Under the pieces are notes generated by a model, which was not told where the DNA came from, did no database searches, and saw only the letters and a list, made by a program, of their open reading frames with translations. Shown here one piece after another: positions 1-36,879 of a DNA stretch of 36,879 nt. The first letter of the stretch is position 1; each line of letters begins with the position of its first letter. Source of the stretch: a virus; IMG/VR virus record IMGVR_UViG_3300038696_000379, positions 1 through 36,879 of that record; one strand, written 5' to 3'. The position numbers and the translations under genes are program-made.

Positions 1-2838
1 AGCCAAAATTCCATTAAGCCGCAAAAATTGAAGCTCTTGCAACAGGGCCTTATTCACAGCAACCATACCTTCAACCTCAATTTTTTGGGTAGTAGTATTA
101 TTTATTACCTGAGAGCTGCTGCCCGATCCACCGGTCAATTGGCCACCACCAAACCGTCCGTTGCGTAATTGCTCAATATCAGCTACCATGGCCTGCACAT
201 CCGGCCGGGCTAATTCTTCACTAGCTATTACATATTCATCTTCATGCGTAATACCGGCAATTTTACGGCCGGGTACTTTAGGGTCATTAATAAAACCACC
301 GCCTGTATAGCCGCCTGTATTAAATCGCGGCACTAATGAGCTAAATAAAACACCTGCTGCTCCTGCTGCCAGTCCGCCCGTAATTGCTCCTAGCAAACCT
401 TTGTTAGCAAACTCAGTAGAAAGAGCCCCAGCAATAGCCCTTGCCAAGTAGGCTTGAATTTCACTACGTATACTGTTCAGTACTGCGTTTTTAGCTTGGT
501 TGGCATTTTCCGCTTGGGCTGCCGCATTAAAGGCACTCATTGCCATGGTTTCGGCCATGCTATCTTGATGCTTTTTTTCAGCTTTAGCCATTGCATCAGT
601 TTGGTTTTGCTTATGGTCTAAAATTTTATTTTCAATCTCTATTGTGTCCTCACCAAGCTCTTTACGCGCTTCTAATATTCGTTGCAAATATTCAAGCTCA
701 AGCTCCCACATAGCTTGTTGCTGTTCTTCTTTGTTTAGTAATTTAAAATTATCCTGCTCAGCTAAAAATAGTTTCTCCTGCTCAAAAAGCTGAGCATAGC
801 TACTTTCCATTAAAGCCAATTGACTAGCCGCGGCTGCTTCATATTGTGCGCCATCGGCCTTTAAGCTGTCTAAATAAGGATTGCCCGTTGGTGCATCCTC
901 AGCAGAGGTATCACCACCCGCGCCTAAAATACCACCCGTTGCACTACTTGCAAATGAGCTGCTTTGCGGGTTTTCCTTAGCGTTTAATTCATCTAAACTT
1001 GTACCTAAACGTTGAATGATAGCCTCTTTAAGCTTTGCCGTTTCATTATACTGGGCTGTAGTACGGTCCAGCTCCTGCTGCGCGTTGGTGGCCTCGGCAA
1101 TTGAGGCGCTTAACTGCATTACATCGCTACTTACGTTGGCTATACCGCTAGCGCCCACACCCATACCACCCGCCCCGCCAAACTGTTGCAATACTTCTTT
1201 CGCCTTACTCAGTAAGCTTTCCGTATCCGTAATGGCACTAGCGTCAAAATCATCACCAAGCATATTAATAATGCGCTCGGTAATACGGGCCTCAGCGGTT
1301 AAAAGTCGGGTTTGGGCACTAGCTTGATTGCGGGCGGCATCCATAAGCTTCTCCTCTTGGCTCATCAGCACAATCTTTTTCACCAGCTCATCATTCACCA
1401 GGCGCAAGGCTCCGCTTACCTGTTCATTACTGGCCGTTTCGGCATTTAAATTGCCTAAATACTTAGGGTATTGGCTTTGCAGGCTTTCAATAATTTTTAC
1501 CCGCTCAGCTTGCGGAGTGTTGGTGCGGTAAAGTTGCGTTTCCATCATACGCATTTCAATGCGTTCTTCGGCTAGCGTTTCACTTACAGGCGTTTTTACA
1601 ATCTCTACGCCCCAAGCGGCAAAGCTTTCTAAAGCTTTAAGCAAGTCACTGCTCATAAACTTGGCCATAAAGGCCCGTCTAATCTTAGCTAGGTTAGCGG
1701 CAAAGTTTTCATTCTTGCGGTTATACTCTTCTTGCAAGCTGGTGCCACTGGCTATTTGCTCATTGGCTAGCTGCTGGCGCTCGCGCACTTGGTCTAAGTT
1801 TTGGCTCAAAGCTAAAAACACCTGAGAGCCACGGTCGCCCGTTACGCCTACCGCCTCTAGTTTATGCAAAAACTCCTCACTACTACTACTACCCTCGCGC
1901 ATTTTTTCTAAAAAGGCAATAAAGCCCGCGTTGGTGCCTTCTTCACCAATAAGCTTGCGCAGCTCGCCTTCGGCAAAGCCAGCCACCTTGCCAAACTTAT
2001 CGGTGTTCTTGGTAAAATCAGCAAAAAAGCCGTTTAAGGCGGTACTACTCATTTCAACTTTAAGCCCCAGCTCATCTAAAGTAGCGCCATAGCCCAGCAC
2101 ATCACCGGCCTGTATATTCAGCTCTTTACTAATACCGCTCATACGGCTAAGCCATTCCGTTAAAAAACCAGCATTAGCTTTAGTGGCGTCACTTACCGCG
2201 TTTATACCGCTACCAATATTTTCCATCTCTATACCAAAAATGTCGCTCATTTTGCCAATTTTCAAAATAGCGTCCTCACCTAGGTCTTCACCTAAGGCTA
2301 CTAATATTTTATTGCTTTGGTCTACAAAGTTGGCAATGTTCTCCACGCCTCTTTCGCCCATTTTTCCCGCTTCAGCGGCAATTTTCAGAAGCTCCGCGCG
2401 GCTGGTGCGCGTGTTCATACTATCAAACTTTTTTTGCAGGCGGTCAAGCTCCTGCGTGGTAAGCCCCGTAGTTTTCTGCACATCGGCCCGCAGGTCGCTT
2501 AAATCGGCCGCACGGGTAATGGTTTCTTTTAAAGTGAAAATTAAACCAGTAATAGCCGCTAAGCCTGCGGTTACCATGGTAAAGTATTTGTTAAAGCCCT
2601 GCGCCATACCGCTCCAACCCTTGTTTACGCCATACAGCTCATTACGCGTTTTGCGTATTTCAACATTAACCTGTTGAAAGTGCTTTTTAGCTTTAGCAAA
2701 CTCAGCGCTATCCCTTGGCATCTGCTTTAGTTGGTTACGCACTTTGCGCGCTTCACCCTCTAGCTCACGAAGGCTTTTGCCTGCTTGTTTATTATTTATA
2801 AAAACCTTAGCGCGTATGTCTTTTACCTGTCCGCTCAT
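1..2838 (-). CDS. Phage tail tape measure protein (3' end beyond the left edge)
   Basis: Tape measure proteins set tail length and help DNA ejection in long-tailed phages. Reading leftward from the ATG at 2838 the frame stays open for about 946 codons to the window edge. The N-terminus (residues 1-80) is charged and helical (QVKDIRAKVFINNKQAGK), followed by a hydrophobic helix near residues 85-103, a long helical body typical of the TIGR01760-type core, a coiled-coil stretch near 690-790 and a glycine/alanine-rich hydrophobic segment near 795-835. The ATG overlaps the stop of the upstream gene by four bases (ATGA), so translation is probably coupled. Position after three small tail genes fits the family. 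The C-terminus is missing. Assignment of role is firm; exact family is inferred. Confidence 0.9.
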   Translation of the reverse strand, partial: MSGQVKDIRAKVFINNKQAGKSLRELEGEARKVRNQLKQMPRDSAEFAKAKKHFQQVNVEIRKTRNELYGVNKGWSGMAQGFNKYFTMVTAGLAAITGLIFTLKETITRAADLSDLRADVQKTTGLTTQELDRLQKKFDSMNTRTSRAELLKIAAEAGKMGERGVENIANFVDQSNKILVALGEDLGEDAILKIGKMSDIFGIEMENIGSGINAVSDATKANAGFLTEWLSRMSGISKELNIQAGDVLGYGATLDELGLKVEMSSTALNGFFADFTKNTDKFGKVAGFAEGELRKLIGEEGTNAGFIAFLEKMREGSSSSEEFLHKLEAVGVTGDRGSQVFLALSQNLDQVRERQQLANEQIASGTSLQEEYNRKNENFAANLAKIRRAFMAKFMSSDLLKALESFAAWGVEIVKTPVSETLAEERIEMRMMETQLYRTNTPQAERVKIIESLQSQYPKYLGNLNAETASNEQVSGALRLVNDELVKKIVLMSQEEKLMDAARNQASAQTRLLTAEARITERIINMLGDDFDASAITDTESLLSKAKEVLQQFGGAGGMGVGASGIANVSSDVMQLSASIAEATNAQQELDRTTAQYNETAKLKEAIIQRLGTSLDELNAKENPQSSSFASSATGGILGAGGDTSAEDAPTGNPYLDSLKADGAQYEAAAASQLALMESSYAQLFEQEKLFLAEQDNFKLLNKEEQQQAMWELELEYLQRILEARKELGEDTIEIENKILDHKQNQTDAMAKAEKKHQDSMAETMAMSAFNAAAQAENANQAKNAVLNSIRSEIQAYLARAIAGALSTEFANKGLLGAITGGLAAGAAGVLFSSLVPRFNTGGYTGGGFINDPKVPGRKIAGITHEDEYVIASEELARPDVQAMVADIEQLRNGRFGGGQLTGGSGSSSQVINNTTTQKIEVEGMVAVNKALLQELQFLRLNGILA

Positions 2839-3179
2839 GTATTTTTAATTTCTAGCCGGGCCGCGTTTACCACCAAGTTTTCAAATAAGTCCAACACCTT
2901 TTTTTCAAGCCTAGGCACCTGCCTTCTTATTACCGGATTAAACCACGGCATAGGCTTTAGCTTACCGGCAGCATTTGCTCTTTCTCGCGTTAAGCCGCCA
3001 AAAACACCCATCTCTACAAAAACCAAGTGCCTTTTAAACTTAAAGCCAGCCGCGTCAATTTGCCCATCGCGGTAAACATTACTTACGCGGACCGTGCGCT
3101 CCATGCTACGCCTAGCATTTTGCGCCCAGTAGCTCACTACTTTATTTAGTTGATCAACCTCTTGTGGCTTTAAACTCAT
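2835..3179 (-). CDS. Small tail-completion-like protein upstream of the tape measure gene
   Basis: A 114-residue basic protein with no family I can name from sequence. It contains a motif-rich middle (FKRHLVFVEMGVFGGLTRE, then PMPWFNPVIRRQVPRLEKKV) and a helical C-terminus. It overlaps the gene before it and the tape measure gene after it by four bases each, so the three are surely one translational unit. Being directly upstream of the tape measure, it could be a tail completion, tail terminator or chaperone protein; this is inference from position only. Confidence 0.75.
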   Translation of the reverse strand: MSLKPQEVDQLNKVVSYWAQNARRSMERTVRVSNVYRDGQIDAAGFKFKRHLVFVEMGVFGGLTRERANAAGKLKPMPWFNPVIRRQVPRLEKKVLDLFENLVVNAARLEIKNT

Positions 3180-3697
3180 AGCTCGTATTTTTCAACGTTA
3201 GCAAAACGGCTGGCATCAAATTGGCCCAAAGGGTGGTTCCACTTAAAGTTGAGTAGGCAACCGGCAAAGCCGGTGTAAGTATCGGGCACCAGTTCAATAT
3301 CAAAACTGTTAAGGTCAATGCCAGGCAACACAAAACTCTTATTGGCCAAAGCGTAGCTTTTACGGTCGTTCAGCATTTTTAAAATAATATCTCGGGCAAT
3401 AGCAAAGCACTTTTCTTCTAAAGCCAACCGGGCGGCAAAGTCACCTTTGTCGTTTAGGCGGTCTAGTATCAGCACGCTTCCGCGGATAGATAAGCGCATA
3501 TTACTCTCAATTTGCGCCTCGGTATTTATCAGTGGATCCATGGCCGCTAGCAAGGGCCAACCTACCCGGCCTTTAAAGGCATTATCTAACTCATTAATAT
3601 TTACCCTAAAAAATTTGGGCGTGCCCAGGGCATGGCCAATCTCTACGTGTTGCGTGGCCAGCTCCTCTAAGTAGGCAAAGTATTTTTCTATGTTCAT
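3176..3697 (-). CDS. Hypothetical tail-region protein, 173 aa
   Basis: Alpha/beta protein of 173 residues without a recognisable domain. It begins MNIEKYFAYLEELATQHVEI, has a central helical part (RLALEEKCFAIARDIILKML) and a beta-rich end (NSFDIELVPDTYTGFAGCLL) reminiscent of tail completion or neck proteins, but I cannot place it in a family. ATG overlaps the previous stop by four bases. The location between the promoter-headed 299-residue protein and the tape measure suggests a tail assembly role. Confidence 0.75.
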   Translation of the reverse strand: MNIEKYFAYLEELATQHVEIGHALGTPKFFRVNINELDNAFKGRVGWPLLAAMDPLINTEAQIESNMRLSIRGSVLILDRLNDKGDFAARLALEEKCFAIARDIILKMLNDRKSYALANKSFVLPGIDLNSFDIELVPDTYTGFAGCLLNFKWNHPLGQFDASRFANVEKYEL

Positions 3698-4590
3698 CGT
3701 TTAGCGGCTTTTTTGCGGGCCGCCTCGCGGGCCTTACGTTTTACATCTTTAAGCTCTAAAAAAATAAGGCCAATACTCTGCTTAGCTACTTGGTCATGCT
3801 CTAAAAAATTAGTGCTTAAGCTTCTAAAAATGGTAATCCACCCTAAAGCGTTGGCCTTGCCTTCATTTTTACTAGAAAAAATATCGGGGTGGGCCTTTTG
3901 TATTTGCACGTATAATTGGCCAAACCACCAGGCAATTAGTTTTTTTACGGGCGGGTCTACCCTTTGCCACCGCGCGGCACTTACCTCTAGGGCAAAGCGC
4001 ACAAAAGGCACGCGGGCATCACCTTTAAACTCAGCCGCGTTAGGGTTGTGTAAATCGCTATTTCCGCAGGGGCGGTACAGCACCGCGCACAAAGTATTTA
4101 AATGCTCTTCGGCAGGGTTACCCTCGGTCAAAGCCTCTGTATATTTATGGTAAGCCATCCACGCAAAGTGAAACTCCTCCCCGCTAAAGTTGCTCAAATC
4201 TGGCGCAGGGCCTACGCAGCGCAATCCCTTAACCAGCACTTCATTTATTGGTAATGCTTTACGTTTGGGCTGCTCCAATAAAAAATTGGTGCACTCCAAC
4301 ACATCGGCAACTTCATCACTGTATAAGCTGTAGAAGGCGCGTTTTAGCGGTATTTGCCACCATTTAAGGTTTAGTAAAATCAATAAGGCTTTTAGCCGGT
4401 ACTCTTGCAATAGCGCATCAGCGGCAATTTTACTTAGCTGATTGCTGGCTTTAAAATGAAAATAAGCCTTGCGCCAACCCGGTAACAGCGGGGTAAGCTT
4501 TAGCAGCTGCTTGGTAGATAGTTGGTCCCAACTATCAGCAAATTTTAAAGTAAAATTTTTACGCCTAAAAGGTATTTGCAGCACATTCAT
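3694..4590 (-). CDS. First gene of the tail unit; helical protein of unknown function, 299 aa
   Basis: The frame extends upstream to a TTG at 4614, but I choose the ATG at 4590. It lies at exactly the same distance from the GTCCTTT promoter motif as three other late genes, and its N-terminus (MNVLQIPFRRKNFTLKFADS) looks natural. The 299-residue product is mainly helical, rich in Leu, Trp and Lys, and ends in a very basic tail (KRKAREAARKKAAKR). No family recognised. In long-tailed phages this slot, upstream of the tape measure, often holds tail assembly chaperones; no slippery frameshift site linking it to the next gene was evident. Head of the tail transcription unit. Confidence 0.75.
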   Translation of the reverse strand: MNVLQIPFRRKNFTLKFADSWDQLSTKQLLKLTPLLPGWRKAYFHFKASNQLSKIAADALLQEYRLKALLILLNLKWWQIPLKRAFYSLYSDEVADVLECTNFLLEQPKRKALPINEVLVKGLRCVGPAPDLSNFSGEEFHFAWMAYHKYTEALTEGNPAEEHLNTLCAVLYRPCGNSDLHNPNAAEFKGDARVPFVRFALEVSAARWQRVDPPVKKLIAWWFGQLYVQIQKAHPDIFSSKNEGKANALGWITIFRSLSTNFLEHDQVAKQSIGLIFLELKDVKRKAREAARKKAAKR

Positions 4591-4595
4591 AGGGC

Positions 4596-4630
4596 CAATA
4601 TGGGCCAAGCCCAAACTCTAAAAAAGGACA
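4596..4630 (-). promoter_or_regulatory. Putative late promoter a (GTCCTTT ... CATATTG)
   Basis: On the minus strand TGTCCTTTTTT is followed by CATATTG whose final G is six bases before the ATG at 4590. Numbering the G of GTCC as 1, CATATTG occupies 28-34 and the A of ATG is 40. This geometry is shared with the module before 11363. If CTTT (4-7) is the upstream box and 27-34 the downstream box, the 19-bp spacer equals that of standard Bacteroidetes promoters. Transcription would start at or within a few bases of the start codon. Confidence 0.6.
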
Positions 4631-4636
4631 ATAAAA

Positions 4637-4662
4637 AGCCCCTCAATTGAGGGGCTCTATTT
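4637..4662 (-). terminator. Rho-independent terminator upstream of the tail unit
   Basis: Perfect 20-base palindrome AGCCCCTCAATTGAGGGGCT (4637-4656). On the minus strand it is followed by TTTTTATTG, a good terminator for leftward transcripts coming from the accessory region. Its T-tract runs directly into late promoter a, so termination and re-initiation are back to back. On the plus strand it is followed by CTATTTATTT, a weaker tail. Confidence 0.8.
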
Positions 4663-4740
4663 ATTTGATGCTTATTTGACTAAAAACGCATTTCAATTTC
4701 TAAAGTGCTTGCGTTCAGGTATTTCTTATTTGACTGAGAT

Positions 4741-4833
4741 TTAATTATTAACCAAAAACAAAAAGCCAACTAATGCCAACAGCAATAGGCTGCGCCATAC
4801 TGCAGTTAGCTGCGCATTAGCCACAAGTTTCAT
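4741..4833 (-). CDS. Possible 30-aa single-span membrane peptide
   Basis: A minus-strand ATG at 4833 opens a 30-residue frame, MKLVANAQLTAVWRSLLLLA followed by LVGFLFLVNN, with a basic N-terminus and one strong hydrophobic helix. It resembles in size and layout the 35-residue membrane peptide at 7681-7788. No promoter or clear ribosome site is visible, and part of the frame overlaps a short repeat shared with 26655-26682, so it may be chance coding across a repeat. Confidence 0.3.
   Translation of the reverse strand: MKLVANAQLTAVWRSLLLLALVGFLFLVNN
4783..4810. repeat. 28-bp repeat, copy 1 (other copies at 26655-26682 and, partly, 7628-7648)
   Basis: CAATAGGCTGCGCCATAC then TGCAGTTAGC matches 26655-26682 at 24 of 28 positions, same orientation. 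It lies inside a larger imperfect palindrome whose outer arms read CTAATGC and GCATTAG (4770-4821). It marks the left edge of the accessory insert with the antirepressor and RadC-like genes. Confidence 0.7.
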
Positions 4834-4870
4834 TTTTCCCCTTGCGACCCGCATTTTGGCCATCGGCTCA

Positions 4871-4902
4871 GGGGCAAAGAGTGCTATCGCACACATTGCC
4901 CC
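4871..4902 (+). terminator. Hairpin with T-tract behind the antirepressor gene
   Basis: GGGGCAA and TTGCCCC enclose an inner stem GTGC-TATC-GCAC; on the plus strand the structure is followed by TTTTTG. It lies just beyond the stop codon of the leftward antirepressor gene. The T-tract is on the plus side, so it would stop rightward transcription; for the leftward transcript it would be a 3' stem-loop without a U-tail. Confidence 0.45.
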
Positions 4903-4915
4903 TTTTTGCCAACGC

Positions 4916-5407
4916 TCAGGAAAGAGCCTGCTGACCATTGAAGTTCAGTTTCATTTGATACCGATTGTCCAGGTAGCCTGCAAGCACTTGCTTTTCTCTC
5001 TTTATCTCTGCACCTATTTTGCCGTAGAGCCTTTCGAGCTTGCGCAATCTCTGATAATGCAACTTGGTTTCTTTTTCTTCTTGAAGGCTGCCATATAAGT
5101 AATCAAATACCATTTCCTGATACTTACTGAATTTCTCCTGCAAATTCTCATCAATAGTTTTTGCATTTATCAACTGAATCCACCTAATGAATCCAATTTT
5201 ATCAACCAAAATCCTCGGATAGTTATCGCCAAACATTAAACTGCTCGACTTTTTTGTCGAGTGGTTGGCCAATATTTTATCCGATTTGATTTTTCTTGTC
5301 TGATTTTCGTAGTTGATTTTGAAGAAATCGCATACAGGTTTAAGCCAGATGTACTCATTTTCGTACTGAACTGTGCTTTTGAACATTTCTATTGCTGAAG
5401 TTTCCAT
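4916..5407 (-). CDS. Phage antirepressor, P22_AR_N-like
   Basis: Antirepressors of this type bind a phage repressor and relieve repression. Residues 10-70 (STVQYENEYIWLKPVCDFFK ... NQTRKIKSDKIL) match the P22_AR_N pattern: a strand-rich start, an invariant-looking WLKPVC and a QTRKIKSD helix. Residues 75-110 include the typical YPRILVDKIGFIRWIQLI block, and the C-terminal half is a charged coiled coil. The frame extends farther upstream into the RadC-like gene, but the ATG at 5407, five bases after that gene's stop, gives the expected N-terminus (METSAIEMFKSTVQYENEYI). Length 163 residues. With the RadC-like gene it forms a two-gene operon inserted between late phage units. Because the visible XRE repressor is broken, its target may be another repressor. 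Confidence 0.8.
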   Translation of the reverse strand: METSAIEMFKSTVQYENEYIWLKPVCDFFKINYENQTRKIKSDKILANHSTKKSSSLMFGDNYPRILVDKIGFIRWIQLINAKTIDENLQEKFSKYQEMVFDYLYGSLQEEKETKLHYQRLRKLERLYGKIGAEIKREKQVLAGYLDNRYQMKLNFNGQQALS

Positions 5408-5412
5408 AATGA

Positions 5413-5871
5413 TTAAAGGATTATGCCACGGTCGGCAAGTGATACATAAGTTTCTGCTGTGAGTATGATGTGGTCGTGCAGGGTGATGTCGAGCATTCGG
5501 GCTGCATCTTTTATTTTCCACGTCATTGATTTGTCGGTTGCACTCACCTTAGTATTTCCACTTGGGTGGTTGTGGGCTATGATGATGGAATGTGCCAACA
5601 TTTTACAGCATAGCGATAGAAGCAGTTTTAAATCTACCATACTTGCCGTAGTGGTGCCAGTGTGTAAGCAGCGAAAGCCGATTACTTCATTGGCATTGTT
5701 CATAAATAGTACGCAGAATTGCTCCTGAATTTCGAGCATCTCGGCATCCCACATTTGGCGTAGTACGCGGTGGGCATCATCTGAGCTTGTGATTTTGACC
5801 GTACGGTCGTGGGTGGGTTTGTAGCTTACTTGTACTTCGGCCACATTCCAGTCACTCTTTCGTGTTCGCAT
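5413..5871 (-). CDS. RadC-family JAB/MPN-domain protein
   Basis: RadC-like JAB proteins of mobile elements carry a zinc-dependent protease fold; their substrate is not established. The sequence HNHPSGNTKVSATD (residues 100-113 from the chosen start) is the JAMM signature HxHPSG...SxxD, preceded by the hydrophobic strand AHSIIIA. The conserved N-terminal part begins WNVAEVQVSYKPTHDR. I place the start at ATG 5871 (MRTRKSDWNVAEVQV), giving 152 residues, the usual length for mobile-element RadC. The frame is open upstream to a TTG at 6078 with ATGs at 6039 and 6030, but that extension runs through a strongly structured 72-nt segment and looks unlike the family. Downstream partner is the antirepressor, five bases away. 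Confidence 0.8.
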   Translation of the reverse strand: MRTRKSDWNVAEVQVSYKPTHDRTVKITSSDDAHRVLRQMWDAEMLEIQEQFCVLFMNNANEVIGFRCLHTGTTTASMVDLKLLLSLCCKMLAHSIIIAHNHPSGNTKVSATDKSMTWKIKDAARMLDITLHDHIILTAETYVSLADRGIIL

Positions 5872-6254
5872 TTTAAAGAATTTTGAATGAATAAAAGAGG
5901 GAAGGTCGCTGCGAACACTCCAAGTCGAAGACTTAGACGAGCTGTCGGACTTGCACCGATACGCCTTCCCATTTTTTTTATTCCAGAATGTCTGATAATT
6001 GTTGTCTTCATAATTTTGAAGTGTTCGCATTACAAACATAGGAATTGATTTTTGATTTTCAATTAGTTTATTGTCCAACGCTATTTACAGGCACATTGCC
6101 AATCCTCGTTCCTGCGGTTGTCAAAGAGCCTGCAAAGCCACCACACGCCAACCGCACAAAATGAAACCAGATGGCTAACAGCAGCTATACCCCAGCCTGC
6201 CGCAGGCGCAACACAGTCCGATGGCATAGCTGCGGCCCGTTGGCAACCATTTAC
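5872..6254. other. Junction region between RadC-like gene and plus-strand gene: structured RNA candidate and palindromes
   Basis: This stretch of about 380 bases holds no convincing gene. At 5899-5970 a 72-nt segment has 7-bp ends GGGAAGG/CCTTCCC enclosing, on the minus strand, TCGG-TGCAAGT-CCGA and CTAAGTC-TTC-GACTTGG hairpins: a three-way-junction fold upstream of the RadC-like start. Around 6115-6157 GCGGTTG and CAACCGC form another inverted repeat, and an attC-like palindrome follows at 6173-6245. A weak upstream extension of the RadC-like frame crosses it. Confidence 0.5.
6173..6245. repeat. attC-like imperfect palindrome
   Basis: GGCTAAC at the left end and GTTGGCA at the right end enclose long complementary arms, GCTAACAGCAGCTATACC and GGCATAGCTGCGGCCCGTT (one arm has four unpaired bases), with an inner GCCTGC-C-GCAGGC hairpin. 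Size (73 bp), folded arms with extrahelical bases and the AAC/GTT ends resemble integron attC sites, although neither end fits RYYYAAC/GTTRRRY exactly. The next gene's ATG follows ten bases later. No integron integrase is in the window. Confidence 0.45.
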
Positions 6255-6640
6255 ATGACTAATCGAACGACCGAAATATTTAAATTTTTATATAAATCAA
6301 AAGACTGGATATTAACTTCAGACTTTACTAGTTTTTGCGAAAGCATAAAATAGAACAACCCGTCTTATACGATATTGTCAAGGAAATGCTGGAATATAAG
6401 TATCTAAAAAAAGAGTGTAGTGTGGATTCCCATAATAATGGAAACACCTTTTTTCTACTTGAAACTGACTGTAAGTATAGATTGACCATTAAGGGGATTG
6501 AGTATTATGAATCAAATCTTTTACGTGACCAATCGTATATTTCTAAACTAATGAATATGGCTAAAAAGTATATTAGTAAATCTATCATAGCTATTGCTGT
6601 TGCTGTTTATTTAATAAAAAAGTATTTAGAGAATAAATAA
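6255..6640 (+). pseudogene. Frameshifted small membrane-tailed wHTH-like gene
   Basis: From ATG 6255 the frame reads MTNRTTEIFKFLYKSKDWIL and onward to ...FCESIK and stops at TAG 6351-6353. The next frame continues without a break from the same point with KIEQPVLYDIVKEMLEYKYL to 6640. Adding one A in the AAAA run at 6347-6350 fuses both into one protein of about 128 residues: an N-terminal domain of winged-helix character and a C-terminal membrane helix (SIIAIAVAVYLIKKYLENK). Either the gene carries a one-base deletion or a -1 slip on the A-run restores it. It is on the opposite strand to nearly all phage genes, AT-rich and next to an attC-like palindrome, so it is likely an acquired cassette. 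Function unknown. Confidence 0.55.
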
Positions 6641-6659
6641 AAACACATGCCAACAAAAA

Positions 6660-6763
6660 ATAAACGCAAGGCGGCTTTAATCCCGCTTCGGTTCATATTA
6701 TCAGTTGACGAATTATTAATACTCATTTATAAAAATTTTTAAACTAAGCCGCCCTACGTTTAT
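6660..6763. repeat. Long-armed hairpin beside the cassette border
   Basis: ATAAACGCAAGGCGGCTT (6660-6677) and AAGCCGCCCTACGTTTAT (6746-6763) are inverted copies, 16 of 18 positions pairing and both mismatches G.T-compatible on one strand, around a 68-base AT-rich loop. It lies between the end of the plus-strand gene and the left direct repeat of the next cassette. It could terminate converging transcripts or mark a recombination end. Confidence 0.6.
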
Positions 6764-6768
6764 TAAAT

Positions 6769-6792
6769 CCGTTACGCTATTACTGAAGTGCT
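6769..6792. repeat. 24-bp direct repeat, left copy
   Basis: Identical over 24 bases to 7670-7693 (starts CCGTTACGCTATTACTGAAG, ends TGCT). The right copy is the 3' end and stop codon of the 35-residue membrane peptide gene. The left copy is detached from any gene. The pair encloses the two-gene accessory cassette, as expected for duplication on insertion or for attL/attR. Confidence 0.85.
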
Positions 6793-6811
6793 AATCCGAT
6801 AGCCCGTACAT

Positions 6812-7030
6812 TTAAGTCTTTTTCTTTTCTTTTTTTTCCACGCTCAAAAAAATATCTTCATCAATTGCGTTTAGGTATTTAATCAAACTATCCATTGAGT
6901 AGCCTTTTTGACCCTTTTCAATAGTTGCAGGAAGTGAAGGATGTATCCCTTTTTGCTCTAGTTCGTAAGTCGAAACCCCACACTCTTTGCGTAGGGCTTC
7001 GATTTTCTTTCCAAGTTCTTCTTTGGGCAT
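6812..7030 (-). CDS. Small XRE-family HTH protein
   Basis: A 72-residue protein consisting of one helix-turn-helix domain. Residues 8-30 (KKIEALRKECGVSTYELEQK) and the following SLPATIEKGQKGYSMDSLIK fit the XRE pattern of recognition helix and IEKG turn; the C-terminus is a lysine-rich tail (KKEKKKT). It begins five bases after the stop of the 138-residue gene, so both are co-transcribed from the promoter at 7491-7521. It probably binds the AGATAT-AAA-ATATCT palindrome in that promoter (inference). The pair resembles a toxin-antitoxin or autoregulated cargo module. Confidence 0.75.
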   Translation of the reverse strand: MPKEELGKKIEALRKECGVSTYELEQKGIHPSLPATIEKGQKGYSMDSLIKYLNAIDEDIFLSVEKKEKKKT

Positions 7031-7035
7031 AGATA

Positions 7036-7452
7036 TTAGTTTATTACTTCAACTTTAAGTGCAGTAGCTATATTTCCCGAAATTCTTAGTTTACTTCCGT
7101 TGTGATTCTCTTTTTCATATAAAAAGATGCTATCATCTTTAGGTTGAAATTCTTGAGCTTGAAAAACAAAAGTCTTACCTTCCCATCCTTTTTGAAGTAC
7201 TTTAAATTTTTGACCGTAATTCAATGAGTACAAATCAACGCCACCCATTTCATTATAAGACTTTGTTTTCTTTAATTCTGATTCTAATTCACTAACCTCA
7301 ATTACTTTACAAAAAGGCTCACCTCTTGATTCTATTTCGTTTTGTGCGTAATCTAAGTCATCATAGATTTCAGCTTCATCAAAGTTTACAGCGTTAAACT
7401 GCCAGTCCATTGTTTCTCCAGTTTTCCAGTTTAAAATCACATAATTTTTCAT
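7036..7452 (-). CDS. Unknown 138-aa cassette protein partnered with an XRE regulator
   Basis: Acidic 138-residue protein without a recognised family. The N-terminal half (MKNYVILNWKTGETMDWQFN, then EIYDDLDYAQNEIESRG) looks like an alpha/beta fold, the C-terminal half is strand-rich (LRISGNIATALKVEVIN). First gene of a two-gene operon behind a canonical Bacteroidetes promoter with an internal palindrome. It lies between 24-bp direct repeats and is AT-rich compared with the phage structural genes. It could be a toxin or a host-benefit protein; nothing in the sequence decides this. Confidence 0.65.
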   Translation of the reverse strand: MKNYVILNWKTGETMDWQFNAVNFDEAEIYDDLDYAQNEIESRGEPFCKVIEVSELESELKKTKSYNEMGGVDLYSLNYGQKFKVLQKGWEGKTFVFQAQEFQPKDDSIFLYEKENHNGSKLRISGNIATALKVEVIN

Positions 7453-7490
7453 AGTTTCTATTTTTTAATTTCTTTTGCTTTATTGCTCTA

Positions 7491-7521
7491 CAAATATAAG
7501 AAGATATTTTATATCTGCAAA
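7491..7521 (-). promoter_or_regulatory. Canonical Bacteroidetes promoter with internal operator
   Basis: Minus-strand TTTG (7518-7521), a spacer of exactly 19 bp, then TATATTTG (7491-7498), matching TTTG-N19-TAnnTTTG perfectly. The spacer contains the palindrome AGATAT-AAA-ATATCT (7502-7516), the likely operator of the XRE protein it drives. The leader to ATG 7452 would be about 33 nt. Confidence 0.85.
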
Positions 7522-7627
7522 CTTTTGAAGATATATTTTTAAAATATTTTTGCCACCACTCAAAAAAAGAAAAGAAAAAGGAGTCTGCAATTTAATAGTG
7601 TAGTGCTTCAAAATGCGCCAGATACTA

Positions 7628-7648
7628 ACAGCCGCTAAAAAGCCATAG
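7628..7648. repeat. Partial copy of the short repeat family (compare 26641-26661)
   Basis: ACAGCCGCTAAA then AA then GCCATAG; the 26641 copy has a single T in place of the middle AA. The 26641-26682 locus joins this element to the 28-bp repeat also found at 4783-4810. It lies 21 bases before the right direct repeat of the cassette, and together with ACGGCT downstream it can form a weak hairpin. Confidence 0.5.
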
Positions 7649-7669
7649 AAAAAACGGCTCATATTACCA

Positions 7670-7693
7670 CCGTTACGCTATTACTGAAGTGCT
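7670..7693. repeat. 24-bp direct repeat, right copy
   Basis: Second identical copy of the repeat at 6769-6792. It includes the last codons and stop of the 35-residue membrane peptide, so this copy probably represents the original phage sequence and the other copy was created on insertion. Confidence 0.85.
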
Positions 7694-7788
7694 GCAACCA
7701 CCAAGCTTAGCAAGGCAATAAGAATCAATATTTTTGCCCACTTAGGGGGTTCTTTAGGCGGTTTAGAACTTAAATAGCTGGGGCGCAT
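7681..7788 (-). CDS. 35-aa single-span membrane peptide
   Basis: ATG 7788 opens MRPSYLSSKPPKEPPKWAKI followed by LILIALLSLVVAALQ and a stop. It has a proline- and lysine-rich cytoplasmic-type N-terminus and one strong membrane helix. It lies eight bases after the stop of the preceding gene (7797), in line with the late operon, which supports it as real despite its size. Small membrane proteins here may assist lysis or membrane-linked assembly; function unknown. Its 3' end is duplicated at 6769-6792. Confidence 0.6.
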   Translation of the reverse strand: MRPSYLSSKPPKEPPKWAKILILIALLSLVVAALQ

Positions 7789-7796
7789 GTTCAAAT

Positions 7797-8213
7797 TTAA
7801 GCATTCGGTATTAAGTCAATAACAATAATAGATTCACCGTTACTCTCTAGCTTTAGTATTTCATTGGCCTTTACTTTAAAAGGCCCATCATCTTCACTGT
7901 GCACGGTTGTACCGTTTTTAATAGCGCCTTTAAGCACGTGTAATTTTCTGTCAAAAGGCAATTCAGATTGGCCGTGGTAGTCTTTACCCAGGTAGCCAAT
8001 TATTAGTTTACCCTCAGGCCTTATTTCTGGCGGAAATTGAATGGTAAAGTGTTGAGCATTGCTGTTGTCATCTTTTATCCACTCATTTTTTTCCTCAACG
8101 TCAATCACTATTTTTTTACCATTATCACCTTTGCCGGTTAGTTCTTTTAGGGCGTTTAGGCTCTCTTGGTAAACTTTATCAAATGCTTTTTTATGAGATT
8201 TATCAATTGCCAT
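7797..8213 (-). CDS. Late-operon hypothetical protein, 138 aa, beta-rich
   Basis: A soluble 138-residue protein with a helical N-terminus (MAIDKSHKKAFDKVYQESLN) and a strand-rich remainder (HFTIQFPPEIRPEGKLIIGY, then KANEILKLESNGESIIVIDL). No family recognised. It overlaps the previous gene by 11 bases and follows portal and connector genes, so it is part of the head-neck unit driven by late promoter b. Possible neck or accessory virion protein, by position only. Confidence 0.7.
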   Translation of the reverse strand: MAIDKSHKKAFDKVYQESLNALKELTGKGDNGKKIVIDVEEKNEWIKDDNSNAQHFTIQFPPEIRPEGKLIIGYLGKDYHGQSELPFDRKLHVLKGAIKNGTTVHSEDDGPFKVKANEILKLESNGESIIVIDLIPNA

Positions 8214-8511
8214 AGTTACAGCTGTTATTGCGCACGGCCTCTTTTAAGTCATCTATTTTATTGGCCAGTTTTTCATCGTTTATGCCGCTAGTTCTAATAT
8301 TTTCTTGCGCCAGCGTCATTACCTCTATAGCTTTTGCGCTCATGTCTTTCAGGTCGGCACTTAGCTCTTTATTATCAGTACTTAAAAGTTCTTTTTCCTT
8401 TACTAAAGCCGCCTTGTCAGATTTTAATTCTTTAATCCAAAGGGCCAAAATGATTAAGCACAATAAAAATGCGCCAAATACTTCTCCGTATTGCGATACA
8501 AAATCAATCAT
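8203..8511 (-). CDS. Membrane-anchored coiled-coil protein, 102 aa
   Basis: One N-terminal membrane helix (VFGAFLLCLIILALWI, residues 10-25) followed by a long charged heptad-rich helix (ELKSDKAALVKEKELLSTDN and onward to residue 95). This layout is that of i-spanin or Rz-like proteins, or of a holin accessory. Start ATG overlaps the preceding stop by four bases. The main holin-like gene is elsewhere (20721-21191), so a spanin-type role is conceivable but only inferred. Confidence 0.7.
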   Translation of the reverse strand: MIDFVSQYGEVFGAFLLCLIILALWIKELKSDKAALVKEKELLSTDNKELSADLKDMSAKAIEVMTLAQENIRTSGINDEKLANKIDDLKEAVRNNSCNYGN

Positions 8512-8735
8512 GCTGCCCCTATCATTTTTAATTCATGCGCATATTTTTGGCGCGCTCTTTTCTTTACCATACTAGCACTCCAATGGGGTTTGCGCAGGCG
8601 CAAATCGGCCTCAGCCAAGGCAATATCTTTAGTAATGGCCAATCTAAACCGGTACGCTAAATACATGCGTAAAGGCTTACTTAACCAAAGTAATAATTTC
8701 TTAAACCGGGAGAGTTGTAGCTTTTTGTATTTCAC
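8508..8735 (-). CDS. Small basic hypothetical protein, 75 aa, GTG start
   Basis: A very basic 75-residue protein (many Lys/Arg; LQLSRFKKLLLWLSKPLRMY). It starts with GTG at 8735, overlapping the previous stop TGA as GTGA, which argues for this start by translational coupling. No family recognised. The conserved-looking C-terminal part (RKPHWSASMVKKRARQKYAH) could bind nucleic acid; inference only. Confidence 0.65.
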   Translation of the reverse strand: MKYKKLQLSRFKKLLLWLSKPLRMYLAYRFRLAITKDIALAEADLRLRKPHWSASMVKKRARQKYAHELKMIGAA

Positions 8736-9739
8736 AGTCCGTTATAAATAGTTGAGTCAAAATCTTGAGAGTAGGTTTCCCCATTAGCGCTAGGGTCTTC
8801 ATACAAATCACTGTTGTAGTAAGTAGAAAAAACGCTTTCGCTAGCCTTAGCATTTAAATACTTGCGGCAGCGCTCTAACCATTCTTCGCCACGCTTTAGC
8901 ATTTGCAAGCGGTAGCGGTCTAAATCATTTTCAGCGGCAGGCTTGCGCTCCTTGCTGTTTTGGGTGTTGCTCTTTAAGCTATGCTGAAAGGCGCCATCGG
9001 CCGTAAGGCTTATGTTTAAATCAGTAATAGCCTCAGCCATGGTTAGGTAACAAATGGCCGGTTGTAGCTTAGTAAGCAAAGCGGTTTCATTAGCACCTAA
9101 ATTACCGGCCTGGTAAGCGGTAAGTACTTCACTAAAAAAGTCATCGCCTAAAAGGCTAACTATAGCGCCCTGCTCTACGTTTTTAAGCATAGGTAAAAGG
9201 GCTAAGAAAGTTCGGTGGCTCCTGCCAATGTTTACGCTTTCTTGAAAAGTAGCCGCATTGCGCACCAAGTGTTTAGTAGCTTCTGTAAAGGCGCTGCTAC
9301 TGGCCCAAGTGGCAAAATCATTAGTATAGGCCAAAAGGTGGCTAATTAGCGCATCAATACCAAAATAAGCGTGATCTAAGTATACCTGCTCCACCTTATC
9401 GGCTTGCCAGGCAAAAGCCGTTTTGTCGCGGTTAGTTTCAATACCGGCATCAGTTATGCGCACGCTACCCTCTTGCAGGTAATAGTATATGGCCAAATTG
9501 ACCAAAGGCTTTTGCACCAGTGGCAGTAAAGTGGCTAAATGCGCGTTGGCCGGCTCTTCAATGCTATTATCAAAATAAGCGCTTAGCAGGCTATTGTATA
9601 GCGTGGGGGTAAGCACGTGTAGCAATTCACGCTCTGCCAGGCTGTTGCTTAAATAAGGTTTTAAACTATCTATACTTAAAGCAGCGCTAGCCCCGGTAAA
9701 CTGCTGCAGCTCTTCACGGGTAGTAATTAGTTGTTTCAT
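8732..9739 (-). CDS. Head-neck protein downstream of portal (DUF6712-like)
   Basis: A 335-residue helical protein beginning MKQLITTREELQQFTGASAA. Its layout, two similar helical halves with ERELLHVLTPTLYNSLLSAY and GAIVSLLGDDFFSEVLTAYQ plus a C-terminal ERCRKYLNAKAS block, is like the DUF6712-type proteins found beside portals in Bacteroidetes phages; I name this family from memory and with caution. It overlaps the portal stop by four bases. Likely an adaptor or head-tail connector. Confidence 0.7.
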   Translation of the reverse strand: MKQLITTREELQQFTGASAALSIDSLKPYLSNSLAERELLHVLTPTLYNSLLSAYFDNSIEEPANAHLATLLPLVQKPLVNLAIYYYLQEGSVRITDAGIETNRDKTAFAWQADKVEQVYLDHAYFGIDALISHLLAYTNDFATWASSSAFTEATKHLVRNAATFQESVNIGRSHRTFLALLPMLKNVEQGAIVSLLGDDFFSEVLTAYQAGNLGANETALLTKLQPAICYLTMAEAITDLNISLTADGAFQHSLKSNTQNSKERKPAAENDLDRYRLQMLKRGEEWLERCRKYLNAKASESVFSTYYNSDLYEDPSANGETYSQDFDSTIYNGL

Positions 9740-11079
9740 GAGCTTGGTTTTTGGCTGTTGTTCTCCTCAGTTTCTTTCCCACTATCTAGCTTAGCTATTT
9801 GGTAATTTTTAAACCAAAAAACCAGCTTCTCATTTTCTTTAGGTGCCAACCTATCTTGCCAGCCATTAAAGCGGCTAATAAAATGCAGCGGCTTCAAGAT
9901 CAGATCTTGGTGCGGCTTAGTCATAATCATGTAGTTATTCCAAGCCACGCGCTTATCACTACCGCTACCGCCACCGCTGCGGTCTTTACCCGTACCGTTA
10001 CCAAAAAGCGTAGAGTCAACACCCATATTCTTAAAAATATGCGCATCGGCCTCTTGGCTATCTTCAATGTAAGTACCGGTTTTCATTTTATCATCAATCA
10101 CCACCACTTCCCAATCGCCATACTTCTTACTGTGGCTGTCATCGCGCTGCGTGTACATCATGCTGTTGCCCTGCTTATCGCCTTTAAAAAACTTCTCAAA
10201 GTCGCTTTTCTCCTTCCTAATAATAGTGAGGCGGTCATTGGTGCTTTTGCTTTCCCAATCTTTATACTTCCACGTCCACCACCATTCAGGCACTTTAATA
10301 ATATACTTTAGCGTAAGCTGGTTTTTTAGTAAAGCCTTTTTAAACTCAGGCACCGCGCGGGCTATGGGCAACCACGTTTTTAAAATTACGTGCCAGGGCG
10401 CTTTTTGGTAATAAGCCCTTCCGGGAGATGGGCTGGCCACTGGGTAAATAAACTGATGATTAGGTTTTTCACGCCACTTTTTTAAATCAGTATAAAAATG
10501 GCTAAACACATCATAAGGCTCCGTCTTCGGGTCCTTAGCGTCATACTGCTCCCAATCGGGGCTCACGTATAGTTTTTGAATAACGCCCTTTTCGTTTTTC
10601 TTGCCGTAGCGGCAATCGCCCGTGTCTTTACAAGCTAAGTAAGTAATGTACTGCCCAGTTTTACTTTGGCTCAGCTCAGGAAAAATATTGTAAAACGTAT
10701 AGAAGTTAATGCTAGCCGTGCGCAAGTACGTGTCTAGATCCGTATTCTCTGCCCACTCCTCAATTTCACTATCCACTATGCGCTCAAAGCGCTCCTCACC
10801 ATCAACAGTAATAAGTTTGCCGTAGGCAATACCGCCACCGTACAAAGCACGCGCCTTCCAATCTAAAATAGGTTCAACCAGCGTTACATCGCTAGTTTGC
10901 TCCAGCACCCATTGCGGGTAATTATTATCATCGCCCCATTCTTCAATAAGTGAGTTATCTTTATTGTCCTTATCCTTAACCGGGCGGGGCTTGGGGGCCA
11001 AAGCCTCGCCAAGCATTACAAGCGCATCATTTTGCAGCAGCACCGTTTGGTAATCATTAATAGACACTATTTCGCTCAT
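9736..11079 (-). CDS. Portal protein
   Basis: The portal forms the dodecameric ring through which DNA enters and leaves the capsid. The 447-residue product has the hallmarks of Bacteroidetes phage portals: an N-terminal stretch with DVTLVEPILDWKARALYGGG (residues 59-78), a central wing region, a YIEDSQEADAHIFKNMGVDS block, and a late glycine-rich TLFGNGTGKDRSGGGSGSDK segment before a helix ending KPLHFISRFNGWQDRL. It overlaps the gene before and after by four bases. It is downstream of terminase here, separated by an accessory regulatory stretch. Confidence in the role is high from motif pattern and context; no structural proof. Confidence 0.8.
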   Translation of the reverse strand: MSEIVSINDYQTVLLQNDALVMLGEALAPKPRPVKDKDNKDNSLIEEWGDDNNYPQWVLEQTSDVTLVEPILDWKARALYGGGIAYGKLITVDGEERFERIVDSEIEEWAENTDLDTYLRTASINFYTFYNIFPELSQSKTGQYITYLACKDTGDCRYGKKNEKGVIQKLYVSPDWEQYDAKDPKTEPYDVFSHFYTDLKKWREKPNHQFIYPVASPSPGRAYYQKAPWHVILKTWLPIARAVPEFKKALLKNQLTLKYIIKVPEWWWTWKYKDWESKSTNDRLTIIRKEKSDFEKFFKGDKQGNSMMYTQRDDSHSKKYGDWEVVVIDDKMKTGTYIEDSQEADAHIFKNMGVDSTLFGNGTGKDRSGGGSGSDKRVAWNNYMIMTKPHQDLILKPLHFISRFNGWQDRLAPKENEKLVFWFKNYQIAKLDSGKETEENNSQKPSS

Positions 11080-11363
11080 GGCACAACAGGGGTATTATTA
11101 AATTCAGTAATCAGCCTAATATTCACGCTATACACATGCTTGCCCTTAATTAGCGGAGCAATACCCACCAGCTCTTTACTCGCTTGGTGCTGGCGTGGTA
11201 AGCCACAGCGTATCGCCTCACCCAAGTGCACCCGCTTATACTTGCTTAAAGTCGTGCCCATGGTATGAAAGCCCACCTGAAAAGGCACCGGTCTACCTTG
11301 GCTATCCTTCTGCCGCATTATTTCCAAGGCTTTATTAAGCTTAATAGGCTGCAAATCGATCAT
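11076..11363 (-). CDS. Conserved small protein heading the portal unit, 95 aa
   Basis: A 95-residue protein, MIDLQPIKLNKALEIMRQKD and onward, with a basic centre (SKYKRVHLGEAIRCGLPRQH). It begins at ATG 11363, exactly at the distance from the GTCCTTT motif seen in three other units, and its stop overlaps the portal ATG. No family recognised; co-translation with portal suggests a role in head morphogenesis. Confidence 0.75.
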   Translation of the reverse strand: MIDLQPIKLNKALEIMRQKDSQGRPVPFQVGFHTMGTTLSKYKRVHLGEAIRCGLPRQHQASKELVGIAPLIKGKHVYSVNIRLITEFNNTPVVP

Positions 11364-11368
11364 GCCAG

Positions 11369-11403
11369 CAATATGCTAAGGCAAAACCCAGTAAAAAAGG
11401 ACA
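11369..11403 (-). promoter_or_regulatory. Putative late promoter b (GTCCTTT ... CATATTG)
   Basis: TGTCCTTTTTTA followed by CATATTG, box positions and distance to the ATG at 11363 identical base for base in spacing to promoter a. The intervening sequence is different, so the match is not a simple duplication. Divergent from the plus-strand gene at 11440. Confidence 0.6.
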
Positions 11404-11411
11404 GCTTAAAA

Positions 11412-11429
11412 CGTTACCTTCGTGCAACG
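11412..11429. promoter_or_regulatory. Operator copy 1: CGTTAC-N6-GCAACG
   Basis: CGTTACCTTCGTGCAACG lies 10 bases upstream of ATG 11440. Read on the other strand it is CGTTGC-N6-GTAACG, the same half-sites and spacing as 12302-12319. TACCTTCG inside it differs by one base from the Bacteroidetes TAnnTTTG box, so a bound protein would block the promoter. Confidence 0.6.
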
Positions 11430-11439
11430 CAATAAAAAT

Positions 11440-11634
11440 ATGACAAGAAAAGAAGCCTTTAAGAAAGTAATCAACCAGCGCGGCATCCACCACCGGCTAA
11501 GTTTAACCAGCACCGCAGTACGCGCCCTGCGCAGTAGGCTCAAGGCCGATACCCTCAGCGCAGAAAAACAAAAAGAAATACTCCTCGCCTATGGCGCCAC
11601 CCTAAAACAAGAAGAGTTATGGGAGGTAGAGTAA
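11440..11634 (+). CDS. Small putative DNA-binding regulator, 64 aa (plus strand)
   Basis: Starting at ATG 11440 (a GTG at 11422 lies inside the operator and is less likely), the product is MTRKEAFKKVINQRGIHHRL and onward to VRALRSRLKADTLSAEKQKE and ends WEVE. The alternation of a short helix, a turn (SLTSTA) and a basic helix followed by an 'EKQKEILLAYGA' helix fits a minimal helix-turn-helix seen in small Bacteroidetes phage regulators; I recognise the style, not a named family. It is one of very few plus-strand genes, lies between terminase and portal units, and has an operator next to its start shared with the 11910-12254 gene. Confidence 0.65.
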   Translation: MTRKEAFKKVINQRGIHHRLSLTSTAVRALRSRLKADTLSAEKQKEILLAYGATLKQEELWEVE

Positions 11635-11648
11635 ATACTATAAAAACA

Positions 11649-11843
11649 TTACTGTGAGGGGTTGCCGCCTCCTTTTATGCCACTTCTGCGCATTTCGTTG
11701 CGGTTTTGCCGCTGGTAGTGGTAAAAATCCGTTTCGTTAAAAATTCGGCCGTAGCCATATTGGCGCAGCTCACACTTTACGCGGTCTTTCATTGTACCGG
11801 ATTTAGTCCAGCTATTTTTATGAAGTATTCTTAAATTTGTCAT
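11649..11843 (-). CDS. Small basic hypothetical protein, 64 aa
   Basis: MTNLRILHKNSWTKSGTMKD and onward, basic and aromatic-rich (RQYGYGRIFNETDFYHYQRQ), ending GGGNPSQ. It overlaps nothing, lies 66 bases downstream of the 114-residue gene and converges with the plus-strand regulator. No family recognised. May be a moron-type accessory gene co-transcribed with 11910-12254. A GCCCCACCGGTTGCAGCCAG hairpin-like palindrome with TGGGGC (11874-11901) lies between the two and could attenuate transcription. Confidence 0.5.
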   Translation of the reverse strand: MTNLRILHKNSWTKSGTMKDRVKCELRQYGYGRIFNETDFYHYQRQNRNEMRRSGIKGGGNPSQ

Positions 11844-11909
11844 CTCAAAAGTTTCCTATTAGATTGGAACAAATGCCCCACCGGTTGCAGCCAGTGGGGC
11901 ATTGCTTTT

Positions 11910-12254
11910 TTAGCCCAAAAGTTTTACATCTAGTTCTTTCATCTTCGCAATAATGCGCTGCATAAAAAACTCATGCACATCAATCAGCACTTCGGGCGCA
12001 CTAACTGAAAAAATAATAGTTCGCCCGTCTAACAGCTGCCATTTAATGTCGCTGCTGTAATCCGTAGAGAAAAACTCTTTTTGCTCGGTGTAGTCAATGT
12101 TTTTCAACCTGTCAAGCACCTCTTGAAATTTCGCGCGCTTGGTCACCAGTTCGTGCATCTGGTGCACCTTCTTAATTTGTGCGCTTAACTTTTCCCCTGC
12201 AGTAGGCGCGGCCACTTTTTTAAGGGTTGCACTTTTTGTTGTTTCTGTACTCAT
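11910..12254 (-). CDS. Accessory hypothetical protein, 114 aa, under the shared operator
   Basis: A 114-residue protein with a Thr/Ser/Lys-rich N-terminus, a helical middle (SAQIKKVHQMHELVTKRAKF) and an alpha/beta C-terminal part (RTIIFSVSAPEVLIDVHEFF). No family recognised. Upstream on the minus strand is TTTG-N19-TAATAATC, a degenerate Bacteroidetes promoter, with the CGTTGC-N6-GTAACG operator just before it. It is therefore probably transcribed independently of the late genes, and regulated together with the small plus-strand gene at 11440-11634. Confidence 0.65.
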   Translation of the reverse strand: MSTETTKSATLKKVAAPTAGEKLSAQIKKVHQMHELVTKRAKFQEVLDRLKNIDYTEQKEFFSTDYSSDIKWQLLDGRTIIFSVSAPEVLIDVHEFFMQRIIAKMKELDVKLLG

Positions 12255-12560
12255 AATAAAACTATTAGATTATTAATTAACTTCTATAAAGATACAAAAA
12301 GCGTTACGCATACGCAACGATAAAGGGGGTTAAACTCTAATATTGCCCTATCATTTTTATTTTATTATTTGTTTGGTTCATAGTGTGTTATGTTAATTTT
12401 TGAGAAAAAAATTATCATTAACTACACTTTGCCTCTCGACTGCGCCCTGTCGATTTTTTGCAATTACACTTTTGAAAATGCGGATATATGAGGAGCGGCC
12501 ACGTGCAGCCGCCCCCCTTAGATAGAGCGCTCAAGCAATAAGCTTCAAACCTTTAAAGGC
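12255..12560. other. Gene-free stretch behind terminase: operator, GC-rich hairpins, possible packaging site
   Basis: No gene is visible here. It contains the promoter and operator of the 11910-12254 gene on its left side. A TCGAC-N8-GTCGA hairpin followed by TTTTTTG lies at 12436-12460. A GC-rich block with GCGGC and GCCGC arms around CACGTGCA lies at about 12494-12520 in otherwise AT-rich sequence. An AAGC...CCTTTAAAGG...GCTT palindrome sits directly at the terminase stop. Being non-coding and next to terminase, it is a candidate cos or pac site, which is inference only. Confidence 0.4.
12302..12319. promoter_or_regulatory. Operator copy 2: CGTTAC-N6-GCAACG
   Basis: CGTTACGCATACGCAACG; minus-strand reading CGTTGC-N6-GTAACG. 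It is located just upstream of the putative -33 box of the 11910-12254 gene. Same half-sites and 6-bp spacer as copy 1 at 11412-11429. Confidence 0.65.
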
Positions 12561-14225
12561 TTATACAGAAGGTATGAAATCGCCAGTGTCCTCTAGCATA
12601 GGACTAAACTTAGCGAAGAGGAGAGTGTCCCCTGCATCAGAGAGGTGGGTTGCTTCTTCAGGTTTTACATTAGCATCTCGCTCAGGTGCTTTGTCTTTTT
12701 TAAATCCACCGTTTGATTGTTTCAGACCAGCCGAGAGTGCACTGATCTCCCATTGCGCGCAATTGGTTCTAGAGTAACGGAACCGAGGTAGTCGGTCATC
12801 TTCTTCACGCAGCATTAAGTTTATAAACTCATACTTAACTTCATGAGGTGGTGCTTTGCCTATATAAACAGTATTGACTACCCAGCCATTCTTCTTAAAC
12901 GCATCTACTACACGTTGAAAGTAGTTGAACTCTGTTACTCCTGAACCTGGTATTGCCGTATGGTCATAGTAATAGTTTACCACGTGCGTGGGGTAATGGC
13001 GGTAGTACTGGCAAAACATATCAATAGCTGCATCTACTAATTGAGGGTGCAAAACAAAAAGGCTATTTAAGAATCGGTATTCATTCTTTACTTCTTGACC
13101 AACTATAACACAGTTGATCTTATCACCGTAGTCCATAGCTATATCTAATGGCCTACTGCCAATGTAGCCGGCATCATGGCGGCAATCTTGCTTTAAAAGA
13201 TTGCGGTTTTGCATATCACCTATAAAGCCATCTAAATACGGGTTATTGAACCAGTCGGCCGCATGGCGGTCTGGGTCAAGGTTACCATAAAAGCCTTCCT
13301 CAATTTTAAGCAACTTCTCATTCATTATAGAGGTACGGTACTTGATGCTACTCAATATTCTGCGCATATCAGAAAGGTATTCAGGGCCAAGCACATCAAT
13401 ATTATCTAATGCACTAGCCTCGCTATAGAATAAAGAGTACCGGTACTCATCACCCACTTTTCTAGGCATGCGAAGGCGGTGAAGTTCTTTCTGAAAAGCT
13501 TTTATTTTGGTGTTAATACGTGCCTTTTGGTCTTGACTGGCTTGCAGCATTTCACGCTGCCACAAATTCACCTGCAGTTGAAATTGAATAATTAACTCAA
13601 TTTGTTCTTCATCCATCTGCTCAGCCATGTCCAATATCCATTTAGCTTGCGGAGTAGTGGGCATATCGGTGGTATAGCATTCTCCTCTGTAGTTGTGTAG
13701 GTGACCAAACTCAGAACGATTGCCGCGTAATGCGGGTATCGTTTCATCATCTAATCTCTCTTTGTTTAAGAGCTTAGCTTCATCACCCCCCAGGGTAACT
13801 AATGAAAGGCCATTGGAGCTACCGGCTCTATCTTGACTAATGAGCACCTGCACCGCCCCATTGAACCAGTAGATAGCATACTTGCTATCCAGGGGCTTTA
13901 CATAAGGGCCTTGCCAGTTCCACATGCGCTTCCATTTCTCGGTTGGCTCACGGCCAAAAACAAAATGTTGACCATCTATATAGCCCATTCTATTCCACAT
14001 TTGAAAAATGGGCGGTAAGGTGCGCACTAGCAGCTGTTGGAAGGTGCGGCCAATTATGCCGTGCTGCCCCCTAGGCATATCTTGTGCATTTTTTAAATAC
14101 CAGGGCGCAAGTATACCGGTTGTTTTTCCGGTGCCACGCCCCCAGATATGGTAGCTCTTAGTGGCTTGCACTAAATGCTGCGTTAACTGCGGTACGTTAA
14201 AATGGAGGGGCCTTGGTTTACTCAT
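12561..14225 (-). CDS. Terminase large subunit
   Basis: The motor and nuclease that packages phage DNA into the procapsid. The 554-residue product has Walker A GRGTGKTT at residues 29-36, close to the N-terminus as usual in this group, and Walker B in LVTLGGDEAKLL (about 142-153). The nuclease half has an acidic strand DIAMDYGDKINCVIVG (about 358-373) and later YYDHTAIPGSG and HLSDAGDTLLFAKF segments with conserved Asp residues, as in RNase H-fold terminase nucleases. ATG overlaps the end of the small-subunit gene by eight bases. Complete. Confidence 0.9.
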   Translation of the reverse strand: MSKPRPLHFNVPQLTQHLVQATKSYHIWGRGTGKTTGILAPWYLKNAQDMPRGQHGIIGRTFQQLLVRTLPPIFQMWNRMGYIDGQHFVFGREPTEKWKRMWNWQGPYVKPLDSKYAIYWFNGAVQVLISQDRAGSSNGLSLVTLGGDEAKLLNKERLDDETIPALRGNRSEFGHLHNYRGECYTTDMPTTPQAKWILDMAEQMDEEQIELIIQFQLQVNLWQREMLQASQDQKARINTKIKAFQKELHRLRMPRKVGDEYRYSLFYSEASALDNIDVLGPEYLSDMRRILSSIKYRTSIMNEKLLKIEEGFYGNLDPDRHAADWFNNPYLDGFIGDMQNRNLLKQDCRHDAGYIGSRPLDIAMDYGDKINCVIVGQEVKNEYRFLNSLFVLHPQLVDAAIDMFCQYYRHYPTHVVNYYYDHTAIPGSGVTEFNYFQRVVDAFKKNGWVVNTVYIGKAPPHEVKYEFINLMLREEDDRLPRFRYSRTNCAQWEISALSAGLKQSNGGFKKDKAPERDANVKPEEATHLSDAGDTLLFAKFSPMLEDTGDFIPSV

Positions 14226-14799
14226 GATCTACTTCATTAGCTTCTTCACTTTGGCTTTCCCACCAATCGCTAACGCGGCTTAATAGCTCATCTTCAGTAG
14301 GTGGGTTTTGGCCCACTTGCTCGGGCAACACGGCCATTATTATAGGCTGAAAGTCAAAGTAACTTAGATCTGGCAATTCTACCTCCTCTTTATCTAATTG
14401 GTGCAGTTGAATAAAATTACGGGTGCTCTGGCTCATGGCCTTAGCATCTTTGAGCTGAATGGCTAAAGTTCGGTCTTGCTGAATCATTTCTTCAGCAATG
14501 GCGCGCTTCAAGTCGCGGTTCATGTGCAGCAGCGGACCATAAATCCGCTCCATTAACTTTAAATCGCGGTAAGCGGTAATTTCACTGTAGTTGTAGGTGC
14601 GCTTTAGCATCTTCACCACTTTGCTTTGAAACTTATGCTCTAGCAGAAGCGATTTAGCCACGGTAATACGCTCTAGCTTCTCCTTATCCTTTGCGCTAAG
14701 CGTAGCATCACTAACGCCTTGCAGGTAATCAATTAAACGCTCAGCTGTGCTGCCAAAGCCTAAGTGATCTATCTTATGTCTTCTCAACTGCTTGCTCAT
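14218..14799 (-). CDS. Putative terminase small subunit
   Basis: Small subunits recognise the packaging site. This 193-residue protein starts at ATG 14799 (MSKQLRRHKIDHLGFGSTAE; a TTG six bases upstream is possible) and contains a helical segment KVVKMLKRTYNYSEITAYRD that looks like a helix-turn-helix. The C-terminal end is acidic (SRVSDWWESQSEEANEVDHE). Its position immediately before, and overlap with, the large subunit supports the role; sequence alone is not decisive. Confidence 0.7.
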   Translation of the reverse strand: MSKQLRRHKIDHLGFGSTAERLIDYLQGVSDATLSAKDKEKLERITVAKSLLLEHKFQSKVVKMLKRTYNYSEITAYRDLKLMERIYGPLLHMNRDLKRAIAEEMIQQDRTLAIQLKDAKAMSQSTRNFIQLHQLDKEEVELPDLSYFDFQPIIMAVLPEQVGQNPPTEDELLSRVSDWWESQSEEANEVDHE

Positions 14800-14915
14800 A
14801 CTCAAATTGCTTAACTAACTTTTCGGCTAAGCTTTGGGCAGGACTGCTGCCGTTCTTGCCATTTCAATAACATTCTTGCGCTTCTCTTGCCGGTGCGTTG
14901 GGCTTTTCTTTAGTG

Positions 14916-15548
14916 CTAAACAACATCGCCTAATTTGGTATTTATTTCGTTCAATTCTTCTTGCCAGGCTTTTACCTTTTCGGCCTTTCCTACCTTGTGC
15001 TTATCGCGAGATAAATAAGTTCGCAAATTATTCCTGCGTTTCACCAACTGGGCACGGTCAAAAGGTAAGTGCCGTTCATCTGGGTTGTAAATATTGGGCA
15101 ACACCACTTTATGATCACTAAAGTAATTAAGCAGGCGCCAAATCTCATTAATCTCTTGCCAACTGTCTTGCACCTTGCATTTTATCTCAAAAGCCTGCTT
15201 GCGATTAATATTATACGTGCTGTCCATTTGCGGGTGCAAGTGGTTCACCAGCTGATACAAATTCTGCAAACGTTCCACTGCAGGGTGTAAAGGCTCTGGC
15301 CATTGGCTAGTAGAAATGCTCTTATTTTCCGCGCGTTGGCTAAGTGCCGGTTGTGGCTTAGGCTTGTCCGGTGGCGCAACGGGCTCTTGGTCGGCAATTT
15401 TAAGAAGTTCACGGGCAACCCTTTTTCGGTTGTACGTGGTCTCCTTTGCCAGGATAGTTAGCAAAGAACTACTCCCCCCGTTCTGCTCCAGTAATTGCAG
15501 GCCAGTGCCGTAGTCTCTATCAGATTGCAACCAATCACCTATTGTCAT
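14916..15548 (-). CDS. Head of the terminase unit; hypothetical protein, 210 aa
   Basis: A 210-residue protein beginning MTIGDWLQSDRDYGTGLQLL. Residues 1-50 are helical (LTILAKETTYNRKRVARELL), followed by a Pro-rich linker (VAPPDKPKPQPALS) and a long helical C-terminus (NRKQAFEIKCKVQDSWQEIN, KVKAWQEELNEINTKLGDVV). No family recognised. It begins at the fixed distance from late promoter c. There is a 116-base gap to the small terminase gene that holds no other gene. A role with terminase is suggested by position only. Confidence 0.7.
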   Translation of the reverse strand: MTIGDWLQSDRDYGTGLQLLEQNGGSSSLLTILAKETTYNRKRVARELLKIADQEPVAPPDKPKPQPALSQRAENKSISTSQWPEPLHPAVERLQNLYQLVNHLHPQMDSTYNINRKQAFEIKCKVQDSWQEINEIWRLLNYFSDHKVVLPNIYNPDERHLPFDRAQLVKRRNNLRTYLSRDKHKVGKAEKVKAWQEELNEINTKLGDVV

Positions 15549-15553
15549 GCAGC

Positions 15554-15588
15554 TAATTAATAAAGTTGCAATTGCAATTTAAAGGACT
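15554..15588 (-). promoter_or_regulatory. Putative late promoter c (GTCCTTT ... ATTAATTA)
   Basis: TAGTCCTTTAAATTGC: the motif overlaps the TAG stop of the preceding gene. The downstream box is the weakest of the five (ATTAATTA at positions 27-34), but the distance from GTCC to the ATG at 15548 is exactly that of promoters a, b and e. Confidence 0.5.
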
Positions 15589-15832
15589 ACAGGTTTTTAA
15601 CCACCCAAGCAAATTCCATTTCAGAGCGGTCAATCATTTCATAGCCCAAGCTAACCATAAGGCTATAAACATCTTCTAAATTGAAATTGATACCGGGAAA
15701 AGCCTGGTGAAACTTCGCGAAAAGCTCCAAGGTAGTAGCGCTAAAATCAGCATCGCGCAAATCACGCGCAGGGCTGTAATGCGCAATAATCAACGCTTTT
15801 AAATGATCTCTTTGAAGTGTAGTACTGTCCAT
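15587..15832 (-). CDS. Hypothetical protein, 81 aa
   Basis: I choose ATG 15832 (MDSTTLQRDHLKALIIAHYS); the frame is open upstream to 15946 but that part reads through hairpins and looks non-coding. The 81-residue acidic product has the alpha/beta pattern ...LELFAKFHQAFPGINFNLED then VYSLMVSLGYEMIDR. No family recognised. It lies between the terminator of the capsid/tail-tube unit and late promoter c, so it may have its own promoter. The leader (15833-15900) can fold: TCTCGC-N4-GCGAGA inside a GCCGGG/CCCGGT stem. Confidence 0.55.
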   Translation of the reverse strand: MDSTTLQRDHLKALIIAHYSPARDLRDADFSATTLELFAKFHQAFPGINFNLEDVYSLMVSLGYEMIDRSEMEFAWVVKNL

Positions 15833-15952
15833 GGCAAGTAGTGACCGGGCGTTTGCTACAACTCCCCAAAAAAGGAAATCTCGCTTGCGCGAGAAAACCC
15901 GGCCACATGCCATTAAAGCATATGTATATTTGAGGAATTGTAGCACGTAAAA

Positions 15953-15990
15953 ATAAAAAAAGCCCCAGCATTAAATGCCAGGACTTTTTG
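15953..15990 (-). terminator. Terminator of the capsid/tail-tube unit
   Basis: On the minus strand AAAAGTCCTGGCAT, a three-base loop and ATGCTGGGGCTTTT form a stem of about 14 pairs including several G.U pairs, followed by further Ts. It lies downstream of the 16020-16205 gene. Confidence 0.8.
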
Positions 15991-16019
15991 TTCAACACAT
16001 CAACCTGTCTATGAAAAAA

Positions 16020-16205
16020 TTATTTGCTTTTAGTCTTCCGCTTGCGCTTCTTCTTTAAGTAACGGCAGCCCTGTTCGCACAAAGCATCGGCCTTAGCCAA
16101 AGTTACCGTTCTAAAATCAACCTTAACACCGCCAATTAAAACTTCACCAGGCACTAAGCCCACTAAAGTATAATCATCGGCAATATGCGCGCTTAGCTTA
16201 GCCAT
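16020..16205 (-). CDS. Short virion-region protein with basic tail, 61 aa
   Basis: A 61-residue protein, MAKLSAHIADDYTLVGLVPG and onward, with a beta-rich N-terminal part and a strongly basic C-terminus (RYLKKKRKRKTKSK). The first base of its ATG is the last base of the previous stop region (one-base overlap), so it is translated with the tail-tube-like gene. No family recognised; last gene of the capsid unit before the terminator. Confidence 0.65.
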   Translation of the reverse strand: MAKLSAHIADDYTLVGLVPGEVLIGGVKVDFRTVTLAKADALCEQGCRYLKKKRKRKTKSK

Positions 16206-16735
16206 TAAACCGCAGGCGTAAAGCTAATGGCCCCCGTGTAAAGTTTAGGGTAATGGTAAGCCTCAATGGTAATATTCATGCCACGCTCACCACCTTCTTG
16301 CAGGCCGGTTTGTAAAGAGCTTTTAAAAATAGCCCCATTACCTTCTTCACCCAATTGCAGCACAAGGCCATCAATTAAAGGCACTAAAATAATGTGGTGC
16401 TCTGCTCTAGCCTTGCGTACCAAACCTAATTGAGTAGCCGTAATATTAGCAATAAAACCAGTAAAGGTGAATTTATCATGGTTGCCGCGCACGGCTCCCT
16501 GGTATTCATTCATTACCTCGTTCTTGTTAATCTCCAGCTCCATCTTCAAGAAGTTCTTGCCGGTTTTAAACGTATGGTCCGTAGCAATAGCACTTACCTC
16601 GTCTAATGTGGCGGCACCTAAGCCCCCCTCAGCGGCAATAGTCTCAAAATCGGCCAAAGGCGCAAAATAAAGCACCTGCTTAGTACCACTAGGGTTATCA
16701 GCCGCAGGAATTAAAATATCTGTGTAATCAGCCAT
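16205..16735 (-). CDS. Putative major tail tube protein
   Basis: A 176-residue beta-rich protein: MADYTDILIPAADNPSGTKQ at the start, then strands in TGKNFLKMELEINKNEVMNE, FTFTGFIANITATQLGLVRK and NITIEAYHYPKLYTGAISFT at the C-terminus. Size, strand pattern and placement two genes after the capsid gene suit a siphophage tail tube monomer. The similarity is one of style and context, not an identified motif. An alternative is a head-decoration protein. Confidence 0.55.
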   Translation of the reverse strand: MADYTDILIPAADNPSGTKQVLYFAPLADFETIAAEGGLGAATLDEVSAIATDHTFKTGKNFLKMELEINKNEVMNEYQGAVRGNHDKFTFTGFIANITATQLGLVRKARAEHHIILVPLIDGLVLQLGEEGNGAIFKSSLQTGLQEGGERGMNITIEAYHYPKLYTGAISFTPAV

Positions 16736-16747
16736 AGCTTTATAGTA

Positions 16748-17080
16748 TTAAGCAGATTTTAAAATCTGCTGATTATTCTTCTTCAACACCTTCTCTACCA
16801 AGCCTGCGTTTTCTTTCAAATCGCGTACACCGTAAACTTGGCCATCTAGCCTAAATTTAGGCGCCAATACAAGGTATTTTTTCTTGTTGCTCGTAATATA
16901 AACGGCATCACTTTTGGCCTCCGTTTTCTCAGCGGCAAGCTCCTCAATAGTCTCGTTCATATCATCAATAGTAGCGCCTTGCTCTTCAGCAAGCTTGCGC
17001 AGCTCTATTGCACTAACTAGTAATTCTTTGGCATCTTGTGCCTTTAATTCTTTTTCGGTAATCAATTTAGCGTTTGCCAT
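16748..17080 (-). CDS. Hypothetical head-region protein with coiled coil, 110 aa
   Basis: Residues 10-60 form a charged coiled coil (KELLVSAIELRKLAEEQGAT, IDDMNETIEELAAEKTEAKS), followed by a compact beta region (KKYLVLAPKFRLDGQVYGVR). It lies between the capsid and tail-tube-like genes. It may be a head fibre or head-completion factor; no family recognised. Confidence 0.65.
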   Translation of the reverse strand: MANAKLITEKELKAQDAKELLVSAIELRKLAEEQGATIDDMNETIEELAAEKTEAKSDAVYITSNKKKYLVLAPKFRLDGQVYGVRDLKENAGLVEKVLKKNNQQILKSA

Positions 17081-17164
17081 AACTTTCTTTTTTGGTGGGT
17101 GATTGGCCCCTAGCTGTCACACTAGAGGCGTTCACCCTTCTGCGCTTAGTTTGCGTTTAGTATC

Positions 17165-18340
17165 TTAAGCTTGGTCGTTTACGTACAAGCACTCAAGGTC
17201 AGCTATCTCAGCACCAAGTAAAAATTTAGCACTAGTCTTATAGCCGTGTACAGTTTCTACCACCTTGCCAATTCTCGGTCCGGCCGATCCACTTATCGTA
17301 GTACCTAATACTAGGTTGTTGTTCTCTATATTCATGATTATACGCTCACCGGTCATCCAGCTGGCAGGTTTAATCTCCCAGCGCTTATTGGTTCCGTATA
17401 TGTATTTTCTACCATCGCCAGTATCAGCATTAGCTACACTACTACCAAACTTAGCCAGCTCACTAGCAATGTACTTCTCATACACGCTATGGCTTAAGTG
17501 AACCACGCCCCTTTTATTCTTGTGGGCAGTAGCCATACTGGTATACATTTCGCGTAACTGATCAAAAGCACCGCCAGAGGCGGCTTCTGTTATAGCACCG
17601 GTAGTAGTAACGGGTAAATTACTAGCTGTAATTTCATTGGCTATAATAGTACCAATACCATTAAAGCACACCGTATCATTCACTTGCTGCCACTTAGCAG
17701 GGTCAGTTGTAGGGCTTTCTCCTGCAGCTGTAATGGCAACCGCTTTGTAATAATTATCATCTATAAACTTCATGAAATCACCAATAGCGTAGGTGCTGCC
17801 AGATGCCCATGCCGCAGCATCAGCGTTAAAGGCGCTTAAATAAAAGTTATCGTTAATCTCGCTGGCAAGCTTTTCCATTTCACGCTGCCAAAACCAACTA
17901 GCAAAAGGCTCGCGCTTAGCGCCCGGCTCTAGCATATCGGCTAAGAAAGATTCGCGTAATTCTTCAGGTATAACCTTAAACAACTTCATGCAGTCATGCA
18001 CAAAAAGTTTACGGCCCCCTAAGGTGCGCTCTTTACGGCCGTTTTCTTCCACATTAGTATCTAGCGGCCGTAAACCGGATTCTGCCGTAAATTTAGGGAG
18101 CAATTTACCGTGGCGGCTCACATTTCTATCTATCCGCAGGTCGTTAAAAATATCAAGCCCATTCAGCATCTGCATAATCATGGTACGGTCATACTTGCCC
18201 GCCCACTTGGCTATGCTCTCAACGTCTACTAGAGGTGTGGCCATGGCCATAGCTACCCCCTCAGGGGCTTGTTGGCTAAAGCCTACAGCCGTAAACGCTA
18301 CGGCCATAATAATTAATGCAAATCGCTGCAATCCTTTCAT
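17165..18340 (-). CDS. Major capsid protein, HK97-like, with signal-peptide-like N-terminus
   Basis: The 391-residue product follows a ClpP-type protease/scaffold gene, the standard neighbour of HK97-fold capsids. The middle carries typical capsid segments (EINDNFYLSAFNADAAAWAS, then FDQLREMYTSMATAHKNKRG, HLSHSVYEKYIASELAKFGS) and a C-terminal ETVHGYKTSAKFLLGAEIAD strand region. The first 24 residues, MKGLQRFALIIMAVAFTAVG then FSQQ, look like a Sec signal peptide with a Bacteroidetes-style cleavage site, which is odd for a capsid protein. Removal by the prohead protease or anchoring of early proheads to the membrane could explain it. No closer in-frame start is plausible because this ATG lies 27 bases after the protease stop. 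Confidence 0.8.
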   Translation of the reverse strand: MKGLQRFALIIMAVAFTAVGFSQQAPEGVAMAMATPLVDVESIAKWAGKYDRTMIMQMLNGLDIFNDLRIDRNVSRHGKLLPKFTAESGLRPLDTNVEENGRKERTLGGRKLFVHDCMKLFKVIPEELRESFLADMLEPGAKREPFASWFWQREMEKLASEINDNFYLSAFNADAAAWASGSTYAIGDFMKFIDDNYYKAVAITAAGESPTTDPAKWQQVNDTVCFNGIGTIIANEITASNLPVTTTGAITEAASGGAFDQLREMYTSMATAHKNKRGVVHLSHSVYEKYIASELAKFGSSVANADTGDGRKYIYGTNKRWEIKPASWMTGERIIMNIENNNLVLGTTISGSAGPRIGKVVETVHGYKTSAKFLLGAEIADLECLYVNDQA

Positions 18341-18367
18341 CTTCTTAAATTTAATCTTCGTTTGTAA

Positions 18368-19441
18368 TTAGTCTTTCAGGCCTAAATCAGCGCGTATAGC
18401 CGCTAATTCAGCATCAGTTTCACTTAAAAAAGTTTCGTTTTCACCACCATCATCTTTGGTAGTGTCTTTTTTCTTGGCGGTAGGCTTAGCCGCGCTCTCT
18501 TTGCCTAAGGCTTTTACTTGAGCTTCTAGCTCAGTAATACGCTGATCCTTCGCTTCAATGCTATCGGCCTTAGCCTTCATAGCATCGTAATCTGCCAGGC
18601 GTGCATCTAAATTGCTTAGCTGCTCCTCGCTAGGTTGGTGCTCTACTTGCTCTGCCGCATCGGTAATTTGCAAGCCAAAAAAGGCCACTAGGGCCGTTAA
18701 GTTCTTTTTAATTTTCATGGGTTCTTCTTTTTTTGCCGCTTTAGGCGTAGTCTTATTAGATTGATTATTAGGAGTAACGCCTTGCAGGGCACTGGTAAAC
18801 GTATTTTTAAGCTGCGCTAAAAAATTGCGCTCGGCTTTAGGCTCTTTTTTAAAGTAAGCCATTACCTCTTCTAGGCTCTTGCCTTGTAAGGCGTCAGCGG
18901 CTTCGGTGCTTTCTTCAATTACACTATCAATAATACCCAGCTCTTTAGCTTCCGCGGCCGTGTAAGTATGGTCATCGTAATTAAAAACGTCCGCTTCTAT
19001 TTCAGCGGTGGTTTTACCCGTTTTTTTAGCAATGCTTTTAACCAGGCCGGCATCAATCTTCTCCATTAACTCTATCCTAGAGCGAAAATCGCGCACGTTG
19101 CCAAAAGCACCGCCACTGCAGTTATGCAATAAAGTAGTAGTATTTTCATGAGCGGTTACTTCATGGCCGGCCATTAGAATAATAGCGGCCATACTGTAGG
19201 CCACCCCATCATTACGGGTATACACCTTTTTTTCGCCAGCATTGGCGCGTAAAATAGCGTTGTAAATAGCAATGCCCTCGGCAATACTGCCGCCTGGGCT
19301 ATTAATGGCTACCATCACACTATCGCAATCATCATTATTCAAATAATCTTGCAGCTGCTGCTGAAAAGCGCTAGCCGTTACGCCATCGCTCCACCAGCTG
19401 GCTCCAATCTGATCGTAAATAAGAATTATTTGTTGTGACAT
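18368..19441 (-). CDS. ClpP-type prohead protease fused to scaffold
   Basis: Residues 1-195 are a ClpP/S49-like prohead protease: NSPGGSIAEGIAIYNAI (48-64), catalytic Ser83 in GVAYSMAAIILMAGHE, His106 in LLHNCSGGAFGN and an Asp at 156-157 in YDDHTYTAAEAKELGIID. Residues 196-357 are scaffold-like: low complexity, Lys/Glu-rich, with a coiled coil (IEAKDQRITELEAQVKALGK). An internal ATG at codon 242 (18718), preceded by the purine-rich AAAGAAGAACCC, could start a separate 116-residue scaffold, as Nu3 does inside the lambda C gene. That internal product would begin with another hydrophobic, signal-like stretch (MKIKKNLTALVAFFGLQITD). Heads the capsid unit behind late promoter d. Confidence 0.88.
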   Translation of the reverse strand: MSQQIILIYDQIGASWWSDGVTASAFQQQLQDYLNNDDCDSVMVAINSPGGSIAEGIAIYNAILRANAGEKKVYTRNDGVAYSMAAIILMAGHEVTAHENTTTLLHNCSGGAFGNVRDFRSRIELMEKIDAGLVKSIAKKTGKTTAEIEADVFNYDDHTYTAAEAKELGIIDSVIEESTEAADALQGKSLEEVMAYFKKEPKAERNFLAQLKNTFTSALQGVTPNNQSNKTTPKAAKKEEPMKIKKNLTALVAFFGLQITDAAEQVEHQPSEEQLSNLDARLADYDAMKAKADSIEAKDQRITELEAQVKALGKESAAKPTAKKKDTTKDDGGENETFLSETDAELAAIRADLGLKD

Positions 19442-19444
19442 ATG

Positions 19445-19471
19445 CTTGCGGGGTTTTTATATTCCCGCAAG
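19445..19471 (-). promoter_or_regulatory. 5' leader hairpin of the protease/capsid mRNA
   Basis: CTTGCGGG, a ten-base AT loop, then CCCCGCAAG: an 8-bp perfect stem ending three bases before the ATG at 19441. Its 27 bases account exactly for the extra distance between promoter d and its start codon compared with the other late promoters. The mRNA 5' end would fall in or just before the stem, so it may stabilise the mRNA or control translation. Confidence 0.65.
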
Positions 19472-19472
19472 A

Positions 19473-19508
19473 CAATAATCTAAAGGTAATTACCCCCAAT
19501 AAAGGACT
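19473..19508 (-). promoter_or_regulatory. Putative late promoter d (GTCCTTT ... GATTATTG)
   Basis: TTAGTCCTTTATTG overlaps the TAG stop of the upstream gene; GATTATTG follows at positions 28-35 counted from the G of GTCC. The start codon is 27 bases farther than in promoters a, b, c and e, the length of the leader hairpin. Confidence 0.55.
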
Positions 19509-20136
19509 AAGTATACACCAAATACCCCGTGGTACTTAATTTATAACTGGCCGCATCGGCACCATTAGCCACCAATTTACCATTAGCATCTAAACTAATT
19601 ATACCCACTAAAGCAGGGCTAATTTCAAGCTTACCATCTTCATTAATCCAAATTAGCGGAGAGTCATTACTTACCAAATAGCCCCCTTGCTTACCATGGC
19701 GGCCGGTGAAGCGCACGGTAAAGCCAATTTGCCCCGCAAATTCAGCCGTAGTAAAATTAAATTGTAATCTAAAAGGCTCCGCAGGGCTTCCGCAAATGCG
19801 CAAATTGCCGGTATAGTCTCTATACTTTAAAATCAGCTTAGCAAAAACATAGCTGTGTAACAGCTCCTTATTGGCAAAATCATCATGTGCTAAAAAGGCA
19901 CGTGCGTCCTTGGCATAGCGCACCCCTTGGGCACTTAGCTCCTGATTTTCACTATACAGCATGCTACCTTGCACACCAGGCACATCAATCCAACCAAAGC
20001 CTGCTTTTAAAATAATAGCCGATGGCCCACCCAGTGTACTACTCTGTAAATTAAAACTATCTACACCCTCTACGGGGATAAACTGTAAACTCTGTATGCC
20101 GCCAACTAAGGCTTTATTAATAAAATTCAGGGCCAT
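19507..20136 (-). CDS. Virion-like beta-rich protein, 209 aa
   Basis: A 209-residue protein of mainly strands: FGWIDVPGVQGSMLYSENQE, then LRICGSPAEPFRLQFNFTTA and EFAGQIGFTVRFTGRHGKQG, with a C-terminal NGADAASYKLSTTGYLVYT. The style is that of structural tail or fibre proteins; no family recognised. Last gene of the fibre/lysis block, ending exactly at late promoter d. Confidence 0.65.
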   Translation of the reverse strand: MALNFINKALVGGIQSLQFIPVEGVDSFNLQSSTLGGPSAIILKAGFGWIDVPGVQGSMLYSENQELSAQGVRYAKDARAFLAHDDFANKELLHSYVFAKLILKYRDYTGNLRICGSPAEPFRLQFNFTTAEFAGQIGFTVRFTGRHGKQGGYLVSNDSPLIWINEDGKLEISPALVGIISLDANGKLVANGADAASYKLSTTGYLVYT

Positions 20137-20163
20137 TATTAAGGGACTTCGTTCGACAAAATT

Positions 20164-20667
20164 TTAAATCACGCGCTGCATCAGCATTTCACCGCTTTTT
20201 CTATACCTATAATAAGCCTTCTTCAAACGTTCATACGTCATTTCAGCTTCAGCCGAGCTATATTTTAGAATAAAATCATCAATTTCACTTTTCATTTTAC
20301 CACCTTTTCGCATGGCTTCACCGCGTTCATAAATCACATCTAGGCGTGTATACAACTCTTTGCGCATCAAGTAATCAATCAACTCATTAAAGCGCCTGGC
20401 GTTGCAATCGCTAATGGTTAAAAAAGTAGCCCGGCCATCGTAGCTTTTACCCAGCTCATCGCGCAGCGGTACGCAAAAGCTTATATAATTATCATCTACC
20501 GGGGGCTTTGGTTTTTTGGGCGTGCTATCAATTAAGCCCATTAAAAAAGCGCCAAACGCGCTGTTCGCGTCAAAAACCAATTTTTCATTGGCGCGTTGTA
20601 ATTCCTTGCGCACGTAAAGCATTAAGTGCGGTAACACCGGAATACAGATTTCAGCTTTTCTTTTCAT
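20164..20667 (-). CDS. Hypothetical protein, 167 aa
   Basis: A basic, mostly helical protein starting MKRKAEICIPVLPHLMLYVR, with a proline-lysine linker (TPKKPKPP) and a C-terminal helical part (YERLKKAYYRYRKSGEMLMQ) that resembles a small DNA-binding domain found in Bacteroidetes mobile elements. I cannot name a family. It lies between the holin and the 209-residue virion-like gene; could be a regulator carried in the lysis block. Confidence 0.65.
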   Translation of the reverse strand: MKRKAEICIPVLPHLMLYVRKELQRANEKLVFDANSAFGAFLMGLIDSTPKKPKPPVDDNYISFCVPLRDELGKSYDGRATFLTISDCNARRFNELIDYLMRKELYTRLDVIYERGEAMRKGGKMKSEIDDFILKYSSAEAEMTYERLKKAYYRYRKSGEMLMQRVI

Positions 20668-20720
20668 AAAAAAGGTAATGATTTAGCGCAATATAATGCA
20701 GAATTACCGCAAAAATTACA

Positions 20721-21191
20721 TTAACGCTTCAACTTTTCTATATAAGGCAACACATTTTTAACCGCACGTTCTCCAAATAAAAAGCCCAGTACCAGTATAT
20801 TAATAATCCAAAGATTATCCAGCAGAGCCGCTTCATCCGTAAGTTTATATCGGCCGCTGTACACCATAAAGTTTAAGAATAAAACGCCATAGCCCCAAAG
20901 TGGCCTTTGCGCCCCACGTAAAAAGAGCACAACGCGGCCGGGCCAACCCGCCTGCAGTAAATCAGTACCGGTACCTTCTAAATCTTTTATACGCTGGTTA
21001 AATTCAGCATCAGCCTCTAGGGCTATGCGCTGTGCTTCTAGTATGCGCTTATGCTCTAGCTCTAATAAAGTTAGCTTTAGCTTAGCCTTTTCTTCTTTGG
21101 TATGCACAAAACGATCTAATACATCGCCTAACTCAGCTACCACACCTTTTTCACCCGTAAAAAGGCCGCTTAATTTTTGCCATATGCTCAT
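20721..21191 (-). CDS. Holin-like membrane protein
   Basis: 156 residues: an amphipathic start (MSIWQKLSGLFTGEKGVVAE), a charged helical middle (LLELEHKRILEAQRIALEAD), then two or three membrane segments (VVLFLRGAQRPLWGYGVLFL, FMVYSG and LWIINILVLGFLFGERAVKN). This layout fits the Bacteroidetes holin group with a cytoplasmic N-terminal helix and a C-terminal membrane hairpin, the R-A-Q-R-P-L-W-G-Y motif being typical. Holins make membrane lesions at the end of infection. ATG overlaps the DUF5675-like stop by four bases. Confidence 0.75.
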   Translation of the reverse strand: MSIWQKLSGLFTGEKGVVAELGDVLDRFVHTKEEKAKLKLTLLELEHKRILEAQRIALEADAEFNQRIKDLEGTGTDLLQAGWPGRVVLFLRGAQRPLWGYGVLFLNFMVYSGRYKLTDEAALLDNLWIINILVLGFLFGERAVKNVLPYIEKLKR

Positions 21192-21616
21192 AGCTCATCA
21201 ATTATTTGCAGTTTAAAATTCTCAGGTACTAGCTCCATAATAAGCCGCATAATTTTTTTGCTACTGGTTATGTCCTTAAGGCCATCGTTATTAATATCAA
21301 CATGATTATTCCCCGCCAAAATGCAACCTAAAATGTCTGTATAGAAATTCCCGAAATGCATTAATATCCATGTGCGACCTTTCACATTAGTAATGTGCAA
21401 ATGCCAACCGTACTTTTCACTCCAGCGTTTTTTTACTGTGTAGGTATAGGCAGGTATGCAGCTTATACGCCTCTTATTTTCTTTCCACGGCAACTCTAGC
21501 GTATGGAATGTTAGAAGCTCGGTGTAATCTTCACCGAAAATTACACCACGGCCAAGCATTTGCTTTTCATTTCGCTGTTGGCGCACAATGGCCATGTGAC
21601 TTATTCTAGGCTTCAT
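21188..21616 (-). CDS. DUF5675-family protein in the lysis block
   Basis: 142 residues; the pattern LGRGVIFGEDYTELLTFHTL then ELPWKENKRRISCIPAYTYT and WHLHITNVKGRTWILMHFGN followed by AGNNHVDINNDG matches DUF5675 proteins, common beside holins in Bacteroidetes phages. Their reaction is unknown; a cell-wall role is suspected from context. Start ATG 21616 overlaps the upstream stop (ATGA) and is preferred over ATG 21595. The complete lysozyme candidate is far away, near the right edge. Confidence 0.8.
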   Translation of the reverse strand: MKPRISHMAIVRQQRNEKQMLGRGVIFGEDYTELLTFHTLELPWKENKRRISCIPAYTYTVKKRWSEKYGWHLHITNVKGRTWILMHFGNFYTDILGCILAGNNHVDINNDGLKDITSSKKIMRLIMELVPENFKLQIIDEL

Positions 21617-22002
21617 GGTAAATCTCTAGCCTCCGCCCAAATTTTATCTAAATCTAAATTCAATTGCTGCCCAAAACTCATAATTAAGGGGTCATATCTA
21701 TTAAAAGTATTAGCCGTATTCCACTTCATTTTTAGAGCGAAATCAGTACCTGAATTAATCATGTTATCTATAGCTGAAAACACGCCTTTTTCCTCTAAAA
21801 TAATCTTGACTTTAAAGGCTAATACTTCCACTTTAGCAAGCTGTTCTTCGCTAAAGTTTATCTCGTAATCATCACTCTCAAGCAAATATCTTGTACCCAT
21901 AAAATCGCGGCCAGCCTGCCAACTCTTTGGCAAATTAGGCACCCATTTTGTTCTTTGTTGCCCCCCTACTATTTCTGTTATCTTCTTTTTATCTACTATC
22001 AT
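21613..22002 (-). CDS. Hypothetical protein, 129 aa
   Basis: A 129-residue protein, MIVDKKKITEIVGGQQRTKW and onward, with a helical C-terminal half (LAKVEVLAFKVKIILEEKGV). It overlaps the collagen-like fibre gene's stop by four bases and the DUF5675 gene by four bases. Typical slot for a fibre chaperone or a tail-associated accessory protein; no family recognised. Confidence 0.65.
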   Translation of the reverse strand: MIVDKKKITEIVGGQQRTKWVPNLPKSWQAGRDFMGTRYLLESDDYEINFSEEQLAKVEVLAFKVKIILEEKGVFSAIDNMINSGTDFALKMKWNTANTFNRYDPLIMSFGQQLNLDLDKIWAEARDLP

Positions 22003-23174
22003 GGTATTGATTGTATTAACCCACCATCTACCCGGTAGCCTGTGAATTTTACTCCAGCGCTGGCCTCACCAAACCCTATAGCCGTTAGCGCACCTATATC
22101 TGTAACCTTATTAAGCGAAAAAGAGCCAGAATGGGGGGTTTTTATGTATATAACATCTCCAAAACTACCCCGGGGGCCCGTATGTATTTCATAAGTACCG
22201 TAACCATTTCTAAGGCCTACAGAGTTTTGATTAAGTATTTCGGTGGCCACCCCGCTTACCATTTCTAAAATAATGAGCTTTTGATCCCTAATTTCAAACA
22301 GCAACCCGTTACTGTTGTCAATTAGAAAACCTATGTACGCATAGCCACTGGTTCCTGGTCTTCCCTGAATAGTTGCAATTACAGCAATTTCATCAAAATC
22401 AGAAGTATTCAGAGTTAGGGGGTAAAGATATTGTAAGGGCGCAACACCTGCTGTAAAAGCTTGGTTCGTAATGGGGGCAGCAATGTTTTTACCATAAAAT
22501 AAACCTGCATTTGGCGGCATAAGCGATACAACAACAGATTCTTCAGCTGATGGAATACTTCCGCCAGGACCTTGAATGCCCTGTGGGCCTGTGGGGCCTT
22601 GTGGCCCTTCAATATCAGTAAGCGGTATTAAGTTTAACCAAGTAACTTCACCAACGTAGCGCCATTGAATGTGCGTATCGGTTTTTTGCAGTTCTATTTC
22701 TCGGCCATCATCACCGTCAGATCCATTGGCACCGGGTAAACCATTGGCACCGGGTAAACCTTGCGCACCTTGCGGCCCTTGCGCACCATCGGCACCATCG
22801 GCACCATCAGCGCCCGGCACACCTTGCGGGCCTTCTAAAGTGGTTAAGGCAATTAAGTTTAACCAGGTAACTTCACCCACGTAGCGCCATTGAATGTGCG
22901 TAGCGTTTACCTGAAATTCTACCTCGCGGCCGTCATCGCCAGCGGCACCATTGGCACCAGCTGGGCCAGGTATAAGACCTATGCCTGCCAGTAAATCTTG
23001 CGCTTTTTTCATGTAATGAAAAGAGCTGTACAAGCCGGGTTCCACCTCACTATCTACTGCATTGGTAGCCCAAAGTTTGGCTTCATCTTTAGCGGCAATA
23101 GCTATGCTAGCCGCATTTAGCTCAGTAAGCGTAATATCTATTTGGTCACCTTCTTTGTAAACTACTTCAATCAT
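21999..23174 (-). CDS. Collagen-like tail fibre protein with internal duplication
   Basis: 391 residues. After an N-terminal helical part come two copies of a DDGREVEFQV / DDGREIELQK strand module ending THIQWRYVGEVTWLNLI, each joined to collagen-type Gly-X-Y runs (GPQGVPGADGADGADG, GAQGLPGANGLPGANG, GPQGPTGPQGIQG). The last 170 residues are a beta-rich C-terminal domain probably exposed at the fibre tip (GTYEIHTGPRGSFGDVIYIK). Collagen triple helices are common shafts in phage fibres. The two modules are a direct 75-codon (225-bp) duplication. Part of the host-recognition block. Confidence 0.85.
   Translation of the reverse strand: MIEVVYKEGDQIDITLTELNAASIAIAAKDEAKLWATNAVDSEVEPGLYSSFHYMKKAQDLLAGIGLIPGPAGANGAAGDDGREVEFQVNATHIQWRYVGEVTWLNLIALTTLEGPQGVPGADGADGADGAQGPQGAQGLPGANGLPGANGSDGDDGREIELQKTDTHIQWRYVGEVTWLNLIPLTDIEGPQGPTGPQGIQGPGGSIPSAEESVVVSLMPPNAGLFYGKNIAAPITNQAFTAGVAPLQYLYPLTLNTSDFDEIAVIATIQGRPGTSGYAYIGFLIDNSNGLLFEIRDQKLIILEMVSGVATEILNQNSVGLRNGYGTYEIHTGPRGSFGDVIYIKTPHSGSFSLNKVTDIGALTAIGFGEASAGVKFTGYRVDGGLIQSIP
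22629..22945. repeat. 225-bp-period direct repeats inside the collagen-like gene
   Basis: The stretch from 22629 is repeated from 22854 with a constant offset of 225 bases, an exact multiple of three. The longest identical run is 22 bases (GTAGCGCCATTGAATGTGCG and two more). Both copies encode the THIQWRYVGEVTWLNLI module. Short GGCACC/GGTAAACC repeats nearby encode Gly-X-Y triplets. Such repeats can expand or contract the fibre. Confidence 0.8.
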
Positions 23175-23515
23175 GCTGCGGTAGTTGTAGCGTTAATATT
23201 AAGTTCAAAACGTACCGGGTAGCTCACTAAGCCGCTGCTAAACTCTACGCGTATATCAGCATACAGCGTACCTTTTTTTAAGCCCTCAGTTTCTGTAGCA
23301 CTCAAAGCTATGGGGTATTGGTCACTAATCCGCGCAAGCGTTTTATCTAAAGCCACGGGCGCCATGCGGTTTGGGCTGCGCCTTAAGGTTAGCCGTACAG
23401 TGCTTAGCTCATTGGCCGGTATAACTTCTAAAGTGCCAAAGTTGCGCTTTAAAGTCAGCGTTTCGCCCCAAGTTTGCCCTGCGGCAATGTTATACTTCAA
23501 ATTTTGCAAGGCCAT
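23171..23515 (-). CDS. Small beta-sandwich protein of the fibre block, 114 aa
   Basis: 114 residues of alternating strands: NLKYNIAAGQTWGETLTLKR, then STVRLTLRRSPNRMAPVALD and LYADIRVEFSSGLVSYPVRF, ending in NINATTTAA. Such short beta proteins are often baseplate or fibre adaptor subunits (BppU-like N-terminal domains have this character), but this is similarity of pattern only. It overlaps the next gene by four bases and the 3' end of the beta-helix gene by 26 bases. Confidence 0.6.
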   Translation of the reverse strand: MALQNLKYNIAAGQTWGETLTLKRNFGTLEVIPANELSTVRLTLRRSPNRMAPVALDKTLARISDQYPIALSATETEGLKKGTLYADIRVEFSSGLVSYPVRFELNINATTTAA

Positions 23516-25037
23516 CTACTAGCTTGTTTTTAAAAATATCGTTTAAATCAAAATTGTAATTTAAAAAAGTTTTGCGCTCATCTTCTGTAAGGGCGCCCCT
23601 TATTGTATCAAAATGCTCGGCATTGCCTTGCGCTTTCGCGCGATGTATGGCTAGCCGCGTAATTTTATCAGGCGCCATTTGGCCAGCGGCATCAATTGGC
23701 CCTGCATGGCCAAACACGTAAGCCTCTATAAATTCTAGAGCTATGTTGTGCGTAGCATAATCATTGGCCACAGCCACAATAGCGGGTAGCGCAGTAGCAT
23801 CTTTAAGTTGATGCCAATTGTTTTGCCAAGTATGCTTACCAAAATGGCCTTCACCTTGCAGCTCATTTAAGCTTTCCCAAGGTTTAGTATGGTTTATACC
23901 ATTAACTATAAAATTGCTGAAGTATAGCTTTGAGCGAGTTTCAACCGGGCGCATTACCAAGCGTGCCGCAATATTAACGCGGTTCATTACCACGTTTTCG
24001 GCAATTAAGGTAAGGCCACCCGTATCATGCGGGCCACGTTTTTTAAGGCGAATGTTATCATTAACCACGTTAATGCCAAAGCGCGCCCGGCCAATAAAAC
24101 AGTTGCGCATATAACTAGTAGTGCCGGCCGTTAATTGGGGCGTACGGTCTAAACAGTTAAGCCAACCACATTCTATAAAAGCTAAATTTTTACCCTCATT
24201 AGGCCCGTAGCAAAAATGAATAGAGCCGTAGGGATGAGCGCCTTTATGGTGCTTTAAGCTGGCCAGGGGCTCTAAAAATAAGGTTCTAAAAAAAGCAATG
24301 TTACTGCCAGTAGTTTGCACCAGTTCATCAGTAGCTAGGCCAAAAATGCAGTTTTTGGCCAAAAAGAAATTACCGTTAATCTTTAAATTATCGCGCTCGC
24401 TGTAAGCACTCCAGCCACTAGCTTGCATCATTAGCTCATCATGGGGCAAGGCATCACCTACGTACATGCGCAGGTTGTCAAAAATTACATTATCGGCTTT
24501 AATGCTAATTTCTAAACCCCAAATAGTGCTGCCGCCTGGCATACCTTGCAGGGTAAAATTGCCATGGGTTACTAATTGAAATACGTAGGGCTGCAGGTCT
24601 ATTACCGGTACGGTAATTTTTATAATGCGCGGGGCCTTTTCTTCTAAAGCATCAAGCAGAGCTTCACCCGTGCTTACTTCTATTACTTTGCCGCCTTGCC
24701 CACCGGTAGCGTTAAAGCCACTGCCCGTATAGGGTAGCGCATTAACCGGTACGGGGTTAGGCGTTGGCGCTGGGTTAGGCTCAGGTTCTGGATTAGGCGT
24801 TGGCGTTGGCGTTGGCGCCTTTAAATTCTCAATTTTTTGGGTTAAAAAAACAATTTCTTGAGAAAGCCTTTGGCTGTTTTCCTGCGCTTGAGCCAAGCCT
24901 TTAGCGGTTTTCTCAGCTTCTACTTGTTGCTTATTAGCCAAAATAGTTAAGTGCTGTTCAGTAGCTTTTTTTACAGCGGCTAAATCATCAGCAGAAGCAA
25001 CTTTTAATTCTTTAATAGTAGGTAATTGAATTTTCAT
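23490..25037 (-). CDS. Pectate-lyase-like beta-helix tailspike
   Basis: 515 residues in three parts. Residues 10-72 are a coiled coil (ATEQHLTILANKQQVEAEKT and onward). Residues 74-97 are a Pro-Thr-Asn linker (PTPTPTPNPEPEPNPAPTPN). Residues 105-450 are a right-handed beta-helix of the pectate lyase superfamily: the entry motif FNATGGQGGKVIEVSTGEAL, then IIKITVPVIDLQPY, GNFTLQGMPGGSTIWGLEIS, and a later AENVVMNRVNIAARLVMRPV strand. Similar enzymes degrade acidic polysaccharide; as a tailspike it could cut host capsule. The C-terminal helical tail (GNAEHFDTIRGALTEDERKT) may be a trimerisation part. Catalytic residues cannot be assigned with certainty. Confidence 0.75.
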   Translation of the reverse strand: MKIQLPTIKELKVASADDLAAVKKATEQHLTILANKQQVEAEKTAKGLAQAQENSQRLSQEIVFLTQKIENLKAPTPTPTPNPEPEPNPAPTPNPVPVNALPYTGSGFNATGGQGGKVIEVSTGEALLDALEEKAPRIIKITVPVIDLQPYVFQLVTHGNFTLQGMPGGSTIWGLEISIKADNVIFDNLRMYVGDALPHDELMMQASGWSAYSERDNLKINGNFFLAKNCIFGLATDELVQTTGSNIAFFRTLFLEPLASLKHHKGAHPYGSIHFCYGPNEGKNLAFIECGWLNCLDRTPQLTAGTTSYMRNCFIGRARFGINVVNDNIRLKKRGPHDTGGLTLIAENVVMNRVNIAARLVMRPVETRSKLYFSNFIVNGINHTKPWESLNELQGEGHFGKHTWQNNWHQLKDATALPAIVAVANDYATHNIALEFIEAYVFGHAGPIDAAGQMAPDKITRLAIHRAKAQGNAEHFDTIRGALTEDERKTFLNYNFDLNDIFKNKLVDGLAKFEV

Positions 25038-25046
25038 ATACTTTGA

Positions 25047-26024
25047 TTAGGTGTGAGTTACTGTCCAGCCAGCACTGCGCAGCGTAGCGGCATCAGTTGC
25101 GCCTGTGGCGCTAGGTGCTGCATTGGCCACTAAACCTACTGCCGCTTTTACGCGGCCCGGTAGGCTTAAAGAGCTTACTAAATCGGCCAGTACAGCATCT
25201 ACATTAGCTTGGGTTAAACTATTCTGATTAAAATCAACCGCTTTTAAAGCCGCTAAACCACTTAGGGTACCTGTTAGGTAGTTATTGAAACCATTAGCCG
25301 GTATGTTTAAATTCTCTAACAAGGGCAGCTGCTGAATTTCTAGAGGTATAGTGCCACTAAAATTGTTAAAGCCCAGGCTTAAAGTGGTTAAATTCACTAG
25401 GTTTTTAATGTTTACGGAGAGGGTATCAGTAATGCTATTACCATTTAAATGCAGCTCGGTAAGGGTAGTAAGCGTAAAAATCTCTGGCGGTAAAGTGTCT
25501 GTTACTCCACAAAATTGAAAGCCTAAATACTCTAAGTTCACTAGATCACCAATATCTGCTGAAATAGCACCAACGCTTAGCGAGTTACCACCAAGCTCTA
25601 GTCTTTCTAGGTTTAGCAGCTTGTAAAAATCAGCCGGCAAAGGGCCTTCTAGGCTGTTGCTATTTAAATTTAAAATGGTAAGGTTTACCATTTTAGCTAT
25701 TTCAGCGTTTAGGCTGCCTACTAAGCCTTTGTTAGGTAAAGGTATTGACGTTATTGATTCCCAATTGGGCGTAGGGCCCAAAGGCGCAAAACCAAAAAAC
25801 TTTTGGGTGGTGCCCGTAAACGTATGATTAATAGAGGCACTTGTAAAATCAGCTTCAACAACGCCATCGGCCCAAGCTATATATAACAAGTTGGCACCGC
25901 CTGCAGGTATAGTGGTGTTAATATCTGCCCTGGCATCAGCTATTCTAAAAACAAGCGGTAATACGGCCGCAGCAACGCGGGCGGTAGCACTAGGGCCAAA
26001 AGCTATGTTAGTAGCATAACTCAC
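25047..26024 (-). CDS. Leucine-rich-repeat virion protein
   Basis: 325 residues. About six LRR units lie near residues 95-240: MVNLTILNLNSNSLEGPLPA, LLNLERLELGGNSLSVGAIS, LVNLEYLGFQFCGVTDTLPP, LTTLTELHLNGNSITDTLSV, LVNLTTLSLGFNNFSGTIPL and LPLLENLNIPANGFNNYLTG. The N-terminal 90 residues look like a virion-binding domain; the C-terminus is Ala/Thr-rich. LRRs are protein-interaction surfaces, so this is a likely receptor-binding protein. ATG overlaps the preceding stop by four bases. No secretion signal seen. Confidence 0.8.
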   Translation of the reverse strand: MSYATNIAFGPSATARVAAAVLPLVFRIADARADINTTIPAGGANLLYIAWADGVVEADFTSASINHTFTGTTQKFFGFAPLGPTPNWESITSIPLPNKGLVGSLNAEIAKMVNLTILNLNSNSLEGPLPADFYKLLNLERLELGGNSLSVGAISADIGDLVNLEYLGFQFCGVTDTLPPEIFTLTTLTELHLNGNSITDTLSVNIKNLVNLTTLSLGFNNFSGTIPLEIQQLPLLENLNIPANGFNNYLTGTLSGLAALKAVDFNQNSLTQANVDAVLADLVSSLSLPGRVKAAVGLVANAAPSATGATDAATLRSAGWTVTHT

Positions 26025-26590
26025 AGTAAATAACCTTCAATTAACCATTCATCATTACCTAGGCAAATAGCCCAGGCGCTGTGCCATTGGGCGGCTATTT
26101 CTACCGTATGGCCGGTAATGCCGTTAATTTTAACGGCCGCCAATGCTTCTACACGCAAAGCACCGGCACCTAAACGCATGGCTCTAAAGGCTGTGCCTTC
26201 TGGTACGCCAGCGGCTAAGGTTATAGTTTGCGTAGTAGTAGCGGTAGATTTTAAAAGCTGCCCCGTAACATCTGCATTAGTTACGCTGTAGCCAGTGCTG
26301 GCCTCTACAATGGCGAATTTTAAAAGGGGCTGCCAAGCAGTACCATCATGGGTATAAACTTGCTGTATGGCCCCGCCAGTTTTAATCCAAATTACGTTGG
26401 TACTAGTAGGGGCTGTAGCGCTGTATACTATGCCATTAATGCCTACCCAAGTACTACCATCATACTGGTAAAAAGCCAGCACCGTCCAAGTGCTAGAATC
26501 GTTGGTAGAAGTTTCCGCCCAAATAACATCTTTATTGCTGGGGGCGGTAGTGCCGTAAAGTATTGCGGCCGCTTGTCCTAAAATTGCCAT
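26021..26590 (-). CDS. First gene of the fibre block: tail-fibre-like protein, 189 aa
   Basis: I choose ATG 26590 (MAILGQAAAILYGTTAPSNK), which has the fixed distance to late promoter e; the frame extends upstream to a TTG at 26641 but that part overlaps the promoter. The product contains two similar modules, YGTTAPSNKDVIWAETST and YSATAPTSTNVIWIKTGG, each followed by an aromatic YQYDGSTWVGI / YTHDGTAWQPL strand pair. This is the pattern of fibre or carbohydrate-binding repeats. The C-terminal domain (TIEAAQWHSAWAICLGNDEW-like strands) is beta-rich. Likely a fibre protein. Confidence 0.7.
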   Translation of the reverse strand: MAILGQAAAILYGTTAPSNKDVIWAETSTNDSSTWTVLAFYQYDGSTWVGINGIVYSATAPTSTNVIWIKTGGAIQQVYTHDGTAWQPLLKFAIVEASTGYSVTNADVTGQLLKSTATTTQTITLAAGVPEGTAFRAMRLGAGALRVEALAAVKINGITGHTVEIAAQWHSAWAICLGNDEWLIEGYLL

Positions 26591-26594
26591 GCTG

Positions 26595-26630
26595 CAAAAA
26601 TGGCAGGTCAAAAGCAACCATAAAAGGACA
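26595..26630 (-). promoter_or_regulatory. Putative late promoter e (GTCCTTT ... CATTTTTG)
   Basis: TGTCCTTTTATGG followed by CATTTTTG (positions 28-35 from the G of GTCC). The A of ATG 26590 is again at position 40. The downstream box has the TTTTG of the standard Bacteroidetes -7 element. Confidence 0.6.
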
Positions 26631-26640
26631 CCCCACCGCA

Positions 26641-26682
26641 ACAGCCGCTAAATGCCATAGGCTCCGCCATACGGCACTTAGC
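26641..26682. repeat. Repeat family locus with palindrome
   Basis: 26655-26682 matches 4783-4810 at 24 of 28 bases, and 26641-26661 matches 7628-7648 apart from one small indel. The locus is itself an imperfect palindrome: GCTAAATGCC ... GGCACTTAGC. It lies between late promoter e and the inverted-repeat-flanked zinc-ribbon gene. Confidence 0.7.
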
Positions 26683-26687
26683 TTAGA

Positions 26688-26875
26688 GTTGTAAACAATT
26701 AAAACATTAGCTTCCGTTCTTTTGGAAGTTTATCTAATTGCTTATCACAATCAACGCATTCAAATTTTCCGTTTGATTTGCCAATTAAGTATTTATGTCT
26801 GCAAGTTGGTTGCTTTTTTAATTTCTGCTCTTTTTCGTATTGTTCTGTTAATCCCATGTTTTAAAAGTTTACAAC
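26688..26875. repeat. 20-bp inverted repeats enclosing the zinc-ribbon gene
   Basis: GTTGTAAACAATTAAAACAT (26688-26707) and the reverse complement of 26856-26875, GTTGTAAACTTTTAAAACAT, agree at 18 of 20 positions. They run from outside the gene into its first and last codons, so the gene sits exactly between them. No target duplication is obvious. Confidence 0.8.
26699..26857 (-). CDS. 52-aa zinc-ribbon-like protein inside inverted repeats
   Basis: ATG 26857 gives MGLTEQYEKEQKLKKQPTCR then HKYLIGKSNGKFECVDCDKQ then LDKLPKERKLMF. C-x-H-x13-C-x2-C (Cys19, His21, Cys35, Cys38) is a plausible zinc-binding ribbon. It is AT-rich in codon use compared with the GC-richer phage genes and sits alone between the early and late blocks, framed by inverted repeats. 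It may bind nucleic acid or protein; function unknown. Confidence 0.6.
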   Translation of the reverse strand: MGLTEQYEKEQKLKKQPTCRHKYLIGKSNGKFECVDCDKQLDKLPKERKLMF

Positions 26876-26967
26876 AAGGGCTATAATTCATACCCTTGCA
26901 AGGTTTATACTTAATTCAATGTTCCGTAATTATATGGGTACGAAATCATAGCCCAGAGCCGTTAATA

Positions 26968-27028
26968 AACCGCCCTCTTTGCTCTCAAAAATTAATCAGT
27001 GTTCATATTAATTAAAAAGAGGGCGGTT
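26968..27028. terminator. 13-bp perfect inverted repeat behind the early operon
   Basis: AACCGCCCTCTTT (26968-26980) and AAAGAGGGCGGTT (27016-27028) around a 35-base AT-rich loop, seven bases after the stop of the last early gene. On the minus strand the second arm is followed by TATTAA, so it is a weak terminator; the long arms could also be a recombination mark. The region 26876-26967 has no gene. Confidence 0.55.
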
Positions 27029-27034
27029 GTTTAA

Positions 27035-27349
27035 TTACACGCTATGGCTTTGGCGCTCTAGGCTTTCCAATAAGCGGTATAGCGGGGTTTCTTCATAGTG
27101 TTTAAGCAACGCGCTACCTGGTGCTTTATGAAGCCACTGACCAAAAGCCAAGGCCTCATAATTTTGGTAGCTTAAGGTTATTTTATTACTAAAACCTTGG
27201 CTTTTGCGCCTAATTTTTTCAATTAAATTTTGCGCTATGCCGTTTATTATTACCTCTTGTTTATTGGCCGGTGTGTACTCTAGCTGCTGCAATATTTCAT
27301 TAAGCAATAAAAGTTGAGGGCGGCTAATTTTATGCTTTACTAGGTGCAT
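27035..27349 (-). CDS. Early hypothetical protein, 104 aa
   Basis: A 104-residue helical protein, MHLVKHKISRPQLLLLNEIL and onward, ending in LLESLERQSHSV. It overlaps the preceding gene by 20 bases and is the last gene of the early operon. No family recognised; the run of basic and leucine residues suggests a partner-binding or DNA-binding role only. Confidence 0.65.
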   Translation of the reverse strand: MHLVKHKISRPQLLLLNEILQQLEYTPANKQEVIINGIAQNLIEKIRRKSQGFSNKITLSYQNYEALAFGQWLHKAPGSALLKHYEETPLYRLLESLERQSHSV

Positions 27350-27788
27350 GATTGGTTTTTAAGTTTTCATAAATATTTTTCACCTGGTTGGGCCAGTCTT
27401 TAGGAGCAATGTACTCTACCTGGCGCCCGTTTTTTACATAATACCGGGCAATATTATTGAAAGTACCATAACCGGTAGATAAGTACACAATTGCTACTTG
27501 CCAATCACTATAAGCCGGGTTGTGCAATAGTCTTTTTTTCATTTCATCTATTAACCAGCCTAAGCCAAAATTACTGTGCTGGCTTTGTAGCTGCTGGCCC
27601 TTAGGCGCATAACGGGCATACGGATCTACTGGCTTAAGGTCTATCATTTGGGTTGGCTTGCTAGATAGTTGCACGGTGTAAAAACTAAATTTCACAGATG
27701 CGTTTTGGCGCATTTCTGTTTTGTCTTTCCAACTGCTTAAGCCTTTGGGTCTGCGCGGAAGATAGCCGCTTTTGGTTTTGGTACTCAT
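27330..27788 (-). CDS. Early hypothetical protein, 152 aa
   Basis: Basic alpha/beta protein starting MSTKTKSGYLPRRPKGLSSW with a central strand pair (QVAIVYLSTGYGTFNNIARY) and a helical C-terminus (NQVKNIYENLKTNHAPSKA). It overlaps the stop of the 507-residue gene by four bases and the following gene by 20. No family recognised. Its tight coupling to the putative replication protein suggests an accessory replication function. Confidence 0.65.
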   Translation of the reverse strand: MSTKTKSGYLPRRPKGLSSWKDKTEMRQNASVKFSFYTVQLSSKPTQMIDLKPVDPYARYAPKGQQLQSQHSNFGLGWLIDEMKKRLLHNPAYSDWQVAIVYLSTGYGTFNNIARYYVKNGRQVEYIAPKDWPNQVKNIYENLKTNHAPSKA

Positions 27789-29308
27789 AATTTAGGAGTT
27801 TTTATGATTGGCCATTGCCCAAAAGCCTGATATTGATCTAAATATTGTTGCATTTGTGGGCATTTTTGCGCAACGTACTTTCTAAGGCGTAAAGCCTGAG
27901 TAAAGCCCGGTTGACGGGCCTCATGTGCTTTTAATGCCCTTAAAAAAAGAGTTTTTTGCCGGTTGAATTTATGTTGCTTTTCGCGTTGCTGCTTAAGTTG
28001 GCTAAATTCATTCCAGCTATTTTTTACCTTAATTAATCTAATTTGCCCCAGGTAGCCGCTGTAATCTTTTTTGTGCCTGGGTTTTCGGTTTAAGTTAAAA
28101 AATAGGTGAGGAAAAAGGCCAAAACGCTCGTGGGGCGCGGCCGCTATGTATTTTTGGTAATGCTGTATAACCTCGGTAATACGGGTAATAGTGGCATCAA
28201 TAGCGTCCTCACTGCTTAAGTCTTTAAAAAACTGCTGCAAAATAAAATCTTCAACTTTGCAAAGGTAGCCGGCATTAAAGTCTATATGACTTAAAACCGT
28301 GCTACAGTAGGCTTTTAAGAGTAAAACCACTTTTGCAAAAGCGTATTTTTCAAGATCATTGCCAAAATTTTGCGCGGCCATAACTGTATTTTTTGCGGCA
28401 ATTTTTTGTTTAATTTTTTGCTTCTCCCCTGGCGAATTTAACCGGACGGAGTTTTCAATTTTTCTGCACTTTTCAGGGGTTCTTTTTAAAGTGGTTTCGG
28501 TATCGGCTTTAGCCGTTTTAGGTTCTTGGTGATAGCCCGGAGGGGTATTAACAATCCTTTTATCTTCTATTGTACTATTATCTAATCTTTTTAAAAGGCT
28601 TATATCATGGCCGTTTGTACTACGATCAACGGGAGAAGCCCATTGCTCCGTTTTGCCGGGCAAGCGCAACTTTGGGCAAAAAGATGGGTTTTCAACGTCA
28701 TAAATAAGCAATATATTAGGGGCCAGGTGTAGCTCAAAAGCCGCGTTAGTACCTCTAAACACTTTGCCGGCAATAGGGCCGCTAACGCCCTCTACTGAGG
28801 CAAAAAAGCCAGCGGTTTGCAGCCGCATAAGCCTACGGTAAACGGTTTTGTGGGTACACCCGCCCGTATTGTTACTTAGTACTGGGTAGCTGGCTTGTAC
28901 GCTGTAGGGCTGGCTGGTGGCTATTTTATGAAAGCCCTCTTGGTAGAGGTAGGTGTTGTTATAAATTACTTGCTTGCGGGCGATTATAATAAGCTCTTTA
29001 AGTAAATTTATATGCACATCCCTAAATAGCTGGTTTGGCTCCTGAGCTAATTGATCTTTAATTGATTTTACCAGGCTTTCGTTTTTTGTCTTTTTGGCAA
29101 GCTCTAGTTTTTGCAGTAGAGGAATCCGCTTAGCGCGTATTACTGTATTGTATCGCTCTTGGTATTGTTTTAGATACTCCCATTGCCGTACCAGGCTTTT
29201 ACCAAAGCTGGGGTGTTCTATAGTATGCGTATTGGCGGGCGGGTCATAGGCCAGGGTGTTGAAATAATAGCCGTAACGCTTGTTTATGGGTAAGTAAGGG
29301 GTTTGCAT
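27785..29308 (-). CDS. Putative replication initiation protein, 507 aa
   Basis: A 507-residue basic protein. Residues 146-170 (TGGCTHKTVYRRLMRLQTAG) look like a winged-helix recognition region, preceded by helices typical of replication initiators; the middle (230-320) is low-complexity and lysine-rich, and the C-terminal third is helical and basic. This layout is like Bacteroidetes phage/plasmid replication initiators with an N-terminal winged helix, but no catalytic motif is visible. It could equally be a transcription regulator. It overlaps both neighbours in the early operon. The start ATG overlaps the preceding stop. Confidence 0.55.
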   Translation of the reverse strand: MQTPYLPINKRYGYYFNTLAYDPPANTHTIEHPSFGKSLVRQWEYLKQYQERYNTVIRAKRIPLLQKLELAKKTKNESLVKSIKDQLAQEPNQLFRDVHINLLKELIIIARKQVIYNNTYLYQEGFHKIATSQPYSVQASYPVLSNNTGGCTHKTVYRRLMRLQTAGFFASVEGVSGPIAGKVFRGTNAAFELHLAPNILLIYDVENPSFCPKLRLPGKTEQWASPVDRSTNGHDISLLKRLDNSTIEDKRIVNTPPGYHQEPKTAKADTETTLKRTPEKCRKIENSVRLNSPGEKQKIKQKIAAKNTVMAAQNFGNDLEKYAFAKVVLLLKAYCSTVLSHIDFNAGYLCKVEDFILQQFFKDLSSEDAIDATITRITEVIQHYQKYIAAAPHERFGLFPHLFFNLNRKPRHKKDYSGYLGQIRLIKVKNSWNEFSQLKQQREKQHKFNRQKTLFLRALKAHEARQPGFTQALRLRKYVAQKCPQMQQYLDQYQAFGQWPIIKTPKL

Positions 29309-29571
29309 TACTTAGATGTTTTTAATTTGGTTGCGGCTTGGTTTTTTTGCAGTTCTTGTTGTAGCACTTGGGTAGTTTGGTTAAGCGCCTCTAATTGCTC
29401 AGGGTTAGAGGCAAAGTGGCTGGCTAGTATCATTAGAGGGGTGGCCTCTTTACTTTCCTGACTGTAGACTCTTATGTTTTTGCCCTCTACAGCAAACATT
29501 ATATAAGCCCGCATAGAACTTATTTTTTTAGCCAGTTGCCAAGTTGAAATTTGATCTTGTTTTATTGCCAT
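29308..29571 (-). CDS. Early hypothetical protein, 87 aa
   Basis: 87 residues: MAIKQDQISTWQLAKKISSM and a strand-rich centre (AYIMFAVEGKNIRVYSQESK), then a helical tail (ALNQTTQVLQQELQKNQAAT). It abuts the 507-residue gene with a one-base overlap. No family recognised. Confidence 0.65.
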   Translation of the reverse strand: MAIKQDQISTWQLAKKISSMRAYIMFAVEGKNIRVYSQESKEATPLMILASHFASNPEQLEALNQTTQVLQQELQKNQAATKLKTSK

Positions 29572-29608
29572 TTTATGGGGTTTTGGGGGTTAAAGTGCCG
29601 GCCATTTT

Positions 29609-30142
29609 TTAATTTAAAAAGTTGGCGATTGGGGCCAGGGATCTCATGCCCCGGCCCTCATTTTTCGCACTTTTCGGTATTGTAAAAAGTTCTTTTTGCC
29701 CGTTGGTTAGGTGAAAAAAGAAGTTAAAATAACTTTCATAGTTGTTAATGCTTATTAGGTTGGCATCTCGCAAAAGCGCAGCACTAACTTGGCACGGGCG
29801 GGCTTGGCGCCATTGATCTAACAAGTTAATGACCAATACTAAAGTTTGGCTTGGTTTGGTAGTTTGGGCTTGCTGCTTTTTTTGGTGCAGTTTAGCGGGT
29901 ATAAAGCATTGATATAAGTCTAATATGCCTTTATCGTGTAGGCAAGTGTAAAACTCTAAGGCGATGTTTAAGGCTATTACCTGGCGCTGTAGGTGCCGCG
30001 CCAAGGTGTAGTTAGTTTGCCCATGGCCTAGTTTAAATAAATTTATGGCCCTAAGGCCCTCTAAATAGTGTATTTTTTCAAACGCAGAGGCGTTGCAGTT
30101 GGCGCTTGTTGCTATTGTGTTTCTTATTTTGTTGCTTTGCAT
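29609..30142 (-). CDS. Early hypothetical protein, 177 aa
   Basis: A 177-residue helical protein (NYTLARHLQRQVIALNIALE, then CLHDKGILDLYQCFIPAKLH) with a basic C-terminal part (IPKSAKNEGRGMRSLAPIAN). No family recognised. A terminator-like hairpin at 30166-30201 precedes it, so its expression may depend on read-through from the first early genes. Confidence 0.65.
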   Translation of the reverse strand: MQSNKIRNTIATSANCNASAFEKIHYLEGLRAINLFKLGHGQTNYTLARHLQRQVIALNIALEFYTCLHDKGILDLYQCFIPAKLHQKKQQAQTTKPSQTLVLVINLLDQWRQARPCQVSAALLRDANLISINNYESYFNFFFHLTNGQKELFTIPKSAKNEGRGMRSLAPIANFLN

Positions 30143-30165
30143 GGTATTTTTATTATTAAATTTTT

Positions 30166-30201
30166 AAAAGCGCTGGCCGGGCAAGGGTTAGCGCTTTTTT
30201 T
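30166..30201. terminator. Hairpin within the early operon
   Basis: AAAAGCGCT (30166-30174) and AGCGCTTTT (30190-30198), with T-tracts outside both arms, so it can act in both directions. It separates the first three early genes from the rest and may attenuate the leftward transcript. Confidence 0.65.
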
Positions 30202-30231
30202 ATGCTTGTTGCTTAAAAAAAGCCCAAGGCG

Positions 30232-30480
30232 CTAAGCATTATGCTTTTTGCGACCTGGGCTACATCCAACCATTGCCGTTATGTCTTTAAGGCTATTATT
30301 GGGGTTAGGGGTGTTGCTATTAATTAGTTGAGCGGCCTTTAAAACTTGGCTCAGCTTGTTTTCTTTAATTTTTTGCGGTGGCAAGGAAAAACGCTGGCCA
30401 ATAGCATTTTGCAACTGTTGTTGCTCTGCTGCTGGCATTTGCTCAATAAGGGTTAATATGGCGCTTACGGCTGGGGTCAT
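30232..30480 (-). CDS. Early hypothetical protein, 82 aa
   Basis: 82 residues, MTPAVSAILTLIEQMPAAEQ then a basic loop (RFSLPPQKIKENKLSQVLKA) and a C-terminal SLKDITAMVGCSPGRKKHNA. The pattern of a short helix, Pro-rich turn and basic end resembles small XRE-free regulators but I cannot name a family. Its ATG directly adjoins the stop of the preceding gene. Confidence 0.6.
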   Translation of the reverse strand: MTPAVSAILTLIEQMPAAEQQQLQNAIGQRFSLPPQKIKENKLSQVLKAAQLINSNTPNPNNSLKDITAMVGCSPGRKKHNA

Positions 30481-30725
30481 TAATTTGCCGGTGTTTTTAG
30501 CGCGGTGCTTTGCGCGGCCATAAGTAGACTAAGGGCGGCAAATAACAATTCTAGGTTAAAAACAAAATCAGGTACGTAGGCAAATTTATAGCCAAGGCCT
30601 ATTAAAAACTTTAGGCTTAAAAAGGCCAAGGCATGAAGCCCTATAAAAAAAAGTAAACACTTGCCCAGGTAGGTGAAAAACCAGTCTAATAATTTTTTTA
30701 CTCTCATAGCTTGTTTTTTTGGCAC
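30480..30725 (-). CDS. Small two-span membrane protein, 81 aa
   Basis: Two hydrophobic segments (LLFFIGLHALAFLSLKFLIG and LELLFAALSLLMAA) after a basic N-terminus. A GTG at 30725 lies four bases after the previous stop; an ATG at 30707 is an alternative giving 75 residues. The early position suggests a takeover or exclusion function at the membrane; no family recognised. Confidence 0.6.
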   Translation of the reverse strand: MPKKQAMRVKKLLDWFFTYLGKCLLFFIGLHALAFLSLKFLIGLGYKFAYVPDFVFNLELLFAALSLLMAAQSTALKTPAN

Positions 30726-30729
30726 GGTT

Positions 30730-30981
30730 TTAGGCTACTTTTTGACCTAACTCCCTATTATGTTTATTTTTATACCCCCTTCTCGTTTTCTCCCTTTCAG
30801 CTTCAAGTTTTATATGAATTTGAGGGATGGCCTTACGCAAGCGCGAGAGGCTTATGCCGTCAATAGCGCTGGCATCTTCGTAAATTTTTTGGAAATCTTT
30901 GGTGCCGGCCAAGTACCAGCCCGCCATTTTTTGCCGGTACCAGTTAATGCCCTGGGTAATAAATGAAGCCCGATCAGTCAT
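30730..30981 (-). CDS. First early gene, 83-aa hypothetical protein
   Basis: I choose ATG 30981 (MTDRASFITQGINWYRQKMA); a TTG at 31008 lies inside the promoter box and is unlikely. 83 residues, helical, basic at the C-terminus (EAEREKTRRGYKNKHNRELG). It contains the segment YEDASAIDGISLSRLRKAIP, possibly a small DNA-binding fold. Divergent from the repressor gene across a short intergenic region with an operator, so it is probably the first gene controlled by the repressor. Confidence 0.65.
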   Translation of the reverse strand: MTDRASFITQGINWYRQKMAGWYLAGTKDFQKIYEDASAIDGISLSRLRKAIPQIHIKLEAEREKTRRGYKNKHNRELGQKVA

Positions 30982-31006
30982 GATTAATTTTATAAATTGA
31001 TAAAGC

Positions 31007-31037
31007 AAACTTAATCTTTTATGACTACAAAAGTCAT
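31007..31037 (-). promoter_or_regulatory. Early promoter with operator between divergent genes
   Basis: On the minus strand TAAGTTTG (31007-31014) matches the Bacteroidetes TAnnTTTG box; the upstream box is poor. Overlapping the spacer is the inverted repeat ATGACT-ACAAA-AGTCAT (31021-31037), a likely site for the neighbouring XRE repressor. The leader to ATG 30981 would be about 20 nt. Confidence 0.6.
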
Positions 31038-31282
31038 ATCTGACTAATAATATTAATCATTTAAACGTAAATGCCTGATATAGAGCTACAAAAATTCGCA
31101 AAACGCCTATCAATGGCCATAAAAGCGCTAGGCTACACCAAAAACAGTTTTGCAAAAACCTTAGATAAGGGCCAGGCTACTTTAAACCGTGCCACCTTAG
31201 GTACTATAGAACCACGGGTTAGCTTACTCTTTGTTACCCACAAGAAAATAAAAAAAAAGGCGACCACTCATACGTTAAAAAA

Positions 31283-31549
31283 CTAATTGAAAAACATTCT
31301 TTGCATTTCAGTATTATCGCTTTCAGTTGGTATTAAATAAGGTCTTAATTCCAAAGCACCACATATTTCTAAATACACACCTAAAGGCATTTGTGTTTCT
31401 TTTTTAAAGTATCTCACTAAAGTAGTTACACTTACTTGTAGTATTTCAGCAAGTTTATTTTGAGTTACTTTCTTTTCTTTCATTCTATTTTTTAAATAGG
31501 ACAGGATTAAATCCTGCCCCATTTCTGATGCTTGTTTATAGTTTTCCAT
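31283..31549 (-). CDS. XRE/HigA-like antitoxin candidate, 88 aa
   Basis: An 88-residue protein whose residues 15-65 form an XRE helix-turn-helix: DLILSYLKNRMKEKKVTQNK, then LAEILQVSVTTLVRYFKKET, then LGVYLEICGALELRPYLIPT. It lies 42 bases downstream of the unknown 99-residue gene, in toxin-first order as in HigBA. It probably represses the operon through TTACATATATGCAA in the promoter (inference). AT-rich, part of the insertion that splits the phage repressor. Confidence 0.75.
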   Translation of the reverse strand: MENYKQASEMGQDLILSYLKNRMKEKKVTQNKLAEILQVSVTTLVRYFKKETQMPLGVYLEICGALELRPYLIPTESDNTEMQRMFFN

Positions 31550-31591
31550 AATAGTATTTTGCTTTAAAGTTAAAGGGTAAGCAAATTACTA

Positions 31592-31891
31592 TTATTTAAA
31601 AGAATTAAGTTTTTTTCCAGCAAGTTTTGAAACTTTAATAAAATCCCCAGACTTACCACCTCTTGGAGCATCATTTCCAGTAGTGTATTTATAGCCAAAG
31701 GCATTTATTAAAGCCTTTACGTTGTGGCTTATATCTCTCATTGTTCCACGTCCACCTCTATGACCAGTTTCTACTGGTCTAAAAATGCCATTACCTTTAT
31801 AAACATCTTGTGCAATTTTCACACTAATTCTTAAATTGCCACCTTTACTGTATAAGAAGTCATTTTGTTTTTTTGTTAATTTACTCATCAT
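31592..31891 (-). CDS. Unknown 99-aa protein, toxin candidate
   Basis: A basic, glycine-rich 99-residue protein with the striking segments FRPVETGHRGGRGTMRDISH and YKYTTGNDAPRGGKSGDFIK. It has no family I can name. First gene of an operon with an XRE partner behind a good Bacteroidetes promoter, inside a mobile insertion; this arrangement is that of a toxin-antitoxin pair, so it is a candidate toxin. A second ATG one codon later is possible as start. Confidence 0.6.
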   Translation of the reverse strand: MMSKLTKKQNDFLYSKGGNLRISVKIAQDVYKGNGIFRPVETGHRGGRGTMRDISHNVKALINAFGYKYTTGNDAPRGGKSGDFIKVSKLAGKKLNSFK

Positions 31892-31926
31892 TTAAAATAT
31901 TAAATTGTTTAGCATAATTGCTGGTT

Positions 31927-31957
31927 CAAAAATACAAATAGTTTACATATATGCAAC
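31927..31957 (-). promoter_or_regulatory. Bacteroidetes promoter of the TA-like pair with operator
   Basis: Minus-strand GTTG (31954-31957), a 19-bp spacer, then TATTTTTG (31927-31934). The near-palindrome TTACATATATGCAA (31943-31956) fills the upstream part of the spacer, a likely operator for the XRE partner. Confidence 0.75.
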
Positions 31958-32062
31958 CTATTTACTCTTTTATTTTCATTTATGATTATTAATAGTGTTG
32001 TAAATATTTGTCTTCCTATCGTCAGCCACGCCCTTTTTTTTATTTTACAGATGGGTAACACA

Positions 32063-32097
32063 GTATATAAAACAGCTGAAAAAGCCGTTTCATATAC
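32063..32097. repeat. 35-base hairpin at the right end of the insertion
   Basis: GTATATAAAACAGCT and AGCCGTTTCATATAC around GAAAA: 15-bp arms with two mismatches that are G.T-compatible on one strand. It has no left-end equivalent and ends directly at the presumed target duplication, so it may be a recombination site recognised as folded single strand. Confidence 0.6.
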
Positions 32098-32197
32098 TTA
32101 TTAGATATTACAGCAAATCACCCTGAGTTAAACCAACATTGGATTTTAACCGGTAAAGGCCCCGCTTGGGCTATTATTTTACAAATTTAGTACAATT

Positions 32198-32233
32198 AAA
32201 AAAGCCCCAATCGTGCATTTTGGGGCTTTTTTT
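32198..32233. terminator. Bidirectional terminator between repressor and polyvalent gene
   Basis: AAAAAAGCCCCAA and TTGGGGCTTTTTT form a 13-bp perfect stem around a nine-base loop, with T-tracts on both strands. It serves the plus-strand repressor remnant and the minus-strand 1180-residue gene that converge here. Confidence 0.9.
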
Positions 32234-32258
32234 ATTTCTAATTGCACAAGATTAAGCC

Positions 32259-35200
32259 TTAGCGCTGGTTAAGCTCAAAAGTATAGTGATTGGCCGTTTC
32301 GCCAAATTGCACCGAACTTTGGTTTAGGCCGGTTACGCGGGCAACATCGCGCCAGGCGGCTTTTTTGCTGCTGTAGCGGCCTTTGTTGCGTTTGTAGGTT
32401 TTGCCGCCCTTAGGGGCGTTTAAACTAGCGCTGGCCAGTGCTGGCTTATCTGCGTTTTTTTCGGCCTCTAATTGCGCTACGCGCTCAGGCCATATAACAA
32501 ATTCACCAAAGCCCAGGCGGCCGCTGTTAGTGGCTACAAAGTCTTTACACTCAATACGGGCATCCACTATGTGCAGCCAACCGTTATTGCCTTTAAAGTT
32601 ACCGTCTTTGGTGGCTTCCATAACCAAAATAAAGGCCGTTTTAGGGAACTCACTTTTGATAAAAGTAAACATCTCATCGGGTGAAATACCGTAATAATTC
32701 ATAAGATCAACAAACACAAATTGCGGGCGGTATTGCTTAATATTTGCCCTAAGCTGCTCTAAGGTACGGCCCCCGCTAATTAGTAAATTGTCCGTTTCGG
32801 CAATACCCATGTTTTTTATAAGATCCTGGGTAGTGCCGGTAATACCTTGCTCAGCAAAATTGTAGAGGGTAAGGCCTTTTGTGCTTAGCATTTTGGCCAT
32901 TTGTAGGCTAAAGCTGCTTTTGCCGTTTTTGCCCTGGCCGTACACCATAGCGGTAAAGTTGGTAGGTACGTTTTGCATAAGCGCGGCCCACTTGGGGGGC
33001 AAGTTTAGCTTATCAAACTTCATGTTAAAAATGTCTTTAATACTTAAAACATTTTTACTGGTAGCCTTTACACTTTCTGCCACTTTTTTACCGCTTTCAA
33101 TAGCTTTATTTACCTTTTCTAAACCGTCTAATATTGGCCCATTAAGCCCGCTTTTTTTTTTAAAGTTTTTAATCACATTTTTGGCGCCATTTAGGCCAAA
33201 TAAATCACCTTGGTTATTTTCAAGATCATCTAACCCTTGGGTTAATCTATCGGCTTGTTTTTCAAGATCTTTTAAAACCACCTTTTTTAAATAGTCTTTT
33301 TCCTCGTCCGTCCAAACCTTAAGCCCTTTATTGCTGGTTTTAAAGCGGCTTAAAATAAAGCGCTGTAGCTCTTTGTTTTCGTGGAGTTGCTTTTTGACAT
33401 CACCGGTCAATTTACGGGCAAAATCATTTTGTAACTTTTCGCACCCATCACTTTCACACTCAGGAAATAAAACTTGCTGGCCGTCCTCTAAAGTATCTAT
33501 ACGCTTTTGGGCTAGATCAAAAAATTCCGCTTTACTTAATTTAATGCCCTGACCATCGCCACGGTAAAAAAAGTAAAATAAATTGCGCTCCATTAATTTG
33601 CCCCATACGTCCGGGTTATCGCGGGCCAGCTCCCCGGCCCACATTGCCCGACTTTCTATGTGCGGATATTCGCTTAAGTTGCTTTGGCCCAATACCGTAA
33701 TAAATAAGCCGGTAGGGTTTAAATATGTGTAAGCCTCTAGCTTATTGGCGTTACCCGGGAAAGCCTCTTTTAATTCTGCTTTGGTAACTGGCTCAATATC
33801 GGCTTTGGTATCGCCATCCCTTAACAATTGAAATGCCTTAAGATCTTCAACCAGGCTTTCCTTGTCAGCACTCCGGTTGGCATCTACCTTGGCAAATTTT
33901 ATGGCCTCTTTTTCAGTACCTTCAAAATAGCGGGCGGGTATTTCTGTAGCCTTGCGCCTTTTCATGCCCTCTAAACGGCTGTGGCCCGATATTACAATTT
34001 GCTTTTGCGTTTTGGGATCTACCCAAATTACAACCGGGTCAAATTTATTGGGGTTAAATTTTTCTGCTACTGTGCGGGCGGTTAATTCACTAAAAGCGCC
34101 TTTACGGTTTTGAAACCGATCGGTATCAGTTGCCAGTTTGTCAATAGGCAATAATACCGCGTGGCATTCTTTGGCCTTGGTGGTGGCCATCACTTTGGCG
34201 TTGTCTTTTTTGGGGTTTTCATTAATTGGTTTAGCCTTAGGGTCAGGCTTAGGCGCCTCTTTTTTGCTTTCACTAATAGTTAACTCAATGCCGCACTTTT
34301 TAAGAGCTTCGTGGGTGGCGGGGATGTCTTTAGCGTACCAAATTTTTTGTTTGCGGCTCCATCTAAATTTAGCGGCTTTTAGGCACTCTAGAATCTTAGG
34401 GTTTGGCTTACCCGGAAAACTAACCTCTATTCCGGCTTTAGTTGGGTTTAAAGTGGCGGTAGGCTGGTCATTTTCGCCCGTTTTTTTAGGAGCCTGGTCA
34501 GGTAATGATTTTTTGGTTGCATTGACCTCAAACCTGGTACGCCCTTCAGCGGCCGCAACGTAAATTTCATTTTTGCTTTTTTCGGCCTGGGGATCAAAAT
34601 AAGGCAACTTGCTCACTTTCCAGCCGTGCCAATTATCTTCTCCAAAATAAAAATTAGGCAAGCCGGAAAAGTTTTGCCTATTTTCAAACTTTTTATTGTT
34701 TTCCGAAAAGTCTTTGGTTTCGTCAAACTTTTTGGCCGCGCTTTTTAGCTCGCCCATGTTATTGCGATTGGTTTTTGAGTAGCCCAGGTAAACAGTCATA
34801 TTACCATCTGCTGATGTATGAAAATAATCAGTCATGCTATCGCTATCGTTGATATAAAACTCTGCAACAATAACAGCTTTGGCCCAGGTGGGCACTTTTA
34901 CAAGTTTTTTACCTTCTTCAATTTGCGCGGATCTTTTTACGCCACTCAATAACTGCTCACTATCCTGGCGCTTTTTATCATTAATTGATTTTTGCTTAGC
35001 CTCTAAAACAAGATCGGTCAATTTATTTTCATCAATGTATTGAGGCGGCTCCATATAATATACGCCTATGCCAAATTTTTCAGAATAGGGCCTAATTCTA
35101 TCTGTACTACTTAAGGCCAACGTTTTACCGTTTACGTAGTCATAGGTAATGCCCCATTTTGATTTTTTTATTTCATAAATATATAATGGCTCGTTTTCTT

Positions 35201-35801
35201 TGCCGTAACCATCTAAGAAAAACTTAAGGCCTACTTTTATAGGGTTGTCTTTTTCTTTAGTTGCCCGGCTTTTATTTACTGGCAACTCCTCATTTACCCG
35301 CAAATTTTCATAAACGTTCAAAGCCTTATAATGCTGGTCTTTTACGGTTTTTTCTGTTGCCCTGGCTTTTTGTGTTATCAGGTTTATGTTAGGGTCGCTA
35401 AACATGGCGAAAGTGGTACTACCATCGTCATTAACCTTTAAAGCCTGGGCGGTACTTATTAATTTGCCGCCACTTCTTTTTGAGGTTATTATTTGCCAGT
35501 CATAGCCAGCAATATTTAAATAAATAGTTTCACCAACGCGGCCCCCGTGCATAGATTGATAAAAACGGGTTCCTTCTCTTTTTCCTGGCGCGTTTAAGCT
35601 AGGTAAAACAAAAGGACGTATGTTGTTAATTCTAAAATATCTATTGCTTTGCCCCTTTCCTGGTGGTAATTCTAGCACTGCATTAAGATTAAAGGCTAAT
35701 TCTGAGTAGCCGGCTTTCATTAAATTTTGTACCAGGTACTTAATATGATCCCTACTAATAACTTTGTTTTCAACTGCTAAATACTCTTTTAAAATGCTCA
35801 T
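32259..35801 (-). CDS. Polyvalent protein: ParB-like domain plus P-loop ATPase, 1180 aa
   Basis: Large multidomain protein of the polyvalent type made by phages and conjugative elements. Near residues 465-490 is the short module FPGKPNPKILECLKAAKFRW then SRKQKIWYA, known from polyvalent proteins. Residues 546-660 are a ParB/sulfiredoxin-like domain: HAVLLPIDKLATDTDRFQNR, DPVVIWVDPKTQKQIVISGH then SRLEGMKRRKA (about 604-614), the GHxR motif for nucleotide binding. Residues 945-1100 are a RecA-like ATPase with Walker A GQGKNGKSS (954-962) and Walker B FVFVDLMN (about 1028-1035). The C-terminus is basic (KGGKTYKRNKGRYSSKKAAW). Possible roles are partition, replication or DNA delivery. ATG 35801 is natural. 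Confidence 0.75.
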   Translation of the reverse strand: MSILKEYLAVENKVISRDHIKYLVQNLMKAGYSELAFNLNAVLELPPGKGQSNRYFRINNIRPFVLPSLNAPGKREGTRFYQSMHGGRVGETIYLNIAGYDWQIITSKRSGGKLISTAQALKVNDDGSTTFAMFSDPNINLITQKARATEKTVKDQHYKALNVYENLRVNEELPVNKSRATKEKDNPIKVGLKFFLDGYGKENEPLYIYEIKKSKWGITYDYVNGKTLALSSTDRIRPYSEKFGIGVYYMEPPQYIDENKLTDLVLEAKQKSINDKKRQDSEQLLSGVKRSAQIEEGKKLVKVPTWAKAVIVAEFYINDSDSMTDYFHTSADGNMTVYLGYSKTNRNNMGELKSAAKKFDETKDFSENNKKFENRQNFSGLPNFYFGEDNWHGWKVSKLPYFDPQAEKSKNEIYVAAAEGRTRFEVNATKKSLPDQAPKKTGENDQPTATLNPTKAGIEVSFPGKPNPKILECLKAAKFRWSRKQKIWYAKDIPATHEALKKCGIELTISESKKEAPKPDPKAKPINENPKKDNAKVMATTKAKECHAVLLPIDKLATDTDRFQNRKGAFSELTARTVAEKFNPNKFDPVVIWVDPKTQKQIVISGHSRLEGMKRRKATEIPARYFEGTEKEAIKFAKVDANRSADKESLVEDLKAFQLLRDGDTKADIEPVTKAELKEAFPGNANKLEAYTYLNPTGLFITVLGQSNLSEYPHIESRAMWAGELARDNPDVWGKLMERNLFYFFYRGDGQGIKLSKAEFFDLAQKRIDTLEDGQQVLFPECESDGCEKLQNDFARKLTGDVKKQLHENKELQRFILSRFKTSNKGLKVWTDEEKDYLKKVVLKDLEKQADRLTQGLDDLENNQGDLFGLNGAKNVIKNFKKKSGLNGPILDGLEKVNKAIESGKKVAESVKATSKNVLSIKDIFNMKFDKLNLPPKWAALMQNVPTNFTAMVYGQGKNGKSSFSLQMAKMLSTKGLTLYNFAEQGITGTTQDLIKNMGIAETDNLLISGGRTLEQLRANIKQYRPQFVFVDLMNYYGISPDEMFTFIKSEFPKTAFILVMEATKDGNFKGNNGWLHIVDARIECKDFVATNSGRLGFGEFVIWPERVAQLEAEKNADKPALASASLNAPKGGKTYKRNKGRYSSKKAAWRDVARVTGLNQSSVQFGETANHYTFELNQR

Positions 35802-35810
35802 TTTTATATT

Positions 35811-36278
35811 TTAAAATGTTTTTACTTTAGTGTCTTTTACCCCGTAAACGCTATAATTAACTATAATTTTTGGGTTTCTCAAAGTGCTTATTGTAGCAAT
35901 GTTTTTTAAGTTGGCTGGCACCTCAAAAATTAAATTGTTTAGCTGAGTAAAGTTTGTGCCTATTTGATAAGTTTTGGGGGTACTTGCCAAACGGGCTACT
36001 TCTTGGCCGTTTAAATTTAAAATTACGCTGCTTAAAGTTAGCGGGGCGCTTAACCCAGTAGGGTTGAAGATTTTTAAATCTACCTCAAAACGGGCCTTAA
36101 AACTTTTGGTACCTGGTATGCCTATAGTATCACGAAAGCGAAACCCGTCCATATCTACAGTAATACCATCAATGTTTTTGGCTACCTCGCGCCCTTTGTT
36201 TGCTAATAAAGCTAATGCGGTACCGCCCAAACCTAATGCAAAAAGTAATTTAGTATTCATAGTATTTTTTTTAGCCAT
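35811..36278 (-). CDS. Membrane-anchored LEA14/WHy-like protein, 155 aa
   Basis: N-terminal membrane helix (LLFALGLGGTALALL, residues 11-25) followed by a beta-sandwich with the LEA_2/WHy pattern: FRFRDTIGIPGTKSFKARFE, VDLKIFNPTGLSAPLTLSSV, ILNLNGQEVARLASTPKTYQ. In bacteria such domains occur on envelope proteins; none is an established phage component. It lies nine bases before the polyvalent gene and 47 bases after the lysozyme, so the three form one operon. It may act at the cell envelope during entry or release; function not established. Confidence 0.65.
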   Translation of the reverse strand: MAKKNTMNTKLLFALGLGGTALALLANKGREVAKNIDGITVDMDGFRFRDTIGIPGTKSFKARFEVDLKIFNPTGLSAPLTLSSVILNLNGQEVARLASTPKTYQIGTNFTQLNNLIFEVPANLKNIATISTLRNPKIIVNYSVYGVKDTKVKTF

Positions 36279-36325
36279 AACGGGGCGCCTAACTCCCCAG
36301 CAAAGCGCCCCTAATGTTATGGGTG

Positions 36326-36879
36326 TTATGTTTTCAGTGAGTAATAAACTAAAGCGCTTACGCTGCCTAGTAGCATTAAGCCACCAAACGCGCTAACCGC
36401 CTGGGCCGGAAAATTATTTTTTACCCTATTTACCCAGGCTTGCCAAAAGGTGGGGCTAATATAACGCTGATCTTGGTAATATTGGAGCCTGGCGTTGCGG
36501 TAGGCGTTGTAAAGTTTTTTGCTATCGTATTGCTTAACCGCGCTATTAGTGTTTGGCCCCGGAGCGCCATCAACGGCTAAGCCGGTAAAAAACTGAGCGT
36601 TTAAAACTTGCTGCATAATTTTAACCGCTGGCCCTGGCTTGTGAATGTAAAAATCCATGTAAATATTGGCCAGGTCTTGGCTTAAGTGCTGGGCGCCTAT
36701 ACGCTGCCACCAGGGGCGGTAAAAATCATTTACAGCCAATCTAAGAGCGTTGTTTTGTTTTAATGTAGAACTAAGCGCACTATCACTTAAAGACCTCTTA
36801 CCGGCTATTAGAGTGTCAATTAAGGGCCACCCGCGCCATGTAGGGTGAAAGTTGCGGGCTATGCCCATAAAAGTCATAC
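36326..36879 (-). CDS. GH108-type lysozyme with C-terminal membrane helix (5' end beyond the right edge)
   Basis: The visible part begins within the conserved N-terminal region (MTFMGIARNFHPTWRGWPLI resembles the Y-x-GIs-R-x-HP-x-W stretch of GH108). The catalytic start with the usual Glu lies outside, so the start is not in the window. The peptidoglycan-binding part follows: RLAVNDFYRPWWQRIGAQHL, AVDGAPGPNTNSAVKQYDSK, then the NARLQYYQDQ end. After this comes a membrane helix (GGLMLLGSVSALVYYSLKT) at the C-terminus, which is unusual for an endolysin and suggests membrane tethering or a virion-associated lysin. First visible gene of the right-hand operon. Confidence 0.75.
   Translation of the reverse strand, partial: MTFMGIARNFHPTWRGWPLIDTLIAGKRSLSDSALSSTLKQNNALRLAVNDFYRPWWQRIGAQHLSQDLANIYMDFYIHKPGPAVKIMQQVLNAQFFTGLAVDGAPGPNTNSAVKQYDSKKLYNAYRNARLQYYQDQRYISPTFWQAWVNRVKNNFPAQAVSAFGGLMLLGSVSALVYYSLKT

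Follow-up and report, generated by a model that had tools for sequence, protein, structure and literature searches.

A phage-specific late promoter predicted to start many late mRNAs at the AUG in phages of Bacteroidota

Where do the late mRNAs of a Bacteroidota-type phage begin, and do they carry leaders? The question is raised by the window, the whole 36.9-kb stretch of a phage record analysed here, whose late genes lie on the minus strand and whose terminase relatives belong mostly to phages of Flavobacterium, Cellulophaga, Polaribacter, Porphyromonas and Bacteroides. The minus strand carries five copies of a late module, composed of [T/A]GTCCTTT, 20 bases and a -7-like box at offsets 29–36. 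The modules start at 26630, 19508, 15588, 11403 and 4630, and each fronts the gene that heads a unit (Table 1). When the window was scanned with a profile of the five modules, their own sites scored 28–38 and the next-best minus-strand site scored 11; the best plus-strand score, 23.7 at 18700, came from a site that is not upstream of any late gene. The distance from module to start codon is exactly 40 nt in four of the five units, at 4590, 11363, 15548 and 26590, and the codon is ATG in all four. If offsets were simply uniform, the chance of four of the five modules sharing one would be about 2e-5. The fifth module lies 67 nt before the ATG at 19441, which opens the capsid protease gene. A sequence-only reading of this DNA had proposed that the downstream box ends five to six bases before the start codon at 4590, 11363 and 26590, leaving the late mRNAs leaderless or nearly so. 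The fixed spacing is real and holds for four units rather than three, 15548 being the addition, and the gap between box and ATG is 4–5 nt.

Table 1 Features of the window; portal and adaptor names are taken from the annotation of Leef_1
Feature	Position	Strand	Details
Late promoter	4591–4630	-	TGTCCTTT 4623–4630, spacer, box CATATTGG 4595–4602, -1 base T; 40 nt to ATG 4590
Predicted leaderless late gene, 298 aa, cluster 4	3694–4590	-	Present in 22/23 genomes
Intrinsic terminator (stem and T run)	4631–4657	-	Abuts module, closes upstream unit; region fold -20 kcal/mol
Late promoter	11364–11403	-	TGTCCTTT 11396–11403, box CATATTGC 11368–11375, -1 base C
Predicted leaderless late gene, 95 aa	11076–11363	-	Heads portal (11079–9736) and adaptor (9739–8732) unit
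Late promoter	15549–15588	-	AGTCCTTT 15581–15588, degenerate box TTAATTAG 15553–15560, -1 base C; overlooked in the sequence-only reading
Predicted leaderless late gene, 210 aa	14916–15548	-	Heads terminase unit
Late promoter with leader	19442–19508	-	AGTCCTTT 19501–19508, box GATTATTG 19473–19480, predicted +1 near 19468
Head maturation protease gene, leadered	18368–19441	-	Heads capsid unit
Candidate late activator, 167 aa	20164–20667	-	20/23 genomes, variable map position, C-terminal helix pair
Late promoter	26591–26630	-	TGTCCTTT 26623–26630, box CATTTTTG 26595–26602, -1 base C
Predicted leaderless late gene, 189 aa	26021–26590	-	Weak match to virion structural protein family phrog_18179, E 1e-5

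Relatives of the window were retrieved from viral contigs by a terminase search; searches of the viral contigs with single proteins (major capsid, protease, portal and tail) returned no relatives, and a first profile alignment was too diverse for a genome scan. Related phages show this layout too, and so do prophages of Sphingobacterium, Pedobacter and Mucilaginibacter. Across 91 related loci (1.4 Mb), TGTCCTTT was found near the terminase gene 153 times on the late strand against 22 times on the opposite strand, and 53 long-frame starts lay exactly 40 nt from it. Permuted 8-mers (n = 60) gave a maximum of five starts at any one offset, TTGTCCTT, which overlaps the motif, having been left out of this control. 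The result was replicated in 80 independent prophage loci, with sites chiefly from Sphingobacteriales and Chitinophagaceae, where 18 of 33 starts fell at 39–41 nt compared with a control mean of 0.48. The exact 40-nt offset is present at 54 of 142 non-redundant sites. A collection-wide pattern scan, which is weakly informative, returned an ATG at 40 nt in at least 119 stretches, against 43 in which it lies at 46 nt. Conservation of the spacer averages 0.14 bits, compared with 0.6–1.7 bits at the box positions, indicating that the spacing is held by selection and not by sequence descent. The window also differs from its relatives in gene content. They contain almost no homologs of the segment 27035–36877, one of whose products is a 1180-aa protein that matches an ATPase family, and the window lacks cluster 9 and the tape-measure family (cluster 16), both present in most relatives.

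The boxes of the four 40-nt units are degenerate (CATATTGG, CATATTGC, TTAATTAG and CATTTTTG), and a clear consensus emerges only from the relatives: A at offset 30, hardly any G at 31–32, T at 33–35 and G at 36. If the A of the ATG (offset 41) is taken as +1, these positions become -11, -10/-9, -8 to -6 and -5, an exact match to the Bacteroidota sigma-A -7 element TAHHTTTG, which is present in the group as A30 H H T T T G36. In F. johnsoniae this element reads T-12 A-11 H H T-8 T-7 T-6 G-5 and is followed by 4–5 nt to the start (PMC6847099), and in F. psychrophilum the box lies at -12 to -5 (PMC9723704). The expectation that Bacteroidetes promoter geometry places the predicted start on the A of the ATG was thus borne out, with the box A and G at -11 and -5. 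The base at -12 is mostly C or G, not T, in the leaderless class, and the TTTG of the sigma-A -33 element is absent, TGTCCTTT occupying -40 to -33. Within the window, TTTG is in register in only one of the four boxes, that of the 26630 module, and the 15588 module has TTAATTAG in its place, which counts against the leaderless reading.

These features lead us to a model in which TGTCCTTT stands in for the host -33 element, an activator encoded by the phage probably binds it, the host sigma-A -7 element is supplied by the AHHTTTG box at -11 to -5, and RNA polymerase would start at a purine 4 (3–5) nt past the box. The sequences themselves show the module with its fixed spacing, the conserved box, the -1 pyrimidine, the two leader classes and the near-restriction to prophages, whereas the precise start site, the activator and translation without a leader are inferences from them. 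At most unit heads, including the four 40-nt units of the window, this purine would be the A of the ATG, so that the mRNA would open with AUG and depend on leaderless translation. In some units, the capsid/protease unit among them, the same promoter would be combined with a leader of at least 9 nt, either A-rich or led by a hairpin. We consider it highly probable that a phage-specific and probably activator-dependent late promoter directs transcription of many late mRNAs from the A of the AUG; the leaderless prediction, itself well supported, extends to 15548.

The offsets of the 142 sites are bimodal, with 67 at 39–43 nt, one at 44–48 nt and 74 at 49 nt or more; leaderless-type sites make up 47% of the module sites. 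Predicted leader lengths of 4–8 nt are almost empty, and L. cremoris likewise lacks leaders of 4–14 nt. The distance between module and box is identical in the leadered promoters, and its constancy in both classes indicates that module and box together form the promoter and that the distance to the ATG is set separately. The bases preceding the start codon differ between the classes. A pyrimidine stands at -1 in 61 of 65 leaderless-type sites versus 39 of 74 leadered sites (P = 4e-8), and a C in 39 of 65 versus 6 of 74 (P = 3e-11); this excess is expected for a start site with a pyrimidine at -1 and A at +1. Upstream translation signals are missing in the leaderless class and kept in the leadered class, as seen both for A at -6, a host translation signal (6/65 versus 32/74 sites), and for A content from -5 to -20 (21% versus 42%). 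For A at -3 the two classes show no difference.

Class membership follows the gene. The 15548, 4590 and 11363 families are leaderless-type in 34 of 38 cases, whereas among the 17 protease/capsid heads with a module 5 are leaderless-type and 12 leadered (Fisher P = 2e-5, a value that is indicative because the genomes are related). All eight orthologs of gene 4590 that have a module carry it at 40–42 nt, all 12 of gene 15548 at 39–40 nt, and the majority of those of gene 11363 at exactly 40 nt. The prediction that late mRNAs are leaderless is accordingly supported by geometry for four window units and fails for the protease/capsid operon, which is leadered here and in most relatives. That leaders are most frequent at the capsid operon argues against a general boosting of late expression by leaderlessness, and the bias in translation during host shut-down suggested in the sequence-only reading is speculative. 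The predicted leader of gene 19441, about 26 nt long, contains a hairpin at approximately 19448–19468 on the minus strand (-9.0 kcal/mol), situated at the predicted 5' end. In Microcystis phage Mea-Yong924-1 (MZ447863; L013), the leader of another late unit, at about 11768–11795, likewise opens with a hairpin at its predicted 5' end. These 5'-terminal hairpins are possibly 5' stabilisers.

The assignment of start codons bears directly on the offsets. For starts at 39–43 nt we took the first ATG in a long frame, a choice with which orthologs and GenBank annotation mostly agree. The start codons of leaderless-type genes are common to orthologs, several were placed at the 40-nt offset by independent GenBank annotations, and in G004 the homolog of gene 26590 has its ATG closely preceded by an in-frame stop. 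One Mea-Yong924-1 gene, at 13807, starts with GTG at 41 nt. Leef_1, a phage of Polaribacter sp. AHE13PA, includes genes at the 40-nt offset, such as those at positions 2515 and 34630 of its record. Counting against our assignment, one Leef_1 gene has its annotated start 30 nt past the predicted leaderless ATG.

Transcription could instead begin slightly to either side of the AUG, giving a very short leader of 1–5 nt or a start just inside the gene, with a downstream start codon used where the AUG is cut. Start choice is flexible by 1–2 bases, F. johnsoniae uses spacings of both 4 and 5 nt, and module offsets of 39, 41 and 42 nt exist; with the 5-nt spacing, +1 would fall on the U of AUG, which counts against a start at the A. 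Nevertheless, the modal offset is exactly 40 nt and pairs a pyrimidine at -1 with A at +1, the usual initiator, and the offsets of 44–48 nt are almost empty. We regard this alternative as unlikely.

A second alternative is that the module is the promoter of a host alternative sigma factor borrowed by the phage, in which case the mRNAs may still be leaderless. The TAnnTTGY sigma motif of F. psychrophilum resembles two of the window boxes. However, the box itself is of the ordinary sigma-A type, and 21 of the 24 matches to the promoter pattern in five host genomes (3.6–6.8 Mb) lie in a prophage region, including six of six in Sphingobacterium alkalisoli and six of six in Sphingobacterium sp. CFCC 11742, each set within about 22 kb. 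The spread across host genes expected of a host alternative sigma regulon was not seen in these five genomes. Given this distribution we rejected a host sigma factor, to which we assign a chance slightly smaller still than that of a displaced start.

The near-confinement of the pattern to prophages makes a phage-encoded activator likely. The late promoter proposed here has parallels in the activator-dependent middle and late promoters governed by C and Mor of phage Mu and by MotA of T4, in which the host -10/-7 box is kept and a phage-specific site substitutes for the -35/-33 element. It differs from them in that its output is often leaderless, as predicted, and no homolog of C, Mor or MotA was identified. 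The best candidate for the late activator is the family encoded at 20164–20667, a guess more apt to fail than to hold. It has no match among PHROGs or NCBIfam families, and its model gave no confident match among solved structures. In Mea-Yong924-1 the corresponding gene is near that for the primase, on the upstream side of the first late promoter. We set aside a LuxR-type regulator encoded by 11 of the 23 genomes, the window, which may be incomplete, having no copy. Although a cyanobacterium is recorded as the host of Mea-Yong924-1, the phage has terminase relatives and five late promoters of Bacteroidota type, and on this sequence evidence the host assignment looks doubtful. Prophages of Muribaculaceae and Runella lack TGTCCTTT and have TGTCTTTT or TTCCTTTT similarly placed before a -7 box and ATG (L180:15024, L190:15605, L194:17047, L159:3491 and 4016), which suggests that these sites are lineage variants of the late promoter.

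Transcription terminators are interwoven with the promoter. A perfect terminator stem (arms of at least 7) whose T run is the -7 box is present in nine spacers, compared with 0.05 expected by shuffling. At two of these sites (L030 16170 and L038 9169) the terminator directly precedes an ATG at 40 nt, so that the upstream message would end a few bases from the next predicted start. One short stretch is thereby predicted both to end the upstream unit and to start the next. Further spacer terminators in which the T run is the -7 box were found at L071:20088, L081:13977 and 19422, L085:11456 and L014:33220. Several spacers of the 15548 family (window 15560–15588; L013:17903, L053:7829, L055:7815) contain the palindromes GCAATTGC and GGAAATTTCC, and at some AGTCCTTT sites, e.g. 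L072:5170, a long palindrome spans the -7 box; these palindromes are possible operators. The module might alternatively act in the RNA and not as the promoter, transcription starting farther upstream and the longer leader offering the ribosome or a protein a binding site 40 nt ahead of the AUG. This proposal would fit a translational constraint on the ATG distance and the CU-rich composition of the element, but is very improbable and was rejected on account of the leadered class, in which the identical module-box unit occurs with the ATG 49–109 nt away, and of terminators that end at the module (window 4631–4657) or within the spacer; the box is moreover a sigma-A -7 element in register, and the 12 bases upstream of the module hold no other conserved element.

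Compared with the promoters of Bacteroidota sigma-A (sigma-ABfr; TTTG at -33, TAnnTTTG at -7), the phage late promoter shares the -7 element, the avoidance of G at -10/-9 and the placement relative to the start site, and differs in having TGTCCTTT for the loose -33 element, a weak T at -12 and near-exclusive occurrence in prophages. A literature search on the motif string returned only unrelated papers, and one on late promoter motifs of Bacteroidetes phages found none. The sequence-only reading had stressed that there is no room for a ribosome binding site, which says little, since Bacteroidota make no use of Shine-Dalgarno sequences; most of their genes reportedly use neither Shine-Dalgarno-led nor leaderless initiation (PMC3160421). 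Its view that a leaderless late programme would be unusual in a phage was overstated, because leaderless phage mRNAs are already known, among them lambda cI transcribed from PRM and predicted SigA-dependent ones in Cluster O mycobacteriophages such as Corndog (PMC4351075). In these, too, the predicted +1 is the first base of the start codon, and Corndog includes one such promoter of a structural operon. They are, however, single promoters or belong to hosts rich in leaderless genes, whereas here a conserved, gene-specific pattern runs through many phages. What is unusual is the setting, for the arrangement is rare in the Bacteroidota hosts themselves, where 3.7% of 5' UTRs are shorter than 10 nt (PMC7366714) and 5.5% of mRNAs are leaderless (PMC9723704), compared with the 47% of module sites that are of leaderless type here.

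Tentatively, and with chances that we put a little short of even, we propose that a single phage-specific late promoter serves a large group of Bacteroidota phages in two output forms: packaging, portal and tail units would yield leaderless messages and the capsid unit a leadered one, and the promoter-to-ATG distance would thereby set the translation route and the protein ratios under a single activator. The late promoter points to a family of late activators, and its motif can be used to annotate late genes and start codons in unannotated Bacteroidota phages. The predicted leaderless late mRNAs would also provide a handle on how Bacteroidota ribosomes treat a 5'-terminal AUG, with natural leaderless and leadered versions of one promoter supplied by the phages.
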